Virus record (IMG/VR): IMGVR_UViG_3300042882_000890
Span: 1 to 64,000 of that record
Source: a virus
DNA: 64,000 nt
Reading direction: 5' to 3' (one strand)
Of the stretch, positions 1 through 64,000 are shown piece after piece. The notes under the pieces were generated by a model. That model saw only the letters and a list, made by a program, of their open reading frames with translations, searched no databases and had not been told where the DNA came from. Both the position numbers and the translations under genes were made by a program. Each line of letters begins with the position of its first letter. Position 1 is the first letter of the stretch.

Positions 1-493
1 AACCTTCATTAGGTGCTTCTAAATAAAGCTTAACTGTTACTTTTGCTTCTGGGTATCCTAACATTCCGATAGCTTCCCCAGATAAAGTAATGTCAATTAC
101 TTCATTGTCTCCATTGCTCATAACTAATGCTGAGCTTGCATTGATTCCATCATATCCTATGATAAACTCATCTACTGAAACTCCCATTTTAGGGTAGTTA
201 ACTTTTACGTCAACAATTTCTGATAATTTAAAAGGTACTGTAGAATACGCTTTGTTAGACTGTGAACGAGTTGGAGTTAAAGGTGCGATACCTAATCTCA
301 ATTCGTATAATCTGTTTCTGTCTGCTGCTATTGATGTTACAGAAGTAACTACAGGCATACCAGCTGCTGTTGGTACTCCTCCTTTATCAACAAGACCAAT
401 TTGTCCTTTAGCGATTCTTGTAGAACCCCCTGAGGTTGATACCGAACCTTCGTTGGTAACAAATAATAGTGTTTGTGGTGCGTGACTTGCCAT
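1..493 (-). CDS. Virion structural protein candidate, partial (C-terminus beyond the window)
   Basis: The reading frame runs leftward from an ATG at 493 without a stop to base 1, giving about 164 residues that begin MASHAPQTLLFVTNEG. It is rich in small residues, Gly, Thr and Val, as expected of a beta-rich virion protein. It is the most distal visible gene of the leftward block that starts with the terminase and portal genes, so a head-tail connector or tail role is inferred from position only. I do not recognise the family. An opposite-strand frame at 252-485 is its shadow. Confidence 0.7.
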   Translation of the reverse strand, partial: MASHAPQTLLFVTNEGSVSTSGGSTRIAKGQIGLVDKGGVPTAAGMPVVTSVTSIAADRNRLYELRLGIAPLTPTRSQSNKAYSTVPFKLSEIVDVKVNYPKMGVSVDEFIIGYDGINASSALVMSNGDNEVIDITLSGEAIGMLGYPEAKVTVKLYLEAPNEG

Positions 494-528
494 TTTTAAT
501 TTTAATTTTAGTTGTTATTTTTATTATT

Positions 529-1197
529 TTAAAGTTGTTCAGTTGCTCTCATTCTATCTGCTTGAAATTTAGAGTCCCCTGTATTTATTTCAAACTCACT
601 TGATGCCATTGATAAAATCCTATCTAAAAGTAAATCATCAAATTCTGGATTTACACTTTGGTCAAATAGGCTTTCTGGGTTATCTGGGTCTAAAAGTTTT
701 ATTTGTTTGGGGTATCTATAGTAAGATAAAAAAAGTTTGTTGTGTGTAAAATTTTCTTTGTATAAGAAAAGTTTATTATCGCCCATTGAAATTGGTGCTT
801 CTCTGGCTATAAATGAAGGCTTATTAAATTCGTCCTGTAGTATCTCTGTCTTGTTATCATCTTTGATATCAAACAAAGTTATTTTTACATCGGTGCAATT
901 ACCTCTTGTTGCTGTAGAATAAGCAGATGAAAAGCTTAGTAAATCTTCTGGAATATTGAATACATCAGCATCTTTTATTGATGTACTTCTTTTGATTTCT
1001 TTATTTGGTACTAGTATGTTTTGTATATACGTGTAGTCGTCTGTACCTTTTCTGTTGAGTATAAGCTCAACCATTTTGTTTTGTGCCTCATTAAATAAAA
1101 AAACAAATCTACCTCTATCGATACCTATTTTAGAACTCTCGTAAGTTTCATTAATTTTAATCTGAAATTTTATAAAGGCTTGTTCTGTGGTAGTCAT
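529..1197 (-). CDS. Head-tail connector/adaptor candidate
   Basis: This 222-residue protein lies downstream of the capsid gene in the late block. It has no obvious membrane segment. The C-terminal third is helical and charged, including the segments FDDLLLDRILSMAS and FQADRMRA. Such a helical tail after a mixed alpha/beta body, at this place in the order portal, scaffold, capsid, is typical of podovirus-type ring or adaptor proteins. That assignment is inference from size and order; no signature motif is visible. Confidence 0.7.
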   Translation of the reverse strand: MTTTEQAFIKFQIKINETYESSKIGIDRGRFVFLFNEAQNKMVELILNRKGTDDYTYIQNILVPNKEIKRSTSIKDADVFNIPEDLLSFSSAYSTATRGNCTDVKITLFDIKDDNKTEILQDEFNKPSFIAREAPISMGDNKLFLYKENFTHNKLFLSYYRYPKQIKLLDPDNPESLFDQSVNPEFDDLLLDRILSMASSEFEINTGDSKFQADRMRATEQL

Positions 1198-1246
1198 CTC
1201 TGTTTTTTAATAAAGGGGAGCCGGGAGACCCCCCATTAATATTTTA

Positions 1247-2230
1247 TTACTCTAGAAGAGTTGCAAAGATTTGTTTTAGCTCTTGGTCTTGCTTAACTTT
1301 TGCTGCTGAGTTCTTCCAACCATTTTCAACGTAAACATCATCCATCCACACTTCTCCTTTTTTATATTTAACTTTACCTTTAATGTAGAGTTCTTTTAAT
1401 TTTGAGTGTATGTAAAGCTCTTCTGCTCCTTCTTCTGTTTGGTATTTTTCTACTGCATCAATAAACACTTTGTCGTTCTGGAACTTATCTTCTTTTGAAC
1501 TAATAAAGTTACCAAAGACTGTGTATAGTACAGCATCGTCACTAGCTTTTGTTGCGTTTATTCCTAGATACTCTAATACTTGTAATAAACCATCTCGGTC
1601 TGTAGTTAAAAGTGTATAGAATAAAGCTGAAGCTTTTGCTTTTCTCATTTCTTTTTCAGCTTCTCTACTCATTGAACTGTCTTTATCAACAATACAATAC
1701 ATAGAAACTGGCTGTTTAAACTCTGGATGAGATTCCATTTCTTTTGGTGTAACTCTTTTGTGAACTAGTAAAAGATATAGTCTTAATAAATCTTCTGTTT
1801 TAGCAGTGTCAAAAAGTTTACCTCTGTGGCATTCTATTCTAAAGGAGTCCCAGAAGTGATTATTGGATGAAGTGTGGTCTAAAATACCATCTCCTTTTTC
1901 CTCTTCTATAGGACTTATTATGTTTGTTTTTAGGGATTTTAATGCTAAGGTTCTAGCATCAACATCTGATATTGCTCTCGCTAAAGATTTTGAAGTAGGG
2001 TACAAACCTGTATCCCAAATTCCTCTCTCTTCATCAAAAATAGCTCCAGGAAAAGTATCAACTACTATATCACTTAGAACTTTTGTGGTGTTAAACTCTT
2101 TGAAACCATCTGGTGCTGAAGTGTCTAACTTTTCTTTTATTTCGTAAAGTGTATCTTTTTTAATCTCAAAATCATAGATTTTTAAGATGACACTACTTTC
2201 GTCCTTTTTGCTTTTTGCTATTGGAGCCAT
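1247..2230 (-). CDS. Late-block protein of unknown function, virion candidate
   Basis: A 327-residue, Lys/Glu-rich soluble protein encoded directly downstream of the capsid gene. It has its own upstream promoter (2321-2352, minus strand), so it begins a separate transcription unit after the capsid hairpin. I see no catalytic motif or transmembrane segment. The N-terminus MAPIAKSKKDESSV is disordered-looking and the C-terminus is helical. A structural or assembly role is inferred from location. Confidence 0.75.
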   Translation of the reverse strand: MAPIAKSKKDESSVILKIYDFEIKKDTLYEIKEKLDTSAPDGFKEFNTTKVLSDIVVDTFPGAIFDEERGIWDTGLYPTSKSLARAISDVDARTLALKSLKTNIISPIEEEKGDGILDHTSSNNHFWDSFRIECHRGKLFDTAKTEDLLRLYLLLVHKRVTPKEMESHPEFKQPVSMYCIVDKDSSMSREAEKEMRKAKASALFYTLLTTDRDGLLQVLEYLGINATKASDDAVLYTVFGNFISSKEDKFQNDKVFIDAVEKYQTEEGAEELYIHSKLKELYIKGKVKYKKGEVWMDDVYVENGWKNSAAKVKQDQELKQIFATLLE

Positions 2231-2320
2231 TATGTCTTAATTTTTTGGTTACTTAACTTCTTTTTCTGTTGTTGGGTTGTTTGTAATATTGCAGAATATT
2301 ATTGGTTTGATTCTGTGATG

Positions 2321-2352
2321 CAAAATTACGAATTGTTTTTCTAAAACACAAA
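2321..2352 (-). promoter_or_regulatory. Bacteroidota-type promoter for the post-capsid genes
   Basis: On the minus strand a -33 TTTG is followed after 20 bases by TAATTTTG, the -7 element, about 90 bases before the start at 2230. Confidence 0.6.
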
Positions 2353-2365
2353 TAAGTTAAATTTC

Positions 2366-2391
2366 TTACCCCACCGGTTAAAGTGGGGTAA
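2366..2391 (-). terminator. Hairpin after the capsid gene
   Basis: TTACCCCAC and GTGGGGTAA form a perfect 9-bp stem 20 bases after the capsid stop codon. The following sequence is only moderately U-rich, so it may be an RNA-stabilising 3' end as well as a terminator. Confidence 0.6.
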
Positions 2392-2411
2392 AGAAAATTT
2401 AACAATTTATA

Positions 2412-4106
2412 TTAGTTAAAGCCTTTTCTTGCTGCTTCGTCTAATTCAATCATAACGAAACGAGTTAAGTCTCTAACGTGAATATCACAAATGTTGAACG
2501 CCCAGAACTCTTGTCCTATTTGCTTCATTGATGACATTACATCTCCTGCTTTTCTATAGTCGTAACGACCATTAGTAGTTCCCCAGTAGCACATTTCGCC
2601 TTGTGGTTTTACTAAGTAGATGTTAGCTCCCATATTACCTCCTTCAACTAAAGTAGCACCTTTTGGTAACTGCTTGTTGTTAGAGTATTGTTGGTCATCT
2701 ACATCCCAGATTACCATTGAGTAAGCAGTTGGTGACAAGTTTTCTGGGTGGAATCCACCTGCTAAACGGTCAACACCTTCCATCATATTCAATGATGTAT
2801 CCTCTTCGATTTCAACATTTCCAATACCAGGAATGAAAACTTTAGTGAAACGGATTGGTACGTATTCCAAGTTGAATGGGTCATTACCACGAACTGGGTT
2901 AGGGATAGTTCTTTCAATTCCTAAGAAAGTATTCAATGCAGAATTTTGTGCATTTACTTCGTCAGAGAAAATTGATAAGATATTTTGGTAAGCATATTTA
3001 CCACATTTGAATTTCAAACGTCTTTCAACATCTTGTTTGAATGGGTTAATACGGAATACGTATTCAGCTGATTCTTTCAAGTGGTCACGAGTAATTCCTC
3101 CTGGACGACCATACTTAATAAGTTTACCTCTACGTAATTGGTGCCATAAACCTTCGTTTAATCTAGCAACACCATTTGAATCACGAACTGTAGCAGCACG
3201 TTGGAACAAAAGTTTTTGAGCAGTCAAACGCTCTAACTCTCTCATTGTCAAGAACTCCATAGTAGCTCCAATTCTAGCTGTCTTCATGTCTGGCATTTTC
3301 TTACCATTCTTAGTAGTCATGTTTGCTAAAATAGCATATTCATTACCTTCAAATTCTGATTGTAATTTATCTAAGTACATTTTAGATTGAGCATCAGCAC
3401 CAGAGAAAGATTTAGAATCTGCCATACCAGTGATGTAAGCTTCAACTCCAGATGCAGAACCTAAACGGAACTCACATCTCATTGTACCTACTGTATCAGG
3501 CATATCAAAGTGAGAGAAGTTTGTACCTCTTTCTCCTAAGATTGCATGACCTACTTTAAAGTATTGGATACCTTTAGCTAAGTTAGAAGGTAAGAACCAA
3601 GTGTTCTTATCATTGTCTGCCAATTTAACTGTGTGCTCCCAACCTTCTCCTACTGCAACTACAGGTACTTCTCCAGAAACAATTACTTGTTGTCCGTAAT
3701 ACTTGTTGTTTGTCAATACGTCTCCAGTAGTGTAAGCTTTGTTTAAAGTAATCTTGAATGTTCCGCCATCTACTCCAGGGTAAGATTGGTTAGACATATC
3801 ACGAGTTGTGTAACAGCCTTTGTACTCTTCTACCGGAATGTCATAAGTAAATCCACCGTCCCATCCGTTAACTTCAAGGATTGATTTGTTTTGTAATAAT
3901 TCACGAAGAATACCGTAGCTTCTTACTGCTTGTTTACCCCATAAATTCATCAACCCTAAGTGATGTTTATTTGGGTCTTCTTTGTACCATGAATAAAGAG
4001 AAGGTAAATCCTGTGCACCGTTGATAGAAGATACTGTCTTCTTGTCGGTAAACATTATCACCTGGTCGCCATTCACAACGAAGGGAATGTTTTGTTGTTG
4101 TATCAT
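2412..4106 (-). CDS. Major capsid protein candidate
   Basis: A 564-residue protein with no membrane segment. It is the first large product after the portal and the acidic scaffold-like gene, the canonical place for a major capsid protein. Size and composition (Gly, Asn, Tyr rich, few Cys) fit a HK97-fold capsid protein with an insertion domain. The frame lies 30 bases from the scaffold candidate and ends just before a strong hairpin, consistent with a highly expressed gene. The assignment rests on order and composition because HK97-fold proteins share no short motif. Confidence 0.75.
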   Translation of the reverse strand: MIQQQNIPFVVNGDQVIMFTDKKTVSSINGAQDLPSLYSWYKEDPNKHHLGLMNLWGKQAVRSYGILRELLQNKSILEVNGWDGGFTYDIPVEEYKGCYTTRDMSNQSYPGVDGGTFKITLNKAYTTGDVLTNNKYYGQQVIVSGEVPVVAVGEGWEHTVKLADNDKNTWFLPSNLAKGIQYFKVGHAILGERGTNFSHFDMPDTVGTMRCEFRLGSASGVEAYITGMADSKSFSGADAQSKMYLDKLQSEFEGNEYAILANMTTKNGKKMPDMKTARIGATMEFLTMRELERLTAQKLLFQRAATVRDSNGVARLNEGLWHQLRRGKLIKYGRPGGITRDHLKESAEYVFRINPFKQDVERRLKFKCGKYAYQNILSIFSDEVNAQNSALNTFLGIERTIPNPVRGNDPFNLEYVPIRFTKVFIPGIGNVEIEEDTSLNMMEGVDRLAGGFHPENLSPTAYSMVIWDVDDQQYSNNKQLPKGATLVEGGNMGANIYLVKPQGEMCYWGTTNGRYDYRKAGDVMSSMKQIGQEFWAFNICDIHVRDLTRFVMIELDEAARKGFN

Positions 4107-4136
4107 TTTTAGTTAAGTTTAATTTATTAATTATTA

Positions 4137-5261
4137 TTATTGGTCAAAATTTATTGTTTCAAATGGAGTAATTGGAGTTGTGTCTTCTTTCTTTTGCTTT
4201 TCTACTTTAGAGCCATCTTGTACAATTTTAATCCTTTTTAAAGTATCTAAATGTACATCTTTTTTGACTGCTGCTGTTGCTTTTTTAAGATAGTTTTCTT
4301 TATCCAACATAAAGTATATCAACTCTTTCGCTTTCTTTGGGTCACTCATCCACTCATCATAAATGGTGTCTATCTCGTAATTACCCGTATTATCTGTCTT
4401 TGTAGCTACATCAACAAATTTTCTAGTTAGGTTTTCTGACAGTCCCTCTTGTTTAAGTTCAGTAGATAAGTTTTTTCTGTACTCTTTAATAGTTTCCTGT
4501 TCCTTAGCTTTATCGGCTAATATTTTCTGTTCTCTATTTTGTAGATTTGTGTAGAATTGATTTCTTTGATACTCTACAATTTTTTGAGCCTTTGTATCTA
4601 AAGTTAAATCTTCTTTTGAAGCCTTTACTAAAGCGGCAGCTTCTTTTGGACTATGCCCTAATGCTTTTTGGTAGTACCAATCAAGTACATCCTCATTATG
4701 GTCATCATTTTCGTTATCGTATCCTTGGAAAGGTTCTTGTAAAGCTGCTGGGTTTTGGAATAAAGCTTTTGCTAAATCTAAATCCCCTTCTTTTACAATA
4801 TTGATTAGTCTCTTTTTAACTTCGTCTAATCCGTCTACAGAGATATATTTTTCTTTAAATTCAGTATCTTTTTGAGTTTTTATTTCTTTCTCTAAAGCCT
4901 TGAATGTATCTTTGTCGATATCTTTTAGTTCGGAAAGTTTTACTTCGTTACCATCTTCATCCTCGATAACTAAGTCATCCCACTCTCCTGAATCTAATCT
5001 TTCTTTTACAATGTCGAGGTAGGTATCATCAGAATTACCTAAACTAATCTTAGTCTCAGGTTCTTTTGGTTCATCCTTCTTTTTTTCTAAATCTTCATTT
5101 GAGGATTCTTCACCCTCTTTTGATTTATCTTCGTCCTCTTCATTACTTATTGTAATGTCAGTTTGGATTTCTTCTTTTTTGTCATTATCTTCTAAGCTGA
5201 AATTGTTAAATTCCATTAGCTGCTCAAATGACAACTCTTCTTGGTTTTGGTTTGTTTTCAT
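4137..5261 (-). CDS. Acidic scaffold-like protein
   Basis: A 374-residue, very hydrophilic protein between portal and capsid genes. The first 110 residues are dominated by Asp, Glu, Ser and Lys and look disordered; the rest is predicted helical with long charged stretches, typical of phage scaffolding proteins that occupy the prohead interior. No catalytic protease motif is visible. A minus-strand promoter at 5270-5300 lies directly upstream. Function is inferred from composition and synteny. Confidence 0.7.
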   Translation of the reverse strand: MKTNQNQEELSFEQLMEFNNFSLEDNDKKEEIQTDITISNEEDEDKSKEGEESSNEDLEKKKDEPKEPETKISLGNSDDTYLDIVKERLDSGEWDDLVIEDEDGNEVKLSELKDIDKDTFKALEKEIKTQKDTEFKEKYISVDGLDEVKKRLINIVKEGDLDLAKALFQNPAALQEPFQGYDNENDDHNEDVLDWYYQKALGHSPKEAAALVKASKEDLTLDTKAQKIVEYQRNQFYTNLQNREQKILADKAKEQETIKEYRKNLSTELKQEGLSENLTRKFVDVATKTDNTGNYEIDTIYDEWMSDPKKAKELIYFMLDKENYLKKATAAVKKDVHLDTLKRIKIVQDGSKVEKQKKEDTTPITPFETINFDQ

Positions 5262-5269
5262 TTCTGGTG

Positions 5270-5300
5270 CAAAATTAATAAAGTTTTTTTGATTTACAAA
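5270..5300 (-). promoter_or_regulatory. Promoter for scaffold and capsid genes
   Basis: On the minus strand TTTG at 5297-5300 is separated by 19 bases from TAATTTTG at 5270-5277, just upstream of the ATG at 5261. Confidence 0.65.
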
Positions 5301-5366
5301 ATTCGTTAAAATCTTGTTGTTGCCTAACTTTGTTTGTTAAATTATATTTATCATGTTAAAGAATCT

Positions 5367-8144
5367 TTAATTCTTATTTACTTCGGCTATATATCTATTA
5401 TTAGCTATCTCTTTATCTTTCTGGTCTAGTCTTCTAACTTCTAACTGTAACTGTTTATCCATTAATGCAAGCTTACTGGCATCTGAATTATTTTGAGACT
5501 CTAATTTATCCTGGCTTAATTGGATATCGCTTGTAGTCTTCATTTCTTTTAAAGCCATATCAGTTTGTTTACTAATATTTTGGAAAGATGCTTGGTCGGC
5601 TTTTTTATCAGCTGCTCTACCTTGTGCTTGTATTTCTTCACGCATAATTCCAGCTTCTCTATCTTTCTGATTTTGGTCAGCATCCCAAGTTCTTTGCTTA
5701 TCTTTTTCAGCAGCATCTGCTTGAATTTGTTTATCTGTTATTTCTTGTTCATGCTGTCTTTGTGCTTCTATTTCTTTTTGTTTCTCTGTACGTCCTTTTC
5801 TACCTATAGCTACAAGCTCTGTCATAGTATCTGCTGAGAATAACTCTGCATAATCTAATAAGTCATTTCCTAAAGTATTCATGTTTAGGAGTGCTTGTTT
5901 CATTGTTTCTAATTCTCTTCGTTTCTTAGGGTCATTTATTGGTAAAACTCCAATTCTTCTAAGTGGGAAATCCGGGTCAGATAGGTGCATAAAATTTTTA
6001 TCTCCATCTGAAGTAGAAAAAACAAAATCAACATCTAAATATTCTTTTTGACAATACTGAGCTACTGCTAAGTGTAATTCCATAGCTTTTCTTCTTGCAA
6101 CAGACATATTGTTAAATATATCAGCGGTTTGCATATAAGAAGCTTCTGTGCCTTGTTTTACTCCGGTTGCAGTTTCGTAGGCAGTTGGTTGCCCTAGTCT
6201 TTGCGGTGTTATACCTATCTGTTCTAAAGCTTTTCTTAAATAGTACTCAGAAAGCTCCATTCTACTTCTAATTTGCTTGTCAAAAGATACATCTTGTACC
6301 ATAAAAGTATTCATGCTTTGGTTTGCACCTCCCATGTTTTGTTTTGTGGTATCTAAAGGAACTAGCCCAATATCTTTTGCGTGGTCTCTCAACTTTTCAA
6401 GCGACTCTTCAATTGTACCGTAGTCCTTGTACTCAGACGGTAAAAAGTTTATATCAAACAAGAAGAACATACCTATTTCTTTTTCTAACAAGTTAAATAT
6501 TTGGTTTAAACAAATATTGTAACCTATCTGGTATGGTCTAAGCTTTTGTGCCACTGAGTTTGCTATAATGCCTGCTACAGGTATCTTAACATCAAATATA
6601 TTAGATTCTCCTCTAATTTGATACTCTAGGGGTTCAACACCCAAATATAAGTTATCTGTTAAGAAAGAGTTGCCGGAATTAATTTTAGTACCTCTCCAAA
6701 TTTCTGGTGCCCAAAACTCGTACATAGTATTTACTTCAAGATTTTTTTGTATATCTTTTAGTGTTTTTGTACTTATCTTTTTAATACCATTTTCTTTGAT
6801 AAACTCTGGTAAAATATCATCTGTTACAATAGCTGTATCTGTATATCCTTGTTCTGTTTCGTAGTTTAAAAACCACATTCTTTTCCAGCTTCTCCAGTAA
6901 GCTTCTGTAACTTGTAATAAGTCTTTTCTTACTATAATGTCTTCTCTTTGTAAGGCACTATATCTGTAGCCTAAATGGTTTTGATTTTGCATTGGGCTTA
7001 ACCAGGAAGGTATTCTTTGTTGTCCATCTGGTGTATCAACAAGAACTTCCCCCATAGGGATATCCAATGAGTTTTGTATCTGTAAACCTAAATCGTAATT
7101 GTAGTAGTTATGGAAAGGTATTGTTTGTACTTGACCAAACATACCATTGTTCATCTCTTGTTTCCAATTGTGAACTGTTGAATCATAGCCTGCATTACCT
7201 ACAGTACCGTAATTCTTGTTTATTTTTTTAATCTCTTCTGGCTTTAGTAAATGTGCGTACCTTTTAATAATATCGGAAGGTGCAATGTAAAAAACTCTAC
7301 CAGCATACTCACCGTCTTGTGGGTATTCTGCTATTACGTCTCTAGCAAAAAATGTTTCTAAAGGAGACCATCTTTCTGGTTTATAGTGGTCGTATCCAAC
7401 ATAGTAGTGTCTAAAAAATCTACCGGTCAAGACATAGTCTTCCATCTCTTGTTTGTCCAACTTATCCATATAGAATCTCTGTTGGTCTTTCTCGATAACA
7501 TGTTCTCCCCATTCAGCAGCTTTAGTTTTCCAGTCTTTCATCTCTTTTTCGATTTCTGCTGGTGATACTATTCTTGCTTTTTCTTGCTCTAACATCTGCA
7601 TATACTGCTGACGTTCTTCTTCCGATTTAAAGTCTTTCTTGTTGGTATCTATACCAGACTCCATCAAAGATATCTCTAACTCTTTATTAAATGTTTCTAG
7701 TGCATACTCACGTACTTTTCTTGTTCTCTCACGTAGAAACTCATTCTGTGAAATATCATCTATACAGTCAACTTTAAAGTCGTCTTTTTGTTCTAGCCAC
7801 TCTCCTACAAGCTGTCTAGTTATAATTCCTATAAAATCGTAGTGTTTTACAAATGTAGGTATTCCTACGTTGTCTCCTAATTCTCTTACTCTATTTAAAA
7901 CTTGATTGTCTGGCTCATAGTCAGAATAGGCTAATCTGCCCTCTAACATCTTATACAAATCCCTAAACTTAACATTATCTGCTAATTGAGATATACCTAT
8001 GGACTCAAGTGCATCCATACACTTCTTCTGCCATTCCGGACTTTCTTTTATTGAGTCCTTAACAGTTTGAGTAGGTAATGAGTGTGTTGTAGATACTGAA
8101 GTACCAACACCATTATAAAAAGAATGTAAGTTGTGCCCGTCCAT
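5367..8144 (-). CDS. Portal protein
   Basis: A 925-residue protein directly downstream of terL. Its length matches the large portals of crAss-like and Cellulophaga-type podoviruses. The first 700 residues are mixed alpha/beta with aromatic-rich segments. The last 150 residues are a long charged helical, coiled-coil tail rich in Gln, Lys, Glu and Asp, as in portal barrel or core-interacting C-termini. In the capsid it would form the dodecameric DNA entry vertex that docks the terminase. The call rests on order, length and the C-terminal helix. Confidence 0.8.
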   Translation of the reverse strand: MDGHNLHSFYNGVGTSVSTTHSLPTQTVKDSIKESPEWQKKCMDALESIGISQLADNVKFRDLYKMLEGRLAYSDYEPDNQVLNRVRELGDNVGIPTFVKHYDFIGIITRQLVGEWLEQKDDFKVDCIDDISQNEFLRERTRKVREYALETFNKELEISLMESGIDTNKKDFKSEEERQQYMQMLEQEKARIVSPAEIEKEMKDWKTKAAEWGEHVIEKDQQRFYMDKLDKQEMEDYVLTGRFFRHYYVGYDHYKPERWSPLETFFARDVIAEYPQDGEYAGRVFYIAPSDIIKRYAHLLKPEEIKKINKNYGTVGNAGYDSTVHNWKQEMNNGMFGQVQTIPFHNYYNYDLGLQIQNSLDIPMGEVLVDTPDGQQRIPSWLSPMQNQNHLGYRYSALQREDIIVRKDLLQVTEAYWRSWKRMWFLNYETEQGYTDTAIVTDDILPEFIKENGIKKISTKTLKDIQKNLEVNTMYEFWAPEIWRGTKINSGNSFLTDNLYLGVEPLEYQIRGESNIFDVKIPVAGIIANSVAQKLRPYQIGYNICLNQIFNLLEKEIGMFFLFDINFLPSEYKDYGTIEESLEKLRDHAKDIGLVPLDTTKQNMGGANQSMNTFMVQDVSFDKQIRSRMELSEYYLRKALEQIGITPQRLGQPTAYETATGVKQGTEASYMQTADIFNNMSVARRKAMELHLAVAQYCQKEYLDVDFVFSTSDGDKNFMHLSDPDFPLRRIGVLPINDPKKRRELETMKQALLNMNTLGNDLLDYAELFSADTMTELVAIGRKGRTEKQKEIEAQRQHEQEITDKQIQADAAEKDKQRTWDADQNQKDREAGIMREEIQAQGRAADKKADQASFQNISKQTDMALKEMKTTSDIQLSQDKLESQNNSDASKLALMDKQLQLEVRRLDQKDKEIANNRYIAEVNKN

Positions 8145-8162
8145 ATTTTGTTTTTAAAACCG

Positions 8163-8194
8163 CAAATTTACGAATAAACTAGTTTATTACCAAA
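8163..8194 (-). promoter_or_regulatory. Promoter for the portal gene
   Basis: Minus-strand TTTGG (8190-8194) and TAAATTTG (8163-8170) are separated by 19 bases, about 20 bases before the portal start at 8144. Confidence 0.7.
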
Positions 8195-8206
8195 TTGGTT
8201 AAATTT

Positions 8207-10966
8207 TTAAAAGTACTTTTTAGCTCTACTTGAGGAACCATATAGCCTTTCAGCCATTGTTTTTTCAGGTTTTTTATTTTGGTTTTCTTCTTGTTTAGGC
8301 TTTCTATTAGCTGTTTTTGGTAACATATAGTTATTGAAAAGATAAAATTCATATCCTAGGCAAGACATAAAAGAAGTCATTCTATCTACGTTATTATCTT
8401 TCTTAAATGATATCATTTCGTCTAAAAGTCCAATGTCGTTTATCATTTGTACTCCTAGTACAGTCTTTTCATTTCCTTCTTCGTCTTTTACTACAAATTC
8501 TTGTCTTGCATAGTTTTTAAGTAAACCAAACAAAAACCTAATATTTTCAGGAGTTGGTGCCCAACCATATCTTCTTTTCCCCTGGGAACGTTGAGTCATG
8601 TCTGATTTAAAATCCATAGACTCTACTAACCATAAATCAGTAGCTCTTTTTCTGTCTAGGTATTCTTTGAAGCCCATATCGGCATTTTCTAAAAATACTT
8701 TAGCATTAAATGCTTGCATTAATAGAAAAATTTGTCTATACAATTTATTATGTGGGTCAGGTCTTGATGCAATAGATGCTACAATCCTTCCACACCATTT
8801 GTCCATACCAATGTTTACTTTATAGATATGGAATGAGCCCACAGAGTCTGTTCCAGATTCCTCTTGCTTATAATCATCAAATCCCCCTACATAAAGATAG
8901 TCTACTGGCTTTTCTCCAGGTAGTTCTTCGTATAACACTATCGGTGCATCTACAAAACCCCCTGGGTGTGGATACTCTGCAAGCTCCCTATTGTTTAACT
9001 CGTAGAATATCTTACCGGTACTGTCTTGCATTATTGTTACCCTCTTACCTGTATCTCCTGATTCTATTAAGAAGTCTCTATGTCTTTTTGCTTCTAATGC
9101 CGGGAAAGGATTATCTTCTGAGGACATGAAGCAGTCTTCAGGGTCTAATGGGTATTGTACTCTTTTTTGCTGTTCTAAAAGTTGCCCTTTAGAACCACCA
9201 ATTTTTTTAGCTTCTTCTACTACAGCCTTTAATAGCTTACTGTTGTTCTCCCAGTTAGTAGTATGTATTATTATTTTATCCAGCTCGTCTGCATCTTCTA
9301 AGTCTAAAAACCTAGAAAAAGCTTGTTGTTTTTTTATAAATCCTTCTTCGTATGCCATTTGCCCTGGAAAGAATGTTGCAAACTTTCTTCTTTTCCATGT
9401 AATAAATTCAGGGTCTATCTTAGTCTCAAGCAAGTCCCAATCCATAGGTAATAAATCATAAGCTTCTGGATTAGATAGTACATCAATTGCATCCTTTGAT
9501 AAGTCAGCCTCTCCTCCAGTTCCTGCTAGAACGGTAATACACTTAAACCCGTATGGTGTCTTAAATGATGGCAATGCGGCAAGGTAAGGCTTTAAAAAGG
9601 CATACTTACCTATCTCATCATATATTGAAACAGATGGTGCTAAACCAGCTGTCTTTTGTGTTTTTGATTTTGCTCCAGACTCTAGATTTTGTACAATAAG
9701 AGTAGAAAATATAATCGGGTTTGAGGCATCCTCTTTTATCCCAAAAGTTGTTTCTCCATTATCCCATTCTTGCTTTAAAATATCGATTTGAAAAGGTTTA
9801 TCGATATATGTCATTGATGTTTTTATCTTGCTTGTCAAGGCATTAATATCTGATGAGCTACCACCAATAACAGAACCAAAAGAGTTAAACTTTGTTACTG
9901 TTCTCCAATGAGCCAATGATGCAAGAATAACAGACTTTCCAAAACGTCTAGTTCCGTACATTAATAATGCCTTTGAATAGAAATTAGGGTTTTCTTTATT
10001 TATGCACCTAACTAAATTTTCTGCAAAAAACCACTCGTTATCCCGTAAGTCTGGTTGTGTGTTTGGCTCACTACCATCTAGTTGTATAATAGGTGTTCTA
10101 AAAAAGTTTAAGTGGAAGTATAACCATGGGTGAATAAAGTATCCATTTATGTTTACTCCATGCTTTATTTTATTAAGCTCTTCAGACCAAAACTGTATTG
10201 CTACTGTATCTTGGTCAAAAAAGTGTTTGTTTGGGTTCCACTTTGGTATGTCTCTTTGGTTCATATTAATAAACATCTCTTTAGATGTTCTTAAAGACCA
10301 ATCTACGGGTATTCTATCAACTATCTCTTTTAAATCCTCTCTTACTAAACTTAGAGGCTCTCTCATTAAAAGAGAGGCTTTCTTCTTATTATAAAATTCA
10401 ATGTTGACTCCGTCTAGCTCATTGGAGATATTTAGTTTTGATAACTTTTCTTGTATTTTTATTTTTTCATTAAAAATTAAATCTTGAAAAACTATCTCAT
10501 AGGATTTATATTCAACTTCGTCTTCTGTATCAACCTCTTGTGTTAAAACATCCATATTGTACTTTAAATAGTCATCACACTTTTTTAAGTGCAACTCTAT
10601 AATCTGTACTGTTTCATCTATAAAATCTTGTCTTTTATCTGAAGCTCGGTCTCCATCTGATTCTGATATAAACACAGAAAGCCTACCAAGTATAGACGTG
10701 GTAAGCTCGTTTTCCTGTTTAAATAAAGCCTCTTTGGTTTTTTTGGAGGATTCGACAAAGGAGCGTATTTCTTTCTCTAGTTTTCCTAGCTCCTTTTCTT
10801 TTTCCTTTGGCTCTGAAGTACTTAGTAGGGACACTTGAGTAGCAAAGCTTTTTAATCCTTTTTCGTACTTTGTAGTATCGTTCCAATAGTTATTTTCTAT
10901 AACTTTTTTGTTCCTCTTAAAATACTCACGGTGGCTTTTTATAAAATTGTCAATGTACTCAGACAT
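8207..10966 (-). CDS. terL: Terminase large subunit
   Basis: A 919-residue DNA-packaging motor. The ATPase carries a Walker A GTRRFGKS (residues 338-345) and a Walker B ending in the DE pair at 450-451 (SIYDEIG). The C-terminal RNase H-like nuclease has an acidic candidate in GGFDD (about 697), a second in VFLENAD (about 760) and a third near 855 in LLDEM. The first 250 residues are a charged, coiled-coil-rich extension, making it longer than the usual 500-700 residues. It overlaps the start of the next upstream gene by one base (10966). Confidence 0.95.
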   Translation of the reverse strand: MSEYIDNFIKSHREYFKRNKKVIENNYWNDTTKYEKGLKSFATQVSLLSTSEPKEKEKELGKLEKEIRSFVESSKKTKEALFKQENELTTSILGRLSVFISESDGDRASDKRQDFIDETVQIIELHLKKCDDYLKYNMDVLTQEVDTEDEVEYKSYEIVFQDLIFNEKIKIQEKLSKLNISNELDGVNIEFYNKKKASLLMREPLSLVREDLKEIVDRIPVDWSLRTSKEMFINMNQRDIPKWNPNKHFFDQDTVAIQFWSEELNKIKHGVNINGYFIHPWLYFHLNFFRTPIIQLDGSEPNTQPDLRDNEWFFAENLVRCINKENPNFYSKALLMYGTRRFGKSVILASLAHWRTVTKFNSFGSVIGGSSSDINALTSKIKTSMTYIDKPFQIDILKQEWDNGETTFGIKEDASNPIIFSTLIVQNLESGAKSKTQKTAGLAPSVSIYDEIGKYAFLKPYLAALPSFKTPYGFKCITVLAGTGGEADLSKDAIDVLSNPEAYDLLPMDWDLLETKIDPEFITWKRRKFATFFPGQMAYEEGFIKKQQAFSRFLDLEDADELDKIIIHTTNWENNSKLLKAVVEEAKKIGGSKGQLLEQQKRVQYPLDPEDCFMSSEDNPFPALEAKRHRDFLIESGDTGKRVTIMQDSTGKIFYELNNRELAEYPHPGGFVDAPIVLYEELPGEKPVDYLYVGGFDDYKQEESGTDSVGSFHIYKVNIGMDKWCGRIVASIASRPDPHNKLYRQIFLLMQAFNAKVFLENADMGFKEYLDRKRATDLWLVESMDFKSDMTQRSQGKRRYGWAPTPENIRFLFGLLKNYARQEFVVKDEEGNEKTVLGVQMINDIGLLDEMISFKKDNNVDRMTSFMSCLGYEFYLFNNYMLPKTANRKPKQEENQNKKPEKTMAERLYGSSSRAKKYF

Positions 10967-11403
10967 TATTTTTTTACTTGTTCTGCAATACCTTTAAAGA
11001 AATCACTCTCCATAAACTCGGTTCTTGCTTTGTCTAATGTGCCAGTTTCAGTTTCTACTAGTTCACCTTTTTCTAACATAAAAACTCTTTTTGGAGACCA
11101 GGTTTTCATGCTATTATAAAATTCAACAATGTCATCACTCAAAGGCTCTTTAGAAAACTCTAGATAAGTTTCGATATTGGTGATAAGTTTAAAAAATAGT
11201 ATTTGTAAATCTTTGTTATACAAAATAGTATCTACATACACATGTACTAAAATATCTTCCATTTCTTCTACAGACTTATCCTTAACAAGGTCTTTAACAG
11301 TAGTTTGTTTTTCTGATATTACCTTATTTTTTTCTTTTACCGCTTTATCAAACTCTACGTAGTCACTATATAACGCTGTAATCTTTTCTTGTAATTGTTT
11401 CAT
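10966..11403 (-). CDS. Helical protein upstream of terL, small-terminase candidate
   Basis: A 145-residue, almost entirely helical and charged protein with heptad-like spacing in its first 60 residues. It overlaps the terL start, so translation is probably coupled. A coiled-coil protein directly before terL is where a small terminase subunit would sit. No DNA-binding motif is evident, so this is a position-based guess. Confidence 0.75.
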   Translation of the reverse strand: MKQLQEKITALYSDYVEFDKAVKEKNKVISEKQTTVKDLVKDKSVEEMEDILVHVYVDTILYNKDLQILFFKLITNIETYLEFSKEPLSDDIVEFYNSMKTWSPKRVFMLEKGELVETETGTLDKARTEFMESDFFKGIAEQVKK

Positions 11404-11404
11404 A

Positions 11405-11599
11405 TTAGTCTTCTTTTTCTTGTATTTTTGTTTTTTCTATTGCTGAAAATATTTCTTCATCTGTTAATCCTAATAAATCAGATGTTTTTTTTGCCCCAGT
11501 TAATCTTATTACACTGTAGAATAACTCACCTAAAGTATAGTCTGGAAATTCCTTTGATAAAATTGATAATTCTCTAAGTGCGTTGTTTTTAAAATTCAT
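11405..11599 (-). CDS. Small unknown protein
   Basis: A 64-residue protein packed one base from its neighbours on either side. The middle reads ELFYSVIRLTGAKKTSDLLG, which resembles a short helical DNA- or protein-binding module. No family is recognised. Confidence 0.7.
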   Translation of the reverse strand: MNFKNNALRELSILSKEFPDYTLGELFYSVIRLTGAKKTSDLLGLTDEEIFSAIEKTKIQEKED

Positions 11600-11920
11600 T
11601 TACTCTATTATTGTACCTTTTAAATTAAAGGTTATTAGTGATTCTTTAGCATTTTCGTCAATAACTCTTTCGTATACTTTTTGGGAAATTACTCCTACTT
11701 TTTGACTATCGTAATGAATGTACATTTTAAACCCACCCTCAGGCAGTAATTCAATTCTTGGCATAGTGCATCCACATGTTTTTGAAATAGATAAATGGGA
11801 AACATCACTAAATGACACTTCTGCTTCAACTCTACTTCCTTTTAATAAACTACCAAAATTAATTGTGTAGTCCTGGTTTTTTAAATTTTCTACTAAATTA
11901 GATTTACTTTCTATTTTCAT
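11600..11920 (-). CDS. DUF1573-like Ig-fold protein
   Basis: A 106-residue all-beta protein. The segment NFGSLLKGSRVEAEVSF followed by KTCGCTMPRIE matches the usual pattern of DUF1573, a family of HYDIN-related immunoglobulin-like domains common in Bacteroidota (F-G-x-v-x-G, then C-G-C-T-x-P). There is no signal peptide, unlike many host members. In the late block it may be a virion decoration or tail-associated domain; that role is inferred. Confidence 0.75.
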   Translation of the reverse strand: MKIESKSNLVENLKNQDYTINFGSLLKGSRVEAEVSFSDVSHLSISKTCGCTMPRIELLPEGGFKMYIHYDSQKVGVISQKVYERVIDENAKESLITFNLKGTIIE

Positions 11921-11931
11921 TTTTATTGGTT

Positions 11932-12246
11932 TTAATTATTCCATTTATTTAAAGGGCACATATTTTCTGGGTCTTTTTGTGAGCTTTTAAAAATAAGATT
12001 ACATCCGCAAGATGTACATATAGAATCATCATCCACACTAACATTCATTAAAAAGTTTAATATTTTATTAAGCCTTATTTTTAATGTATCTAACAAATTT
12101 AATTGCTCTTTGTTAGCAGAATTTAGTGGACAGTCTTTGCAGATACTAAGTCTACTTTTTTGTAGCTCTGTCAAAGTTTTTTTATGGTTTTTTCTACTTA
12201 CTATTGCTAGTTGTAGCTTTTTAAAAGTATTTTTCATGGTCTTCAT
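11932..12246 (-). CDS. Small zinc-binding protein candidate
   Basis: A 104-residue basic protein with Cys pairs CKDC near residue 36, CTSCGC near residue 80 and a last Cys in MCPLNKW. Two CxxC pairs spaced in this way suggest a zinc site. The rest is helical. It overlaps the upstream gene by 26 bases, so it is likely co-translated. No precise function can be given. Confidence 0.7.
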   Translation of the reverse strand: MKTMKNTFKKLQLAIVSRKNHKKTLTELQKSRLSICKDCPLNSANKEQLNLLDTLKIRLNKILNFLMNVSVDDDSICTSCGCNLIFKSSQKDPENMCPLNKWNN

Positions 12247-12682
12247 TATGTTTATCTTCTAGTATTTTCCAGTTTTTATAAAACGTATTTATGATATTCT
12301 TTGGGGTACTCTTTAGTAAATTATAAGTAGATATGCTAATAAGTGGCTTATTAAAATTTTTTAACTTATTACCATTTTTTACTATTAATACACTATAGAG
12401 ATAACTAATCCTGGCTTTTAATTTATTTTTTAAATTGTTATTCGTTACTCTAGGTATCGAACATAAGCCAAGATAATAATTAAATAACATTTTCCCAAAA
12501 TTAGGAAAGTTTACAGTTACAATATCTTCTTTCTCCGATATCTCCTTTTTTAAATACGATAAGTTTTGTTTTATAATATCAGCCAAAAGTGCTTTATCTT
12601 TACCTGTTTTGGCTGACAATTCTTCCAGGATATCATCAGTAAAGTATATCGTTTTACTTGTCTTTTTGGAAAAGTAGGACAT
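12221..12682 (-). CDS. Unknown late-block protein
   Basis: A 153-residue basic protein with a central hydrophobic stretch but no clear membrane helix. Its ends overlap both neighbours by 26-29 bases. The N-terminal third, including LSAKTGKDKALLADIIKQ, looks like a histone-like or IHF-type helix pair, a weak resemblance only. Confidence 0.65.
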   Translation of the reverse strand: MSYFSKKTSKTIYFTDDILEELSAKTGKDKALLADIIKQNLSYLKKEISEKEDIVTVNFPNFGKMLFNYYLGLCSIPRVTNNNLKNKLKARISYLYSVLIVKNGNKLKNFNKPLISISTYNLLKSTPKNIINTFYKNWKILEDKHNEDHEKYF

Positions 12683-13013
12683 ACACTTCTTTTTTATTTA
12701 CAACAAAACTTTCTCTTATGCTATTCATATCCGGTGAAAGAATACTCATTCTAAGATTGTTTGGATGATTCCTTAGGTAACCTTTATCTCTTAGATGTAC
12801 ATCTGCTACTCTAATATCTCCGTCTTTTTTACCTGTATCCTCTTTAATGAACTCTTTTGTTTCTTTAGTATAACCATTCCTGATATAATATATTAGAATC
12901 AATCTTTCAAAATTCCTAAGCGGCTTATCTTGCGAGATAGAATAGACTTTTAATATTTTGTCTATTAAATCTATTTCGTTCTTATATGTATTTTTTAGTG
13001 TTGGAAAATTCAC
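12654..13013 (-). CDS. Unknown helical protein, winged-helix candidate
   Basis: A 119-residue basic protein with alternating helices and a short beta region (GDIRVADVHLRDKGYLRNHP) like a winged-helix wing. It could be a DNA-binding regulator or a small terminase subunit. No family was recognised. Confidence 0.65.
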   Translation of the reverse strand: MNFPTLKNTYKNEIDLIDKILKVYSISQDKPLRNFERLILIYYIRNGYTKETKEFIKEDTGKKDGDIRVADVHLRDKGYLRNHPNNLRMSILSPDMNSIRESFVVNKKEVYVLLFQKDK

Positions 13014-13076
13014 GTCTATAATTTTTATGCAAAGTTATAAACAATTTTTGAATAAACCTAATAAATTAACAAATAA

Positions 13077-13367
13077 TTAACTTTGGTATTTATCTTGTAT
13101 CTCTTCGATATTACTAGTAGATGGCTTGAATCTAAAGGTGTGGAAAAAAAATGATTCCATCATTCTTGAAATTAATCTTATCGTTAAGCAATTATTCATT
13201 TGGTATAGTCTGTACATATCAAATGTTAAGTTGCTAGTAAAATCCTCAAACTCGTCTAAGTAAGAAGTTGAAACAATTTTCTCTGAGACATCTTCCCAAA
13301 GTAAATCGTAGAACTCTTCGTATGTTAGTTCTTGAAAATCTGAGTATGAAAAATCTTGTGTTGACAT
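13077..13367 (-). CDS. Unknown acidic protein, first gene of the late block
   Basis: The ATG at 13367 gives a 96-residue acidic protein starting MSTQDFSYSD. It is preferred over a farther in-frame start at 13403 because that one would lie inside the promoter at 13393-13424. The sequence is rich in Phe, Tyr, Asp and Glu. No family is recognised. Confidence 0.65.
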   Translation of the reverse strand: MSTQDFSYSDFQELTYEEFYDLLWEDVSEKIVSTSYLDEFEDFTSNLTFDMYRLYQMNNCLTIRLISRMMESFFFHTFRFKPSTSNIEEIQDKYQS

Positions 13368-13392
13368 TTTTAAATATTTTTGGTTTATTTGA

Positions 13393-13424
13393 CAAAGGTA
13401 CAAAATCTATTTGTAATTTCCAAA
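13393..13424 (-). promoter_or_regulatory. Promoter for the leftward late block
   Basis: Minus-strand TTTTTGG (ending at 13420) and TACCTTTG (13393-13400) are separated by 19 bases, about 25 bases before the first leftward gene. Confidence 0.75.
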
Positions 13425-13448
13425 AAGGTTAAATAAATATTTAACAAA

Positions 13449-13480
13449 TTTGGATATATGGAATATTATTTTTAATTTTG
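13449..13480 (+). promoter_or_regulatory. First of two tandem rightward promoters
   Basis: TTTG at 13449-13452, 20 bases, then TAATTTTG at 13473-13480. It points into the structured non-coding RNA. Confidence 0.65.
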
Positions 13481-13500
13481 CAAAAATATTTTATAAAAAG

Positions 13501-13532
13501 CTTGCAGGATTAAAATATAATTTGTAATTTTG
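13501..13532 (+). promoter_or_regulatory. Second tandem rightward promoter
   Basis: CTTG at 13501-13504, 20 bases, then TAATTTTG at 13525-13532. Transcription would start near 13539, just before the first RNA hairpin. Confidence 0.7.
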
Positions 13533-13539
13533 CAGAATA

Positions 13540-13830
13540 TTTATAAAAAATAACGTGAGGCTACCTGAAAAGGTTCACGTTGCGGTGTAAAAACCTAAGC
13601 TAAATGGAAGAGGACATCATTTTTGATGGAGACCGCCAGAGCATGGCTGTTTTAGGTTTCAGCCAAAGTTACGTAAGTAGGTGTTCTAAAAACATAATGT
13701 CACCGAATAAGCAAAAGGTCTTTCAGTAACAAAACAAAAAATCTACAGTTGGTCTAATGGATTAGGTGTTTTTCCGCAACTGGTCTCCTTCCTTCTCTTA
13801 AAAGAGGGGGAGGGGGGTGTTTTACTTAAC
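13540..13830 (+). ncRNA. Structured non-coding RNA candidate at the divergent junction
   Basis: No coding frame of useful length is present. Stems visible by eye are AACGTGA/TCACGTT (552-558 with 575-581, after 13,000) enclosing ACCT-GAAA-AGGT, AAACCTAA/TTAGGTTT (13591-13598 with 13652-13659), CATC/GATG inside it, and GCGGT/ACCGC that could form a pseudoknot. A further CAGTTG/CAACTG arm and a G-rich hairpin near 13785-13830 follow. Two promoters upstream and a terminator-like end make an independent transcript likely. I do not recognise the RNA class. Confidence 0.6.
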
Positions 13831-13833
13831 TAG
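13785..13833 (+). terminator. G-rich hairpin ending the junction RNA
   Basis: CCTTCCTTCTCTT pairs with AAGAGGGGGAGG across a short AA loop, followed by TGTTTTACTT. Confidence 0.5.
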
Positions 13834-13938
13834 AGTTTTTGGCTGTTTGACTAGATAACACAATGGAAGAACAGCTGACCTCGCAAATAAAGCAGTTGTT
13901 GCATTAATCTAAAATTATTGTTAAAATTAATGTAACTG

Positions 13939-13970
13939 TTTGTGTATGTGGAATATATTTTGTACCTTTG
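13939..13970 (+). promoter_or_regulatory. Promoter for the SF2 helicase gene
   Basis: TTTG at 13939-13942 and TACCTTTG at 13963-13970 with 20 bases between; the ATG is at 13987. Confidence 0.75.
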
Positions 13971-13986
13971 CTTAAAATATTAGTAT

Positions 13987-15378
13987 ATGTATAAGTTAAG
14001 AAATTATCAGGATGATTCTGTAAATGTAGGTATTGAAATTTTAAGCAGTACTAAAGCTAGAAGAGAACTCTTAGTTCTACCTACTGGTGCAGGTAAGTCA
14101 ATTGTTATAGCTAAAATTGTAGAGCAAATAAGTGAACCTGTAATTATACTACAGCCCTCAAAGGAACTGTTGGAGCAAAACTATAGTAAGTTTATAGCTG
14201 TTGGTGGTAAAGCCTCAATATACTCTGCTTCAGCAGGAGTAAAAGAGATTGGACACGTAACTTTTGCTACAATAGGCTCTATAAAAAAAGAGATTGTAAA
14301 CCTAAAAAAGTTAGGTAAGGTAAAGGTTATTATTGATGAAGCACATATTGGAGTTAAATCAGGTTCACAGCTAAGAGATTTTTTAAAGGCTTTGAATGTA
14401 AATAATACACTTGGTCTTACAGCAACACCTTTTGTTTTACAAAGTTCTATGAATGGTGCAGAGTTAAAAATGTTGACAAAAATAAAAGGTAAACTTTTTA
14501 CAACAATAGCTTATGTTCATCAAATGAATACAATGTTGTCTGACAATTATTGGACACCTATTGAATATAGAGTTATAGAGCAAGATGATGAATTTTTAAA
14601 AGTAAACTCTTCCGGCTCAGACTACACAGAGGATAGTATGCGTAAGTTTTATGAAGGAAATGATTTAAACTCACAGATTGTAGATAATGTAAGTTATCGT
14701 TTGTCAGAGGGCTCAAAATCAATCCTAGTTTTTGTCCCAACAATAGAAGAGGCTGTTTTGTTATCCTCAAAAATGAAAGGTTCCGAGGCAGTTAGTTCTT
14801 TAACCCCTAAAAAGGAAAGAGATAGAATTATTGAGGGATTCAAGAACGGAGAAATACACGTTGTTATCAACGTGGGGATACTTACAACAGGTTTTGATTA
14901 TCCGGAACTAGATACGATAATCCTGGCACGCTCAACAATGTCTTTTGCACTTTATTATCAAATGATTGGTCGTGGTGTTAGAATACACAACGACAAAACA
15001 AAAACTGTTGTTATTGATTTAAGCGAAAACTATAATAGGTTTGGTAAAGTAGAAGATTTCACTGTAGATTTTATTGAGGATTATGGATGGGGGCTTTTTA
15101 AAGGAGAAAGTCTTATTTCAAACTACCCAATTGAGGCAAAGCATAGACCACAAAAAAAGAACTTGGGCAAAAAGGTAAATGCAAATATTGCTATATCTGT
15201 AAACACACTAAAAGTAGGAGACAGCTTATTACCGTTTGGTAAATATAAAAACAAATCTCTAAATTCAGTTTTATCTGAAGATAAAGGATACTTAGTATGG
15301 ATGTACGAAAACTTTACTTTTTATCCAAATCAAAAATGGTTAAAGCTTGAAATTGCTCATTTGTTAAATCTAAGTTAA
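13987..15378 (+). CDS. SF2 DEAH-box helicase with ExoX-like C-terminal domain
   Basis: A 463-residue ATP-dependent helicase of superfamily 2. Visible motifs are Walker A LPTGAGKS (31-38), DEAH (117-120), motif III in GLTATPF and motif VI QMIGRGVR. The last 50 residues, beginning LLPFGKYKNKSLNSV, match the small domain found at the C-terminus of ExoX-type exonucleases and DUF3820 proteins, which often ends in a YLxWM pattern. A role in branch migration, replication restart or recombination, similar to T4 UvsW, is inferred from the neighbouring recA gene. Confidence 0.92.
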   Translation: MYKLRNYQDDSVNVGIEILSSTKARRELLVLPTGAGKSIVIAKIVEQISEPVIILQPSKELLEQNYSKFIAVGGKASIYSASAGVKEIGHVTFATIGSIKKEIVNLKKLGKVKVIIDEAHIGVKSGSQLRDFLKALNVNNTLGLTATPFVLQSSMNGAELKMLTKIKGKLFTTIAYVHQMNTMLSDNYWTPIEYRVIEQDDEFLKVNSSGSDYTEDSMRKFYEGNDLNSQIVDNVSYRLSEGSKSILVFVPTIEEAVLLSSKMKGSEAVSSLTPKKERDRIIEGFKNGEIHVVINVGILTTGFDYPELDTIILARSTMSFALYYQMIGRGVRIHNDKTKTVVIDLSENYNRFGKVEDFTVDFIEDYGWGLFKGESLISNYPIEAKHRPQKKNLGKKVNANIAISVNTLKVGDSLLPFGKYKNKSLNSVLSEDKGYLVWMYENFTFYPNQKWLKLEIAHLLNLS

Positions 15379-15382
15379 AGGA

Positions 15383-15414
15383 TTTTAATATATAAAAAAT
15401 TTTTTGTACCTTTG
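15383..15414 (+). promoter_or_regulatory. Promoter for recA
   Basis: A good -7 TACCTTTG is at 15407-15414; the -33 region (TTTT) is weak. The recA ATG is at 15436. Confidence 0.6.
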
Positions 15415-15435
15415 TACATAATTTAAAAACTAAGT

Positions 15436-16422
15436 ATGGCAGAAGTAAAAGACCCCTTATTAGACGTAATTGCTAGTATGGATAAACGTTTTGGTAAAGG
15501 AGCTGTAATCGTAGGTGATACAGTAATACAGACTGAAAGACAAAAGACTGGTTCGTTAGGAATGGATATAATCACAGGTGGTGGTTGGGGTAAAGGTAGA
15601 ATGGTTGAAATATTTGCACCAGAAAGCTCAGGAAAGACCACATTATGTATTCACACAATGATACAAGCACAAAAAGATAATCCAGAACAAAAAGTAGCTT
15701 TTATTGATGCAGAACACGCTTTTGATAGAAACTATGCAGAAAATCTAGGCTTAGATATGTCTCAAGTGATTATATCACAGCCAGACAGTGGAGAACAAGC
15801 CCTAGAAATTGCAGAAGCTTTGATAGCATCAGGTAAAATTTCAGTATGTGTAATAGACTCTGTTGCGGCACTAACTCCAAAAGCAGAAATTGAAGGCGAG
15901 ATGGGGGATTCTAAAATGGGTTTACACGCTAGACTAATGTCCCAAGCTTGTAGAAAACTTACCGGGGTAGTTAGCAAAACAAACACAGTTCTTTTATGGA
16001 CTAACCAAATTCGTATGAAAATTGGTGTTATGTTTGGAAGTCCGGAAACAGTTCCTGGTGGAGAAGCCCTGAAGTTCTACGCATCAATACGTGTAGATAT
16101 GAGAAAGAGTAAAGGTGATGATGACAGTGATGGAAATAGAATTAATAGTAAAGTAAAAGCTAAAACTATTAAGAATAAATTAGCAGCACCATTTCAAGTT
16201 ACAGAATTTGATATTGTTTTTGGAGAAGGCATTGATAGAGCAAGCGAAGTACTAGCAATAGGAGAAAACATAGGCATAATAAAAAAAGGTGGCTCTTGGT
16301 TCAGCTATGGAGATACCAAATTAGGTCAAGGTAATGCAAATGTGAAAGAGCTTTTAAGAGATAATCCTGAACTATGTGATGAAATAGAATACAAAATTAG
16401 AGAGCACTTTAATATTTTGTAG
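15436..16422 (+). CDS. recA: RecA recombinase
   Basis: A 328-residue bacterial-type RecA rather than a UvsX-type protein. Walker A APESSGKTT is at 61-69. The MAW-like IDAEHAFD, the Walker B VCVIDSVAAL and the loop region with TNQIRMKIGVMFG and PGGEALKFYAS are all present. It forms ATP-dependent filaments on single-stranded DNA for strand exchange. It is some 20-25 residues shorter than host RecA, mainly at the acidic C-terminus. The next gene starts one base after its stop. Confidence 0.96.
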   Translation: MAEVKDPLLDVIASMDKRFGKGAVIVGDTVIQTERQKTGSLGMDIITGGGWGKGRMVEIFAPESSGKTTLCIHTMIQAQKDNPEQKVAFIDAEHAFDRNYAENLGLDMSQVIISQPDSGEQALEIAEALIASGKISVCVIDSVAALTPKAEIEGEMGDSKMGLHARLMSQACRKLTGVVSKTNTVLLWTNQIRMKIGVMFGSPETVPGGEALKFYASIRVDMRKSKGDDDSDGNRINSKVKAKTIKNKLAAPFQVTEFDIVFGEGIDRASEVLAIGENIGIIKKGGSWFSYGDTKLGQGNANVKELLRDNPELCDEIEYKIREHFNIL

Positions 16423-16423
16423 T

Positions 16424-16888
16424 ATGTCAGTATTAGGTTGGAATTATCAAGGTTACGATATAAATAGTATAGCAGATATGCAGAAACATTGCCCCAAAGT
16501 ATGGGGCTTTGTTTATAAGTTGTTACTTTGTAAAAAAGGCACAGACACTGTTGAATTTGAGTACATAGGTAAAAAGAATGTGTATACCAAAAGAAAAAGA
16601 GTTTTTGGAAAAAAAGAAACCGCTGCTTTGGGGGATAAAAGAAAGAAAGCTTACGAGCACATAATAAAAGAAGGTGATTGGAAAGCTTATGTTTCTAGTA
16701 ACAAGTTTATAAAACTCAACAGTGCAAAGTTTGATATACATAGAGAGATATTACTTTTTTCTACAAACGACAATGACTTAACATACCAAGAAGCAAAAGC
16801 AATTATTTGCTCAGATGCTTTAGAAAATTGTAAATACTTAAATGACGGGGTTTCAATCAGGAGATTTGGTAAAAAAATTATTAATTAA
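16424..16888 (+). CDS. GIY-YIG-like nuclease candidate
   Basis: A 154-residue basic protein. The order GFVYKLL, YIGKK, then GDWKAYVSSN, then REILLF and YQEAKAII follows the pattern of short phage GIY-YIG-like endonucleases (VY..I, YIGxK, WxxYxxS, a late Glu). The catalytic Glu would be in QEAK near residue 129. It sits between recA and phoH with one- and two-base gaps, so it could be either a resident nuclease or a free-standing homing endonuclease. Family membership is by pattern only. Confidence 0.6.
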   Translation: MSVLGWNYQGYDINSIADMQKHCPKVWGFVYKLLLCKKGTDTVEFEYIGKKNVYTKRKRVFGKKETAALGDKRKKAYEHIIKEGDWKAYVSSNKFIKLNSAKFDIHREILLFSTNDNDLTYQEAKAIICSDALENCKYLNDGVSIRRFGKKIIN

Positions 16889-16890
16889 TA

Positions 16891-17580
16891 ATGAGAGCAA
16901 CAAAAGAAAAAACAAATCCAGTTAGGGAGCCTAGAGTTTTAAAAAACGATATAAAGTATAAAGTTACTCTTGACGAAGACCAAAAAAGAGTAAAAGAATC
17001 CATATTTTCTAGCGAAATTATAGTAATTACAGGATATGCAGGTTCAGGGAAATCTTTAGTTACAGCTCAAACAGTTCTTGACTTAGTATTTAAAAAGCAA
17101 GCGTACAGCATATTTGTTACACGGTCTGCTATTGAAGTTGGTAAATCTTTAGGATTTTTACCAGGAGAATTGTCTGATAAATTTGACCCCTATATCGAAG
17201 CATTCCGAGATAATTTGTATAAGTGCTATGATAAAGACAAAGTAGACAAACATATAAAAGACGGTCAAATACAAGGGCTACCTGTTCAGTATATACGTGG
17301 CAAAACTATTGATGGCGGTCAAATACTAGTAGTAGAAGAAGCTCAAAATTTGACAAAGCACGAGATGCTAGCTATTTTGACACGTTTAGGAAAAGGCGGT
17401 AAAATTATTATCAACGGGGATAACGAGCAAAGTGATATCAAAGATACGTATACCGGACTACACTATGTTATGGATTTAGCTAAAGCAATCCCAGAAATAA
17501 AGTGGCACAAGCTTAAATCAAACCACAGGTCTGAACTTATTTCAAAAATTTTAGATTTTGAGCATAATAAAAGCAAATAA
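16891..17580 (+). CDS. phoH: PhoH-like ATPase
   Basis: A 229-residue P-loop ATPase. Walker A GYAGSGKS is at 48-55, the Walker B region reads ILVVEEAQNL, and an SF1-type GDNEQSD segment follows. PhoH proteins are common in marine and Bacteroidota phages; their exact role, RNA helicase or phosphate-stress related, is unsettled. It is the last gene of the unit that starts with recA. Confidence 0.93.
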   Translation: MRATKEKTNPVREPRVLKNDIKYKVTLDEDQKRVKESIFSSEIIVITGYAGSGKSLVTAQTVLDLVFKKQAYSIFVTRSAIEVGKSLGFLPGELSDKFDPYIEAFRDNLYKCYDKDKVDKHIKDGQIQGLPVQYIRGKTIDGGQILVVEEAQNLTKHEMLAILTRLGKGGKIIINGDNEQSDIKDTYTGLHYVMDLAKAIPEIKWHKLKSNHRSELISKILDFEHNKSK

Positions 17581-17582
17581 AG

Positions 17583-17614
17583 TTTGGTAGTTTAAAAAAT
17601 TTTTTGTACCTTTG
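17583..17614 (+). promoter_or_regulatory. Promoter for the SSB and chaperonin block
   Basis: TTTGG starting at 17583 and TACCTTTG at 17607-17614 are separated by 20 bases. This is one of the best matches in the window and precedes a long run of tightly packed genes. Confidence 0.8.
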
Positions 17615-17631
17615 CAAAATAATTACAAGAT

Positions 17632-17811
17632 ATGAGTAAAGAAGTAAATTTTAAGTATTTTTTTAACGGAAAAAAAGTTGATAAATCTCAGATTAATTGG
17701 GAATCGAATATCACAGTTAGGGTAGACAAAGATGAAGTATATGTTACAAGTACATATCAAGGATATCTGTCAACAAGGCATAAACACCCTCCAGGAGGGT
17801 ATAATAATTAA
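17632..17811 (+). CDS. Small unknown protein
   Basis: A 59-residue frame starting MSKEVNFKYF directly downstream of a strong promoter and ending four bases before the next ATG. It is beta-rich in the middle with a Pro/Gly tail. It is kept because of promoter proximity and tight packing; no family is recognised. Confidence 0.65.
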   Translation: MSKEVNFKYFFNGKKVDKSQINWESNITVRVDKDEVYVTSTYQGYLSTRHKHPPGGYNN

Positions 17812-17814
17812 TCA

Positions 17815-18204
17815 ATGGAAGATTTTATCACAGTTACTGTTGTTACCGCAAAACTAAAAAAAGAGGTAAAAGATAAGTTTATGAAGCTTAGTGCAAAAGC
17901 AGGCGTTTCAGGAACAAAAAAAGATTCCTTTGGTAGAGACGAGCAATTCTATCTAGATTTAGGCGTTGAGCCACCAGAAGAGTTTATAGAAGACGATTTA
18001 GCTCCTGTAATGGAGATTAAAAAAGAAGATTACGACATAGTTGAAAAAACAGGAAAGGTTAAGCCTAGCGTTATTAGTTTTTTTGTAGACAACGAAGATT
18101 TTGGTTGCACCATATACGTTGATACAGACTTTACAATTACCGTAAAAGAAACCGCAGAAGAAATAGAAAGTAAAATCAAATTATTAAAAGATGGCGTTAA
18201 GTAA
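17815..18204 (+). CDS. Unknown protein upstream of the SSB
   Basis: A 129-residue acidic alpha/beta protein. Its end overlaps the SSB start by 14 bases, suggesting coupled translation and a possible replication role. No motif is recognised. Confidence 0.75.
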   Translation: MEDFITVTVVTAKLKKEVKDKFMKLSAKAGVSGTKKDSFGRDEQFYLDLGVEPPEEFIEDDLAPVMEIKKEDYDIVEKTGKVKPSVISFFVDNEDFGCTIYVDTDFTITVKETAEEIESKIKLLKDGVK

Positions 18205-18922
18205 AAATTATTTACAGTTAGAGTTCGGGTCAGGTCATTTCTTTGACTATTCAAAGGAAGAAAAAGATGGTTATGTAAAACATACATCAACAAAAGGTAA
18301 CGTTAGTTACAGAAAATATTACAAAGATGGAGTAAGCGGAATTTTAGAATCCGTATCTATCTACGATGGGAAGTTTGGTCAACAAATTTCTATGAATGTT
18401 AAGAATGGTGATGAAGTTTACTATTTGCCAATTGATATTTATGACCAATCAAAACAAGTAGACAATTCGTATGCTGAGAGTTTGATTAAATTATTACCAC
18501 TCATGGAAAAAGGTCAAAACGTAACTGTTACAGGTTATAATTTTAAACCAGAAGACAGCAAGTACCCAAAAATTGGTATGAGTATTAAAGTAAGTGGTGA
18601 AAAACTAAAATCTGAATTAACAAGCTCTTACTATAAAGACGGAGAACTTGTTGTTGGGGATGTACCACCAATTGTTTGGGTAGAAAAATTAGGAAAGAAA
18701 AAACCTTCTGCTTCTTCAATAGAAGCTAAAGATGAGTATCTATTAGCTATCTTAGAGAAAGAGATAGCAAGATTAGTTTGGCAAAAAGGCGATAGTTTTG
18801 CCGAAACTACAAAACAAGAAGAGCAACCAAAAGAGACTGCACCAAAAGCACAAACACCGGCACCAACTGCCGAAAATAACACTCCAGCACCGTCAGATGA
18901 CGATGATGATTTACCATTTTAA
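18191..18922 (+). CDS. Single-stranded DNA-binding protein
   Basis: A 243-residue protein with a beta-rich N-terminal half, compatible with an OB fold, a charged middle, a Pro/Ala/Thr linker and the C-terminal tip DDDDDLPF. That tip is the signature of bacterial and phage SSBs (DDDIPF), which recruit partner proteins. It coats single-stranded DNA during replication and recombination; recA lies upstream in the same block. The OB fold itself is inferred. Confidence 0.85.
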   Translation: MALSKNYLQLEFGSGHFFDYSKEEKDGYVKHTSTKGNVSYRKYYKDGVSGILESVSIYDGKFGQQISMNVKNGDEVYYLPIDIYDQSKQVDNSYAESLIKLLPLMEKGQNVTVTGYNFKPEDSKYPKIGMSIKVSGEKLKSELTSSYYKDGELVVGDVPPIVWVEKLGKKKPSASSIEAKDEYLLAILEKEIARLVWQKGDSFAETTKQEEQPKETAPKAQTPAPTAENNTPAPSDDDDDLPF

Positions 18923-18939
18923 TTTTAAAAACCAAAAAA

Positions 18940-19365
18940 ATGAACGAAGAAGTAAGAAACCCGTTAAACTACGGATATTTAGGTGACGAAAGAATCGAAA
19001 TCACTGCAAAAGAATTTATGGCAATGAAAACTGCTATAGAACAAGGAATCAACTCTACTTTAGATAGCTACTTGCCAGAAGTTACAAAGTATGTTGATAT
19101 TGAAAGCTCTAAAATTGTAGATAATCCCTCACAAGAAGATTTAGAATCAGGGAAAGTAACCCTAGTTACTGATAGAGATGCTACATTTAACCCAAGAAAC
19201 GTAAAATACCATTATTCTACAAAGCTTACTCCAGATATGATTATGGGTCAGCAGTTAATTATGGAAATCCACGAAAGAAACGTAGAAACTGGTGTTGCTA
19301 AAAGCGTAGAAGAGCTAAAAAAAGCAAGCGAGTTAACTTTAGTTCAAACAGATGAGCAGAAGTAA
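18940..19365 (+). CDS. Unknown protein
   Basis: A 141-residue acidic, mainly helical protein starting MNEEVRNPLNYG. It follows the SSB by 17 bases and overlaps the next gene by 14. A conserved-looking core includes KEFMAMKTAIEQGI. No function is recognised. Confidence 0.75.
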   Translation: MNEEVRNPLNYGYLGDERIEITAKEFMAMKTAIEQGINSTLDSYLPEVTKYVDIESSKIVDNPSQEDLESGKVTLVTDRDATFNPRNVKYHYSTKLTPDMIMGQQLIMEIHERNVETGVAKSVEELKKASELTLVQTDEQK

Positions 19366-19690
19366 TATACAAGACTTCAGTTGGCAAATACTTTCTTTGC
19401 ATCTTACAGGGAATATAAAAAACGTCAAAAGTCAATTAGGAGGGGTATGTCAGTACCTCTCCTTCTCTAAAGAAAAGTCATTAAACAAAGAAACTGGAGT
19501 TATAGAAAGCTATGATGCTTTTAACGCAGTTATGAAAAATGATTTCAACGGTACGGACAGAGTAATATACAGAATTAACAAAGACTTACACCTTTTACAA
19601 AAGGAAGACTTTGAAAATCTGAGATTTAATTTAGCTAGTAGAGCTTATGAAAGAGAATCAGGAGATACAGAAACAATACCAGGCGTTTAA
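19352..19690 (+). CDS. Unknown protein
   Basis: A 112-residue protein with no recognised domain. It overlaps both the preceding gene (14 bases) and the following small gene (44 bases), typical of the dense packing here. Confidence 0.7.
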   Translation: MSRSNIQDFSWQILSLHLTGNIKNVKSQLGGVCQYLSFSKEKSLNKETGVIESYDAFNAVMKNDFNGTDRVIYRINKDLHLLQKEDFENLRFNLASRAYERESGDTETIPGV

Positions 19691-19820
19691 AGAGTCAGGT
19701 GATTTAAAAGTTTTTTTTAGTGGTATGTCCGGGAATTGGGAAAAAGATAAGGCAAAATTTACCCGGATTTACGAAGAAAACCAAAGAATAATAGAAGAGG
19801 CAAAAAAAGATTTAAAATAA
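19647..19820 (+). CDS. Small helical protein before groEL
   Basis: A 57-residue charged helical frame (MKENQEIQKQ to AKKDLK) that fills the space up to groEL and ends one base before the groEL ATG. It is accepted because no other frame covers 19691-19821. Function unknown. Confidence 0.55.
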   Translation: MKENQEIQKQYQAFKESGDLKVFFSGMSGNWEKDKAKFTRIYEENQRIIEEAKKDLK

Positions 19821-19821
19821 T

Positions 19822-21363
19822 ATGATACTAAAAACAGGCACAGAAGCCAAAAAATCTTTAATCATAGGTGCTAATATAGTAGCTGATGCAGTTAAAGTAA
19901 CCATGGGAGCTGAGGGTAAGTTAGCAATAATCAGAAATAAAATGGGTTTTGCTCCACACGTAACCAAAGATGGAGTTACTGTTGCTGAAGCTATAGAACT
20001 TGAAGATGACTTTGAAGAGTTAGGTGCTAAGGCTATAAAAGAAACAGCAAGAAAAACTGTGGATTTAGTAGGTGATGGAACAACAACTGCAACAGTTATT
20101 GCTCAGTATCTTTTAAATCAAGGCTTTGAAAAACTAGAACAAGAAGTATCTCACGTAGAATTACGTGAAGGTATGGAAATGGCTGTTAACGATGTTAGGG
20201 AATCCCTAAAAAAGTTAAAAAAGAATGCTGGATACGAAGAGACAAAGCAAATAGCAACTATCTCAGCAAACAACGATGAAAAACTAGGACAACTAATTGC
20301 TGATGTATACGCTAAGATTGGTGTTGACGGTAAGATAGATGTACAAGAAGGTGCCACTAGGGATACTAATGTAAGCTATGTCGAAGGTTTGTCAATTGAT
20401 AGAGGTTGGTCATTGCCACACTTTATAACAGACCAATCAAATATGACCGCTGTTCTAGAGGATGCTTATGTTTTGATTTATGACGGTAAAATTGGGTCTG
20501 TTGCAGATATTGCAGAGCCTATTAGAAAAGCTCAATCAGAAGGTAAAGCAATTATGATTTTTGCAGAAGATGTAGACGAGGCAGTTATGGCTGTTTTGGT
20601 TCGAGGTAAGTTAGAAGGTACATTTAACCTTTGTGTTACAATGAATCCAGATTTTGGCTTAAACAGAGGTAACATTTTACAAGACTTAGCTATTTTTACA
20701 AGTGGAGAAGTGTATTCGCCAAAGTATCCAACACCTATTAAGATGGGTGCAGCTAAAAAAGTAATCTGCGAGAAAGATAGAACAGTTATTCTACCGGCAG
20801 TGCCAGGAGAACTCCTTGAAGCGAGGATTGAGTTGATAAAATCTCAAATTGAGAACGTAGAAGACAAGATTGATAGAAGTAAGCTAGAGGGTAGACTACA
20901 AAACCTTAGAAATGCAGTTGCTATAATTACAGTTGGTGGTGTAACTGCCTCTGAAGTCAAAGAAAAGAAGGATAGAATTGACGATGCTGTTAGTGCAGTA
21001 AAATCTGCGATTGAAGGCGGCTATGTTTCTGGTGGTGGTTCCACATTATTGTATATTTCTAAGTACAAAATGAAACGGAAACTAAGAAATGGTCAAAAAG
21101 AAGGTTATCACTTGGTAAAGCAGGCTATTAGAAAGCCTTTTGAGCAAATTTTAACTAACGCAGGGCTAAAAACAGAGAATTTTGAACCTAAGCTAAAACA
21201 GTATGGTAGAGGAGTTAACGTTAAGACACGTAAGATTCAAAACTTACTTGATAAAGGTATTATTGACTCAGCAAAAGTACTAGAGGTAGCTCTTGAAAAC
21301 GCTAATGCAGTAGCTTCTATTGTTTTACAGACAGATTGTGTAATTACAAACAGCGGATTATAA
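19822..21363 (+). CDS. groEL: GroEL-type chaperonin
   Basis: A 513-residue group I chaperonin that would form ATP-driven folding chambers. The ATP site DGTTTATV is near residue 74-81 and the segments ADAVKVTMG, THVTKDGVTVA-like (HVTKDGVTVA) and GGYVSGGGS are intact. The usual C-terminal GGM repeat is missing, which explains the length below 545. It overlaps the next gene, a GroES-like cochaperonin, by one base (TAATG). A phage-encoded GroEL usually serves capsid folding. Confidence 0.95.
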   Translation: MILKTGTEAKKSLIIGANIVADAVKVTMGAEGKLAIIRNKMGFAPHVTKDGVTVAEAIELEDDFEELGAKAIKETARKTVDLVGDGTTTATVIAQYLLNQGFEKLEQEVSHVELREGMEMAVNDVRESLKKLKKNAGYEETKQIATISANNDEKLGQLIADVYAKIGVDGKIDVQEGATRDTNVSYVEGLSIDRGWSLPHFITDQSNMTAVLEDAYVLIYDGKIGSVADIAEPIRKAQSEGKAIMIFAEDVDEAVMAVLVRGKLEGTFNLCVTMNPDFGLNRGNILQDLAIFTSGEVYSPKYPTPIKMGAAKKVICEKDRTVILPAVPGELLEARIELIKSQIENVEDKIDRSKLEGRLQNLRNAVAIITVGGVTASEVKEKKDRIDDAVSAVKSAIEGGYVSGGGSTLLYISKYKMKRKLRNGQKEGYHLVKQAIRKPFEQILTNAGLKTENFEPKLKQYGRGVNVKTRKIQNLLDKGIIDSAKVLEVALENANAVASIVLQTDCVITNSGL

Positions 21364-21611
21364 TGGGAAAGCCTTTATTTAGCAGAGTTCTATTGAGAAT
21401 AGAGACTGTAAAAGAAAAAAGACTATTTGGAGAAGAGGAAAAAAAGCCAAAGGTCTTTTTAGAAGATGCCGCAACAGATTGTAGCACAACTATACTGGCA
21501 CATTTAGGAGCAGAAGTTAGATTTAACAATGTTATCCTAGAAGTTGTAGAAAAGACTGACGATTACCAACTGGTATTAACGCACGAAACAAATCTACTAC
21601 AAATAGTGTAA
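21363..21611 (+). CDS. GroES-like cochaperonin
   Basis: The ATG at 21363, overlapping the groEL stop, gives 82 residues. The start KPLFSRVLLRIE corresponds to the GroES strand IRPLHDRVIVKR, and the end THETNLLQIV to the GroES end ESDILAIV. The length is close to the usual 95. The central mobile-loop region is divergent, as in T4 gp31. Position next to groEL makes the call much stronger than sequence alone. Confidence 0.75.
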   Translation: MGKPLFSRVLLRIETVKEKRLFGEEEKKPKVFLEDAATDCSTTILAHLGAEVRFNNVILEVVEKTDDYQLVLTHETNLLQIV

Positions 21612-21612
21612 T

Positions 21613-21837
21613 ATGAAAGAGCAGTTCATAAATATGGTTAAAACAAAACAGTACCCTCTGGAGTGGTTTTACCAATATTACCACCAAAGAGGGGGCACTC
21701 CGATAAACATACACGTATTTATGCACTGGTTTGAAAGTTTCGAGATTAATCAACTTTTAGACAACGTAGCTAAATCTTTTGGTCTAAATAGAATAGCAGA
21801 CAAAAACGGAGTTTTAATATACGTATACGAACCATGA
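21613..21837 (+). CDS. Unknown protein
   Basis: A 74-residue aromatic-rich protein between the cochaperonin and the PRTase-like gene, overlapping the latter by 4 bases. No family is recognised. Confidence 0.7.
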   Translation: MKEQFINMVKTKQYPLEWFYQYYHQRGGTPINIHVFMHWFESFEINQLLDNVAKSFGLNRIADKNGVLIYVYEP

Positions 21838-22352
21838 TAAGAAAAGACCTACTTGTAGAAAAAGAAGATGAGTTTAGACTTTCTGAAAAATTAGTGCAAG
21901 AACTCTTAAAAAAAGGTTATCACGCAGAAAATACCGTAGTAATAACGGTATCTACTGACTACTCTTCTGTAATAGGTCAATATATAAGACATCAACTCTC
22001 ACATAGAGGAGAAATATGTTTAGGATTTGGTGTAGATGTCCCTTATCCAGACCAAGAGTTTAATGAAGATTTTAAACATGCATTAGTTAGTATGTTTGCT
22101 ATGAACTATTCTATTTGGACAGACAAAAAGATTTTACTAGTGGAAGCTGGTATAATAAGAGGTGGCAACTACACAAATATAGTAAATCTTTTGAAGCAAA
22201 CTTTTCAGATATTACCAGAGCAGATAATTACACTGGCAATGTATGAGAATATACACAGTATTTTTAAATCAGATTTTGTTGGGGAATACTATGATAACAA
22301 TACCCAAGATTTAACTTTTTGGTGGGAGACTTATAATAAACATTGGCAATAA
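21834..22352 (+). CDS. Phosphoribosyltransferase-fold candidate
   Basis: A 172-residue alpha/beta protein. KKILLVEAGIIRGGNYTNI near residue 96-114 resembles the PRPP loop of type I phosphoribosyltransferases (four hydrophobics, D/E, D/E, xx, T/R, G, G/N, T). The second acidic residue of the loop is replaced by Ala, so activity is uncertain. The N-terminal half has alternating strand and helix. It overlaps the thioesterase gene by one base. Weak, motif-based call. Confidence 0.5.
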   Translation: MIRKDLLVEKEDEFRLSEKLVQELLKKGYHAENTVVITVSTDYSSVIGQYIRHQLSHRGEICLGFGVDVPYPDQEFNEDFKHALVSMFAMNYSIWTDKKILLVEAGIIRGGNYTNIVNLLKQTFQILPEQIITLAMYENIHSIFKSDFVGEYYDNNTQDLTFWWETYNKHWQ

Positions 22353-22738
22353 TGGAACTAATATCAACACATCCAATTAAAAAATCTGATTTAGGGTTTC
22401 ATGGTAATCTTTTTGGGGGTAAATTATTAGCCTGGATGGATGCTTCTGCTGCTGCTTATGCTATGCAAGTTTGTGATACCCCACGTATGGTTACAGTAAT
22501 GATAGACCAATGTGTTTTTAAGAAGCCAGCAAAAGAAGGACAGTTAATAAAAATATATGGTGAGGTTTCCGATATAGGTAACACATCAATAACAATCTAT
22601 ATGGAAGCACGTTCACACAGTGTTTATTCTGGCTCACAGTCTACAATACTACACACAAAAATGAAGTTTGTAAGAATAGACGAGGGCGGTGATGCTATCC
22701 CCATATCAGAGAAAGTAAAACAACAGTATAAAAAATGA
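22352..22738 (+). CDS. Acyl-CoA thioesterase, hot-dog fold (YciA/BACH-like)
   Basis: The ATG at 22352, in a TAATG overlap with the previous stop, gives 128 residues; a TTG nine bases earlier is less likely. The motif HGNLFGGKLLAWMDASAA is the signature of hot-dog acyl-CoA hydrolases, with the Asp of MDASA as the usual catalytic residue. ARSHSVYSGS and the strand before it fit the second half of the fold. It would hydrolyse acyl-CoA to free acid and CoA. Such a gene is unusual in a phage. Confidence 0.88.
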   Translation: MELISTHPIKKSDLGFHGNLFGGKLLAWMDASAAAYAMQVCDTPRMVTVMIDQCVFKKPAKEGQLIKIYGEVSDIGNTSITIYMEARSHSVYSGSQSTILHTKMKFVRIDEGGDAIPISEKVKQQYKK

Positions 22739-23010
22739 GAAAAGTAGAAGCCCTAAAATTTTGGGCACCATGGTGTGCACCATGTAAAGCATTGTCCACA
22801 ATACTAGAAGATGTAGAAATAGACAGCTATAATATTGACGAAGAAGAAAGTGCAGAAATAGCAAAAAAGTTTAGCATCAGAAGTATCCCAACTATCGTTT
22901 TTGTTGTAGATGGTGTTGAAGTTCATAGAAAAGCCGGTATCATTACAAAAAAAGAGTATTTAGAAACATTAGAAGAATTACAAAATGGAACAGGAAATAC
23001 CACCACTTAG
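22735..23010 (+). CDS. Thioredoxin-like protein
   Basis: A 91-residue thioredoxin fold. The active site is WCAPC (Cys 14 and 17) instead of the usual CGPC, and the cis-Pro segment SIPT is present. The N-terminus starts right at the first strand, so it is a minimal thioredoxin. It could reduce phage ribonucleotide reductase (genes at 50,545-53,170) or other disulfides. It overlaps the preceding gene by 4 and the following by 26 bases. Confidence 0.9.
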   Translation: MRKVEALKFWAPWCAPCKALSTILEDVEIDSYNIDEEESAEIAKKFSIRSIPTIVFVVDGVEVHRKAGIITKKEYLETLEELQNGTGNTTT

Positions 23011-23497
23011 CAGATATACTTTTATATTTGACGATGATATTACACAAGATACGGTACAAGACTGTATAGATGCAATACACATGCACCCTGAGGTTGATTT
23101 GTTTTTTTCTACCCAGGGCGGTGAAACTTGTATGATGGGGGCTTTGATAAACTATTTGAACCTAAGACAAAAAGAAATTACGATACACCTTACAGATGTT
23201 TTAGCATCAGCCGGGTCATTTTTATTGACAGACTTCAAAGGTGAAATAGTAATAACAGATAACCTAGAGTGGATTATGTTCCACAAAGCAGACAGACTAA
23301 CTTTTTCAAATAGAAGAAGCTTTTTTAATGAAGCGGTTCTTAAAAAACAGTTGTCTGATTTTAATAACAAATATTCTAAAAAGTTCAAAGATTTAGGACT
23401 TTCAGAAAAAGAAATTAAAGCGTATAATTCCGGGAAGGATGTCTTCCTATACAGAACAGATTTTAACAGACTAAAATTAAACCAAGATGAAAATTAA
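22985..23497 (+). CDS. ClpP-like serine peptidase
   Basis: A 170-residue ClpP/crotonase-fold protein. FFSTQGGETCMMGALIN aligns with the ClpP oxyanion region, LASAGSFLL holds the nucleophile (Ser 75) and IMFHKAD the His (100). The third residue of the triad is not obvious. The protein lacks the usual N-terminal loops, so interaction with ClpX is unlikely. It lies with groEL, groES-like and thioredoxin genes rather than with capsid genes, so either proteostasis or prohead proteolysis is possible. Confidence 0.82.
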   Translation: MEQEIPPLSRYTFIFDDDITQDTVQDCIDAIHMHPEVDLFFSTQGGETCMMGALINYLNLRQKEITIHLTDVLASAGSFLLTDFKGEIVITDNLEWIMFHKADRLTFSNRRSFFNEAVLKKQLSDFNNKYSKKFKDLGLSEKEIKAYNSGKDVFLYRTDFNRLKLNQDEN

Positions 23498-23738
23498 TTA
23501 CACAGAGAACGAAAAACGACACATTTTTGAATCAGAGACAGGTCACTTATCAACTTTCTTGAAAGAGAGAGTTACAAAAGAACAAGCAGAAGTTTTGTTC
23601 CAAGCACAATTAGCAAACGAAGGTATTGCTGTAACAGCAGATACTCCAGCTCCGGAACCAGAAGTACTAGATTTTCCAGTACTCGCAGAAGAAGTAGTTC
23701 CTGCAAAACCAGCTAAAAAAACAACTAAGAATGCTTAG
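23487..23738 (+). CDS. Small unknown protein with Pro/Ala-rich tail
   Basis: An 83-residue protein. The N-terminal 50 residues are charged and helical; the rest is Pro, Glu and Ala rich and ends in basic KPAKKTTKNA. It overlaps both neighbours by 8-11 bases. No function is recognised. Confidence 0.7.
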   Translation: MKINYTENEKRHIFESETGHLSTFLKERVTKEQAEVLFQAQLANEGIAVTADTPAPEPEVLDFPVLAEEVVPAKPAKKTTKNA

Positions 23739-23898
23739 TACTATTTTGATGTTGCTTGGTATAAGCTATATAGCTGTTAACCTAGTACTATTTGGCTCAG
23801 CTTTGGCTTTTATGTCTTTAAGAGGTGCTAGCGTATACTTACTTTTTGGAACCTTTATACTAATCAAAGAACTTATAATAGACCCGTGGAACAAATAA
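23731..23898 (+). CDS. Small two-helix membrane protein
   Basis: A 55-residue frame with two hydrophobic stretches (about residues 3-28 and 34-50). It starts eight bases before the preceding stop. Holin-like or membrane-stress roles are possible, with no direct evidence. Confidence 0.65.
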   Translation: MLSTILMLLGISYIAVNLVLFGSALAFMSLRGASVYLLFGTFILIKELIIDPWNK

Positions 23899-24001
23899 TT
23901 AAAAATTACTTACCGATGTTTTTTAAACAAACCGCAGCCAAATTAGGCATAAAAAAATCTCAGAGTTCTTAGATTAACCCTTCTCACCCAATAATAATCA
24001 A

Positions 24002-24028
24002 GCCCTCTTAACCGGGGGCTTTTAAAAA
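24002..24028 (+). terminator. Intrinsic terminator candidate
   Basis: GCCC and GGGC around TCTTAACCG form a short GC stem followed by TTTTAAAA, between 23898 and the gene at 24037. Confidence 0.5.
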
Positions 24029-24036
24029 ACAAAACA

Positions 24037-24276
24037 ATGGCAAACGTATTAGACCAAGCAAGGATAAAAAAAGGAAGACTTATCCGAGTAGAAAACACAG
24101 AGAGAACTTTCGGTTCAGCTGATGTGTATGTAGCAGTCCAAGTAGAGAATGCAGACGGTAGCAACGAGAGATGTTTACTCTTTACAGAAAAAGAACTAGA
24201 AGCTGCCCAAGAAAGAGCAGACAAAAACAAAGAAGATTTGACCAACCGTTCTTTTATAACAGACTTATTAGATTAA
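24037..24276 (+). CDS. Small unknown protein
   Basis: A 79-residue protein with a basic start (MANVLDQARIKKG) and an acidic helical end. It is followed after one base by the glycosyltransferase gene. No family recognised. Confidence 0.7.
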   Translation: MANVLDQARIKKGRLIRVENTERTFGSADVYVAVQVENADGSNERCLLFTEKELEAAQERADKNKEDLTNRSFITDLLD

Positions 24277-24277
24277 A

Positions 24278-25285
24278 ATGAAAGTACAATTCATCACTTG
24301 CGACAGAGTGAAAGACACTTACGGAGTTACAAGCGGTTTGTTTAACTCAGCAACATTTGTAAGGAACTTTTTGAACAGCATCGGTATAAAATCAGCACTT
24401 ACCCCAGTGACAGATTCTAACGGTATTGACAAGGTAGTTACAGAATACAACCCAGATGTTGTAATTATAGAAGCTTTGTGGTGCCCTCCAGGAAAATTTG
24501 AAGAGCTATTAAAACTTCACAGACACAAAAACCGAAGATGGATTATAAGAATCCATTCAAAAGCTCCGTTTCTAGCAAATGAGGGGTTAGCAACAAGATG
24601 GATTATACAGTACGCAAACTTGGGGTTAGATATAGCACCGAACACAGAAGAACTTACAGAACAGTTTAAATCCTCTTTGCCATTTGGTAAATTTACCTAC
24701 CTACCAAATATCTACTATGCCGACACATTCAAAAAAAAGAGTGTAAAAAAAGATGATTCTGACTTTGTAGACATCGGATGCTTCGGTGCGATAAGACCAA
24801 TGAAGAATACTTATCAACAAGCCCTAGCAGCAATTGACTTTGCAAACATCCTGAACAAAAAACTAAGATTTCATGTAAACAGTTCCAGATTAGAACAAAG
24901 CGGAAACAACGTTTTAAAAAATCTAGAAGCACTGTTTGAATACTCCCCACACGAACTAGTACACCACCCCTGGTATAAACACAACGACTTTCTGAAAGCA
25001 GTCTCAAAAATGGATATATGTATGCAAGTTTCTTTCTCAGAATCTTTCAACATAGTCACAGCAGATAGCGTAACAGCAAAAGTACCAGTAGTATGTTCAG
25101 AAGATATATCCTGGATGCCAAGAATAATGAGAGTAAAACCCACATCTCATTCTAGTATAGTAACAAGACTAGATGTAGCTTATTCCTTGAGTAAGTTAAT
25201 AGTGTTTACACAATCTATGTTCCTTAGATACTATAACTACAAAGCAAAAAAATGTTGGGTTAAAAATTTAAAAGGTAAAAAATGA
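24278..25285 (+). CDS. GT-B-fold glycosyltransferase
   Basis: A 335-residue protein with the two-domain pattern of family 4-like glycosyltransferases. The linker segment IGCFGAIRPMKN marks the start of the C-terminal Rossmann domain, and SESFNIVTADSVTAKVPVV is the donor-binding segment with the ExxxxxxxE-like pattern degenerate to E and D. It might glycosylate phage DNA, virion proteins or host surface glycans. The acceptor cannot be told. Confidence 0.8.
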   Translation: MKVQFITCDRVKDTYGVTSGLFNSATFVRNFLNSIGIKSALTPVTDSNGIDKVVTEYNPDVVIIEALWCPPGKFEELLKLHRHKNRRWIIRIHSKAPFLANEGLATRWIIQYANLGLDIAPNTEELTEQFKSSLPFGKFTYLPNIYYADTFKKKSVKKDDSDFVDIGCFGAIRPMKNTYQQALAAIDFANILNKKLRFHVNSSRLEQSGNNVLKNLEALFEYSPHELVHHPWYKHNDFLKAVSKMDICMQVSFSESFNIVTADSVTAKVPVVCSEDISWMPRIMRVKPTSHSSIVTRLDVAYSLSKLIVFTQSMFLRYYNYKAKKCWVKNLKGKK

Positions 25286-25419
25286 GAAAAAACAGAATCA
25301 GTCTCGTCTTTCTGAAAAACCTAAGAAGAGTCTTCGGAGAAAAAAGAAAAGAACAACTGAAAGCTTTTATCGAGCGTATGCAATACGACTGTGAAGAAGA
25401 CGATAGTAACGTCTACTAG
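25282..25419 (+). CDS. Small basic protein
   Basis: A 45-residue frame in ATGA overlap with the glycosyltransferase stop. The first 30 residues are strongly basic and helical; the last ten are acidic. It is followed by a strong terminator. Confidence 0.6.
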   Translation: MRKNRISLVFLKNLRRVFGEKRKEQLKAFIERMQYDCEEDDSNVY

Positions 25420-25427
25420 ACAAACTA

Positions 25428-25453
25428 CCCCCGGCTATATGCTGGGGTTTTTT
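25428..25453 (+). terminator. Strong intrinsic terminator of the middle block
   Basis: CCCCGGC and GCTGGGG flank TATAT and are followed by six Ts. Confidence 0.8.
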
Positions 25454-25505
25454 ATACCCCCCCGGTAGGTGTTAAGGAAACGTTAATACTATTCTAGATT
25501 GACTA

Positions 25506-25555
25506 TATGTGAAATCGGGTTTATAAAAATTGGGCTTATGTGAAATCTGGTTTAT
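25506..25555 (+). repeat. Pair of 19-base direct repeats
   Basis: TATGTGAAATC(G/T)GGTTTAT occurs twice with starts 31 bases apart, about three helical turns, like iterons or operator pairs. Confidence 0.7.
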
Positions 25556-26078
25556 GTGGGGGACACCCTACCCATCTATGCGATGAGGGCGGCACGATTC
25601 GGGGTTTTTTGGGCTACCCCCCCTATGATACCAGAAAAAAAAGTTTTTGCCTTAGAACGCTCCTAAAAAGGTTTGACTTTTCCAAGTTATTTTTATATCT
25701 TTTGTCTATGATAGGTGCCTACACTATAGAGATATACTATAGTACTAGGGTAGCTAGTTAGGTGCTCCTAGTTTGGAGCCACTAGCTTATTTAGAATAGT
25801 TCTATATTAATTGCATTAGTACAAAATAATTCAAAAAACATTAGGTCACGTAAACTATTTTACAGGTAAAAATGTGAGCCCTTTATTCATCGCTATTTTG
25901 CTTCTAATCGACGTTCTGCCAGTAAGTGATACTTAGATACCAAACGACTATTAAAGTGTCTTAAATCGCTTTATTTGGCTTTATAGAGCATGTTGGTTAT
26001 GGTAGCTATAGTATTACCATACCTTATACTTATTAACATTTGATTGTTAATAACTTTTATAAAAATAATTCACTTTAA

Positions 26079-26110
26079 ATTAGTTAATTCAAAAACTATT
26101 TGTATCTTTG
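26079..26110 (+). promoter_or_regulatory. Promoter for the accessory region
   Basis: TATCTTTG at 26103-26110 is a good -7 element; the -33 is weak (TTAG). A 100-base leader precedes the ATG at 26211. Confidence 0.6.
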
Positions 26111-26210
26111 TGCTGTGGTTATGATGATGCTGTTGGTTGTTCTTTGACATATCGAATAAGGTGATACAACCTACCTACACAAGTGGTTGTACATACTAAA
26201 TTTCTTAGCT

Positions 26211-26534
26211 ATGAAAGCAAGTAATTTGAAAAATCCTTTTTACCACTATGGTAATAAAGGTGCGGTTTGGAGTAATGAAACTCACATCGCTATGGGTGGT
26301 ACTAGTGGTACTTTGTGTTCAACGCCAATGTTGGCAACTAATTGGGCTCGTATTTGGGAGCACGAAAATATTGGTTGTCCGGATTGTTTAACAAAGTGGT
26401 TGGAGCTTGAGGGCTACATTCTAACTTGCGACATCAAAGATGTTGAGTTTGATGAACACAACCGCCCTTTTTATCGCAATAACGGGTTGATTATGCTCTC
26501 TAAGAGGGCTTATCAGTACGAAGTTGCAAACTAA
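26211..26534 (+). CDS. Unknown protein with Cys pair
   Basis: The ATG at 26211 gives 107 residues; a TTG at 26187 would add eight. The core is aromatic-rich with CPDC near residue 64. It is the first gene after the non-coding region, so an early, host-directed function is plausible but not shown. Confidence 0.7.
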   Translation: MKASNLKNPFYHYGNKGAVWSNETHIAMGGTSGTLCSTPMLATNWARIWEHENIGCPDCLTKWLELEGYILTCDIKDVEFDEHNRPFYRNNGLIMLSKRAYQYEVAN

Positions 26535-26539
26535 TTCAA

Positions 26540-26562
26540 GCCCCTCGCAAGAGGGGTTTATT
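26540..26562 (+). terminator. Intrinsic terminator
   Basis: CCCCTC-GCAA-GAGGGG followed by TTTATTTT. Confidence 0.8.
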
Positions 26563-26593
26563 TTCAAATTAACTAATTCTAATTTTTTTAAGT

Positions 26594-27475
26594 ATGGAGA
26601 TTTTATCTAACATCGAAAGCGGAAACGCTAACATTGAGAGTATCAAAGGTAATTTGTTTGACGTGGTAAAAATACCACTAATCACGGGGGTTGAGGGGTT
26701 TGATAACCCTAATAACTTCGGGGTTTACAAAGCTAAAGGCGGTCAACCTTTGGGCGTTGTTGGTGGAGATTACACCCCAACACAACCGAAGCTGTTATTT
26801 GACGAGTTCGAGAATTGCTTGTATCAGACGGATTGTGATTTCAATGATGTTAACTACCTAGAGCTAAAAGGCGGTAGAAAGATAGTTTTTGAAGCACCTA
26901 TCAAGAAAATGGGCTTCACTAACCTAAGAGGACAAGAGGATGAGATGATTGTTAAAATCAATCTTGCAACGGGCTTCGACGGGTTAACCAAAACTAGCTT
27001 ATTTATTAGCTGTTTCAGACTAGTTTGTTCAAATGGTATGAAAGCGTGGAAAACAGAGTTCGCTGTATCTTTTAAGAATACCAAAGGTAATGTTGGCAAG
27101 GCTTCGTCTTTATGCAACGATATTGCTAAAGCAACGGACAGCATAAACGACTTTGAAACGTTTATCCAACAGCTAAACAGAACTAGCGTTGATAAGGCTA
27201 AGGTAGAAGAGTTTTTGATGAAGACTTTAGGATATAACCAATCGTTGTATTCAGAACTTCACGGAACTAAAAAGGCTATCCTTGACAATGTTCAAGAAAG
27301 CATTGAACTAGAGTTCAGTAGAACGGGCTCAACACTTTGGGGCTTAGTTAACGGAATTACTCACTACACTAACCACGTAGCGAAGACGGAAGACAGAAAC
27401 GACTATGTTTTAGTCGGTGGCGGTCTTAAATTGAACGACCTAGCACAAAAGGTAGCCCTAGAAATGGCTTACTAA
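26594..27475 (+). CDS. DUF932 family protein
   Basis: A 293-residue protein of the DUF932 (phage/plasmid-like TIGR03299) family. Recognisable parts are VVGGDYTPTQ near the N-terminus, the central GFDGLTKTSLFISCFRLVCSNG region and a helical C-terminal third. The biochemical role of the family is unknown; it is frequent in phages and plasmids. It has its own terminator directly after the stop. Confidence 0.85.
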   Translation: MEILSNIESGNANIESIKGNLFDVVKIPLITGVEGFDNPNNFGVYKAKGGQPLGVVGGDYTPTQPKLLFDEFENCLYQTDCDFNDVNYLELKGGRKIVFEAPIKKMGFTNLRGQEDEMIVKINLATGFDGLTKTSLFISCFRLVCSNGMKAWKTEFAVSFKNTKGNVGKASSLCNDIAKATDSINDFETFIQQLNRTSVDKAKVEEFLMKTLGYNQSLYSELHGTKKAILDNVQESIELEFSRTGSTLWGLVNGITHYTNHVAKTEDRNDYVLVGGGLKLNDLAQKVALEMAY

Positions 27476-27486
27476 TCACTAACCAA

Positions 27487-27510
27487 AGCCCCTCGAAAGA
27501 GGGGTTTTAA
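27487..27510 (+). terminator. Intrinsic terminator
   Basis: CCCCTC-GAAA-GAGGGG followed by TTTT; nearly the same hairpin as at 26540. Confidence 0.8.
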
Positions 27511-27520
27511 ATTATTTAAT

Positions 27521-27667
27521 ATGAAAATACTATCTATTGTGCCCTCAAAAAGGTTCAGAAGTTTCAACAGCTACTTTAAAAAAACCGCTGTTTGTGTAAG
27601 TTTTTATTACTATATCATAGTCTTTTTACCTAGTGGTAAGGGCTTAGAGTTTAATCATTATTCTTAA
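27521..27667 (+). CDS. Small hydrophobic protein candidate
   Basis: A 48-residue frame starting MKILSIVPSK with a hydrophobic stretch SFYYYIIVFLP. Kept at low confidence because it follows a terminator with an AT-rich start context and precedes another small membrane gene. Confidence 0.4.
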   Translation: MKILSIVPSKRFRSFNSYFKKTAVCVSFYYYIIVFLPSGKGLEFNHYS

Positions 27668-27671
27668 TCTT

Positions 27672-27830
27672 ATGCTACACGCTATTATTTTTTCGATTTG
27701 TATTATTGGTATTATTGCTCACGCTTGGTATGTTAACAAGACGGACAAGTTCACGAGCATTGACTATTGTATCTTTGCTACTCTATCTATTGTGCCTTTT
27801 ATGTGCGTTCTAGATTGGATATTTGGCTAG
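27672..27830 (+). CDS. Small membrane protein
   Basis: A 52-residue frame with two hydrophobic helices (about 3-20 and 32-50) and a terminator directly after it. Confidence 0.6.
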   Translation: MLHAIIFSICIIGIIAHAWYVNKTDKFTSIDYCIFATLSIVPFMCVLDWIFG

Positions 27831-27837
27831 ACAAACA

Positions 27838-27860
27838 AGCCCCCGAAAGGGGGTTTTTTA
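27838..27860 (+). terminator. Intrinsic terminator
   Basis: GCCCCC-GAAA-GGGGG followed by seven Ts. Confidence 0.8.
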
Positions 27861-27889
27861 TTACCTATTTTGAAGTTTTTATTGTATCA

Positions 27890-27921
27890 CTTGTTTATTC
27901 GGAAAGTTCTTTGTAGCTTTG
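27890..27921 (+). promoter_or_regulatory. Promoter
   Basis: TTG near 27891 and TAGCTTTG at 27914-27921, 20 bases apart. Confidence 0.6.
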
Positions 27922-27948
27922 CGGTAAATTAATTTTAAATTATATCAG

Positions 27949-28101
27949 ATGAGTGCAAAGTTTTTTTATGAGCAAATCTATTTCATAGATGAGAATGGTA
28001 AAGCCCTAGATGAGAATTGGAATGAATTTCGAGATGAAGACGGGAAGTGTGTTTACATATCAGAAGAGGACAGAAGTTTTTTTACAACAGTTAATCTATA
28101 G
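27949..28101 (+). CDS. Small acidic protein
   Basis: A 50-residue acidic, aromatic frame (MSAKFFYEQIYFIDENG) directly downstream of a promoter. Confidence 0.6.
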   Translation: MSAKFFYEQIYFIDENGKALDENWNEFRDEDGKCVYISEEDRSFFTTVNL

Positions 28102-28105
28102 TGCT

Positions 28106-28171
28106 ATGGTATTGGGAGCAGTTCTTTTAGTTGTTATTTTCGTATTACTTAATCTAAAACCAAATCGTTAG
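28106..28171 (+). CDS. Very small membrane peptide candidate
   Basis: A 21-residue frame that is one hydrophobic helix followed by NLKPNR. It sits between two small genes; the size makes it uncertain. Confidence 0.3.
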   Translation: MVLGAVLLVVIFVLLNLKPNR

Positions 28172-28173
28172 TT

Positions 28174-28335
28174 ATGAGGGTAGAAATTGTATTATTGGAG
28201 TTCGGTGTTCAAGCGGACATTTTTGAGGGTTCTAAACTAGTTAATTCAATCTTGGGGGTAACTATGGCAAACATTTGTCAAAGTGTTCACGAGGTGTACC
28301 ACATAGATATATTCGGGGAAGTGGGTGTGAACTAG
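28174..28335 (+). CDS. Small unknown protein
   Basis: A 53-residue frame starting MRVEIVLLEFG, ending ten bases before a terminator hairpin. Confidence 0.5.
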   Translation: MRVEIVLLEFGVQADIFEGSKLVNSILGVTMANICQSVHEVYHIDIFGEVGVN

Positions 28336-28344
28336 TTAGTTTAA

Positions 28345-28376
28345 AGGGGGAGCAAAAGTTTCCCTCTTTTTTTTTG
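28345..28376 (+). terminator. Intrinsic terminator with GAGCAAAAGTTTCCC loop
   Basis: GGGGGA and TCCCTC form the stem, followed by nine Ts. The loop sequence recurs in the next two terminators. Confidence 0.75.
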
Positions 28377-28382
28377 CAAAAA

Positions 28383-28414
28383 TTTTTTTTATTCAAAACT
28401 TATTCTTATATTTG
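28383..28414 (+). promoter_or_regulatory. Promoter
   Basis: TATATTTG at 28407-28414 is a good -7; the -33 is a T-run. Confidence 0.6.
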
Positions 28415-28449
28415 TATCGGCAATAATGCCAAATTTAAAACTATTTAGT

Positions 28450-29028
28450 ATGAAAAATTTATTTGATGGCTTACGGATTGTAGGTGGAGAAACAAAAATT
28501 GTATCAATTACTGAAACCGCTTCAGTAGAAGTAAGCGGTAGATTCTCAATGGAAAGAGGTAACTTCAAACAAGAGTTCTCTTATTGGGCAAGAACTTACG
28601 AGAAGTTCAGCAACTTCGCAAAGATTGATGATTATGAAACGGAGCAACACAAATGTACTTTAGGGGAACTACCTATTGATAGTTTAAGTAAGTTAGTTCA
28701 AACCTTGAACGATAGCGGTCTTACCACTTTAGGAAATAGTTTGGGGTTCACTAGTGAAGAGATAACTTCTGCAATGCACCACCACATACAAGAACACAAA
28801 ATTTTTAAGGCGGTTTATGGTAAGAAATCAGAGTTGTGGGACTTACTAACCAAAGAGGAGCAACAAGCCGAAATTTTGGTTTACACAATAAACAATTATG
28901 ATACTTGTAATGACTATTATAAAATACAATGTGATGTTGTTGTGTTAGATGAAGAGGGGAACGCTATCCCTAACGCTATCCCGACAATAGAGCAACTAAA
29001 GGAAAAGTTTGAGCAACTATCAAATTAG
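28450..29028 (+). CDS. Unknown accessory protein
   Basis: The ATG at 28450 (192 residues) is chosen over one at 28426 because the spacing from promoter to start and the leader AAAACTATTTAGT match other cassettes. The protein has a beta-rich first third and a helical remainder with His-rich MHHHIQEH. No family recognised. Confidence 0.7.
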   Translation: MKNLFDGLRIVGGETKIVSITETASVEVSGRFSMERGNFKQEFSYWARTYEKFSNFAKIDDYETEQHKCTLGELPIDSLSKLVQTLNDSGLTTLGNSLGFTSEEITSAMHHHIQEHKIFKAVYGKKSELWDLLTKEEQQAEILVYTINNYDTCNDYYKIQCDVVVLDEEGNAIPNAIPTIEQLKEKFEQLSN

Positions 29029-29046
29029 TTAATCTAAAGGGGAGCA

Positions 29047-29080
29047 AAGGGGGAACAAAAGTTTCCCCTTTTTTTATGCC
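29047..29080 (+). terminator. Intrinsic terminator, same loop family
   Basis: GGGGGAAC-AAAA-GTTTCCCC followed by seven Ts. Confidence 0.8.
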
Positions 29081-29086
29081 TAAAAG

Positions 29087-29118
29087 TTTGTGTATATGGA
29101 AAACATTTTGTAAATTTG
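29087..29118 (+). promoter_or_regulatory. Promoter
   Basis: TTTG at 29087-29090, 20 bases, TAAATTTG at 29111-29118. Confidence 0.75.
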
Positions 29119-29152
29119 TCAAGGCAATTAAGCCAAACTAAAACTATCTTAT

Positions 29153-29404
29153 ATGATAACTAAAGACAACATCAAGGAGTTCATTCAAACAATCCCTACT
29201 GAAACAATTCAAGAGGAACTAGACAAGCCACAAGACTTTATCTTGCTGCAATCACATATCTTTAATGTAGGCGGTTATGCTACGATAGAAAGTCTAGACT
29301 ACAACGAAGAGGTTGATGAAAAGGCACAAGCAAGTGGTAATCTTTTCTGCGACAAAGATAATTTCTTGCAACTTTGTTCGGAGTTAGAAGTGTTCGAGTA
29401 TTAG
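29153..29404 (+). CDS. Small acidic protein
   Basis: An 83-residue acidic protein that forms a single-gene cassette with its own promoter and terminator. It begins MITKDNIKEFIQT. Function unknown. Confidence 0.7.
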   Translation: MITKDNIKEFIQTIPTETIQEELDKPQDFILLQSHIFNVGGYATIESLDYNEEVDEKAQASGNLFCDKDNFLQLCSELEVFEY

Positions 29405-29419
29405 ACTAACTAATTCAAA

Positions 29420-29453
29420 GAGGGGGGGGGAGCGAAAGTTTCCCCTTTTTTTA
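29420..29453 (+). terminator. Intrinsic terminator, same loop family
   Basis: GGGGGAGC-GAAA-GTTTCCCC followed by seven Ts. Confidence 0.8.
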
Positions 29454-29463
29454 TGCCCAAAAA

Positions 29464-29495
29464 TTTGGATATATAAAAACTATTTTGTACCTTTG
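29464..29495 (+). promoter_or_regulatory. Promoter
   Basis: TTTGG from 29464 and TACCTTTG at 29488-29495, 20 bases apart. Confidence 0.8.
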
Positions 29496-29522
29496 ATAAT
29501 TATTAATACTAACTAATCTATT

Positions 29523-29741
29523 ATGGCACAAGAATTTATTTTAAGAGAGAATGTTTTAACTGACAACATCTTGATTTTAGCCGACGAGGGCAAAGTATTC
29601 AAAGGCGGTTATATCGCTATAATCAAAGAGTACACGTATCAAAATTCGTGGTCGGATAAATTGGGGGTAAAAAGGTTTAGAAACGAGGAGAGGTTAAACA
29701 ACTACTTAAACAAAAACTACCCCGACTTTGAGGGGTACTAA
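29523..29741 (+). CDS. Small unknown protein
   Basis: A 72-residue protein (MAQEFILREN) in a promoter-gene-terminator cassette. It has alternating strands and a basic helical end. Function unknown. Confidence 0.7.
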   Translation: MAQEFILRENVLTDNILILADEGKVFKGGYIAIIKEYTYQNSWSDKLGVKRFRNEERLNNYLNKNYPDFEGY

Positions 29742-29759
29742 ATTAACTAATGTGAAAAC

Positions 29760-29789
29760 GAGGGGGGCGGTTGCCCCTCTTTTTTTGTC
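29760..29789 (+). terminator. Intrinsic terminator
   Basis: AGGGGGGC-GGTT-GCCCCTCT followed by seven Ts. Confidence 0.8.
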
Positions 29790-29809
29790 TAAAATTTTAA
29801 CACTTTTTA

Positions 29810-29841
29810 TTTGCATATACGGATTCTTTATCGTATCTTTG
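29810..29841 (+). promoter_or_regulatory. Promoter for a non-coding transcript
   Basis: TTTG at 29810-29813, 20 bases, TATCTTTG at 29834-29841. No gene follows for 350 bases. Confidence 0.7.
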
Positions 29842-29847
29842 TTTAAC

Positions 29848-30060
29848 AATAAGGGGGAACGATATGGATAGATAGACTACATAGGGGGTAAGGATTTGAT
29901 AAAGGGCGGTGTGTAATACCAACACAGGAAGAGTAGACTCCGTCCTACCCTATACTCAGATGTTTGGGGGGGGTGCGTGACGGAGTACACCCTCTGCGTG
30001 TCGAAAAAAACACGAACCCTTGTGGAGATACTATCCCCATTAATTTTTTTATAAAGGTAC
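29848..30060 (+). ncRNA. Structured non-coding RNA candidate
   Basis: Between a promoter and the next promoter (30128) there is no plausible gene. The strand carries the 8-bp stem ACTCCGTC/GACGGAGT (29937-29944 with 29979-29986), a CGTG/CACG hairpin with an A-rich loop and several G-runs. Base composition (GC-rich, G-runs) differs from neighbouring genes. The class is not recognised. Confidence 0.5.
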
Positions 30061-30127
30061 GACTTTAAAACGACATATACAAATAAAGTTATCAACAATA
30101 TTTTGTTAATAAGTTCTTCTTCTAGCT

Positions 30128-30159
30128 ATTGCATATATCATATCTATACCTTACTTTTG
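30128..30159 (+). promoter_or_regulatory. Promoter
   Basis: TTG near 30129 and TACTTTTG at 30152-30159, 20 bases apart. Confidence 0.6.
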
Positions 30160-30200
30160 TAGTGTAATTGCAACGGAGCAGTTACTTTAAATTAAGTAGT

Positions 30201-30536
30201 ATGAAAAAAGTAGTATTGAATATCGGTTTAAAAGTTGGAGCAGAAGAGCCAAAACAACAACTATCAAGGACGTTAATTTCTTTGTTAGGGTACTTTGCAT
30301 TAACTAATGTAAGAGTTGAAGAAGAGGGTATATATAAAGGTAACGAAGAACGTACCCTAGTAGCTTATTTTGATTCTAGTTCAGAAGAAACTTTAAGTCA
30401 AGCGTTGACTTATTGGTGCGGAGATTTGAAACAAGAATCTATTGCTTATAAGGTTAACGGAGTAGGTGCAATAGCATTCAATACTAACTACACGGGGGAG
30501 AAGTTTCCATTCGACCAAAAATTTTTTAAAGATTAA
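30201..30536 (+). CDS. Unknown protein
   Basis: The ATG at 30201, in the recurrent leader AATTAAGTAGTATG, gives 111 residues beginning MKKVVLNIGL. Mixed alpha/beta, acidic centre. Function unknown. Confidence 0.7.
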   Translation: MKKVVLNIGLKVGAEEPKQQLSRTLISLLGYFALTNVRVEEEGIYKGNEERTLVAYFDSSSEETLSQALTYWCGDLKQESIAYKVNGVGAIAFNTNYTGEKFPFDQKFFKD

Positions 30537-30547
30537 TACAAAAAAGT

Positions 30548-30578
30548 TTTGCAGTTCAAAAAATAATTATTACATTTG
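30548..30578 (+). promoter_or_regulatory. Promoter
   Basis: TTTG at 30548-30551, 19 bases, TACATTTG at 30571-30578. Confidence 0.7.
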
Positions 30579-30602
30579 TCAAACAATTTAAAACTATCAA
30601 AA

Positions 30603-31181
30603 ATGAACAGATTAAAAGTAGTACACGACAGCAGTGCAGACAGCCCTAGAGATTGGGACAATTTAGGAACGATGATTTGTTTCCACAGAGGTTACGATTT
30701 GGGGGATAAGCATTCTTACGATTCAGACGATTATTCGGGTTGGGAAGAGATGAAACAAGCAATTATCAAGGAAGAAAATCCAGCAGTAATTCTCCCTTTG
30801 TATATGTACAATCATTCGGGTATAGCTATTAGCACAAAACCTTTCAGTTGTCGTTGGGATAGCGGTCAGATAGGGTTTATATTAGTTAGTAAGAAAAAAG
30901 CCCTAGAGGAGTTCGGGGGCAAGATAGTTACAGCTAAGCTAAAAGAACGCCTAGAAAAAATCCTAGAGGGAGAAGTAGAAACGTACACACAATACGTTGA
31001 GGGCGATGTTTATGGTTTTCAAATAATAGATGAAGACGATGATATAGTCGATAGTTGCTACGGGTTTTACGGAACAGACTTCGCTACTAATGGTATGTTA
31101 GACCATATCGACCACAATTTGTTGGGGGTAGCAGAGGGAGAAGTTGTAGCGTTGCTAGAGGAAGCAGAGATTGAATATTAG
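30603..31181 (+). CDS. Unknown acidic protein, antirestriction-like size class
   Basis: The ATG at 30603 gives 192 residues; an earlier in-frame start overlaps the promoter. The protein is acidic and aromatic, with segments such as DWDNLGTMICFHRGYDLG and a long Asp/Glu-rich C-terminal half. Acidic proteins of this kind in early regions are sometimes DNA mimics. I recall similar proteins in plasmid and phage accessory regions, but no function can be assigned. Confidence 0.7.
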   Translation: MNRLKVVHDSSADSPRDWDNLGTMICFHRGYDLGDKHSYDSDDYSGWEEMKQAIIKEENPAVILPLYMYNHSGIAISTKPFSCRWDSGQIGFILVSKKKALEEFGGKIVTAKLKERLEKILEGEVETYTQYVEGDVYGFQIIDEDDDIVDSCYGFYGTDFATNGMLDHIDHNLLGVAEGEVVALLEEAEIEY

Positions 31182-31244
31182 ATTAGTTAGTTCAAAGCCC
31201 CTCGATAAAAATATTGGGGGGTAATGAAAAAAAGTTTAAAAAAA

Positions 31245-31276
31245 TTAGGTTGGTATTACAGAAAACATTATCTTTA
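31245..31276 (+). promoter_or_regulatory. Weak promoter
   Basis: TATCTTTA at 31269-31276 with a poorly placed TTGG upstream. Confidence 0.45.
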
Positions 31277-31300
31277 CATAGAATTTAAAAATCAGAAATT

Positions 31301-31567
31301 ATGTTACACAACGAGCATTTTTTAAAAGCAGACCGCCTTTATGAAGTTAGGCACGACAACAACGGAAACGCAATCCACGTTTCTATAAAAGACGGGGAAG
31401 CAATCGTTTATCCAAGTATTACAGATTTTATTGGAAGAACTATTTACGGGGAAGAAGTTGAAAGGTTTTACCTAGATGAAGACGATTTAGACAAGCTATA
31501 CGAAAGCGATAGCTATGATTACTACACCTTAAAACAAGAAGCAAAAACAAAAAAATTAATAGATTAA
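31301..31567 (+). CDS. Small acidic protein
   Basis: An 88-residue protein starting MLHNEHFLKA. Acidic centre (DEDDLD) and basic end. Followed after five bases by the next gene. Function unknown. Confidence 0.7.
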   Translation: MLHNEHFLKADRLYEVRHDNNGNAIHVSIKDGEAIVYPSITDFIGRTIYGEEVERFYLDEDDLDKLYESDSYDYYTLKQEAKTKKLID

Positions 31568-31572
31568 CTAGT

Positions 31573-31866
31573 ATGAAAATTGTAACACAAAACGCAGTAG
31601 CTTGTTTCCTTAATTGTGGGAACGCAACATTCAGCAACACAGCAGTTGTAACTGAAAACGGAGTATCAAAGATGTATTTGTTCGGCAACCTTATTGCTAC
31701 CCTCGAACACAGCGTTGGGGGAGTTCTAAAGGTAACTAACGCAGGTTGGAAAAGCAACACTACCAAAGAACGCTTAAATGGTTTACCTAGAGTGAGCATT
31801 CAGCAGAAGAAAGGGGAGTGGTATTTGAACGGGCAGTTGTGGAACGGAGAACTAACACAAGTTTAA
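31573..31866 (+). CDS. Unknown protein
   Basis: A 97-residue beta-rich basic protein (MKIVTQNAVAC). It has the start context GATTAACTAGTATG seen widely here and a hairpin after its stop. Function unknown. Confidence 0.7.
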   Translation: MKIVTQNAVACFLNCGNATFSNTAVVTENGVSKMYLFGNLIATLEHSVGGVLKVTNAGWKSNTTKERLNGLPRVSIQQKKGEWYLNGQLWNGELTQV

Positions 31867-31885
31867 ACTAGCTTGTACGAAGATT

Positions 31886-31920
31886 TTAGGGGGGAGTTTT
31901 TCGCCAATTTCTCCCCTCAA
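31886..31920 (+). terminator. GC hairpin after a gene
   Basis: GGGGAG and CTCCCC pair across about 14 bases; the following T-run is short. Confidence 0.5.
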
Positions 31921-31951
31921 AAAATCGGGCAACAGCAAAAAAGAAAACAAT

Positions 31952-32209
31952 ATGAAAACAATAGTAGTAGGAACAATAGAGTTCTTGAACAGAAAAGCAA
32001 TAATACATTCAGTAAGTGAGATGTACCAAGCATACACCAAAGAAGAACTAGATGCCCTAGAAGATACATTCTATCACGAGGGAGTAGATTATCTAGTTGT
32101 CGAGGAATACTTCGGGGAGATAGTTGTAACCAATAACGCATTAGTTAGTTTGTTGAAAGGTAATTGGGGGGGCAATATACCCTCAATTACGAATAATGCA
32201 ACAAAATAG
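31952..32209 (+). CDS. Unknown protein
   Basis: An 85-residue protein (MKTIVVGTIEF). Alternating strands, one acidic helix in the middle. Function unknown. Confidence 0.65.
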   Translation: MKTIVVGTIEFLNRKAIIHSVSEMYQAYTKEELDALEDTFYHEGVDYLVVEEYFGEIVVTNNALVSLLKGNWGGNIPSITNNATK

Positions 32210-32284
32210 GGGGGGCAAATTGTCTAACCCCCGTAAATTTCGATACCTACCTTGTGGGATTCTCAATAAAAGTACAAAATCATT

Positions 32285-32500
32285 ATGAATAATATAATCG
32301 GGCAGTCAGAAGAAACAGCAAAAATGGAAGAAAAATTAGCTAATTTAATAGTGGGAGCAGTCCTAAGTGGGCAAAGAAGTGTAATGGTAGGTTCAATAGA
32401 AGTAAATTGGAAACCCTTGAAGAGCCAACTATCCAAGAAAGAACGTGAAACCCAAGCAAACAAGATAGCCAAAGAGAGTATCAAGGCACTAAAAAGCTAG
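32285..32500 (+). CDS. Small unknown protein
   Basis: A 71-residue protein with helical ends and a beta centre (GQRSVMVGSIEV). Basic C-terminus. Function unknown. Confidence 0.65.
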   Translation: MNNIIGQSEETAKMEEKLANLIVGAVLSGQRSVMVGSIEVNWKPLKSQLSKKERETQANKIAKESIKALKS

Positions 32501-32511
32501 GGGGGGAGCAT

Positions 32512-32560
32512 AAGTTACAGATTGAAACCAAAGGGGGTGCAGTCAGTTACAGATTGTAAT
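32512..32560 (+). repeat. Short direct repeats
   Basis: AGTTACAGATTG occurs twice (near 32513 and 32543) and CAGATTG a third time, in a 190-base intergenic stretch that also holds several G-runs. No gene is seen there. Confidence 0.5.
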
Positions 32561-32698
32561 CAGATTGTGGGGGTTTTGTTGAAAAACGTAACGTTTATAA
32601 GGGGTGGACAGCCCCCTCCTACGATATTAGCCCTTTGTTTTGGGGTTGGAGTTTTAGATTAGATTGTTTAATGTACATATACAAAATTTTATACAGAT

Positions 32699-33004
32699 AT
32701 GGAAAGGTTACAAAAGATTGCTCTTATACGGAGTGTAGTTAAAGTTTGGGGAGATTTTCCTCCTAGTGCGGTAGATGAAAATTTTGGTCTGAGTGTTGGA
32801 GAGTTAGGACGGCTAATAGCGTTGATTGATTTCTTGTCTTTAGATTGTATCGAGGTTTCTATATATGATACTACTAGTTCTTCTAGTTCTAGTTTGGTTG
32901 ATTATACTATTCCTTATTCGGAACTAGAGGATTCAGTTTTAGATGAGTTAGTTTTATTATCTAGGAAGTATAATGAAGTTATGCTAGAACAAGAGCAAGA
33001 GTAG
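32699..33004 (+). CDS. Unknown acidic protein
   Basis: A 101-residue acidic protein with a Ser-rich centre (STSSSSSSL-like run). Function unknown. Confidence 0.65.
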   Translation: MERLQKIALIRSVVKVWGDFPPSAVDENFGLSVGELGRLIALIDFLSLDCIEVSIYDTTSSSSSSLVDYTIPYSELEDSVLDELVLLSRKYNEVMLEQEQE

Positions 33005-33045
33005 TTTGGCTGTTTTTTTATAAACCCCGAAATTTTATTACAATT

Positions 33046-33210
33046 ATGGAGAAAGTATTATGCAAAGAAACTAACACACTAGTTAGTTTGATTCATCAAG
33101 GTTTTGATATTGCTATTATCAAGAGGGATTCTAGCGATAACCAAGAAAGTGTTAATGTTAGAACACTAGCTATCAAGAAAAGGCAAAGACCAAAAAAGTT
33201 TAAATTTTAA
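33046..33210 (+). CDS. Small basic protein
   Basis: A 54-residue frame (MEKVLCKETN) with a strongly basic end RQRPKKFKF. It fills the space before a promoter at 33220. Confidence 0.55.
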   Translation: MEKVLCKETNTLVSLIHQGFDIAIIKRDSSDNQESVNVRTLAIKKRQRPKKFKF

Positions 33211-33219
33211 CATTTATTA

Positions 33220-33251
33220 TTTGCACAAGTCAGAAACATTACTTATCTTTA
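33220..33251 (+). promoter_or_regulatory. Promoter
   Basis: TTTG at 33220-33223, 20 bases, TATCTTTA at 33244-33251. Confidence 0.65.
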
Positions 33252-33276
33252 CCAAGAATTTAAAACACTATCAAAG

Positions 33277-33606
33277 ATGAATTACACAAGATTTTTAAAC
33301 CAAGATTTAGACAACCTAGAAGCAGAAGTATCTAACTACTTCTCACAGCTACTAGAACAGCAAGAAGAGTTCGTAATCTTTTCAGAGGAAGACCTAGAAC
33401 ACGACAGCCCCGATGATTATCTCGAAATGAGAAACGACATCACGGGAGAAGTATTTGATGTACACCCGTTGAAAGTTACCGATAGAGGTATCGAGGTTAT
33501 CGAAGCAGACGGGAGTTTAGCAAAACACCTAGTTAGGTTATCCGACCTATCTAGCATTCAAGACCGAATTAACTTATGTGAATTAATGGAAAACCTTTTA
33601 GACTAA
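33277..33606 (+). CDS. Unknown acidic protein
   Basis: A 109-residue, strongly acidic protein (MNYTRFLNQDL). First gene of a cluster whose members are joined by short AT-rich spacers. Function unknown. Confidence 0.7.
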   Translation: MNYTRFLNQDLDNLEAEVSNYFSQLLEQQEEFVIFSEEDLEHDSPDDYLEMRNDITGEVFDVHPLKVTDRGIEVIEADGSLAKHLVRLSDLSSIQDRINLCELMENLLD

Positions 33607-33611
33607 CTAAT

Positions 33612-34097
33612 ATGAAATCAGTACACGAATTATCAGCAGAAGAGTTACAAGAGTTACGCTCAAACTATTTTCACAGACATTTGACAGATGATGAAATAGA
33701 AGAGAACGATTGGAGTTACGAAAGCGAAGAAGAAATCCCTATGGATATTGTAATAGCATACTACGAGGGTACTTACTTTGTAGAGGAAGACTTCTTCTGT
33801 AATATTACAGATGATGAAGAATTAAGCTACTATGAAGTTTATGATGAATTGACAAATAAGAACTTATTTATTCAAGCACACAGCAACGAACAAGCAATAG
33901 AGTTATCAGAAACTATTGATTTTGATGATTACGAAAATAACGATAGAGTTGATTTAATTTCAAATAAGTTTATTTGTAATTGTTGTGGGGGATTCTTCCC
34001 TAGAGAAGAAATGGATTTTGACGTTGATGACGACCAAGACCTATGTAAGAATTGTAATTACCAATCGTATAACGAAGCCCCTTACGGACAAGATTAA
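33612..34097 (+). CDS. Acidic protein with C-terminal zinc ribbon
   Basis: A 161-residue very acidic protein ending in a four-Cys module: CNCCGGFF then CKNCNY, with the last Cys pair 25 residues after the first. A zinc ribbon after an acidic body suggests nucleic-acid or RNA-polymerase binding, which is inference. Confidence 0.7.
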   Translation: MKSVHELSAEELQELRSNYFHRHLTDDEIEENDWSYESEEEIPMDIVIAYYEGTYFVEEDFFCNITDDEELSYYEVYDELTNKNLFIQAHSNEQAIELSETIDFDDYENNDRVDLISNKFICNCCGGFFPREEMDFDVDDDQDLCKNCNYQSYNEAPYGQD

Positions 34098-34107
34098 ATT
34101 AGCTAAT

Positions 34108-34551
34108 ATGAAAACACAGAAAGTAGTTTTTGAACAAGGTAACAAACAAGTTATCCAAGAGGGTAATATCTTCTTCAATAGAATTTTTGAAAATTGCGAA
34201 ACTTTTGAAAGCCAAGACTTCAATACACTAGAGAAAGCGAAGCTAGATTTAGGTATTGCTCCCACTACCCAAGAGAGTAATAAATTGATAGCCGAGTTTA
34301 TGGAACACCATAATAATATGGGAAACAAAGGTTTACAATATCATTCCGATTGGAATTGGTTAATGGAAGTGGTTGAGAAAATTGAGAGCAAAGGTTTTGA
34401 TGTATTTATAAACACTTTTGTTTGTAGAATTTCAGATGTTGGAGAAGACAGATTTGAAGATATTGAAACATTTAATTCAGCTAGTAAAATCCAAGCAGTT
34501 CATTCAGCAGTAGTAGAGTTTATCAAATGGTATAACAATCAAATTAACTAA
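34108..34551 (+). CDS. Unknown protein
   Basis: The ATG at 34108, preceded by AAATTAGCTAATATG, gives 147 residues (MKTQKVVFEQG). Longer frames upstream belong to the previous gene's shadow. Mixed alpha/beta, with a central LMEVVEKIESKGFDVFIN helix-strand unit. Function unknown. Confidence 0.7.
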   Translation: MKTQKVVFEQGNKQVIQEGNIFFNRIFENCETFESQDFNTLEKAKLDLGIAPTTQESNKLIAEFMEHHNNMGNKGLQYHSDWNWLMEVVEKIESKGFDVFINTFVCRISDVGEDRFEDIETFNSASKIQAVHSAVVEFIKWYNNQIN

Positions 34552-34595
34552 TTTAACCTTTTTTTTAAAAACGCCCAAAAATAATTTAAAAAAAG

Positions 34596-34627
34596 TTTGG
34601 TAGTTTCGGAAACAAGTCGTATATTTG
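34596..34627 (+). promoter_or_regulatory. Promoter
   Basis: TTTGG from 34596 and TATATTTG at 34620-34627, 20 bases apart. Confidence 0.75.
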
Positions 34628-34651
34628 TTCAAGATTTAAAACAAACAAGTT

Positions 34652-34795
34652 ATGATAAGATTAAACCTTTCAATCAGCAGAAGTCGTTATTTCGACAGCC
34701 AAAAAGATTTAGCAGAGTTTCTAGGTATCAAGAATACCTCGAAGAAAGCAATCGAGAGTAGATGTAGAGTATTAAGTTTTGAAGTAGAATTTTAA
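34652..34795 (+). CDS. Small helix-turn-helix-like protein
   Basis: A 47-residue basic frame. The part DLAEFLGIKNTSKKAIESR resembles a helix-turn-helix pair. It is the first gene after a strong promoter, so it may be a small regulator. Confidence 0.55.
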   Translation: MIRLNLSISRSRYFDSQKDLAEFLGIKNTSKKAIESRCRVLSFEVEF

Positions 34796-34805
34796 ATTAA
34801 GTAAT

Positions 34806-35012
34806 ATGATTAGCGAAAACAGAGAAAAAATTAAACAATTATTGTTTGATAGATTTAACACTTCATTCGAGGTAAGTTATAGTGGATTTTGGTGGGAGAT
34901 ATTCCCAACAGATACTCTAAAATTAGCAGAGCGTTTAGAAGTAGATGCGTACAGCGATGATTTTTTGAGTGATGTTGATAAAATTGAAGTAGCAATTAAT
35001 ACCTTATTTTAA
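34806..35012 (+). CDS. Small unknown protein
   Basis: A 68-residue acidic protein with FWWEIFPTD in the middle. Member of the cluster joined by TTAAATTAG-type spacers. Function unknown. Confidence 0.65.
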   Translation: MISENREKIKQLLFDRFNTSFEVSYSGFWWEIFPTDTLKLAERLEVDAYSDDFLSDVDKIEVAINTLF

Positions 35013-35022
35013 ATTAGATAGT

Positions 35023-35316
35023 ATGAAGACAGCAGTAGTTTTTAAGAAGATTCAGTTTTTTGGAAATTCAACAGAGGATTTAAAGGGCATTGAAGAAGTC
35101 AACGCTATCTTCCCCGAACATAGCCGAACAGACAGCAGAGGAGAATTGTTATATGAGGGCTATGCTCACATAGGACAGCACACAGAAATCCACGAGGATT
35201 TTTTAAACCACGCCAAAATCGGCAACCATACTTCCGTGTCAGCAACACCCGAAGAGTACGCAGAACTCAAAGCAGAACTAGAACAAATTGGTTACGAATT
35301 AGAAATCTTAAATTAA
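35023..35316 (+). CDS. Unknown protein
   Basis: A 97-residue protein (MKTAVVFKKIQFF) with an acidic helical end. Function unknown. Confidence 0.65.
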   Translation: MKTAVVFKKIQFFGNSTEDLKGIEEVNAIFPEHSRTDSRGELLYEGYAHIGQHTEIHEDFLNHAKIGNHTSVSATPEEYAELKAELEQIGYELEILN

Positions 35317-35321
35317 TTAGT

Positions 35322-35648
35322 ATGATACACGAAATAGCACATAAGTTCGGAATGGATACCAACGGGTATGCTTCCTTTCACAACGAGAATTTTTTGAACA
35401 GCCCCGATTTGCCTTGTTACATACCGGAAAATGCAGAGGATAAAAACGACATTTTTACCCGTAATGATTTGCGAAGAGAGGTAGAGGAATGGTTAGATAC
35501 AGAGGAAGCCAAAGACTATCTAGTTGAAGCGTATGACGGAGTTGCTCCCGAAGTTAACGAGGAGTTTATAAATAACTTTGTTGTAAATGTTTACGAGAGT
35601 TTAACGTGGGAATACCCAAGCACTTATTTAGATAACCTTTTAAATTAG
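35322..35648 (+). CDS. Unknown acidic protein
   Basis: A 108-residue acidic protein (MIHEIAHKFGMD). HEIAH resembles a zinc-metallopeptidase HExxH motif at residues 3-7, but it is at the extreme N-terminus where no fold could support it. Function unknown. Confidence 0.65.
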   Translation: MIHEIAHKFGMDTNGYASFHNENFLNSPDLPCYIPENAEDKNDIFTRNDLRREVEEWLDTEEAKDYLVEAYDGVAPEVNEEFINNFVVNVYESLTWEYPSTYLDNLLN

Positions 35649-35653
35649 TTTAT

Positions 35654-36040
35654 ATGAGAACAGCATACGAGTTGTACCAAGTGGCTTTTATAAGACACAG
35701 CGATAGTAGTATGAGTATCGAAGCCCTAGACAGAAAGGGTAGAGTTTTTGTTGCCCACTTGAAACGTACCGATGACAGATATTGGGAGGGAGTTACAGAC
35801 TTTAGGGGTTTAACCAACAGAAAAGTTTTTAAAGGTATTATCCAAGAGTTTCTCCAAGACCTAGTTAACGAAGTCAGAGAGTATGACAAGCGTTGGTATG
35901 ACTTACATTGTATGGTTCGAGTAGAAGAAAACGGAAACAGACCGCTAACGTGGGAAGAAACGTATAGTAGAGGATTTATTAACGAAGACGAGCCGACATT
36001 CAAAGGTGGAGTAACATTTTTAGTTCAAAGATATGAGTAG
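35654..36040 (+). CDS. Unknown protein
   Basis: A 128-residue basic protein with several aromatic residues (MRTAYELYQV). It overlaps the next gene by 8 bases. Function unknown. Confidence 0.65.
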   Translation: MRTAYELYQVAFIRHSDSSMSIEALDRKGRVFVAHLKRTDDRYWEGVTDFRGLTNRKVFKGIIQEFLQDLVNEVREYDKRWYDLHCMVRVEENGNRPLTWEETYSRGFINEDEPTFKGGVTFLVQRYE

Positions 36041-36263
36041 TAGTAGTATTCAAGAAAATTCAGTAGTGTACTTCAAAGATGATAGAAGTAAGCACCCGTA
36101 CCTAGTACACCAAGTATTAGACAAGAACAATATAATTTTAGGGTTGAAAGACTTTCCGGAAATTGAGCAAGACTTTACAGTATCAGAAGATGATATTAGT
36201 TTATTCAAAGCAGGATTGGAAAGGGATTCAGCAGAGGGATTAATACAAGAACTTTTAAATTAG
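36033..36263 (+). CDS. Small unknown protein
   Basis: A 76-residue acidic beta-rich protein (MSSSSIQENSV) ending in LLN like several neighbours, because the shared spacer TTTTAAATTAG supplies the last codons. Confidence 0.65.
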   Translation: MSSSSIQENSVVYFKDDRSKHPYLVHQVLDKNNIILGLKDFPEIEQDFTVSEDDISLFKAGLERDSAEGLIQELLN

Positions 36264-36268
36264 CTAAT

Positions 36269-36445
36269 ATGAAACAGAACGTATTTGTATTTTTAATGGC
36301 TTGTGGGTTTGCTTATCTTACTCACGCTCTTTGTGGGGGAATAACTCTTTCATTTTGGCAACAAGTCGTAGGATTTTCGGTTTGCCTAGTTTTTTGGCTG
36401 TTGTTTTTTGCTCCGGCATTTATTTTAAAAGATAATAAATTATGA
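36269..36445 (+). CDS. Small two-helix membrane protein
   Basis: A 58-residue protein with hydrophobic segments at about 4-24 and 33-52 and a short polar end. It overlaps the next start by four bases (ATGA). Confidence 0.65.
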   Translation: MKQNVFVFLMACGFAYLTHALCGGITLSFWQQVVGFSVCLVFWLLFFAPAFILKDNKL

Positions 36446-36588
36446 AGTGTACATTAAGTAACTTAGATAAAGTGTTTAAAATAATCTATGAACAGCATTT
36501 AGATAATTATGAACACGCTGAATTTGATGATGAAACAGATTTGTTAAGTGCGGTAGAAAGCGTTATAAGACAAATAGAAGAAAAATAA
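36442..36588 (+). CDS. Small acidic protein
   Basis: A 48-residue acidic helical frame (MKCTLSNLDK) in ATGA overlap with the membrane-protein gene. Function unknown. Confidence 0.55.
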   Translation: MKCTLSNLDKVFKIIYEQHLDNYEHAEFDDETDLLSAVESVIRQIEEK

Positions 36589-36599
36589 TTGTAAAAAAG

Positions 36600-36631
36600 T
36601 TTGGTAGATTAAAAACTTAATCGTACATTTG
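36600..36631 (+). promoter_or_regulatory. Promoter
   Basis: TTTGG from 36600, TACATTTG at 36624-36631, 20 bases between. A 55-base leader with a small AGGGAT/ACCCT hairpin follows. Confidence 0.75.
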
Positions 36632-36664
36632 TCAAACAAAACAGAGGGATAGCCGAAACCCTAA

Positions 36665-36682
36665 CATAGTAGGCACAAAAAC
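36665..36682 (+). repeat. CATAGTAGGCACAAAAA leader element, copy 1
   Basis: The 17-base sequence lies in the leader just before the ATG at 36690. A second copy is near 42561. Confidence 0.6.
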
Positions 36683-36689
36683 TATAATT

Positions 36690-36992
36690 ATGAAAAGAAC
36701 AATCGGACAGACTTTACTAGCAGTAGAGCAAAATTTAAGTAGTGTATTCACTAAAGAAGACGTAGTGGAGTTATTAAGAAACATCGAGGAAGAAGCAGAA
36801 CTTTCTGACTATAAGAAAGATGAGATTATCAACGACATTATGCAGTCGATTGAGAGTGAAGAAAGCAACCTTGTTGATAGAGATAGTATTAGATTAACAA
36901 TCGACAGCAGTAACTATATTAGCATAGATAGTTTTGACGTTGAGTTCGGCTTAATCAGAAACGTAGTCAAAGACATAATCGAAAACTTGTAG
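36690..36992 (+). CDS. Unknown acidic protein
   Basis: A 100-residue helical acidic protein (MKRTIGQTLLAVEQ). Function unknown. Confidence 0.7.
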   Translation: MKRTIGQTLLAVEQNLSSVFTKEDVVELLRNIEEEAELSDYKKDEIINDIMQSIESEESNLVDRDSIRLTIDSSNYISIDSFDVEFGLIRNVVKDIIENL

Positions 36993-36993
36993 T

Positions 36994-37320
36994 ATGAAAA
37001 TAGATTATACACCAAGACAGCTAGAAGTAATTGACTTTTTAGATAAGTTAGTTCAAAATCGTTTCAATATGGAAACTCTAAATAAAAAGCTATCAGACTT
37101 TTTTGGAGAGCCGATTGAACTAGAGAACAACACACAAGCTAGATTAGACAGCGGAGATTTTACTTGTGATGAAGACCTACCGGCAGATTATAATTTGATG
37201 TTCAACCTAGAACGTGAAGACCAATACGGGTATTTTGATATCTATATGTTACCTATGCGTAGAGAGGGTTTTGAGGGAAGTACAATGTATATAACAGAAG
37301 TAGGATATGAGTTCGATTAA
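36994..37320 (+). CDS. Unknown acidic protein
   Basis: A 108-residue acidic protein (MKIDYTPRQLEVI) overlapping the next gene by 14 bases. Function unknown. Confidence 0.7.
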   Translation: MKIDYTPRQLEVIDFLDKLVQNRFNMETLNKKLSDFFGEPIELENNTQARLDSGDFTCDEDLPADYNLMFNLEREDQYGYFDIYMLPMRREGFEGSTMYITEVGYEFD

Positions 37321-37519
37321 ATTACACGACACAGACTATGTTCTGTGGGATAAAGCCAACGACAGATTAGTTACTTTTAATGACGGAGAAGTTATTATCT
37401 ATGGCGACAGAGAAGAAGCAGAAGAGGATTGTTATGGTAACGAGTATGTTACTAGATGTACAGATTTGCCCGAACATCATAAAGAAGCCCTAAAAAAACA
37501 AATTGAAAAATATTCCTAA
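37307..37519 (+). CDS. Small unknown protein
   Basis: A 70-residue acidic protein (MSSIKLHDTDYV). Function unknown. Confidence 0.65.
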   Translation: MSSIKLHDTDYVLWDKANDRLVTFNDGEVIIYGDREEAEEDCYGNEYVTRCTDLPEHHKEALKKQIEKYS

Positions 37520-37525
37520 AAAAGT

Positions 37526-37555
37526 TTTGTAGTTTCGTAAAAAGTTGTATCTTTA
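37526..37555 (+). promoter_or_regulatory. Promoter
   Basis: TTTG at 37526-37529 and TATCTTTA at 37548-37555, 18 bases apart. Confidence 0.6.
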
Positions 37556-37578
37556 CGGAGAATTTAAAATCAGAAATT

Positions 37579-38073
37579 ATGTGTAAAAAAACTATCAGAG
37601 AGAGAGTGCTAGAGCAAATTGACCTAGTAGAAGAGTTACAAAGTGTAGCCGGAATAAACATCGTTAATTGTGGTAATTGTGGTTCAGTTCTTCTTCACAA
37701 AATTATTCCACTAACAATGGATACACCACTAGAAGATTACGACATAACTTGTCCTTATTGTGATTTCACTAGCGAACCTTGTGATTTCCCCGACTTTTTA
37801 TATCGTGGTATGGAGCATTCGTTAATTATGGATATTGTATTAGCTAGTTTAAGAAAAAATGATACTTTATCTATCGACCAAGCCAAGAGCGTTGAAGATG
37901 CTATTAATAATGGCTACATAGATACTTGCGATATTTTTGAGGATTTCGTTGGATACGTTTCTGAAAATGCAACTATTGACCACGATACATTAATGGACTA
38001 TCAAGAACACTATCAGAATTTATTGTCGCACAAAGAAAATTTAAAAATAATTAAAGAAAGTTTTGGTAATTAG
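37579..38073 (+). CDS. Zinc-ribbon protein
   Basis: A 164-residue protein with CGNCGS near residue 32-37 and CPYCDF near 58-63, a classic four-Cys zinc ribbon with about 25 residues between knuckles. The rest is acidic and helical. Nucleic-acid or protein binding is likely; partner unknown. Confidence 0.7.
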   Translation: MCKKTIRERVLEQIDLVEELQSVAGINIVNCGNCGSVLLHKIIPLTMDTPLEDYDITCPYCDFTSEPCDFPDFLYRGMEHSLIMDIVLASLRKNDTLSIDQAKSVEDAINNGYIDTCDIFEDFVGYVSENATIDHDTLMDYQEHYQNLLSHKENLKIIKESFGN

Positions 38074-38092
38074 AGAAAAAGTAGTATCTTTA
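38062..38092 (+). promoter_or_regulatory. Promoter
   Basis: TTTGG from 38062 and TATCTTTA at 38085-38092, 19 bases apart; it begins inside the end of the upstream gene. Confidence 0.65.
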
Positions 38093-38115
38093 CCAAGAAT
38101 TTAAAACCTATCAGT

Positions 38116-38316
38116 ATGAAATTAGTAAAACAACATCGAGAAGCGTTGATAAACGAACTCGATAAAGCCAAAGAAGAAAAAGATTTGGCAGAATTGGTTA
38201 TCCAAAACAAGACAGATGACCATTTAGACGGGTGGCACGACATTAGTTTGTTTATGGCTCAACAGAAAATTAAGTTGATTGAGCAAAGTTTAATTGATAA
38301 CCAAATTGATTTTTAG
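38116..38316 (+). CDS. Small helical protein
   Basis: A 66-residue charged helical protein (MKLVKQHREAL). Function unknown. Confidence 0.65.
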   Translation: MKLVKQHREALINELDKAKEEKDLAELVIQNKTDDHLDGWHDISLFMAQQKIKLIEQSLIDNQIDF

Positions 38317-38317
38317 T

Positions 38318-38560
38318 ATGGAAGCAAAACCGCAATTAAGAAAAGAAGATTTATTGGATTGGTTATTTTCAGAAAACGATGATGTAAATTGGTTAGGGTT
38401 TAAAATAATTAAACAGCTACAAAATACCGGTAGTGCAAAAATTACCATACAAGAGTTGTTTGATGAGTGCGAGTACATTCCGGCACACATTCTTCTGAAC
38501 GAAGAGGAATTTGATGAGGAAGATGAATTTAAACCAAGTGAAGTTGAATTAATAAATTAG
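38318..38560 (+). CDS. Small acidic protein
   Basis: The ATG at 38318 gives 80 residues (MEAKPQLRKEDL); a farther start at 38294 lies within the previous gene. The C-terminal 25 residues are almost all Glu and Asp. Confidence 0.65.
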   Translation: MEAKPQLRKEDLLDWLFSENDDVNWLGFKIIKQLQNTGSAKITIQELFDECEYIPAHILLNEEEFDEEDEFKPSEVELIN

Positions 38561-38565
38561 TTAGT

Positions 38566-38934
38566 ATGATTAGAGATTTTGACGAGTTAAGAGATATTGC
38601 TATCCGAATGGTTGATAACCTAGTGGAGCAAGGGCTTATTAAAGATTGCACAGACGAACCCGATGACAGCACCGAGTTTGATGTACAAGACTTATTAATG
38701 GAAACATTGATAGACAGCTTACGACAAGACGATTGTATTACCCCTAACGGAGTTGTAGTAGGTAATGTAGAGTTGAAAGAGATTAACGAAGACTATCGTA
38801 TTGCTTTTATAAGTGTTGATGATATTCCTCTAGGTATCTTCACTTTGTTCTATGATGACTATGACGGGGAAGAAGAGCCAAGACCTTATGTTACTATTGA
38901 TTACAATATAACGTATGTTGATGAATTAATCTAA
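38566..38934 (+). CDS. Unknown acidic protein
   Basis: A 122-residue very acidic protein (MIRDFDELRDIA). Function unknown. Confidence 0.65.
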   Translation: MIRDFDELRDIAIRMVDNLVEQGLIKDCTDEPDDSTEFDVQDLLMETLIDSLRQDDCITPNGVVVGNVELKEINEDYRIAFISVDDIPLGIFTLFYDDYDGEEEPRPYVTIDYNITYVDELI

Positions 38935-38940
38935 AAAAAG

Positions 38941-38972
38941 TTTGCATAATTAGAAAAAAAGTATTATCTTTG
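38941..38972 (+). promoter_or_regulatory. Promoter
   Basis: TTTG at 38941-38944, 20 bases, TATCTTTG at 38965-38972. Confidence 0.75.
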
Positions 38973-38988
38973 TAAAAAATTTAACAAT

Positions 38989-39732
38989 ATGAAAACAAAA
39001 GTAGTAGTATTTAAAACCGGCAGAGAGTTGCAAGAGTTTTTAAAAGGTGTAGAATATATGCCTTCAATGTTCAACAGAAAAGTAAAAGATAGCCACGTCA
39101 AAAATATGACTAGGAGCATAAAAGAGATTGGCATACAAAGGGTATTCAATATCATTGAAAGTAAATCCTTTGGAGGAGCAAAAACTCTTTATTATGCAGA
39201 CGGACAACATCTAGGTAAAGGTGTACTAAACATTCCGGAGGGAGATTTAAAAGGAGGTTTTGTAGCTTTTATCAACAAAGTAGAAAGCATAGAAAACATA
39301 ATTCCTTTTGTGTCTTTGATGAACTCAACAGCAAAAAATTGGACATTAAATGATTATCTAAACGCTTGGGTTACACACGGATTAGAAGACTATGATTATT
39401 TAAGAAACATAAGTCTAAAGACGGGTTATGGACTATCGGGATTAATAGAAGCATTTTCAAGTAAAGTTTGTAGTGGTAATACAGATTTTAAAAATGGAGT
39501 TTTTGTAGCAAACAAGGAAAATGGAGCAAGATTAATTGAGTTACACAAAAAAGCAGTTGCAATGGGGCTAAGAAATTGTAATTCTTCCTTTTTAGCAGTA
39601 GTAAGGTTTTTTGTAACTAACCCCGAAATTGATGAGGTTAAATTCTTGAAAGGGATAATCAAGGACAAGCATTTTGCAAACAAATTTAACAGAGATAGTT
39701 TTATTTCTCTTTTTAAAACAATTAATTATTAA
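38989..39732 (+). CDS. ParB/Srx-like domain protein
   Basis: A 247-residue basic protein. The first 90 residues follow the ParB N-terminal pattern: NRKVKDSHVKNMTRSIKEIG (the helix after the first strand) then YYADGQHLGKG in place of the usual I-DGxHR. The remainder is helical without a clear DNA-binding motif. Many phage ParB-like proteins are DNA-modification or nuclease factors rather than partition proteins. It has its own promoter. Confidence 0.7.
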   Translation: MKTKVVVFKTGRELQEFLKGVEYMPSMFNRKVKDSHVKNMTRSIKEIGIQRVFNIIESKSFGGAKTLYYADGQHLGKGVLNIPEGDLKGGFVAFINKVESIENIIPFVSLMNSTAKNWTLNDYLNAWVTHGLEDYDYLRNISLKTGYGLSGLIEAFSSKVCSGNTDFKNGVFVANKENGARLIELHKKAVAMGLRNCNSSFLAVVRFFVTNPEIDEVKFLKGIIKDKHFANKFNRDSFISLFKTINY

Positions 39733-39738
39733 AGAAAA

Positions 39739-39770
39739 TTTGGTAGATTAGAAAAAAAGTATTATCTTTG
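39739..39770 (+). promoter_or_regulatory. Promoter
   Basis: TTTGG from 39739 and TATCTTTG at 39763-39770, 20 bases apart; nearly identical to the promoter at 38941. Confidence 0.8.
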
Positions 39771-39791
39771 TAAAAAATTAAAAACAAAAAA

Positions 39792-40076
39792 ATGAAAGAA
39801 ACAAAAGTAGAAATTGTTGTATCAGAGAATCAAGTAGTAGCAAAATCAACAGAGAGAGTTGTTGGTATCACTAAAAACTCAAAAGGTATTAATGTGGTAC
39901 ATTTCAAAACACCCACTTCAAAAGTGGGAAAAGAGTTAGGAGTAAAAAGCTATTTGTCAGAAGACGAGTTAATCAAAAATTCACTTATCGGGCTTTCAGA
40001 CGAAGCAATCCTAGATTTGCACATATCTTTATCTTGCTATGTTGAAGAAATATTAGGAGTTACAACAGAAAAGTAA
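39792..40076 (+). CDS. Unknown protein
   Basis: A 94-residue protein (MKETKVEIVVSE), beta-rich first half and helical second half, followed by a terminator. Function unknown. Confidence 0.7.
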   Translation: MKETKVEIVVSENQVVAKSTERVVGITKNSKGINVVHFKTPTSKVGKELGVKSYLSEDELIKNSLIGLSDEAILDLHISLSCYVEEILGVTTEK

Positions 40077-40084
40077 TCAATCAT

Positions 40085-40107
40085 TCCCCCTTTCGAGGGG
40101 GGGTTTA
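40085..40107 (+). terminator. Intrinsic terminator
   Basis: CCCCC-TTTCGA-GGGGG followed by TTTAAAA. Confidence 0.6.
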
Positions 40108-40119
40108 AAAACTATTAAG

Positions 40120-40497
40120 ATGAGTAAAATAACAGCAGAACAAAGATTAGTCCTTATAAGACAAGATGTAGCAAGACTACTAGAGCAATTACCGGAAGCA
40201 TTATTAGAAACACATATCGAGGGTTTTGAAAACTTAGGGGTAGTATTAAGCAATATTCAAATTGCTTCTGACCAAACAGACAGAGAGCCGGAACACTGGC
40301 TTGTAACGTGGTACGAAGTGTTTAGAATTGACGAAGAAGACGGTACAGAAACTATCGCTAATTTTGACACAGAGAAACAAGCCAAAGACTTTATGTATGA
40401 TTACTCAATGAGATATCCGGACATAGAGTTAGGTTATGATGAGTGGCAAAGTAACGCAGACGGAAGCGGAGTAGAAAAATTATATCCATTTAATTAA
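40120..40497 (+). CDS. Unknown acidic protein
   Basis: A 125-residue acidic protein (MSKITAEQRLVL) with aromatic-rich EHWLVTWYEVF in the middle. Function unknown. Confidence 0.65.
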   Translation: MSKITAEQRLVLIRQDVARLLEQLPEALLETHIEGFENLGVVLSNIQIASDQTDREPEHWLVTWYEVFRIDEEDGTETIANFDTEKQAKDFMYDYSMRYPDIELGYDEWQSNADGSGVEKLYPFN

Positions 40498-40507
40498 ACT
40501 AACTAAT

Positions 40508-40735
40508 ATGAGATTTTCAGTAGAATATAACCCAAGTATCTCTAAACACGCAGAGAGATTTATTCAATCAGAAATTACAGCAAGTATGACTTCCGATGAC
40601 GGAGATACTAACCAATACCTAATAGCTTTTGTAGTAGAAAGTTTAGAAGGAGAGAACCAAGACGAAGTGTTTAACCAAGACATATCTTATCTAAAACAAC
40701 TTTTAGACCAAGATGTTGCTTATATCGAGATTTAA
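40508..40735 (+). CDS. Small acidic protein
   Basis: A 75-residue protein (MRFSVEYNPS). Function unknown. Confidence 0.65.
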   Translation: MRFSVEYNPSISKHAERFIQSEITASMTSDDGDTNQYLIAFVVESLEGENQDEVFNQDISYLKQLLDQDVAYIEI

Positions 40736-40737
40736 TT

Positions 40738-40974
40738 ATGGGTGGATTTTTAATAAGCAATATCCCAATGAAGATAATAACTTCAACGGGAACTATAAAT
40801 GCAAAGGCTTCTCTTAGCCCAAGCAAAATGGAAATGAAACCTTTGGGTACAGAGATTCAAGACTATGTAAAAGGAATTGTGAACGAAGAGATAAGAACAG
40901 CAGAAAACGTGGCTTATTTCAAAGGTTTAGTATTAGAAGTATTAAAAGAACAAGGTTTAATTCAAATTAGTTAG
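40738..40974 (+). CDS. Small unknown protein
   Basis: A 78-residue protein (MGGFLISNIPM) two bases after the previous stop. Function unknown. Confidence 0.6.
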   Translation: MGGFLISNIPMKIITSTGTINAKASLSPSKMEMKPLGTEIQDYVKGIVNEEIRTAENVAYFKGLVLEVLKEQGLIQIS

Positions 40975-40975
40975 T

Positions 40976-41209
40976 ATGAACATAACAATAAACATTTTAG
41001 AAGTAGCAAGTGAACTTGCTGACAAAGATTTAATCACTTCATTCGGAGATGAGGGTGGAAAGTATAGATTCCCAAATGGTATCGTAAGAAGTGTTGATGA
41101 AGATGACGATATGACCGAGTACACAGAAGAAGCCCAAGACTTCTTTAACGATAGATATGACTATTGGTGGGACTTTTTGTATTACCAAAAAATTGGAGCA
41201 AATGAGTAA
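40976..41209 (+). CDS. Small acidic protein
   Basis: A 77-residue acidic protein with a Trp/Tyr-rich end. It overlaps the next start by 8 bases. Function unknown. Confidence 0.65.
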   Translation: MNITINILEVASELADKDLITSFGDEGGKYRFPNGIVRSVDEDDDMTEYTEEAQDFFNDRYDYWWDFLYYQKIGANE

Positions 41210-41444
41210 GTATCTAAACCAAACTAGTATGCTAACAGATTTAGCAATAGCAGATGAAGTAGAACAAGTTATAGATAAAGTAAAAAACTATGACGGGGAA
41301 ACAATGGAGTTTATCTTACGAGAAACCGGACAGCATTATCAAATGCTACGCCAATTAGTAATGGGTATGGATTGGGAAGATGTTAAATATCTTGTCCAAG
41401 AAAGAATGGAATTAGATAAGAAAACTTTAAACGAGTTTTTATGA
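41202..41444 (+). CDS. Small helical protein
   Basis: The ATG at 41202 gives 80 residues (MSKYLNQTSM); this start overlaps the previous stop as in other pairs. Helical and acidic. It overlaps the next start by four bases. Confidence 0.65.
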   Translation: MSKYLNQTSMLTDLAIADEVEQVIDKVKNYDGETMEFILRETGQHYQMLRQLVMGMDWEDVKYLVQERMELDKKTLNEFL

Positions 41445-41665
41445 GCAAAGAAAGCTTAATAATCAGCGGTGGAGAACTCTTTACTTTTTTGACAGATGAC
41501 GAAAGATGTACAAAAGAGCAGAGAACAGAGGTGCTATCTACAATAGAAAATATAGATAACACAGCCGGAAGAAAGTGGATTTTTTATCACGATTGGAAAG
41601 AGTACATCATTGATGAATACAACGAGCATAACGATTTTATTAAGTCTTATACCTTTAGAATATAA
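41441..41665 (+). CDS. Small unknown protein
   Basis: A 74-residue protein (MSKESLIISGG) in ATGA overlap with its neighbour. Function unknown. Confidence 0.65.
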   Translation: MSKESLIISGGELFTFLTDDERCTKEQRTEVLSTIENIDNTAGRKWIFYHDWKEYIIDEYNEHNDFIKSYTFRI

Positions 41666-41667
41666 CT

Positions 41668-41730
41668 ATGCTGTTATGGATAATTTTGTTAATAAGTATT
41701 TTGTATTTGTTGACTAGGAAGGCGAATTAA
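41668..41730 (+). CDS. Very small membrane peptide candidate
   Basis: A 20-residue frame: one hydrophobic helix followed by TRKAN. Low confidence because of size. Confidence 0.3.
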   Translation: MLLWIILLISILYLLTRKAN

Positions 41731-41742
41731 TTTGTAAATTTG
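41706..41742 (+). promoter_or_regulatory. Promoter upstream of the dimer glycosylase
   Basis: TAAATTTG at 41735-41742 is a good -7; candidate -33 TTG at 41710 gives slightly long spacing. Confidence 0.55.
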
Positions 41743-41746
41743 CAGA

Positions 41747-41809
41747 ATGATATTATATATAATCGGGGCTGTTATATTCTTTTGGATATACAGCAACACA
41801 AAAGACTAA
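41747..41809 (+). CDS. Very small membrane peptide candidate
   Basis: A 20-residue frame with one hydrophobic helix followed by YSNTKD, directly downstream of a -7 element and just upstream of the glycosylase gene. Confidence 0.3.
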   Translation: MILYIIGAVIFFWIYSNTKD

Positions 41810-41814
41810 AAATT

Positions 41815-42231
41815 ATGACGAGAATTTCAGTTGGTGTTAGAGCAGTAGAATTGTGTGATGCACACTTAATCAAAGAGAGAGTTGAATTAGTTAGGATTCC
41901 TAACGCAGTAAGAACAGGTAAAGCAGTAATCAAGGACATACCAAAAGAGTTTACTCTAGGTACCGGACACGTTAAGTTCTTCTACGATAAAATGGGATAC
42001 TTACATCAGCGATATATCGAATTGACAGAAGAGTGTATTACTAGAGGTTTTAACACCACAGATTTCTCAGATAGTTTTGAGGGCATTTCTCCCTCGCTGT
42101 GGAAAAATTACAATGAAACAACAAAAGACAGAAAAATAGTAGTTCAGAGAGTAAACGAAAGATTACTAGGTATGAAAAACCTAAAGTACAATCGTATGCC
42201 GGTAGAAGTCCAACAAGTTTTAATTAAGTAA
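41815..42231 (+). CDS. denV: Pyrimidine-dimer DNA glycosylase/AP lyase (T4 endonuclease V type)
   Basis: The ATG at 41815 gives 138 residues, the length of T4 DenV. The N-terminus MTRIS matches DenV, in which the amino group of Thr 2 is the catalytic nucleophile, so this start is strongly preferred over one 75 bases upstream. The catalytic Glu fits Glu 24 (RVELVRIP). The segment LGTGHVKFFYDK and the following RYIELTEECITRGFN are close to the T4 protein. It excises UV-induced cyclobutane dimers. Confidence 0.92.
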   Translation: MTRISVGVRAVELCDAHLIKERVELVRIPNAVRTGKAVIKDIPKEFTLGTGHVKFFYDKMGYLHQRYIELTEECITRGFNTTDFSDSFEGISPSLWKNYNETTKDRKIVVQRVNERLLGMKNLKYNRMPVEVQQVLIK

Positions 42232-42232
42232 T

Positions 42233-42469
42233 ATGAAGACAGTAATCCACGTTAATCAGCACGTTGTAAAAGCTAACAAAAAGAACGGTACAGAAAATCC
42301 GGTTCTTACTTGTAAGACTTACAAAGAAAATATATATGCCAAAGAGATAGAAATCCTTGATGATAGTGGGAGCGTAGTAGCGAAAGTTATTTACAGCCCC
42401 GACAAACCGTTATCTTGTGGTGCTAGAGTTTGGATAGAAACTCACTACGAAGTGAGGGTAACAAAATAA
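42233..42469 (+). CDS. Small beta-rich protein
   Basis: A 78-residue basic protein (MKTVIHVNQHVV), one base after the glycosylase stop. Function unknown. Confidence 0.65.
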   Translation: MKTVIHVNQHVVKANKKNGTENPVLTCKTYKENIYAKEIEILDDSGSVVAKVIYSPDKPLSCGARVWIETHYEVRVTK

Positions 42470-42560
42470 AAACTCGTTGCTAGATAGAAATCCTTTCAAA
42501 CTCTGAAATGTAGGTCGTTACTTTGGTCGTTTCGCTGTTGTCGTAGCAATGAGTAAGATA

Positions 42561-42578
42561 TTCATAGTAGGCACAAAA
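42561..42578 (+). repeat. CATAGTAGGCACAAAAA leader element, copy 2
   Basis: The same 17 bases as near 36665, again a few bases before an ATG. It lies in a 200-base gap (42470-42666) that also contains the hairpin GGTGAT/ATCACC and no clear gene. Confidence 0.6.
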
Positions 42579-42666
42579 AGTAATATGAGTGACAATCCGG
42601 AAAGACGGATTTAATTTTAAGTCTAATAGCGGTGATTATCACCGGTAACTATAAAAAGAATAAATT

Positions 42667-42774
42667 ATGAAATTATTTGTATTAGGAGTTATAATCGGTT
42701 TTACGTTTGGCATTCTAGTAATTGGATTCTTGTGGGTAAAAACATTAAAAAAAGTTAGTAATCAAAAAAAGTAA
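42667..42774 (+). CDS. Small one-helix membrane protein
   Basis: A 35-residue frame with one hydrophobic helix (about 3-25) and a basic end. It precedes the spanin-like pair by three bases, so a lysis role is possible. Confidence 0.5.
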   Translation: MKLFVLGVIIGFTFGILVIGFLWVKTLKKVSNQKK

Positions 42775-42777
42775 ATT

Positions 42778-43155
42778 ATGAAAACATTATTAAACGGGTT
42801 AAATCCCTTGTCTTTTAGAACAAAAGTATATATAGCTACCGCTATTGCATTTTTGTTGCTTCTAGTAGCTTGTATCTTACTCTACCGGAGTAATCAAAAC
42901 GCAAAGAACGAACTAAAAATAGACAAAGTAGAAAAAGAAAAAGAAGTAACAAAAGAAGAAGTAAAACAATGGAACGATAAAATCGATTCCCACAACAAAG
43001 AGTTCATAGAAACTCAAAAAGATTTAGTAAACAAAGCAAAAGAAGTTCGTAAAAACACAAAACCTAGTAAATTACCTAATTATGAAAAACCTGTTATCCA
43101 TTCTCGCAGTTACAATGATATGCTTGACACCTTGCTTATCGCACAGCCAAACTAG
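42778..43155 (+). CDS. Spanin-like inner-membrane protein candidate
   Basis: A 125-residue protein with one transmembrane helix (about residues 17-41) followed by a charged coiled coil of about 60 residues, the plan of phage i-spanins (Rz). The end overlaps the next gene by 74 bases in another frame, as Rz and Rz1 genes often do. It would span the periplasm to help disrupt the outer membrane. Architecture-based inference. Confidence 0.6.
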   Translation: MKTLLNGLNPLSFRTKVYIATAIAFLLLLVACILLYRSNQNAKNELKIDKVEKEKEVTKEEVKQWNDKIDSHNKEFIETQKDLVNKAKEVRKNTKPSKLPNYEKPVIHSRSYNDMLDTLLIAQPN

Positions 43156-43534
43156 AAGTTTAAATACTCCGGAGCGTGTCGAAGCACTCTACAAGATTAA
43201 CGAACAGCGTAAAGCATATTACAAACAGATTCAAGACTGTAAAAATCGCTACAATGCTGAAGTGTCTAAGTACGAAAAAGCATTAGATTCCATTACGAGT
43301 ATAGCGGTTCAAATGGGGGAGAAGAGTGAAGAGTTTGTATCACATAACCTAGACCTACAAGAGGGGCTATTAGGCTCTTTGAAGAAACAAGAGCAACAAG
43401 AGATTGAATTAGCTAAGCTAAAAGCTAAAAGGAAGAAGCGTTTTGGGGTAGGTCTTTACGGGGGGTATGATGCTTTTCACACAAATTGGAGTGCTGGGGC
43501 AAGTTTAAACTATAATCTTTTTTATCTGTTTTAG
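43082..43534 (+). CDS. Exported coiled-coil protein, spanin partner candidate
   Basis: A 150-residue protein with a signal peptide (MKNLLSILAVTMICLTPCLSHS), then a long coiled coil and a Gly/Tyr-rich beta end (GVGLYGGYDAFH). The signal peptide has no proper lipobox, so it is probably cleaved rather than lipidated. The last 30 residues could insert in the outer membrane as strands. It starts inside the preceding gene. Confidence 0.65.
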   Translation: MKNLLSILAVTMICLTPCLSHSQTRSLNTPERVEALYKINEQRKAYYKQIQDCKNRYNAEVSKYEKALDSITSIAVQMGEKSEEFVSHNLDLQEGLLGSLKKQEQQEIELAKLKAKRKKRFGVGLYGGYDAFHTNWSAGASLNYNLFYLF

Positions 43535-43542
43535 TACATCTT

Positions 43543-43689
43543 ATGAAAATAATCTATATGGAACAGACCTTAAAGCTTATAGCCAAGACACAAGGTGTCG
43601 AAGTAGCCAAAGCAATAGAAAAAACGGGGGAGATAAAATATCTAAAAGATGCTCCATATTTAGTTGTAGAATTAGAAAAGATTTTGTAA
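43543..43689 (+). CDS. Small unknown protein
   Basis: A 48-residue frame (MKIIYMEQTL) that ends within a -7 element at 43687. Function unknown. Confidence 0.5.
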   Translation: MKIIYMEQTLKLIAKTQGVEVAKAIEKTGEIKYLKDAPYLVVELEKIL

Positions 43690-43694
43690 CTTTG
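43663..43694 (+). promoter_or_regulatory. Promoter
   Basis: TTG at 43664-43666 and TAACTTTG at 43687-43694, 20 bases apart. Confidence 0.6.
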
Positions 43695-43714
43695 CAGTCT
43701 TAATAAAAAACAAT

Positions 43715-44203
43715 ATGTCAGAAAAAGTATTAAAGGTATCCGACCTTGTAAAATTCTCGGAGAATGATTACCTAGAAACAAAAAAGACTCTAAAGGTAAT
43801 GGACGGTATGGTGCAAGAGTATGTAGGCAGTATTGATAACTTAGACCAGTTAGAAGACTTAAAGAAGAGGTTTAACGGGTACCTTGTATATCTAGCCGGA
43901 TATTACAGTAAAATTAGATGTTTTAGAGAAAACTTCGAGTACTTAGAGGCTCAGAGAAAGCGTATTAAAAGCGAGGCGATAGAAGACTTAATCAGAAATA
44001 GCGAAATAAAGCTAACTCAATCTGCCGCTGAGAAAGTTGTGTATTCACACCCGTATTACACAGAGCGAGTTAGTTTATTAGAACAGCTAAAAAGATTCTT
44101 CTACTTAACCGAATTTAGTTACAACAACTACCAAGACGTTCAGAGAAGTATCTATCAGAGTATATCAGTATTATCAAAAGAAAAACAATCAACAATATCA
44201 TAG
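43715..44203 (+). CDS. Unknown helical protein
   Basis: A 162-residue, nearly all-helical protein (MSEKVLKVSDLVKF) with coiled-coil-like charge patterns. Function unknown. Confidence 0.7.
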   Translation: MSEKVLKVSDLVKFSENDYLETKKTLKVMDGMVQEYVGSIDNLDQLEDLKKRFNGYLVYLAGYYSKIRCFRENFEYLEAQRKRIKSEAIEDLIRNSEIKLTQSAAEKVVYSHPYYTERVSLLEQLKRFFYLTEFSYNNYQDVQRSIYQSISVLSKEKQSTIS

Positions 44204-44204
44204 T

Positions 44205-44636
44205 ATGGGAAGTGTAATGGGACACATAGAATGTCCAAGATGTAAAAGCGAAGAGTGTTTCGAGGATTATTATTACAAGACGGGGGAAGAGTATGTAAGC
44301 TGTCCGGATTGTGGTTATTCTAGGTCTTTTGTGTATGAGAGAGATGAAGAGGGGAATCTTATTAAAAAAGACGAGAGTAAAGGTTACGAGTTCGACAATC
44401 TAGTAGCAAAAGAAAATTTGTTGGAAGAACCTTTCGGGGCGTATATTATACGGTACAACAGTGGTGTTGGTTCGGGGGGAGCAATACCAACAGAAGACGA
44501 CTACAATATGTTTGTGTCAGACATAGTATCTTTGACCAATCAGCCAGACCATGAAATGGAGAGTGTAGTTGTCAGCAGATTTGTTGACGGGGAAATTAAA
44601 AAAGAAACAATATGGGAAACCGTTAATAAAGAATAA
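44205..44636 (+). CDS. Zinc-ribbon protein
   Basis: A 143-residue protein starting with a zinc ribbon: CPRCKS (residues 8-13) and CPDCGY (about 31-36). The rest is acidic. Possibly binds nucleic acid or RNA polymerase. It overlaps nothing and follows the previous stop by one base. Confidence 0.7.
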   Translation: MGSVMGHIECPRCKSEECFEDYYYKTGEEYVSCPDCGYSRSFVYERDEEGNLIKKDESKGYEFDNLVAKENLLEEPFGAYIIRYNSGVGSGGAIPTEDDYNMFVSDIVSLTNQPDHEMESVVVSRFVDGEIKKETIWETVNKE

Positions 44637-44638
44637 TT

Positions 44639-45031
44639 ATGAAAAAGTTAATTTTATTTTTGCTGTTGGTTCTAACAATCAACACAACATTCGCACAAGA
44701 AACACCACAACAGTTCAGACGAGTTTATTCAGAAATAGCTATCATAAAAGGCGATGATGTTTCAAGAGCAAAATCTGAAAATACTATCCTTTTTAACTAC
44801 GGTAACGAGGCAGTAATAAAAATGTATATGGCAGACGGTTCTATTAGATACTTCGACCAAGTAGCAGAAAGAGGTGAGGGTAATACCGAGGGGGGTATGG
44901 GTTACAATGGTGCTATGTTTAAAGATAGATATCAAGGTATGACAGTTTACGTACAGCTTTTTGAAGACCGGCAATACGGTGTTAGGTTGATTTTTAAGAA
45001 TGGGGATATGATACAATTTTTTGAGTACTAA
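44639..45031 (+). CDS. Exported protein of unknown function
   Basis: A 130-residue protein with a clear Sec signal peptide (MKKLILFLLLVLTINTTFA, cleavage before QE). The mature part is beta-rich. It starts two bases after the upstream stop and shares one base with the next start. A periplasmic role is likely. Confidence 0.7.
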   Translation: MKKLILFLLLVLTINTTFAQETPQQFRRVYSEIAIIKGDDVSRAKSENTILFNYGNEAVIKMYMADGSIRYFDQVAERGEGNTEGGMGYNGAMFKDRYQGMTVYVQLFEDRQYGVRLIFKNGDMIQFFEY

Positions 45032-45312
45032 TGAAAAACATACACGTATTACCACAAGAAGAACCTAAACAAACAGATGAAAAAGGAAGACCTATGACTT
45101 ATTGGGGTGGATTAGAAGAACCTAAAAAAGAAACACTTGAAGAAGTTGCTGAAAATTTTTGGTTAAATGATGATTCTATGACTGATAATGACAGAATATC
45201 TTATGTAAATGGTTTCTTAGCTTGTGCTAAATGGCAACAAGAACAGATAGGTAAGTCAGAATTTCTACAAAGATTAAGAGCAACATTATCTGACACGTTT
45301 AAAAAGAAATAA
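45031..45312 (+). CDS. Modular small protein with ETLEEVAEN and KWQQEQ segments
   Basis: A 93-residue protein. The central ETLEEVAENFW and the later GFLACAKWQQEQ followed by a C-terminal FKKK are segments that recur in other proteins here (45314, 56166). This is the small modular family common in Bacteroidota phages; function unknown. Confidence 0.7.
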   Translation: MKNIHVLPQEEPKQTDEKGRPMTYWGGLEEPKKETLEEVAENFWLNDDSMTDNDRISYVNGFLACAKWQQEQIGKSEFLQRLRATLSDTFKKK

Positions 45313-45313
45313 G

Positions 45314-45646
45314 ATGAAACAAGAAACACCAAAAACATTCAAAGAATTGTTTGCCAACACAGGTATAGAACCAACAACAAATGAGAATGGTAACATACAA
45401 TATAATTTTAAAGCTACTATTAAAGAAAAATCTAAACAAGAAACACTTGAAGAAGTTGCTAAAAATTATGCAAACTATAATGAACAAATAAATAAAGCAG
45501 TACAAGAAGCAGTAAAATTTGGTTATAAATTAGGACAAGAAAAAAGTTATAGTGAAGAAGAAGTAATTAAGATTGTAGAAAAAAGCAGAGAAACAGGATT
45601 AACTGCTGAATTTTTACTTTTAACTGAACAATTTAAAAAGAAATAA
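45314..45646 (+). CDS. Modular small protein with ETLEEVAKN and YSEEEVI segments
   Basis: A 110-residue protein. It has QETLEEVAKNYAN in the middle and YSEEEVIKIVEK near the end, then TEQFKKK. The YSEEEVI...FKKK end also occurs in the protein at 53513. Function unknown. Confidence 0.7.
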   Translation: MKQETPKTFKELFANTGIEPTTNENGNIQYNFKATIKEKSKQETLEEVAKNYANYNEQINKAVQEAVKFGYKLGQEKSYSEEEVIKIVEKSRETGLTAEFLLLTEQFKKK

Positions 45647-45647
45647 T

Positions 45648-45743
45648 ATGGTAGAAGGTTATTGGAAAAAAGAAGATAGAGATGCGAGAATGTATTTTTA
45701 TTATGATGTTATTTTAGGATTAGTTTATTATTCAGGAATTTAA
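45648..45743 (+). CDS. Very small protein candidate
   Basis: A 31-residue frame (MVEGYWKKED) after the repeated TTTAAAAAGAAATAATATG start signal; a truncated member of the modular family is possible. Confidence 0.4.
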   Translation: MVEGYWKKEDRDARMYFYYDVILGLVYYSGI

Positions 45744-45754
45744 AAAGAAATAAG

Positions 45755-46075
45755 ATGATAAAAAAATTAACGGGTGCAATACTAATGAGATTAGGCATCA
45801 AAAGAGCAGTAGCTCACGCAAACGTGGAAGTAAAAGGTTGGTCAGACCAAGCCTACAATTACCTACTAGATTACGCTACAAAACACTCACAGTTTATGGT
45901 GGAAGATGTACGGGAAGCATCTAAGGGTGTTATACCGGTTCCTCCAAGTACGAGAGCGTGGGGTGGAGTTGTTGTCCGAGCATCAAGAGCCGGAGTAATC
46001 AGAAGAAAGGGTTTCCAAAATGTTAAAAACACCAAGGCACATTGCACACCGGCAACTTTGTGGGAAGTAATCTAG
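45755..46075 (+). CDS. Winged-helix-like protein
   Basis: A 106-residue basic protein. The pattern AYNYLLDYATKH, EDVREAS, STRAWGGVVVRASRAGVIRR and a final His/Trp segment is typical of small phage winged-helix proteins. DNA binding is likely. Base usage is less AT-rich than the neighbours on either side. Confidence 0.65.
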   Translation: MIKKLTGAILMRLGIKRAVAHANVEVKGWSDQAYNYLLDYATKHSQFMVEDVREASKGVIPVPPSTRAWGGVVVRASRAGVIRRKGFQNVKNTKAHCTPATLWEVI

Positions 46076-46080
46076 AAGTT

Positions 46081-46455
46081 ATGGAAAAAGAATTTATCCC
46101 TTACGCAGAAGCATTAGCATTAAAAGAATTAGGATTTGATGAACCTTGTTTTGCTTATTATGGTGAAATTAATGGTGGAGAAATTATGTTGTTTCTTAAA
46201 AAGAATTTTGATAATCAAGCATTATATTTTTTAGCACCACTTTACCAACAAGCATTTAGATGGTTTAGAGAGAAGTATGGTTTAGATAGTTGGGTATATA
46301 AATCAAGAGATTACGCTTATTTTTATTCTATACTTAAAGATAGTAGATATTTATCTCCAAGTATTGAATTTAATTCATACGAAGAAGCAGAACTTGAATG
46401 TCTCCGTAAATTAATAGAAATAGTAAAAGAAAAGTTTGCACAATTAAAAAATTAG
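46081..46455 (+). CDS. Conserved Bacteroidota phage/plasmid small protein
   Basis: The ATG at 46081 gives 124 residues. The body EALALKELGFDEPC...PLYQQAFRWFREKYGL is a recurrent accessory protein of Bacteroidota mobile elements as I remember it; no function is known. Confidence 0.7.
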   Translation: MEKEFIPYAEALALKELGFDEPCFAYYGEINGGEIMLFLKKNFDNQALYFLAPLYQQAFRWFREKYGLDSWVYKSRDYAYFYSILKDSRYLSPSIEFNSYEEAELECLRKLIEIVKEKFAQLKN

Positions 46456-46466
46456 TTGTAATTTTG
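46435..46466 (+). promoter_or_regulatory. Promoter for the nuclease pair
   Basis: TTTG at 46435-46438, 20 bases, TAATTTTG at 46459-46466. Confidence 0.75.
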
Positions 46467-46491
46467 CACAGAATCTAAAAATATATAAAAA

Positions 46492-47565
46492 ATGAAGTTA
46501 TTAAGAGACATTCCTACAAGACATTTTGTAGCGATTGACATTGAGACAGTGAGAATTGTCGAGAAGTACGAGGACTTATCCGATGAGTGGAAGTCAGCGT
46601 GGGAGTACAAGAACAAACAGTCCGGAGAGGTGCCTTTCTTTGAGGAGTTGTCAGACAGTTGGGAAAAAACAGCATCTTTGTATGCGGAGTTCAGTAAAGT
46701 TTGTGCTGTCAGCGTGACGTTCTTATCTAAAAGTGAAGACAAATTACTTTGTAAAGAGTTCTTCGGTACGGAAGAGAGTGTACTATTATATCAGTTAGGA
46801 GAGTTTTTAAACCAAATCTCTGGTAGTAGCAAAGATTTCAGATTGGTAGGACATGCCGCTAAGTACTTTGATTACCCTTTCTTATGTAAAAGGTATATCA
46901 TCAACAGTCTAGTAATACCGACATTGCTAGATACAGCCCACTTAAAACCTTGGGAAAGCAGAAACCTTTGTACCAATGCAGACATTTGGAAAATGGGTGG
47001 TACGGGTGCCGGTAGTTCTTTACAAGCGTTGTGTACTTCCTTGGCAATCCCAATCAGTAAGGTTGATTTAGTTGGAGATGAGGTTGGTAATGCGTATTAC
47101 AGAGGAGAGGTAGAGAGAATTGCTCACTATTGTTCACTTGACACTATTGCTACGTTCAACGTAATTCGTAGAATTAAAGCAGAGAGAATCTTTCAGTTTG
47201 ATGAAGTATCTTACCTAGACAGAAAAGAAAAGTCTAATGTAGCCAAACCGGTTGCTAAAAAAGAAGCTGTTGCTAAAAAGACCGCTACTAAAAAAGAGGT
47301 TGCTGAGAAAAGAGAGCCGGAAGATGTGTTGTTTGAGAAGTTACCTATACTTCACAGAATCTTAAATGCCACGGAGATACTTCCGGAAACAAGACAAGAG
47401 TTAGAGGCTTTGTTAAAGAAGAAAAAGATGACTAAGAAAGACCGAGTTATCGTGGAAGACATATTAGTTAATCTGTATGTTAACAGCGAGATGTTTAAGT
47501 CTGACAAGCCGGAAGTAAAAGAGAGTAAAAAAGCCGAGATTAAAGAAATTTTAGATAGTATATAA
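46492..47565 (+). CDS. DEDD-family 3'-5' exonuclease
   Basis: A 357-residue protein. Exo I is FVAIDIET (Asp and Glu near residues 15-17), Exo II is GHAAKYFDYPF and Exo III is AHYCSLDTIAT. The pattern matches the exonuclease domain of family B polymerases encoded as a separate protein. A Lys/Ala-rich linker and a helical end follow. It would degrade single-stranded 3' ends in repair or recombination. It shares one base with the next gene. Confidence 0.85.
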   Translation: MKLLRDIPTRHFVAIDIETVRIVEKYEDLSDEWKSAWEYKNKQSGEVPFFEELSDSWEKTASLYAEFSKVCAVSVTFLSKSEDKLLCKEFFGTEESVLLYQLGEFLNQISGSSKDFRLVGHAAKYFDYPFLCKRYIINSLVIPTLLDTAHLKPWESRNLCTNADIWKMGGTGAGSSLQALCTSLAIPISKVDLVGDEVGNAYYRGEVERIAHYCSLDTIATFNVIRRIKAERIFQFDEVSYLDRKEKSNVAKPVAKKEAVAKKTATKKEVAEKREPEDVLFEKLPILHRILNATEILPETRQELEALLKKKKMTKKDRVIVEDILVNLYVNSEMFKSDKPEVKESKKAEIKEILDSI

Positions 47566-48257
47566 TGACAAAAGAAAAAATGCTAGACTTACCAAAAGTC
47601 TATGAGAACGAGGGTGGTAATTATCCTCAACACGTAAACAAGCCGAAACTATCTTACTCAGCCTACAATTCTTTTTGTGAGGAGAGTTACAAAGGGGAGT
47701 TCTTTGCTAATTACTTCTTAGGTATTCGAGGCGAGGGTAATATCTTCACGGAGTATGGAAGTAAGTGTGGAGAGTATTTAGAGAAGCTAGAGAAGTCAGA
47801 TTTATCAGAGTTCGACATCTCAGTCCTAGAAAAGATTGAACGCCCTGAGAATGCTCGTTATGAGGTAGAAGTTGTAATCGACAGAGGTTCTTACGTTATC
47901 CAAGGGTTTATTGACCAAGAGTACAAAACCATAAATGGGTTACTAGTAATCAAGGATTTAAAAACCGGAGCGATTGACAAAAAAGCCAAAGACTATGCTG
48001 GGGGAGATTACCAACAGACAACTCTTTATGCTCACCAAAGAACATTAGAGGGGGAGAATGTAGTTTATTCAGGAGTTATGCTTTTAGACCGCAAAGGAAA
48101 TGGTGCCGAAAAACACCCACTAAGACTTACTGGAGAGATTGCAGACATTCCTACACCTTATTCTAAAGAGAGAGCAGAAGAGTTCTTACAGAAGTTTGAC
48201 AAGGTAGCAAAGCAGATTGAAGAGTACCACAAAGTTTACAAAAAATATTTTAAATAA
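47565..48257 (+). CDS. PD-(D/E)XK nuclease (Cas4/RecB-like)
   Basis: A 230-residue nuclease. The core is VIQGFIDQ (Asp), then VIKDLKTG (D-x-K) and YQQTTLYAHQ (the QxxxY motif of RecB-type nucleases). No four-Cys iron-sulfur cluster is seen, unlike most Cas4. Together with the upstream exonuclease it would process DNA ends for recombination or packaging. Confidence 0.85.
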   Translation: MTKEKMLDLPKVYENEGGNYPQHVNKPKLSYSAYNSFCEESYKGEFFANYFLGIRGEGNIFTEYGSKCGEYLEKLEKSDLSEFDISVLEKIERPENARYEVEVVIDRGSYVIQGFIDQEYKTINGLLVIKDLKTGAIDKKAKDYAGGDYQQTTLYAHQRTLEGENVVYSGVMLLDRKGNGAEKHPLRLTGEIADIPTPYSKERAEEFLQKFDKVAKQIEEYHKVYKKYFK

Positions 48258-48259
48258 AG

Positions 48260-48291
48260 TTTGCAGGATTAAAAAATAAGTTGTACCTTTG
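48260..48291 (+). promoter_or_regulatory. Strong promoter for the RNA locus
   Basis: TTTGCAGG from 48260 and TACCTTTG at 48284-48291, 20 bases apart. Transcription would start near 48298. Confidence 0.8.
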
Positions 48292-48297
48292 CAAAAC

Positions 48298-48545
48298 AAA
48301 ATTAGAACATAACCTGTACCCCCGAAAAACTCGTATTAATGATAAGCAGGTTATCCCGACATAAAGGGGTAGGAGAATTAGGGAAAATAAAGATTATGAA
48401 TGTGGTGCGACTTCTGCACAGATAGCTTAAAAGTCAGTAAACGAGCAGATAACTGAACTGCCACACAATCTTTATCTGTGTAAATATAGTAAATAGACGT
48501 AAGGCAGAGGGTCTTGAGTTAAATCGGACATTCCCCCCTACATAG
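48298..48545 (+). ncRNA. Structured non-coding RNA candidate, first domain
   Basis: No gene is present. The 8-bp stem ATAACCTG/CAGGTTAT (48309-48316 with 48347-48354) is followed by a long-range pairing of ATAAAGATT and TGTGG with CCACA and AATCTTTAT (48387-48405 with 48461-48475). The sequence starts at a strong promoter. The class is not recognised; large phage RNAs near tRNAs such as ROOL or GOLLD should be considered. Confidence 0.6.
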
Positions 48546-48660
48546 GTAGCACGGAATTTATTTTTTAAGGTTAAACATTCAAACCTTTGTAATAGACTGT
48601 TAGGGGTCTTTAAGACGGAGTGCTACTTTACATAAAAGAAGTATTTTGCTTTACATAAAA

Positions 48661-48692
48661 AATGTTAATAGGTTAAACATTGAATACCTTTG
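48661..48692 (+). promoter_or_regulatory. Internal promoter in the RNA locus
   Basis: TACCTTTG at 48685-48692 with an AT-rich -33 region. A very similar block with AACCTTTG lies at 48568-48589, so the element is duplicated. Confidence 0.55.
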
Positions 48693-48699
48693 TAAACAA

Positions 48700-48970
48700 A
48701 AAGCCTGCCTTAATGAGGTCTGCGTTAAAAGACTTGGCTATAGTAGTCTGTTTACATAAAGATACATGCAGTAATGTATGAACGTGAGTTGCCTTGAGAA
48801 AGCAATAAATATTAAGAGTATTAAATTGATATACTACTCACGTAATGAGCCTCGGCAAGTAGTTAATCAGGTGTGAGTTCAGTAATCCTCCCAATTACAC
48901 ATCGAAAGGAGGTAGTTAACTACGTGACCCTACTCTTATGTCGCAAGACTATGGATAAGAAAGAGGGTGC
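48700..48970 (+). ncRNA. Structured non-coding RNA candidate, second domain
   Basis: The strand folds into ACGTGAGT/ACTCACGT (48782-48789 with 48836-48843), then GTAGTTAA/TTAACTAC (48859-48866 with 48916-48923) enclosing CCTCC/GGAGG, and a final two-part hairpin (48927-48968). Between the domains, TTTACATAAA occurs three times (48626-48757). It ends right before the lipoprotein gene, so it may be a long leader or an independent RNA. Confidence 0.6.
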
Positions 48971-48992
48971 TAAAATTTTAAATAAATAAAAA

Positions 48993-49157
48993 ATGAAAAA
49001 AGTATTTTTGGCATTAGCTGTTGTTATGGCGATTGCAGTTACAAGTTGTAAACCTGCACCGGCAGAAGTTACAGAAACTCCTACGACAGAAGTTGATACA
49101 CCAAGTGTGGATACAACAACAGTTGATACTACCACTACTGTAGATACAGCTGAGTAG
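48993..49157 (+). CDS. Small lipoprotein
   Basis: A 54-residue protein with a signal peptide and lipobox VTSC (Cys 19). The mature part is a Thr/Val/Asp/Pro repeat region. It is the only gene within the RNA locus. Short phage lipoproteins can block superinfection, and similar small lipoproteins occur in flavobacterial chromosomes; neither role is shown here. Confidence 0.75.
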   Translation: MKKVFLALAVVMAIAVTSCKPAPAEVTETPTTEVDTPSVDTTTVDTTTTVDTAE

Positions 49158-49161
49158 TATT

Positions 49162-49212
49162 TAAGAGTCGAGGCTCAATCCTTTGATTTGAGCACGCTAC
49201 CTCGGACTTTGA
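49162..49212 (+). other. Stem-loop between lipoprotein gene and terminator
   Basis: AGTCGAGG and CCTCGGACT pair around an inner CTCAA/TTTGAG hairpin. Possibly a 3' UTR structure. Confidence 0.45.
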
Positions 49213-49216
49213 CAAG

Positions 49217-49240
49217 TGCCCCCACACGGGGGATTTTTTA
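49217..49240 (+). terminator. Intrinsic terminator after the lipoprotein gene
   Basis: CCCCC-ACAC-GGGGG followed by ATTTTTTAAA. Confidence 0.85.
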
Positions 49241-49248
49241 AAGAATGT

Positions 49249-49358
49249 TTTGGGTATGTTGAATGGTAAACAAGCACTGTGACCAGTGTGGCATAGAGTT
49301 GAGAGTCCGGATGTCAAAACTCTTATAAGTCCTTGGGGGTTCGAGTCCCTCTACCTAA
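49249..49358 (+). pseudogene. Aberrant tRNA-like element
   Basis: TTGGGTA (49249) pairs with TACCTAA at the 3' end, a T-arm GGGGG-TTCGAGT-CCCTC is intact, and TTGAATGGTAAACAA is a good D-arm. The distance between D- and T-arm is about 36 bases too long, no 7-base anticodon loop can be formed, and a second D-arm-like hairpin TTGA...TCAA lies inside. It looks like a fusion or degenerate tRNA rather than a working one. Confidence 0.5.
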
Positions 49359-49372
49359 TCAAAATTATAGAT

Positions 49373-49738
49373 ATGGAAATAGTAGAAAGCGTAGTAAAAA
49401 GAGCTAATAGTTATTTAAGAGATACAGAAGACTGTATAGAATACCCCATACTAAATAAAGATGGCTATGGAGAAATGCAAACTTATTTATTAGGTAAGAA
49501 AAAGCATTATTTGATGCACAGAGTATCTTTCCAAATATTTAGCGGTATAGATATAAGTTCAGATAATATTATTTGTCATAAGTGTGATAACCCTAGTTGT
49601 ATAAACCCTAGACATTTAGTTTTAGGCACTCATTTAGAAAATGTAAAAGATAGGGTTATAAAAAACAGAAGTGCTAAAGGTAAAAATAATGGTAGGTATA
49701 AACATGGTACCTATGTAAAAAATAACCCAAATGGGTAA
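49373..49738 (+). CDS. HNH homing endonuclease-like protein
   Basis: A 121-residue protein from the ATG at 49373. The fold core is MHRVSFQIF, then ICHKCDNPSCINPRHLVLG and HLENVKDRV, the standard zinc-binding HNH module of phage homing endonucleases (His, two Cys pairs, N-P-x-H-L). It lies between the tRNA-like element and the acceptor half of the tmRNA, a typical place for a homing gene. Confidence 0.88.
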   Translation: MEIVESVVKRANSYLRDTEDCIEYPILNKDGYGEMQTYLLGKKKHYLMHRVSFQIFSGIDISSDNIICHKCDNPSCINPRHLVLGTHLENVKDRVIKNRSAKGKNNGRYKHGTYVKNNPNG

Positions 49739-49744
49739 CAGAAA

Positions 49745-49806
49745 AGTAGTTTGTTGATATATTATTGAAGTTGACCAACACCCGAGTTCGACTCTCGGCA
49801 TCTCCA
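49745..49806 (+). ncRNA. tmRNA acceptor piece
   Basis: Contains the P2 3' strand, T-stem CCGAG/CTCGG with loop TTCGACT (49782-49798), acceptor strand CATCTCC and a discriminator A at 49806. CCA is not encoded (CTA follows), so it would be added after processing. The 5' end is approximate. Confidence 0.7.
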
Positions 49807-49937
49807 CTAATCACTTGGTATTAAGGTGGTTACAGTTTCCTTGAACTATAAACAAGGTGGTGGAGTCACTGAGCAATCAGTTGACCTAAAGGGGCTTTTG
49901 GAAGATTGTGCCACTTTATAAAAAACAATCTATATAA
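49807..49937 (+). other. Spacer between the two tmRNA pieces
   Basis: 131 bases, no gene. Contains hairpins CCTTG/CAAGG and AGATTGT/ACAATCT that would be removed during maturation. Confidence 0.5.
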
Positions 49938-50077
49938 GGGGATGACTGGTTTTGATTGGCAATAAGTAGGTAGTAAGGAGAATGTACTTTAAACACAAAC
50001 GGAGACGTTTACCAACTTGGTGGTGTTCAGCTTAGAGCTGTAGCATAACCACGCCTGAGGAGAGCGAAATCTCCTCA
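49938..50077 (+). ncRNA. tmRNA coding piece
   Basis: Starts GGGGATGACTGG, holds the tag frame (50001-50045, stop TAA 50046-50048) and ends in the 8-bp hairpin TGAGGAGA/TCTCCTCA (50056-50077). The start of the tag (GGA GAC) matches the G-E/D beginning of Bacteroidota tags; its end AVA is hydrophobic like LAA. Confidence 0.7.
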
Positions 50078-50080
50078 AAT

Positions 50081-50154
50081 GCCCCCATAGCTCAGTTGGT
50101 CAGAGCAACTGACTCATAATCAGTAGGTCACAGGTTCAAGCCCTGTTGGGGGCA
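50081..50154 (+). tRNA. tRNA with anticodon CAT (elongator Met or Ile2)
   Basis: A complete cloverleaf: acceptor GCCCCCA/TGGGGGC, D-arm GCTC...GAGC, anticodon stem ACTGA/TCAGT with loop CTCATAA, and T-arm ACAGG-TTCAAGC-CCTGT. The first pair is G-C, so it is not an initiator. CCA is not encoded. If its C34 is modified to lysidine it would read AUA. Confidence 0.95.
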
Positions 50155-50173
50155 CAAACTAAAAACAAATAAT

Positions 50174-50455
50174 ATGATAAAAATTAATGAAAAGTACTCG
50201 ATAAACACATCGGGAGAAGGTTGCTCTTTAGAAGCCAAAGAGATGAAACAAAAAGATGAAGTTATTGACAAAGTAAAAACAGGAAAAAAAGTGGATTTCT
50301 TATCTAAGGAAGTTTATTACTACAGTACTGTTGAACAATGTCTTAACAAAATCTTATCTTTAGAGCTAGAAGACTCTGAGGATATTAAAGGAGTTTTAGC
50401 AAAAATAGAAGAGGTTCGAGTTTTAATAAAAGGTTTAACTAATTTGCGAAAGTAA
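50174..50455 (+). CDS. Unknown protein
   Basis: A 93-residue charged helical protein (MIKINEKYSINTS) between the tRNA and the nrd promoter. Function unknown. Confidence 0.7.
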   Translation: MIKINEKYSINTSGEGCSLEAKEMKQKDEVIDKVKTGKKVDFLSKEVYYYSTVEQCLNKILSLELEDSEDIKGVLAKIEEVRVLIKGLTNLRK

Positions 50456-50474
50456 TTTTATTTTATTACCTTTG
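50443..50474 (+). promoter_or_regulatory. Promoter for nrdB-nrdA
   Basis: TTTG at 50443-50446, 20 bases, TACCTTTG at 50467-50474. Start of transcription would be near 50481. Confidence 0.75.
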
Positions 50475-50486
50475 CACTTAACATAG

Positions 50487-50520
50487 AGTATCTCTTTTAA
50501 TTAGGGGATACTTTTTTTTA
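50487..50520 (+). terminator. Hairpin with T-run in the nrd leader
   Basis: AGTATCTC and GGGATACT pair across ATTA-rich loop, followed by eight Ts. It lies after the promoter start and 25 bases before nrdB, so it is a candidate attenuator as well as a terminator for the upstream gene. Confidence 0.65.
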
Positions 50521-50544
50521 CCTTTAATAATTAAAAAATAAACC

Positions 50545-51522
50545 ATGAGCATCTTCGTAGAAAGAAAAAATTACAAGCCATTCGAGTATAATGGCATTAC
50601 AGACCCACTAATCAATGCAATGTGGGCGAGTCATTGGACTCACAACGAATTTAACTTCTTGAATGATATTCAAGACTATAAAACAAAACTAACAGTTGAA
50701 GAACAAGGGGTAATAAAAAGAGCCATTTTGTTGACCTCGCAAGTAGAGGTTGCTGTAAAATCTTATTGGTCTAATATAGGAAAGTTACTTCCTAAACCGG
50801 AGATAGCAGACATGGGTGCTGTTTTTGGTGGAGTTGAAGTTATTCACTCAAAAGCTTACGCAGAGATTTTATCTAAGCTAGGGTTAGAAGACCAGTTTAA
50901 TGATATTTTTAACGAGCCGGTTGTTGTCGGTAGAGTTAACTACTTGTCAAAGTATATCAACAAGATTTATAAAAACGACCACAAGAACATTTGTTACTCT
51001 TTGGTTCTTTTTACATTGTTTACTGAGAACACAGCACTATTCTCTCAGTTTTACACTATCCTAGGTTTTAACAGATTTAGAGGTGTTTTGAAAGATGTTG
51101 CAAATGTTGTTCAATACACATCAAAAGAGGAAAATTTACATGCTGAGGGGGGAATTGCTTTACTTAACCAAATCAGAGCAGAGCACCCAGAATTATTTGA
51201 TTCGGAGTTTACTCAAAAAATCCAAGAAGAGGTACAAGAGGCTTTCATAGCTGAGTCGGACTTGATTGATTGGATTTTGGAAGGGTATCAGAATGAGTTT
51301 TTGTCTCCGGAAATATTGAAAGGGTACATCAAGATTAGATTAAATGATTCTTTGGTAAAAATTGGAATGGAGCCGGCATTTGAGATTGACTCAGAAATAA
51401 GAGAAAAGACACTATGGATGGAAGAAGAGGTTTACGCAAGTGCCTTGACTGACTTCTTTCACAAAAAGCCTATTGACTACTCTAAAAAAATGAAAGTATA
51501 TAACGAAGAAGGATTGTTTTAA
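50545..51522 (+). CDS. nrdB: Ribonucleotide reductase class I, beta subunit
   Basis: A 325-residue diiron protein. Ligand motifs are visible: a Glu in the first helix pair, VEVIHSKAY with the E-x-x-H pattern and the Tyr expected to carry the radical, and EENLHAEGG later. It generates the radical used by NrdA. The C-terminal YNEEGLF would bind the alpha subunit. It is followed one base later by nrdA. Confidence 0.95.
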   Translation: MSIFVERKNYKPFEYNGITDPLINAMWASHWTHNEFNFLNDIQDYKTKLTVEEQGVIKRAILLTSQVEVAVKSYWSNIGKLLPKPEIADMGAVFGGVEVIHSKAYAEILSKLGLEDQFNDIFNEPVVVGRVNYLSKYINKIYKNDHKNICYSLVLFTLFTENTALFSQFYTILGFNRFRGVLKDVANVVQYTSKEENLHAEGGIALLNQIRAEHPELFDSEFTQKIQEEVQEAFIAESDLIDWILEGYQNEFLSPEILKGYIKIRLNDSLVKIGMEPAFEIDSEIREKTLWMEEEVYASALTDFFHKKPIDYSKKMKVYNEEGLF

Positions 51523-51523
51523 T

Positions 51524-53170
51524 ATGAAAAATTATTATTGGTTAAATGAAGATTCTAGGAAATTCCTAGCAAAAGATTATTTACTTCCGGAAGCTACACC
51601 GGAAGCACGTGTTAGAGAGATTGCAGAAACAGCCGAAAAGATTCTAGGTATACAAGGTTTTGCAGACAAATTTGAAGGGTATATGGCTAGAGGATTTTTC
51701 TCTTTGGCTACACCGGTTTGGATGAACTTTGGGTTAGACCGTGGTTTACCTATTTCTTGTTATGGAATTGACATACAAGACGACACCATGGATATTTTAA
51801 GAGCAAATGCTGAGATTGGTGCCCTCACAAAAATGGGCGGTGGTACTGCCGGTTACTTCGGAAAGTTGAGAGGGCGAGGGGCTCCTATCAGAAACAACGG
51901 AGTTTCTAACGGGGCTGTTAGCTTCTTGTTACCATTCCAAACTACAACAGATGTTATCACCCAAGGACAAGCACGTAGAGGTTACTTTGCGGCTTACTAC
52001 CCAGTAGATGGTGCTGACATCGAGGAGTTCTTACACTGTCGAGAAGAGGGGCACATTATCCAAAATATAGCATTGGGGGTTTGTATCTCAGATGAGTGGA
52101 TGGAAGCGGTGGAAGCCGGAGATAAAGATAAGAGAAAGATTTTAGCTAAGATACACCAAAAGAGAGCTGAGTCAGGTTTTCCTTATATCTTCTTTACTGG
52201 GAATGTTAACAAAAACAAGCCTAAGGTTTACAAAGACAAAGATATGCAGATTAACCACTCTCAGATGTGTACCGAGATTTTAGAATACACAGACGAGTTC
52301 AAGTCTTTTGTTTGCTGTTTATCTTCTATAAACCTTTTACATTGGGACGAGATTGTAGAGACAGATGCTGTTGAAACTTTGGCTTACTTCTTAGATGCAG
52401 TTTACACAGAGTTTATTCAAAAAGCCGAGGGTATTCCTTTTATGGAAAAAGCTTTATTGTTTGCAAAAGAACACAGAAGTATCGGTATTGGAGTTCTAGG
52501 TTGGCATAGTTTATTGCAGTCTAAGTTAATTCCTTTTGAGGGGTTAGAGTCTAAGATGTTGAACGCTGAGATATTCAGAACAATCAACGATAAGAGTTTG
52601 ATTGCTAGTATGCAGTTGGCTACAATGTTTGGAGAGCCAAAAATGTTAGAGGGTTATGGGCAAAGATTTACCACTAGGTTAGCTATTGCCCCTACAACTA
52701 GTTCTTCTTTCATTCTTGGACAAGTTAGTCCGGGAATCGAGCCACTAGAATCTAATTATTTTATCAAGGATTTAGCTAAAGGTAAGTTCGTTTACAGAAA
52801 CCCTTACTTGAAACAGCTACTAAAAGATAAAGGGCAGGACGTTCCGGAAGTATGGAATACAATCCTGTTAAAAGGTGGCTCAGTACAGCACCTAGATTTC
52901 TTAGACGAAAGAGAAAAAGGAGTCTTCAAAACATTTGGTGAGATTAGCCAATTAGAGATTGTACAACAAGCTGCTCAAAGACAAAAATTTATTGACCAAG
53001 GGCAATCATTAAATTTGATGATTCATCCGGATGTACCATTAAAAGAAGTTAACGCTTTGTTTTATGAGGCATGGAAACTTGGTATCAAAACCTTATATTA
53101 TCAACGTAGTGTGAATATGGCTCAGCAAGTCGGAAGAGAACTTATGAACTGTAGTTCGTGTGAAGGGTAA
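51524..53170 (+). CDS. nrdA: Ribonucleotide reductase class I, alpha subunit
   Basis: A 548-residue catalytic subunit that reduces ribonucleoside diphosphates. PISCYG holds the first active-site Cys, FVCCLSSINL the central one, KTLYYQRS the radical-transfer Tyr pair and MNCSSCEG the C-terminal redox Cys pair. The N-terminal ATP-cone of host enzymes is missing, so dATP inhibition through that site is absent. The phage thioredoxin (22735) could be its reductant. Confidence 0.95.
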   Translation: MKNYYWLNEDSRKFLAKDYLLPEATPEARVREIAETAEKILGIQGFADKFEGYMARGFFSLATPVWMNFGLDRGLPISCYGIDIQDDTMDILRANAEIGALTKMGGGTAGYFGKLRGRGAPIRNNGVSNGAVSFLLPFQTTTDVITQGQARRGYFAAYYPVDGADIEEFLHCREEGHIIQNIALGVCISDEWMEAVEAGDKDKRKILAKIHQKRAESGFPYIFFTGNVNKNKPKVYKDKDMQINHSQMCTEILEYTDEFKSFVCCLSSINLLHWDEIVETDAVETLAYFLDAVYTEFIQKAEGIPFMEKALLFAKEHRSIGIGVLGWHSLLQSKLIPFEGLESKMLNAEIFRTINDKSLIASMQLATMFGEPKMLEGYGQRFTTRLAIAPTTSSSFILGQVSPGIEPLESNYFIKDLAKGKFVYRNPYLKQLLKDKGQDVPEVWNTILLKGGSVQHLDFLDEREKGVFKTFGEISQLEIVQQAAQRQKFIDQGQSLNLMIHPDVPLKEVNALFYEAWKLGIKTLYYQRSVNMAQQVGRELMNCSSCEG

Positions 53171-53196
53171 TTAGTTGTTATGTTATTTTTAGTTTA

Positions 53197-53224
53197 AGCC
53201 CTCCAGAAATGGGGGGTTTTTGTT
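53197..53224 (+). terminator. Terminator of the nrd operon
   Basis: CCCTCC-AGAAAT-GGGGGG followed by TTTTTG. Confidence 0.8.
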
Positions 53225-53248
53225 TAATTAAAAAAAGTTTAACTTTTA

Positions 53249-53280
53249 TTTGCACATGTTAAATATTCTCCATATCTTTG
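53249..53280 (+). promoter_or_regulatory. Promoter
   Basis: TTTG at 53249-53252 and TATCTTTG at 53273-53280, 20 bases apart. Confidence 0.8.
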
Positions 53281-53307
53281 CAAAGTAAAATTGAAACATT
53301 AAAAATT

Positions 53308-53511
53308 ATGAAGATAGTATTGCTTTTATTAGGAGTTGTAACATTGTCTTGCTCTTCTGTTGAAGAAAGGATAAAAGACCACTCTTACACAAACGAATGG
53401 TACCAATTAAATACCGAAATGTACCAAGTGTACAAAACAAGAACCGGTAAAAAGTACATCACAGTGCTTAACGATAAACAAACTAATTTAAAACGTAAAT
53501 ACATTAACTAA
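53308..53511 (+). CDS. Small lipoprotein
   Basis: The ATG at 53308 gives 67 residues. A short signal peptide ends at lipobox TLSC (Cys 14). The mature part is basic and Tyr/Thr rich, ending TNLKRKYIN. A second phage lipoprotein; superinfection exclusion is a possibility only. Confidence 0.75.
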   Translation: MKIVLLLLGVVTLSCSSVEERIKDHSYTNEWYQLNTEMYQVYKTRTGKKYITVLNDKQTNLKRKYIN

Positions 53512-53512
53512 T

Positions 53513-53935
53513 ATGCACATAATAACAGTATGCCCAAGATGTAATGAGGATTTTATGTACCACGCTTCAGACAGTCATCTATTCAGAGATGAAACTATAG
53601 TTGATGAAGTTGGTAATAACGAGGTAGTAGAAACAGTTATCTGCCAAGACTGTTGCCAAAAAGAGGTAGTAAAAATTATAGAAGAGTCTAAAAGAGAAGT
53701 GTACTTAGTAAACGCCAATGAAGTTGTTGATACTAGAAACCCTCTTCTTATAGACGAATCTGGACATTGGAATTTCCCAAGACCCAAGATGTATAGTGAA
53801 GAAGAGGTTATTGAACTATTACAAAAAGCACTTACACATAGAGATGATAGAGAAACAGGTAGTTTAGTTACAGCACAAGGGGAAATAAGAACAGCTAACT
53901 TTTTTAGTTGGTTTGAGCGATTTAAAAAGAAATAA
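53513..53935 (+). CDS. Zinc-ribbon protein with YSEEEVI...FKKK end
   Basis: A 140-residue protein. CPRCNED (residues 7-13) and CQDCCQ (about 45-50) form a zinc ribbon. The C-terminal 45 residues YSEEEVIELLQKA...WFERFKKK are the same module as in the protein at 45314. Function unknown. Confidence 0.75.
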   Translation: MHIITVCPRCNEDFMYHASDSHLFRDETIVDEVGNNEVVETVICQDCCQKEVVKIIEESKREVYLVNANEVVDTRNPLLIDESGHWNFPRPKMYSEEEVIELLQKALTHRDDRETGSLVTAQGEIRTANFFSWFERFKKK

Positions 53936-53939
53936 CTAT

Positions 53940-54299
53940 ATGATTGGATTAAAATATTCAACTAGGATTGTAATAATACTCAAGAATGTAGTTATCAAAA
54001 TACCTATAAGCAGAAGAGGTTATCTACAAGGAATCAACGAAAAAAAGATTTGGGATAAATATAAAAATATTACATCATTAGCAGAACTAAAATGGATGTT
54101 TATGGGTATAGTCTGTCAAAAGAGATATGATGGTATTCAATCAATACCAAACAGTGTTGTTAAACTTAACAAATCATTAATGCGTGAATTTGATTTTGAG
54201 AACTGTGATTTATACAATCCTGAAAACTGGGGAATTGATGGTAAAAAATATATTTTACTTGATTATGGTATTAATGAACACATTGCAAGTTTATACTAA
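53940..54299 (+). CDS. Unknown protein
   Basis: The ATG at 53940 gives 119 residues (MIGLKYSTRIVII), mainly basic alpha/beta. Its start follows the repeated TTTAAAAAGAAATAA signal. Resembles in layout a small kinase-like lobe but no motif supports that. Function unknown. Confidence 0.65.
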   Translation: MIGLKYSTRIVIILKNVVIKIPISRRGYLQGINEKKIWDKYKNITSLAELKWMFMGIVCQKRYDGIQSIPNSVVKLNKSLMREFDFENCDLYNPENWGIDGKKYILLDYGINEHIASLY

Positions 54300-54335
54300 A
54301 ACAACTTAAAAAGAAATAACCTTTAACAACAAGAT

Positions 54336-54360
54336 AAACCCTAAAATTTGGGGTTTATGT
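54336..54360 (+). terminator. Intrinsic terminator
   Basis: AAACCC and GGGTTT pair across TAAAATTTG; a weak T-run follows. Confidence 0.55.
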
Positions 54361-54376
54361 AATAACAAAAAGTAAT

Positions 54377-54514
54377 ATGAAATTTGAAACGTGGTTAGAC
54401 GAAAATTACCCATACAGAAACAGAAACTACAAACAAGAGACACTGTATGCTAAGAGCAAGTATGATGAAACGTATTTAAAAAATGAATTATTAGAAATAT
54501 ACAACGAATTATGA
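54377..54514 (+). CDS. Small unknown protein
   Basis: A 45-residue frame (MKFETWLDEN), rich in Tyr and Asn, in ATGA overlap with the next small frame. Confidence 0.5.
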   Translation: MKFETWLDENYPYRNRNYKQETLYAKSKYDETYLKNELLEIYNEL

Positions 54515-54603
54515 AGTACTTATTAATATGGGCGGCTTATGAGTTTATCAGACCAAAAATGATTTGGTTGTTTTATTATCTAATTAGAAAAGGAGAGAGA
54601 TAA
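54511..54603 (+). CDS. Very small membrane-associated peptide
   Basis: A 30-residue hydrophobic frame with a basic end RKGER. Kept because of its ATGA overlap. Confidence 0.4.
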   Translation: MKYLLIWAAYEFIRPKMIWLFYYLIRKGER

Positions 54604-54612
54604 AAAAGGGTT

Positions 54613-54702
54613 ATGAGTGATAAAGAAGAAAAAGTACCCTACTACAAATGGTGCTACGGAAAGTTTATCCTAGTAGGGTATGTAACAAAAGATAAAAAAT
54701 AA
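54613..54702 (+). CDS. Very small protein candidate
   Basis: A 29-residue frame (MSDKEEKVPY), followed four bases later by the glucosaminidase start. Confidence 0.35.
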   Translation: MSDKEEKVPYYKWCYGKFILVGYVTKDKK

Positions 54703-54706
54703 AATT

Positions 54707-55267
54707 ATGTACAGATTTAATCGAGAAAAGTTAGCTTACGAAAAAGTTAACGTCAGGAAGTATATCGGGATGATAATGCTTTCTTTTTTAGCAGTCCTAG
54801 TTTTGAGCTCTTTTATTTTAAAAGAAGTAGTTGTAGTTCACGCAGAAAAAGAAGTGGTATTAAAGACTAATGACAGTTTCTCTAAAGAAAAGCTGTTCTT
54901 GGAAATAGACAAGTATTCTTTCAAATACCCCGATATTATTAAGGCACAGGCTTTAGTGGAAAGTGGGCATTTCAAATCACCAGTTTTCAAGCAAAACAGT
55001 AATATGTTTGGTATGAAACAAGCCATGGTTAGAGTGACAACCGCACAAGGCTCAAACTTGAACCATGCCTATTATACCAACTGGAAAGATTGTGTTATTG
55101 ACAGGGCTTTGTATGAAGCTAGGTTCCTATCAAAACTGACTAAAGAAGAATACTTTTCATACTTAGACCAAACTTATGCTGAGGGAAAAGGTTACAGCAA
55201 TCTATTAAAGCAAGTAATTCAAAAAAACAATTTAAGTAGTGATACAGCAGAAGAAAAAGTTTTGTAA
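54707..55267 (+). CDS. Membrane-anchored glucosaminidase (GH73-like)
   Basis: A 186-residue protein with an N-terminal membrane anchor (about 20-42) and a FlgJ/GH73-type domain. AQALVESGHFKSP holds the catalytic Glu 86, and NSNMFGMK is the usual following motif. It would cut peptidoglycan between GlcNAc and MurNAc. The signal-anchor suits a secreted endolysin acting without a large holin. It overlaps the next gene by 29 bases. Confidence 0.88.
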   Translation: MYRFNREKLAYEKVNVRKYIGMIMLSFLAVLVLSSFILKEVVVVHAEKEVVLKTNDSFSKEKLFLEIDKYSFKYPDIIKAQALVESGHFKSPVFKQNSNMFGMKQAMVRVTTAQGSNLNHAYYTNWKDCVIDRALYEARFLSKLTKEEYFSYLDQTYAEGKGYSNLLKQVIQKNNLSSDTAEEKVL

Positions 55268-55766
55268 GAACTGCCAGACAGAGCAATATATTTTCTCAAA
55301 AGGTAGGTGCCAAAGATGTGCTACTATTGAAGACAGCAAGCCCATATCTAGGGGTTCCACTATTAAGAAGCAGACCGATAAAAACAAGGCAAATCGCAAA
55401 TCGCAATTTGCGATACGAGAAGTGTACTTTGACTATCATATACGTAATTGTAGGAGTTCAGAGCATAGTGGTGCCATTATTTTTTACCCTACTAGAGCAA
55501 ATTGCTGTCATCTTTTTGATAAAGCCCGGCACCCAAGCGTACAAGGTAATTTGATAAACTGTGTTTACTTGACTCTGGATGAGCATACCAAGTTTGACCA
55601 GTTGTTGTACAGTCACGAGTTTGATAAGTTGGAAGAAGAGTTCCCAAATGCTTGGAAAATTGCTAGTAGTAGAATGGTGTTATTATTACCGGAAGTAAAA
55701 GAAGAAACTAAATTTAAAAATAAGTTTGAAGAATGGATACAATTAAAACAGTTAGAGATAGACTAA
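55239..55766 (+). CDS. NinG-like/HNH-type zinc nuclease candidate
   Basis: A 175-residue basic protein beginning with a GTG codon inside the glucosaminidase gene. CKNCQ and CQRCA form an N-terminal zinc knuckle. The later part, RSSEHSG then CCHLFDKARHPSV and LDEHTKFD, follows the His/Cys pattern of NinG-like recombination nucleases. It may resolve branched DNA. Family call by pattern. Confidence 0.6.
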   Translation: MIQQKKKFCKNCQTEQYIFSKGRCQRCATIEDSKPISRGSTIKKQTDKNKANRKSQFAIREVYFDYHIRNCRSSEHSGAIIFYPTRANCCHLFDKARHPSVQGNLINCVYLTLDEHTKFDQLLYSHEFDKLEEEFPNAWKIASSRMVLLLPEVKEETKFKNKFEEWIQLKQLEID

Positions 55767-55906
55767 ATCATGTGAAGTCCGACTTATCTCAACTATTACA
55801 GCCAAAGATGGGTAAGAGTTATTTTGATAACCAAAGAATCTTTACTCTGGAGCAAGAAAAAAAAGTTTTAGAAGAAAAGCTTGCAGAACTAAAAAACAAT
55901 TCGTAA
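55733..55906 (+). CDS. Small coiled-coil protein
   Basis: A 57-residue charged helical frame (MDTIKTVRDRL to LAELKNNS) overlapping the previous gene by 34 bases and ending in the next promoter. Confidence 0.55.
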   Translation: MDTIKTVRDRLNHVKSDLSQLLQPKMGKSYFDNQRIFTLEQEKKVLEEKLAELKNNS

Positions 55907-55911
55907 CTTTG
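55880..55911 (+). promoter_or_regulatory. Promoter
   Basis: CTTG at 55880-55883, 20 bases, TAACTTTG at 55904-55911. Confidence 0.7.
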
Positions 55912-55924
55912 CAAAAAAATAATT

Positions 55925-56161
55925 ATGATAGGGACAGTAAAAAAAGACAAAGAAGGTAACTTTATAGTAGTTTACCACAAAGAGTGCATAGAAGATTCAG
56001 ATGCTGTAGTAAGAGTTTCTTGTAATCTAATGCCTAGTTATAAGTATTGCAAATTTGAAGATGGCGAAACTATAGAGTTTGAGCTATTGGAGTTTGTACA
56101 AAAGGACGGTAGTTTTGATATCTATGCTAAGCCTTATTTTGATAACTTTAGTAGGATGTAA
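55925..56161 (+). CDS. Small beta-rich protein
   Basis: A 78-residue protein (MIGTVKKDKEG) with strands typical of a small barrel. Function unknown. Confidence 0.65.
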   Translation: MIGTVKKDKEGNFIVVYHKECIEDSDAVVRVSCNLMPSYKYCKFEDGETIEFELLEFVQKDGSFDIYAKPYFDNFSRM

Positions 56162-56165
56162 TATT

Positions 56166-56621
56166 ATGAAAGAACAGCAAAAAAAGCATCTAATCGAGAT
56201 GATGCAACAGGACGAAGAGTTGGGGTTGTACGAAGAAATCAAATTAGAAGATGTCTTCAACGATGGTAAAAGAGAGAATATTAAAAAGTTTATTGATGAA
56301 ATAAATAATTCTCCCGAACCAAATCAAGCACTTAAAGATGCTGCTGAAAAATATGCTGAAATTTATAGATGTCCAGCAACAAATTCGGATGAGTATTGCA
56401 GACACGATATTATATCAGCAATAAATTTTGGTATTAAGTTGCAACAAGAACAAGACAGATGGAAAACAGTCTTTGAAGAAATACCACCAAGCAATATCGA
56501 GCTATTAGCTGAAAGTCCTGATGGAGTTATTCACTTAACAGACTGGAGAGCAGGATATCAAATCTTCTCTTGCCAAGCTAAGTCAGAGTCAACTGATGGT
56601 TGGAAATGGAAAATAATTTAA
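56166..56621 (+). CDS. Modular protein with AEKYAE and LQQEQ segments
   Basis: The ATG at 56166 gives 151 residues (MKEQQKKHLIEMM); a frame beginning at 56079 lies within the previous gene. The centre ALKDAAEKYAEIY and FGIKLQQEQDRW belong to the modular family seen at 45031. The end is Trp-rich (LTDWRAGYQIF). Function unknown. Confidence 0.65.
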   Translation: MKEQQKKHLIEMMQQDEELGLYEEIKLEDVFNDGKRENIKKFIDEINNSPEPNQALKDAAEKYAEIYRCPATNSDEYCRHDIISAINFGIKLQQEQDRWKTVFEEIPPSNIELLAESPDGVIHLTDWRAGYQIFSCQAKSESTDGWKWKII

Positions 56622-56632
56622 AAAGAAATAAT

Positions 56633-56839
56633 ATGAAACCTTGGATAACAACAAAAATACAAAACCACTGTGAGCAAGTCATAGAAATAACAGCAGATGA
56701 ATCATTTTCTTCAATCGAGTTTTCTTTTTCAGAAGCAGATGGTACCCACATGACAAACCCTCTTTATATTAATAAAGATGAACTTCCGGTGCTTATACAA
56801 AAATTACAAGAAATGATGGAGTACGTAACAACTAAATAA
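56633..56839 (+). CDS. Small unknown protein
   Basis: The ATG at 56633 gives 68 residues (MKPWITTKIQ) after the repeated TTTAAAAAGAAATAATATG signal. Function unknown. Confidence 0.65.
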   Translation: MKPWITTKIQNHCEQVIEITADESFSSIEFSFSEADGTHMTNPLYINKDELPVLIQKLQEMMEYVTTK

Positions 56840-56840
56840 A

Positions 56841-57137
56841 ATGAAAATAGTAATATCAGAGCATTGTTTTGGCAATGACGTTTATGTTGATGGTGTAGAT
56901 TTAACAGAGGCAGAAGAGGGATTGTTTGACCCCCAAAAACAGAAGGACTGTCGTGGGGCTATTCTTCTTGAAATTATGCAGAATATGGATAATATCTCGG
57001 CATACCATTGGAATGAATTAGTACAAATGGCAGTAGAAAATAATCCAAGATACCAATTAAACGCAGAAGAAAGTTCTAGTGAAGTTTGTGAGCAATGTGG
57101 GAATTGGAACAGTAGCACAGTATATGACAAAATATGA
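56841..57137 (+). CDS. Small acidic protein
   Basis: A 98-residue acidic protein with CEQCGN near the end. It overlaps the next start by four bases. Function unknown. Confidence 0.65.
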   Translation: MKIVISEHCFGNDVYVDGVDLTEAEEGLFDPQKQKDCRGAILLEIMQNMDNISAYHWNELVQMAVENNPRYQLNAEESSSEVCEQCGNWNSSTVYDKI

Positions 57138-57379
57138 GAGATAGTTTAAAACTTTTCACAACAGGGTTTGTGCAGGTATTTTTTGTAGCGGTTAACACTT
57201 ACTTTCTGAGTAAAAGCTTTTTTGTGGGGGTGTTTATATGTGGGTTTATGATTTCATTTATATGGAGTTGGAATGTTAAAAAAGTTGCATTTGGAACAAT
57301 GCACGATAGAATAGCTTACGCAAGTGGAGCCGGATTTGGTTCCTTAATAGGATTAATAATTTCAAAATTTATAATTTAA
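57134..57379 (+). CDS. Small membrane protein
   Basis: An 81-residue protein with two to three hydrophobic segments (about 10-28, 30-45, 62-80), two bases from dut. Function unknown. Confidence 0.7.
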   Translation: MRDSLKLFTTGFVQVFFVAVNTYFLSKSFFVGVFICGFMISFIWSWNVKKVAFGTMHDRIAYASGAGFGSLIGLIISKFII

Positions 57380-57380
57380 T

Positions 57381-57908
57381 ATGCAAGTAAAAGTAAAAAG
57401 ATTATCAGAAGATGCAGTAATCCCTATGTATGGGAAACCGGGGGATGCCGGTATGGATTTAACAGCAACTTCAAGACACTTCGATTCAGACGGTAACGTG
57501 GTTTACGGAACAGATTTAGCCTTTGAAATACCGGAAGGTTTTGTAGGATTACTGTTTCCTAGGAGCTCCAATGCCAAGAAAGATTTAACATTAACTAATT
57601 CGGTAGGTGTTATCGACAGTGGCTATAGAGGAGAAGTGTCGTTTAAATTCAAACCAGCCGCTTTCTTTGCAGAAGATTCGTGGGAAAATCCTGGAGATAA
57701 AGATATTAAAAGTTATTGGTTTGATTACACTATGTTACCAAAAGGTCAAAATCAAGATAGTGATAACTACGGATGTGAGTTATACAAAATTGGAGATAGA
57801 ATAGGTCAAATTATAATTATGCCTTACCCCCAAGTAACCTTTGAAGAGGTTTCAGAACTTTCATCTACAGAGCGTGGAGAAGGTGGTTTTGGTAGTACTG
57901 GTAAATAA
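57381..57908 (+). CDS. dut: dUTP diphosphatase
   Basis: A 175-residue trimeric-type dUTPase converting dUTP to dUMP. The motifs are in order: GDAGMDLTA, PRSSNAKKDLTL, VIDSGYRGE, KIGDRIGQIII and RGEGGFGSTG. A 30-residue insertion, rich in Asp, Trp and Tyr, lies between motifs 3 and 4, making it longer than usual (about 150). Confidence 0.95.
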   Translation: MQVKVKRLSEDAVIPMYGKPGDAGMDLTATSRHFDSDGNVVYGTDLAFEIPEGFVGLLFPRSSNAKKDLTLTNSVGVIDSGYRGEVSFKFKPAAFFAEDSWENPGDKDIKSYWFDYTMLPKGQNQDSDNYGCELYKIGDRIGQIIIMPYPQVTFEEVSELSSTERGEGGFGSTGK

Positions 57909-57910
57909 AT

Positions 57911-57941
57911 TTTGTTTATTGTAAAATAAGTTGTATCTTTG
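57911..57941 (+). promoter_or_regulatory. Promoter
   Basis: TTTG at 57911-57914, 19 bases, TATCTTTG at 57934-57941. Confidence 0.75.
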
Positions 57942-57945
57942 CAGA

Positions 57946-58047
57946 ATGAAAAAAAGAATTATGTTTTGGTTATGGGTACTCTGGTACTTTTTTATAATAG
58001 GTGTCGAGATATATTGTTCAATTTGGTTATTAAAAAAAGTTTTCTAA
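57946..58047 (+). CDS. Very small membrane protein
   Basis: A 33-residue frame with one long hydrophobic, Trp-rich helix between basic ends, directly after a promoter. Confidence 0.45.
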   Translation: MKKRIMFWLWVLWYFFIIGVEIYCSIWLLKKVF

Positions 58048-58048
58048 G

Positions 58049-58651
58049 ATGTACATAAATTTTGAATTAGCTAAAACAAAAGGGTTGACCCCCACAGATG
58101 TAGTTAACCTACAACTTATTTCTCAGAACAAGACAGAGAATTTAGAAGGGGTTATTTTTGATAATATCCCCCTTCGTATTCTTCACTCTTACCAAGAGCA
58201 AGAACTTGTTACGTTAATCAAAGCAAAGAACAAAAGCGAATCTATTCATAATAGAGTTAGGCTAACACCAAAGGGGCATGCTTTACTAGAAGACTTACAA
58301 GTACCTGAGGTAAATGAGGATGATTTACAACTGTACGGTTGGCTAGAATCAACTTACCAAAGAGAGGGCAAAGAGTTAGGTAACAGAAAGAAGACTAAGC
58401 TTTATATTGCTTTATTCAGAGGACACTCAGGTATTGATAGAAACAAGTTAGCCCTTCTTTGTAAAGCTTTTATGAATGACAGCAGTCAATTTGAGTGGTC
58501 AAAGAGATTAGAGTTTTTGTTCTTTAAGCCCGGAAATGTGTTCTCAGTTAGGTTTGATTTAGAGCAGTCCAAGTTGTACCAATACTACATAAAGCACAAA
58601 GAAGAATTTGATGATAAATTTAAAAAAATAGACGAAAAAGAAAATGATTAG
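58049..58651 (+). CDS. Helicase loader or replication protein candidate
   Basis: A 200-residue basic protein (MYINFELAKTKGL). Residues 1-90 look like a winged helix (VRLTPKGHALLEDL), the rest is helical. It overlaps the DnaB-like helicase start by 8 bases, which suggests a replication-initiation or loading role. Inferred from context. Confidence 0.65.
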   Translation: MYINFELAKTKGLTPTDVVNLQLISQNKTENLEGVIFDNIPLRILHSYQEQELVTLIKAKNKSESIHNRVRLTPKGHALLEDLQVPEVNEDDLQLYGWLESTYQREGKELGNRKKTKLYIALFRGHSGIDRNKLALLCKAFMNDSSQFEWSKRLEFLFFKPGNVFSVRFDLEQSKLYQYYIKHKEEFDDKFKKIDEKEND

Positions 58652-59801
58652 ACCCTTAGGAGAAGTAGTAGACAGGTCGTTTAGAGACTTAAACAAATAC
58701 CAAAAAGGTAAAAGTAAGCCAGTTAAGACTGGGAGAGAGTGGTTAGATGAAATCTTTGGGGGGCTATTGCCAGGAGACATTACCACTATTGCCGGACAAT
58801 CCGGGGGTGGTAAGTCCTTTGAGTTACAGCGTATCAAAAACTTTGTAATGCAGGTAGATAACAATGTAGATGCCAAAGATTTTATTTGGTTAGACTATGC
58901 TTGGGAGATGCGTTTTTTGTCTAATATTCTTCGTGACCTTAACAAGAGCTTGAAGAAGACTAAGAAAGAAATCTTAACAGAAGAGTTCTCAGATGAGGAA
59001 AAAGCGTTAGTTAAATCTTATGCAGAAAATTTATCTGACGGTAGATTTTTTATTAACGAGGAAACTATAACTCCCAGAGCCTTTGAAAAAGAGGCTAGGG
59101 CTTTCTTAGAGCAACACAAAGATAAAAAAGGTGTCTTTATATCAGTTGACCACATTGCGTTGGCTATGGACGAAACAGGAGAGAAAAAAGCCACTGTAGA
59201 TGCAATCATTGAGATTATCAACAGATTAAAGAAAGAGTTTCCTAATACATACTGGATTATCTTATCGCAGATGAACCGTAACATACTAGGTAGAATTAAA
59301 GATAAGGACATAAACGCTATGCCAAATAGGTCAGACATCTTTCAGTCAGATGCTATGTTCTTTATTTCCGATTACTTATATGTTTGTCACAATCCATATA
59401 GACTTGGTATCAAGCAGTTCTCTAGGGTTAATGAAGAAGCTTACGAATATTTAAGTAACCATTTCTGTGAGGAAAAGAACGGTAAGGTATCGTTTGACAC
59501 TTTAGGTAAGATGTTCTACCTTGTACTTAAATCTAGAGAGTCAGACGTAATGTTTAAAGATATCTTTATTGAGGATGTTGGTGTTAAAGATAAAGAAAAA
59601 TACCGGGATAAGCCAGAGTCGGTTACTCAATCAATTGATGTGCCCTTTTTCAAAAACAAAGTTGAGGATGTTATATTTGAGCCCCCTGCTCCTAAACTAT
59701 CTAATCCGCAAGAGGCTTTTGGTGCAGCTTTTGATAGTACCAAAGCTTTTTCTTTTAGTCAACCACCTGTTGATGACGATGACGACAATGCACCGTTTTA
59801 A
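58644..59801 (+). CDS. DnaB-like replicative helicase with SSB-like acidic tip
   Basis: A 385-residue RecA-fold ATPase of the DnaB/Gp4 type. Walker A is GQSGGGKS (51-58), Walker B ends in SVDHI (Asp 169) and the sensor region reads ILSQMNRN. No primase domain is present. The C-terminus ends DDDDDNAPF, resembling the tip of the phage SSB (DDDDDLPF). It would unwind DNA ahead of the polymerase at 61366. Confidence 0.88.
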   Translation: MIRPLGEVVDRSFRDLNKYQKGKSKPVKTGREWLDEIFGGLLPGDITTIAGQSGGGKSFELQRIKNFVMQVDNNVDAKDFIWLDYAWEMRFLSNILRDLNKSLKKTKKEILTEEFSDEEKALVKSYAENLSDGRFFINEETITPRAFEKEARAFLEQHKDKKGVFISVDHIALAMDETGEKKATVDAIIEIINRLKKEFPNTYWIILSQMNRNILGRIKDKDINAMPNRSDIFQSDAMFFISDYLYVCHNPYRLGIKQFSRVNEEAYEYLSNHFCEEKNGKVSFDTLGKMFYLVLKSRESDVMFKDIFIEDVGVKDKEKYRDKPESVTQSIDVPFFKNKVEDVIFEPPAPKLSNPQEAFGAAFDSTKAFSFSQPPVDDDDDNAPF

Positions 59802-59804
59802 TAC

Positions 59805-59838
59805 TAGCCCCCTCTATTAACTTAGTGGGGGTTTTTTG
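59805..59838 (+). terminator. Intrinsic terminator
   Basis: GCCCCC and GGGGG flank TCTATTAACTTAGT, followed by six Ts. Confidence 0.75.
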
Positions 59839-59911
59839 TTCATTATAATTCAGTGTTCACGTAGAATGAACAGAGCAAAAAAATGAACATTAAAAAATAT
59901 TTACAAAAAAG

Positions 59912-59943
59912 CTTGTGTAATTAAAAAACTTATCGTAATTTTG
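59912..59943 (+). promoter_or_regulatory. Promoter
   Basis: CTTG at 59912-59915, 20 bases, TAATTTTG at 59936-59943. Confidence 0.75.
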
Positions 59944-59967
59944 CAAAGTGAAATTAAAACATTAATT

Positions 59968-60156
59968 ATGAGCAATAAAATTAAATCCGTATTCAATGCT
60001 TTCAAAAAAGATTTTATTAATGACTATCCCGATAACGAGGGTTGTGATAAATTCCTAGTAAGACCAGAGAATGTTTACTCAAAGAAAACATTAACCCTAA
60101 ACAGAGATTTAGGTATTCATAAACTAAATAAAAAACAAAATGACAAAGTACGATAA
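59968..60156 (+). CDS. Small basic protein
   Basis: The ATG at 59968 gives 62 residues (MSNKIKSVFNAF). Basic with a repeated Asn/Lys end. It overlaps the next gene by 17 bases. Function unknown. Confidence 0.6.
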   Translation: MSNKIKSVFNAFKKDFINDYPDNEGCDKFLVRPENVYSKKTLTLNRDLGIHKLNKKQNDKVR

Positions 60157-60394
60157 CCTAATGAAGCATTTTTTAGACAAAGGTTTTTCTGTTAAAGAGG
60201 ATGTCTATATAGAGACTGTAGGGTATGATAAACCTACAGAAGAGTATGGCTTTACTGTACAAATAAAAAAATCTAAAAAGAAAGTTGTAGAGCTTTTTTA
60301 TAGCTTCAAAGACAACAAGGACGTTATTGATTACGTCCAAATGTGGGAAACAAAATTCAAGTTAGTAGAAAAAGAACAAAAACAAATTTTTTAA
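60140..60394 (+). CDS. Unknown protein
   Basis: An 84-residue basic alpha/beta protein (MTKYDNLMKHFL). Function unknown. Confidence 0.65.
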   Translation: MTKYDNLMKHFLDKGFSVKEDVYIETVGYDKPTEEYGFTVQIKKSKKKVVELFYSFKDNKDVIDYVQMWETKFKLVEKEQKQIF

Positions 60395-60395
60395 T

Positions 60396-61082
60396 ATGGT
60401 AATAGGTATTAGTGGGCGATTAGGCTCAGGAAAAGACACAGTAGGAGAAATTATCCAGTATTTAACTTTGCCAGGAGAACGTGGTGAATACATAGGATTT
60501 CAAACTTATGATAATACTACTCTTGAAAGAAACTCTACTTTTAAGATTAAGAAATTCGCAGGGAAGTTAAAAACTATTGCATCATTGCTTACAGGTATCC
60601 CTGTAGAAAGATTTGAAGACCAAGAGTTTAAGAAGCAGTATATGGAACTTGAATGGGAGATGACTTACAGAGAGTTTCTTCAGAAGCTTGGTACAGAAGC
60701 AATGCGTGAAGGGTTACATAAAAATGTATGGGTGAATGCTTTGTTTGCTGATTATAAATGTGAACATGAAATTATATTTGACTCGCAAAGAACTAACAAT
60801 CCTTTACAACCTAAGGAAGTTACTAATGAATTACTTCAGTATCCTAACTGGATTCTGACAGACATGAGATTTCCTAATGAGATGGAAGCTGTTGAATTAA
60901 GAGAAGGTATTACTATTAGAGTAAATAGAAATAATGGTACAAGAGCAATTGATGTAAATCCTCATCCAAGCGAAACAGCTCTTGATGATGCTAAGTTTGA
61001 TTATGTAATTGATAACGATGGAACTTTGGATGAGTTAGTTGAAAAAGTTCGTGTAATATTAACCAAAGAAAAAATAATATAA
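60396..61082 (+). CDS. Deoxynucleoside monophosphate kinase
   Basis: A 228-residue P-loop kinase. GRLGSGKDT (residues 7-15) is the Walker A, REFLQKLGTEAMREG is the substrate segment typical of T4 gp1-type kinases, and TDMRFPNEMEAV and HPSETALD complete the family pattern. It would phosphorylate dNMPs on the way to dNTPs, next to dut and the nrd genes. It shares one base with the next start. Confidence 0.88.
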   Translation: MVIGISGRLGSGKDTVGEIIQYLTLPGERGEYIGFQTYDNTTLERNSTFKIKKFAGKLKTIASLLTGIPVERFEDQEFKKQYMELEWEMTYREFLQKLGTEAMREGLHKNVWVNALFADYKCEHEIIFDSQRTNNPLQPKEVTNELLQYPNWILTDMRFPNEMEAVELREGITIRVNRNNGTRAIDVNPHPSETALDDAKFDYVIDNDGTLDELVEKVRVILTKEKII

Positions 61083-61366
61083 TGGAGTATGTAGGAATTA
61101 ATGAAGAGTTCGATACTTGGAGAGACTCTTGGCAGGATAGTAAGTTTATAATTGAACTTAACCAGAGACAACGAGAAAAAGATTTCCGTGAAGGTTATAG
61201 GAGAGGTTTTGAGATGGCTATAAAAGTAGCAGAAAAAGTAACAAGACTAGAAGTAATACAACATTCTGCTCCATACAACGGAAGAGCTTACACAAACTAT
61301 GCCGCCAAAGAGGTGGAAGTTCAATATCAAGATGGTGGCAGAACACTCAAAGTATTTTGTAAATAA
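61082..61366 (+). CDS. Unknown protein
   Basis: A 94-residue charged protein (MEYVGINEEFDTW) with a central helical FREGYRRGFEMAIKVAEK that resembles the modular GAKW...E segment of other small genes. It shares one base with the polymerase start. Confidence 0.65.
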   Translation: MEYVGINEEFDTWRDSWQDSKFIIELNQRQREKDFREGYRRGFEMAIKVAEKVTRLEVIQHSAPYNGRAYTNYAAKEVEVQYQDGGRTLKVFCK

Positions 61367-63312
61367 TGGATTTAGATGATAAAATATACATAATAGATTT
61401 TGAGTCAGACGGACTCGTTGACCAAGCCACAAAGATATGGACTATGGGAGTCGGGTGGAAAGACAAAAAGGGGGAATGGAAAGTTAAGTCTACTACGAAT
61501 TATGATGATATGCGAAAAGTTCTTGGTAATCCGGAGAACACTGTAGTATGTCATAATATAATAAGGTTTGATGTACCTCTGTATGAGAAGATTATAGGAG
61601 AAAAAGTACAGGCAAACATTGTGGACTCCTTAGGGTTGTCTTGGTACTTGTACCCGGAAAGGGGACAAGGAGAGCATGGATTAGCTGTTTGGGGCGAGTT
61701 TTTTGGTGTGCCAAAACCTAAGATTGATGATTGGGAAAACCTTACTATAGAAGAGTACTGTCATCGTGTGGAAGAGGATATAAAAATCAACATTAAACTT
61801 TGGGTAAAACAATACGAATATCTCAAGGAAATCTACGAAGAGCCTAAAGACATAGCCAGAATTATCCACTACCTGAACTTTAAACTAACTTGTTTGAAAA
61901 TACAAGAGGACGAAAAGATTTTGATTGATATAAAGCAATGCCAAAAAAACTTAGATTTCTTACAAGGTATCGAAGGAGAGAAAAAAGGTTTATTAGAGGC
62001 TGCTATGCCAAAACTACCAATAATAAAAAATATGACTAAGCCAAAAGTGATGTTCAAGAAAAACGGTTCTCTGAGTATTGCCGGTACTAAGTGGTTTGAG
62101 ATATTAGAAGCAAATAATATACCGAGAGATTACGAAGGAGAATTAAACATTACAACGGGTTTTGAGGAGCCAAATGCAGGTAGTCCAACTCAAGTTAAAG
62201 ATTGGTTAATGAAACTTGGATGGAAACCTTTACTGTTTGAAGACGGTAGAAACGGTAAAGTCCCCCAAGTACGTGATAAAGATAAGATGCTTTGTAAAAG
62301 TGTTTTGGCTCTGAAAGAAGTTGAGCCGGCAATCGAACACTTAGAAGGGTTGTCTGTAGTGACACACAGAGCTGGGTATTTGAAAGGTTTCTTAGAAAAA
62401 GTAGATGAGAATGGTTACGCTGTAGCATTTGCCCACGGGTTCACAAAAACTCTAAGGTTGAAACATGCCAAGCCATTTGTTAACTTACCTAAACCTACAT
62501 CACCTTATGGGGATTTAGTTCGTGGTGTTATGATTGCACCGGAAGGGAGTGTGCTAGTTGGTTCCGATGTTAGTAGTTTGGAAGATAAAATGAAACAGAT
62601 TTCTATCTACCCCTATGACCCGGAGTATGTTGAAGATATGAATAGACCGGGATGGGATGCTCACCTTGATATTGGTATCCGAAGTGGTATGATTTCTCAA
62701 GATGAATCAGACTTTTTTAGATGGTATAAAAAGAAAGATAAAAAGATAGAGGATTTACCGGAGTCTTTCAAAGATTTTTCTGATGAGCGATTGTCTGAAG
62801 AGTTTGAAAAAGTAACTAAAAAAAGAGCTGTTGCTAAGACTGTTAACTATGCTTGTACATACGGTGCCGGTGTTGCTAAGATTGCAGAGTCTTCTAGTTT
62901 ACCTCAGAAAGATGCCAAAAAGTTACATGTTGGTTACTGGGATAGAAATTGGTCTGTTAAAAAATATGCTGAAGACCAAAGAGTAAAAAATGTTAATGGT
63001 AAGTCTTGGATTTGGAATCCTATTACTAATTTTTATTACTTCTTGGCTTCAGAAAAAGACCGCTTTTCTGCTTGTAATCAGTCTGCCGGTGTTCGAGTGT
63101 TTGATGGGTATGTGTATGAGATGATTAAACGTGGTGTAAAACCTATTTTTCAAGCCCATGACGAGGTTTTATTAAGAGTTAAGAATGAAGATGTGGATTC
63201 TACTACAAGTGCCCTTAAAGAGGCTATAAATAGAGTGAATGCACAATACAAGTTTCCAGTAGAGATTGAGATAGATATTCAAACAGGTATGAATTATGCA
63301 GAAGTACATTAA
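61366..63312 (+). CDS. Family A DNA polymerase with 3'-5' exonuclease
   Basis: A 648-residue T7-like replicative polymerase. Exonuclease residues are D11 and E13 (IIDFES), D69 (IIRFD) and D139. Polymerase motif A is GSDVSSLE (D401), motif B lies in KKRAVAKTVNYACTYG (485-500) and motif C is AHDEV (598-600). No 5' nuclease domain is present. Residues 140-300 form the thumb and a short linker. It is the main replication enzyme visible in the window. Confidence 0.95.
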   Translation: MDLDDKIYIIDFESDGLVDQATKIWTMGVGWKDKKGEWKVKSTTNYDDMRKVLGNPENTVVCHNIIRFDVPLYEKIIGEKVQANIVDSLGLSWYLYPERGQGEHGLAVWGEFFGVPKPKIDDWENLTIEEYCHRVEEDIKINIKLWVKQYEYLKEIYEEPKDIARIIHYLNFKLTCLKIQEDEKILIDIKQCQKNLDFLQGIEGEKKGLLEAAMPKLPIIKNMTKPKVMFKKNGSLSIAGTKWFEILEANNIPRDYEGELNITTGFEEPNAGSPTQVKDWLMKLGWKPLLFEDGRNGKVPQVRDKDKMLCKSVLALKEVEPAIEHLEGLSVVTHRAGYLKGFLEKVDENGYAVAFAHGFTKTLRLKHAKPFVNLPKPTSPYGDLVRGVMIAPEGSVLVGSDVSSLEDKMKQISIYPYDPEYVEDMNRPGWDAHLDIGIRSGMISQDESDFFRWYKKKDKKIEDLPESFKDFSDERLSEEFEKVTKKRAVAKTVNYACTYGAGVAKIAESSSLPQKDAKKLHVGYWDRNWSVKKYAEDQRVKNVNGKSWIWNPITNFYYFLASEKDRFSACNQSAGVRVFDGYVYEMIKRGVKPIFQAHDEVLLRVKNEDVDSTTSALKEAINRVNAQYKFPVEIEIDIQTGMNYAEVH

Positions 63313-63817
63313 TAAATTAGCGGTTTTGTTTTTTGTAGCTCTATTTTTAGTAGGGTTTTCCAAAGTTTCCAAATCAGGATTAAAAAAGGGAGATACCATT
63401 GATTGCATAGAGGTTTACAAAGATAACAGAGAGATGAGAGTTTACTCAAAGGGTAAGCTTTTGAAGACTTATGATATAGCTTTAGGTTTTAGACCTAGAG
63501 GTAAGAAGCACTTCCAGGGGGACGGAAAGACCCCCGAAGGTGTGTATTACATAAACGATAAGAACCCGAATAGCATAGCTCATAAAAACTTAGGTGTATC
63601 TTACCCAAATTCTGAGGATATAAGGTATGCTAGAGAAAGTGGAATGTCGCCTGGTGGAGAGATAAAAATCCATGGTCTTATGAAAAAATGGAAGTTCTAT
63701 GGTAGCTTTCATAAGTATGTAGATTGGACTGGCGGTTGTATAGCTGTAACAAATTCCGAGATGGATGAGTTATATAAGCATGTTAAAATAGGTGCTAAAA
63801 TAAAAATTTTTGAATAA
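63296..63817 (+). CDS. L,D-transpeptidase (YkuD) protein
   Basis: A 173-residue exported protein with an N-terminal membrane segment or signal (residues 6-22). The YkuD domain shows KIHGL (His 126) and WTGGCIAVTN (Cys 148), the catalytic His-Cys pattern. The enzyme class forms or exchanges 3-3 cross-links in peptidoglycan. Its start overlaps the polymerase end by 17 bases. In a phage it may modify or cut the host wall; the direction of catalysis is unknown. Confidence 0.88.
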   Translation: MQKYINKLAVLFFVALFLVGFSKVSKSGLKKGDTIDCIEVYKDNREMRVYSKGKLLKTYDIALGFRPRGKKHFQGDGKTPEGVYYINDKNPNSIAHKNLGVSYPNSEDIRYARESGMSPGGEIKIHGLMKKWKFYGSFHKYVDWTGGCIAVTNSEMDELYKHVKIGAKIKIFE

Positions 63818-63820
63818 AAG

Positions 63821-63852
63821 CTTGCAGGATTAAAAAACAGTTCGTATCTTTG
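63821..63852 (+). promoter_or_regulatory. Promoter
   Basis: CTTGCAGG from 63821 and TATCTTTG at 63845-63852, 20 bases apart. Confidence 0.75.
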
Positions 63853-63871
63853 CAAAATAAAATTAGAAAAT

Positions 63872-64000
63872 ATGGTATTAATATCTTTATTAGCTCTAGC
63901 GATGGTTGTTGAGGGCATCTGGTCTCCGAGATTTGATTATATCTCTAAAGAGAATATGTTATTGTTACACTACAATAAAAAGTGGTCAAGAAATTATTTA
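63872..64000 (+). CDS. Partial membrane protein (C-terminus beyond the window)
   Basis: The frame from the ATG at 63872 is open to the window edge, 43 residues. A hydrophobic first helix (MVLISLLALAMVV) is followed by a polar segment. Family not identifiable. Confidence 0.55.
   Translation, partial: MVLISLLALAMVVEGIWSPRFDYISKENMLLLHYNKKWSRNYL

Follow-up and report, generated by a model that had tools for sequence, protein, structure and literature searches.

We report a permuted tmRNA gene with Bacteroidota-type ends in a 64,000-nucleotide stretch of viral DNA (the window; part of a 106,604-base IMG/VR virus record), from a phage that very probably infects Bacteroidota. The acceptor piece of the gene lies ahead of its coding piece, and the spacer between them holds a module that phage one-piece tmRNAs carry elsewhere. 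We consider it likely that the gene yields a phage-encoded, Bacteroidota-type tmRNA processed into two annealing pieces, charged with alanine and used with host SmpB in rescue and tagging, that the form of the tmRNA switched within the phage clade, and that the module aids the precursor.

Permuted tmRNAs are known from alpha- and betaproteobacteria, cyanobacteria and mitochondria (PMC3985003, PMC11915505). The bacteria recognised as carrying them fall into just three main lineages, and alpha, beta and cyano sequences are the basis of the Rfam model RF04321 (PMC11915505). The window gene shares with RF04321 and the Caulobacter two-piece tmRNA an acceptor piece before the coding piece, a tRNA-like domain formed in trans (acceptor stem and P2) and a tag in the coding piece; it differs in being Bacteroidota-type and phage-borne, with a spacer that contains the module of phage one-piece tmRNAs. 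A reading made from the sequence alone, before this analysis, had named these bacterial lineages and credited a few phages with ordinary ssrA. Permuted tmRNAs of phages as such are already known: in one survey, 53 of 133 phage tmRNA structures were permuted, 50 of these 53 came from marine or aquatic samples, and in the discussion they are taken to follow alpha, gamma/beta and cyano lineages (PMC9004378). Some of the 53 phages may infect Bacteroidota. In the papers searched, we found no description of permuted tmRNAs of Bacteroidota phages. Methylophilales phage Melnitz and pelagiphages likewise encode a permuted ssrA, but they are placed with lineages whose bacteria are themselves permuted (PMC9004378); here, many permuted tmRNAs occur in phages of a phylum that is itself nearly all one-piece.

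The gene and its flanks comprise the following features.

49361-49741 (+): insertion that separates an upstream T-arm element from the acceptor piece and carries an HNH_3 homing endonuclease gene
49745-49806 (+): acceptor piece; its 5′ end is an estimate from conservation, and the full CCA is absent from the DNA
49762-49767 and 49775-49778: TTATTG and CCAA, the P2 partners in the acceptor piece
49782-49798 (+): T-arm of the acceptor piece; T-stem CCGAG/CTCGG (49782-49786/49794-49798), loop TTCGACT
49799-49805: acceptor 3′ strand CATCTCC, followed by discriminator A73 at 49806
49807-49937 (+): intervening segment from the mature 3′ end to the mature 5′ end, 131 nt
49839-49886 (+): conserved module; H1 CCTTG/CAAGG (49839-49843/49853-49857), UGGUGGAG (49858-49865; complementary to the mature tmRNA 3′ end CUCCACCA), H2 ACTGA/TCAGT (49868-49872/49877-49881) and ACC (49884-49886)
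49888-49930 (+): probable H-type pseudoknot, by inspection; S1 AAAGgGGC/GCCaCTTT, S2 GATTGT/ACAATC (49904-49909/49925-49930)
49938-50080 (+): coding piece, holding the 5′ acceptor strand, D-arm analogue, P2 5′ strand, tag frame and 3′ hairpin
49938-49944: 5′ acceptor strand GGGGATG, pairing 7/7 with CATCTCC
49956-49965: P2 5′ strand; TTGG (49956-49959) pairs with CCAA, and CAATAA (49960-49965) with TTATTG
50001-50048 (+): tag frame GDVYQLGGVQLRAVA with stop TAA, 15 codons
50056-50077: 3′ hairpin of the coding piece, TGAGGAGA/TCTCCTCA
50081-50155 (+): tRNA-Met(CAT), abutting the coding piece and starting 3 nt past its terminal hairpin

This anatomy agrees with the sequence-only reading, which had proposed a T-arm and CATCTCC 131 bases 5′ of a tmRNA-like end (found at 49782-49805 and 49938), a 7-bp acceptor stem with one G-T pair, P2 between the two pieces and, at the expected distance, a 15-codon frame ending in AVA and a stop. 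The single G-T pair, G3-U70, is the one that specifies alanine identity. In related phages the acceptor piece directly adjoins the 3′ end of a tRNA; with tRNAs flanking both pieces, their processing would help to set the piece ends, and 5′ processing of tRNA-Met would fix the 3′ end of the coding piece.

ARAGORN independently called a permuted tmRNA ("tmRNA*") in the window, with the tag given above. RF04321 (tmRNA_permuted) matched over its full length at 49749-50048 (model positions 1-213, 42.1 bits, E = 7.5e-7), although this score lies below the gathering cut-off of 47 bits. The one-piece model RF00023 reached 17.5 bits on the two ends alone, and we rejected a one-piece fold of the region on that ground; nor is the contiguous one-piece layout (5′ half, tag, 3′ half) present, as tRNA-Met directly follows the coding piece. 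ARAGORN called no tmRNA, one-piece or permuted, when run on 9.6 Mb of sequence made by Markov randomisation of the window (150 copies), and the same gene occupies the same place in related phages, so the call is not due to chance. Membership of the class of tagless (CDS-less) phage tmRNAs was rejected on account of the conserved 15-codon frame with its stop. ARAGORN itself fails on several clade members and assigned L003 a wrong tag from beyond tRNA-Met; with the window copy also below the RF04321 cut-off, standard searches overlook or mislabel such genes. The wrong L003 tag came from an unannotated stretch 3′ of tRNA-Met (L003:5060-5260), which is also present in L005.

Related phages were reached through RNR-beta, encoded just downstream of the tmRNA. 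Four syntenic phages (L002, L003, L004 and L032) carry the permuted gene at 51-65 bits against RF04321, over the cut-off, and three further clade contigs, found with a 29-mer of the intervening segment, carry it at 58 bits. The tag in most relatives reads DNVYQLGGVQ... or DNVYTLGGVQ..., with DNVYQLGGVQ(L)R.. also found, and its codons show synonymous third-position differences at Gly, Val and Gln; the phage tag ends (-AVA, -IAA, -FAA) are unusual. Scanning viral contigs with GGGGNTGANTGGTTTTGA returned many phage tmRNAs, one-piece as well as permuted. The window gene is no singleton but one of many permuted genes in such phages, with one-piece forms in sister phages. Permuted genes with Bacteroidota-type ends from the scan contigs, the window's clade and one Bacteroidota chromosome made up a set of 29. 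Their acceptor stems are paired 7/7 in 29/29 genes, but the filter had demanded at least 6/7 acceptor pairs beforehand, and therefore the covarying position 5 (A-T, G-C, T-A (or T-G), C-G) and the P2 test weigh most. Cognate P2 duplexes averaged -10.0 kcal/mol against -7.9 ± 0.4 (sd) kcal/mol for swapped partners, and none of 20,000 permutations reached the cognate mean; the window's own P2 ranked 7th of 29 among partner swaps. The T-stem is paired 5/5 in 28 of the 29, and G3-U70 and A73 are kept in all. L140, like the pattern matches in L057/L058, was rejected as spurious. In L053, L054 and L055 (genes G027-G029), the T-loop has become GGCAGAG and the D-arm analogue GAAATAGTATTGA replaces GACTGGTTTTGA; the two changes may have arisen jointly, or the elbow contact may be decaying, and a drift to loss of function is possible.

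Bacteroidota-type promoters (TTTG-N17-21-TANNTTTG) number 21 in the window against 3.6 expected, and a Bacteroidota genome has a similar permuted tmRNA in what appears to be a prophage; these two observations make a Bacteroidota host very probable, as the sequence-only reading had supposed. That genome (G277) is the only one of 395 Bacteroidota genomes with a permuted gene over the cut-off. Its apparent prophage (L203/L204, C1:966500-1005900) carries the gene, with tag GKVIQMNNAPVRLAA, among tRNAs and phage-like genes and near an integrase-like gene (gene identities there were judged by eye), and the genome also has its own one-piece tmRNA (160 bits). RF04321 matches in three other Bacteroidota genomes (L200-L202) were rejected as standard genes. 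One-piece tmRNAs scored over the cut-off in 362 of the 395 genomes, bearing out the one-piece ssrA that the sequence-only reading had assigned to the phylum. In the GTDB set, 10 genome contigs have the 5′ end GGGGGTGACTGGTTTTGACAG, all of them Bacteroidota and all with a one-piece tmRNA. Five DNA queries of INPHARED found no cultured Bacteroidota phage with a permuted tmRNA; in the cultured phages phi38:1, Calle_2 and phi14:2 the tmRNA is one-piece.

The sister phage L036/L046 has a one-piece tmRNA (RF00023, 93.7 bits; frame GDNAQIEANMNKVFSLLGEEVAVAA in our own translation) at the same locus with the same neighbouring genes, and the L036 RNR-beta is 94% identical to that of the window. A tree of four concatenated proteins places L036 next to the permuted clade, as its sister (support 69). 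With RNR-beta alone, L036 falls within that clade (support 76), which recombination could produce. Under either tree, the presence of a one-piece gene at this locus in so close a sister phage indicates that the tmRNA form switched inside this phage clade, in one direction or the other. Both forms at one locus in one clade make the origin of split tmRNAs directly testable.

One-piece tmRNAs of Bacteroidota phages that fall under RF00023 (L036/L046, Cellulophaga phi38:1, Calle_2, Flavobacterium FpV4) share the tRNA-like sequence and the H1-UGGUGGA-H2 module with the window gene. In those of the L036 type, H1, TGGTGGA and H2 ending in ACC or CCC lie between the tag stop and the acceptor half. Run over 417 kb, a covariance model (R1) built from 14 one-piece phage modules only gave nine matches at E ≤ 1; each falls in the intervening segment of a permuted gene, eight of them in clade members and the ninth in L144. 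Singly these matches are weak (E 0.003-0.97), with E 0.011 in the window (49834-49887) and E 0.003 in L144, whose permuted gene is outside the clade. R1 also matches the one-piece tmRNAs of cultured phi38:1, Calle_2 and FpV4, and detected no module in 40 host loci; host tmRNAs contain TGGTGG in 2/29 cases and TGGTGGA in 0/29. The H1 stem occurs as nine distinct sequences with pairing preserved in each. The module is the counterpart of the pseudoknot region in phage one-piece tmRNAs. The mature tmRNA ends in CUCCACCA, whose reverse complement is exactly the module's TGGTGGAG, and the UGGUGGA of the module may pair there. A 29-nt portion of the intervening segment is identical in seven other contigs retrieved with that 29-mer, an identity partly due to selection of the hits by their search pattern.

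An H-type pseudoknot after the module is probable. It recurs at the same place in G001, G002 and G022, where the stems differ in sequence, and the one-piece tmRNAs L104, L105, L107, L133 and L093 have a pseudoknot at the corresponding place. Against shuffles, each sequence taken singly was not significant (11-39% of shuffles were equal, and the window's own copy forms only with a mismatch), so the case for the pseudoknot is its constant position.

The tRNA-like and tag parts alone follow a rotation of the one-piece order. Taken as a whole, the gene reads acceptor, module, 5′ half, tag, against 5′ half, tag, module, acceptor in the phage one-piece tmRNAs, and it is not a plain circular permutation because its spacer holds the module that these carry between tag and acceptor. 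Of the earlier label "circularly permuted, two-piece", the permuted layout stands, given the ARAGORN call and the RF04321 match, while the plain rotation falls with the position of the module. A fuller proposal, on which we are nearly evenly divided and lean slightly to the doubtful side, is that this is a non-circularly permuted tmRNA: the phage-specific pseudoknot module would have been relocated to the spacer from between tag and acceptor and selected there, working either within the precursor or as a third RNA piece, possibly through pairing of its invariant UGGUGGA with the tmRNA's own UCCACCA 3′ end, with the switch of form falling within one phage clade. Non-circular permutations of natural RNAs were first reported in 2023, from a search for self-cleaving ribozymes (PMC10085705). 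There, as here, the order of parts departs from the standard beyond rotation; those ribozymes are single folded RNAs, whereas the precursor here is presumably cut into pieces. The relocated module offers a natural experiment on the purpose of tmRNA pseudoknots. A review describes PK2-4, the last three of four tmRNA pseudoknots, as dispensable in vitro but involved in how tmRNA folds and is processed (PMC3985003). A module that the precursor retains but neither piece includes fits a role in processing, and it most likely helps the precursor to fold and be processed. The intervening sequence is only 18-20 nt in the permuted genes L087, L089 and L094, so the module is not required by every permuted tmRNA. 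Other permuted phage tmRNAs (L108, L111) have a different conserved spacer segment (GGAGATT..GGGGTAGCCTAA.AAAGAATGACAAAA) between their pieces. The permuted tmRNA of L096 (c3480-3844) has an apparent complete tRNA, possibly tRNA-Ala(TGC), between acceptor and coding pieces, which suggests that tRNA processing cuts that precursor on both sides.

Under the reading we favour, a single precursor would probably be cut by host tRNA-processing enzymes: RNase P would act at G49938 and where tRNA-Met begins, and tRNase Z with exonucleases after A49806, followed by CCA addition. The acceptor and coding pieces would anneal via the acceptor stem and P2, and G3-U70 would direct charging with alanine. A search of 15 phage records, including some fragments, turned up no SmpB gene, so host SmpB would have to serve; stalled ribosomes would then be rescued and the 15-residue tag added, giving DVYQLGGVQLRAVA-tagged peptides. 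Instead of rescuing ribosomes, the phage tmRNA might be a decoy, a competitor for host SmpB, AlaRS or EF-Tu that weakens the host's trans-translation. A CDS-less phage tmRNA, that of the mycobacteriophage DS6A, is reported to inhibit endogenous tmRNA in E. coli (PMC11915505), and a tagless tmRNA-like gene of ~78 nt is present in viral contig L090. We regard the decoy as unlikely, however, since it would not need a tag frame and the clade keeps the frame with synonymous changes and a stop codon. The L090 gene (L090:1298-1375) consists of GGGGGTGATTGG..., a short P2 hairpin, a T-arm and CACCTCCAC, and resembles the DS6A tmRNA.

A possibility that we rather doubt, and that is otherwise compatible with the favoured reading, concerns the module itself, which might be a third mature RNA piece or be retained at the 5′ end of the coding piece, leaving the mature tmRNA with its pseudoknot region in trans. 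The module is conserved although a discarded spacer need not be, and its homologue belongs to a mature one-piece RNA; yet the genes with the shortest spacers dispense with it, and the identity of the 29-mer is partly a product of its use as search pattern. RNase P normally removes 5′ extensions, which also speaks against a retained one. As to origin, the general layout is shared with the alpha- and betaproteobacterial and cyanobacterial permuted lineages, and RF04321, built from them, matches; a gene taken from such a lineage (as in phage Melnitz) and then adapted is nonetheless distinctly improbable, because its ends match Bacteroidota tmRNAs exactly and the sister phage has a one-piece gene in the same place with the same phage-specific module. 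ssrA is a common integration site (PMC11590407), which could suggest the remnant of a site-specific integration, with a displaced 3′ end lying by chance ahead of a broken 5′ part. We give this practically no credence: the same order, covarying stems and cognate P2 pairing across 29 genes rule it out, and in the window's clade tRNAs lie close on both sides.

Directly ahead of the acceptor piece, the ORF at 49373-49738 matches Pfam HNH_3 (E 3.6e-8), and L003/L004 have an empty insertion site (CTACCTAATCGAAATAGTTTG). The conserved element at 49250-49350, which received no tRNA call from ARAGORN or Rfam, ends in a T-arm (GGGGGTTCGAGTCCCTCTACC) and is 93% identical in L004. An Rfam search of the upstream non-coding region 48290-48990 gave nothing convincing; segments of this long stretch are kept in L003, L004, L036 and L053-L055, for example CTTGAGAAAG...CTCGGCAAGTAGTTAA...GTGACCCTACTCTT...GAGGGTGCTAA.
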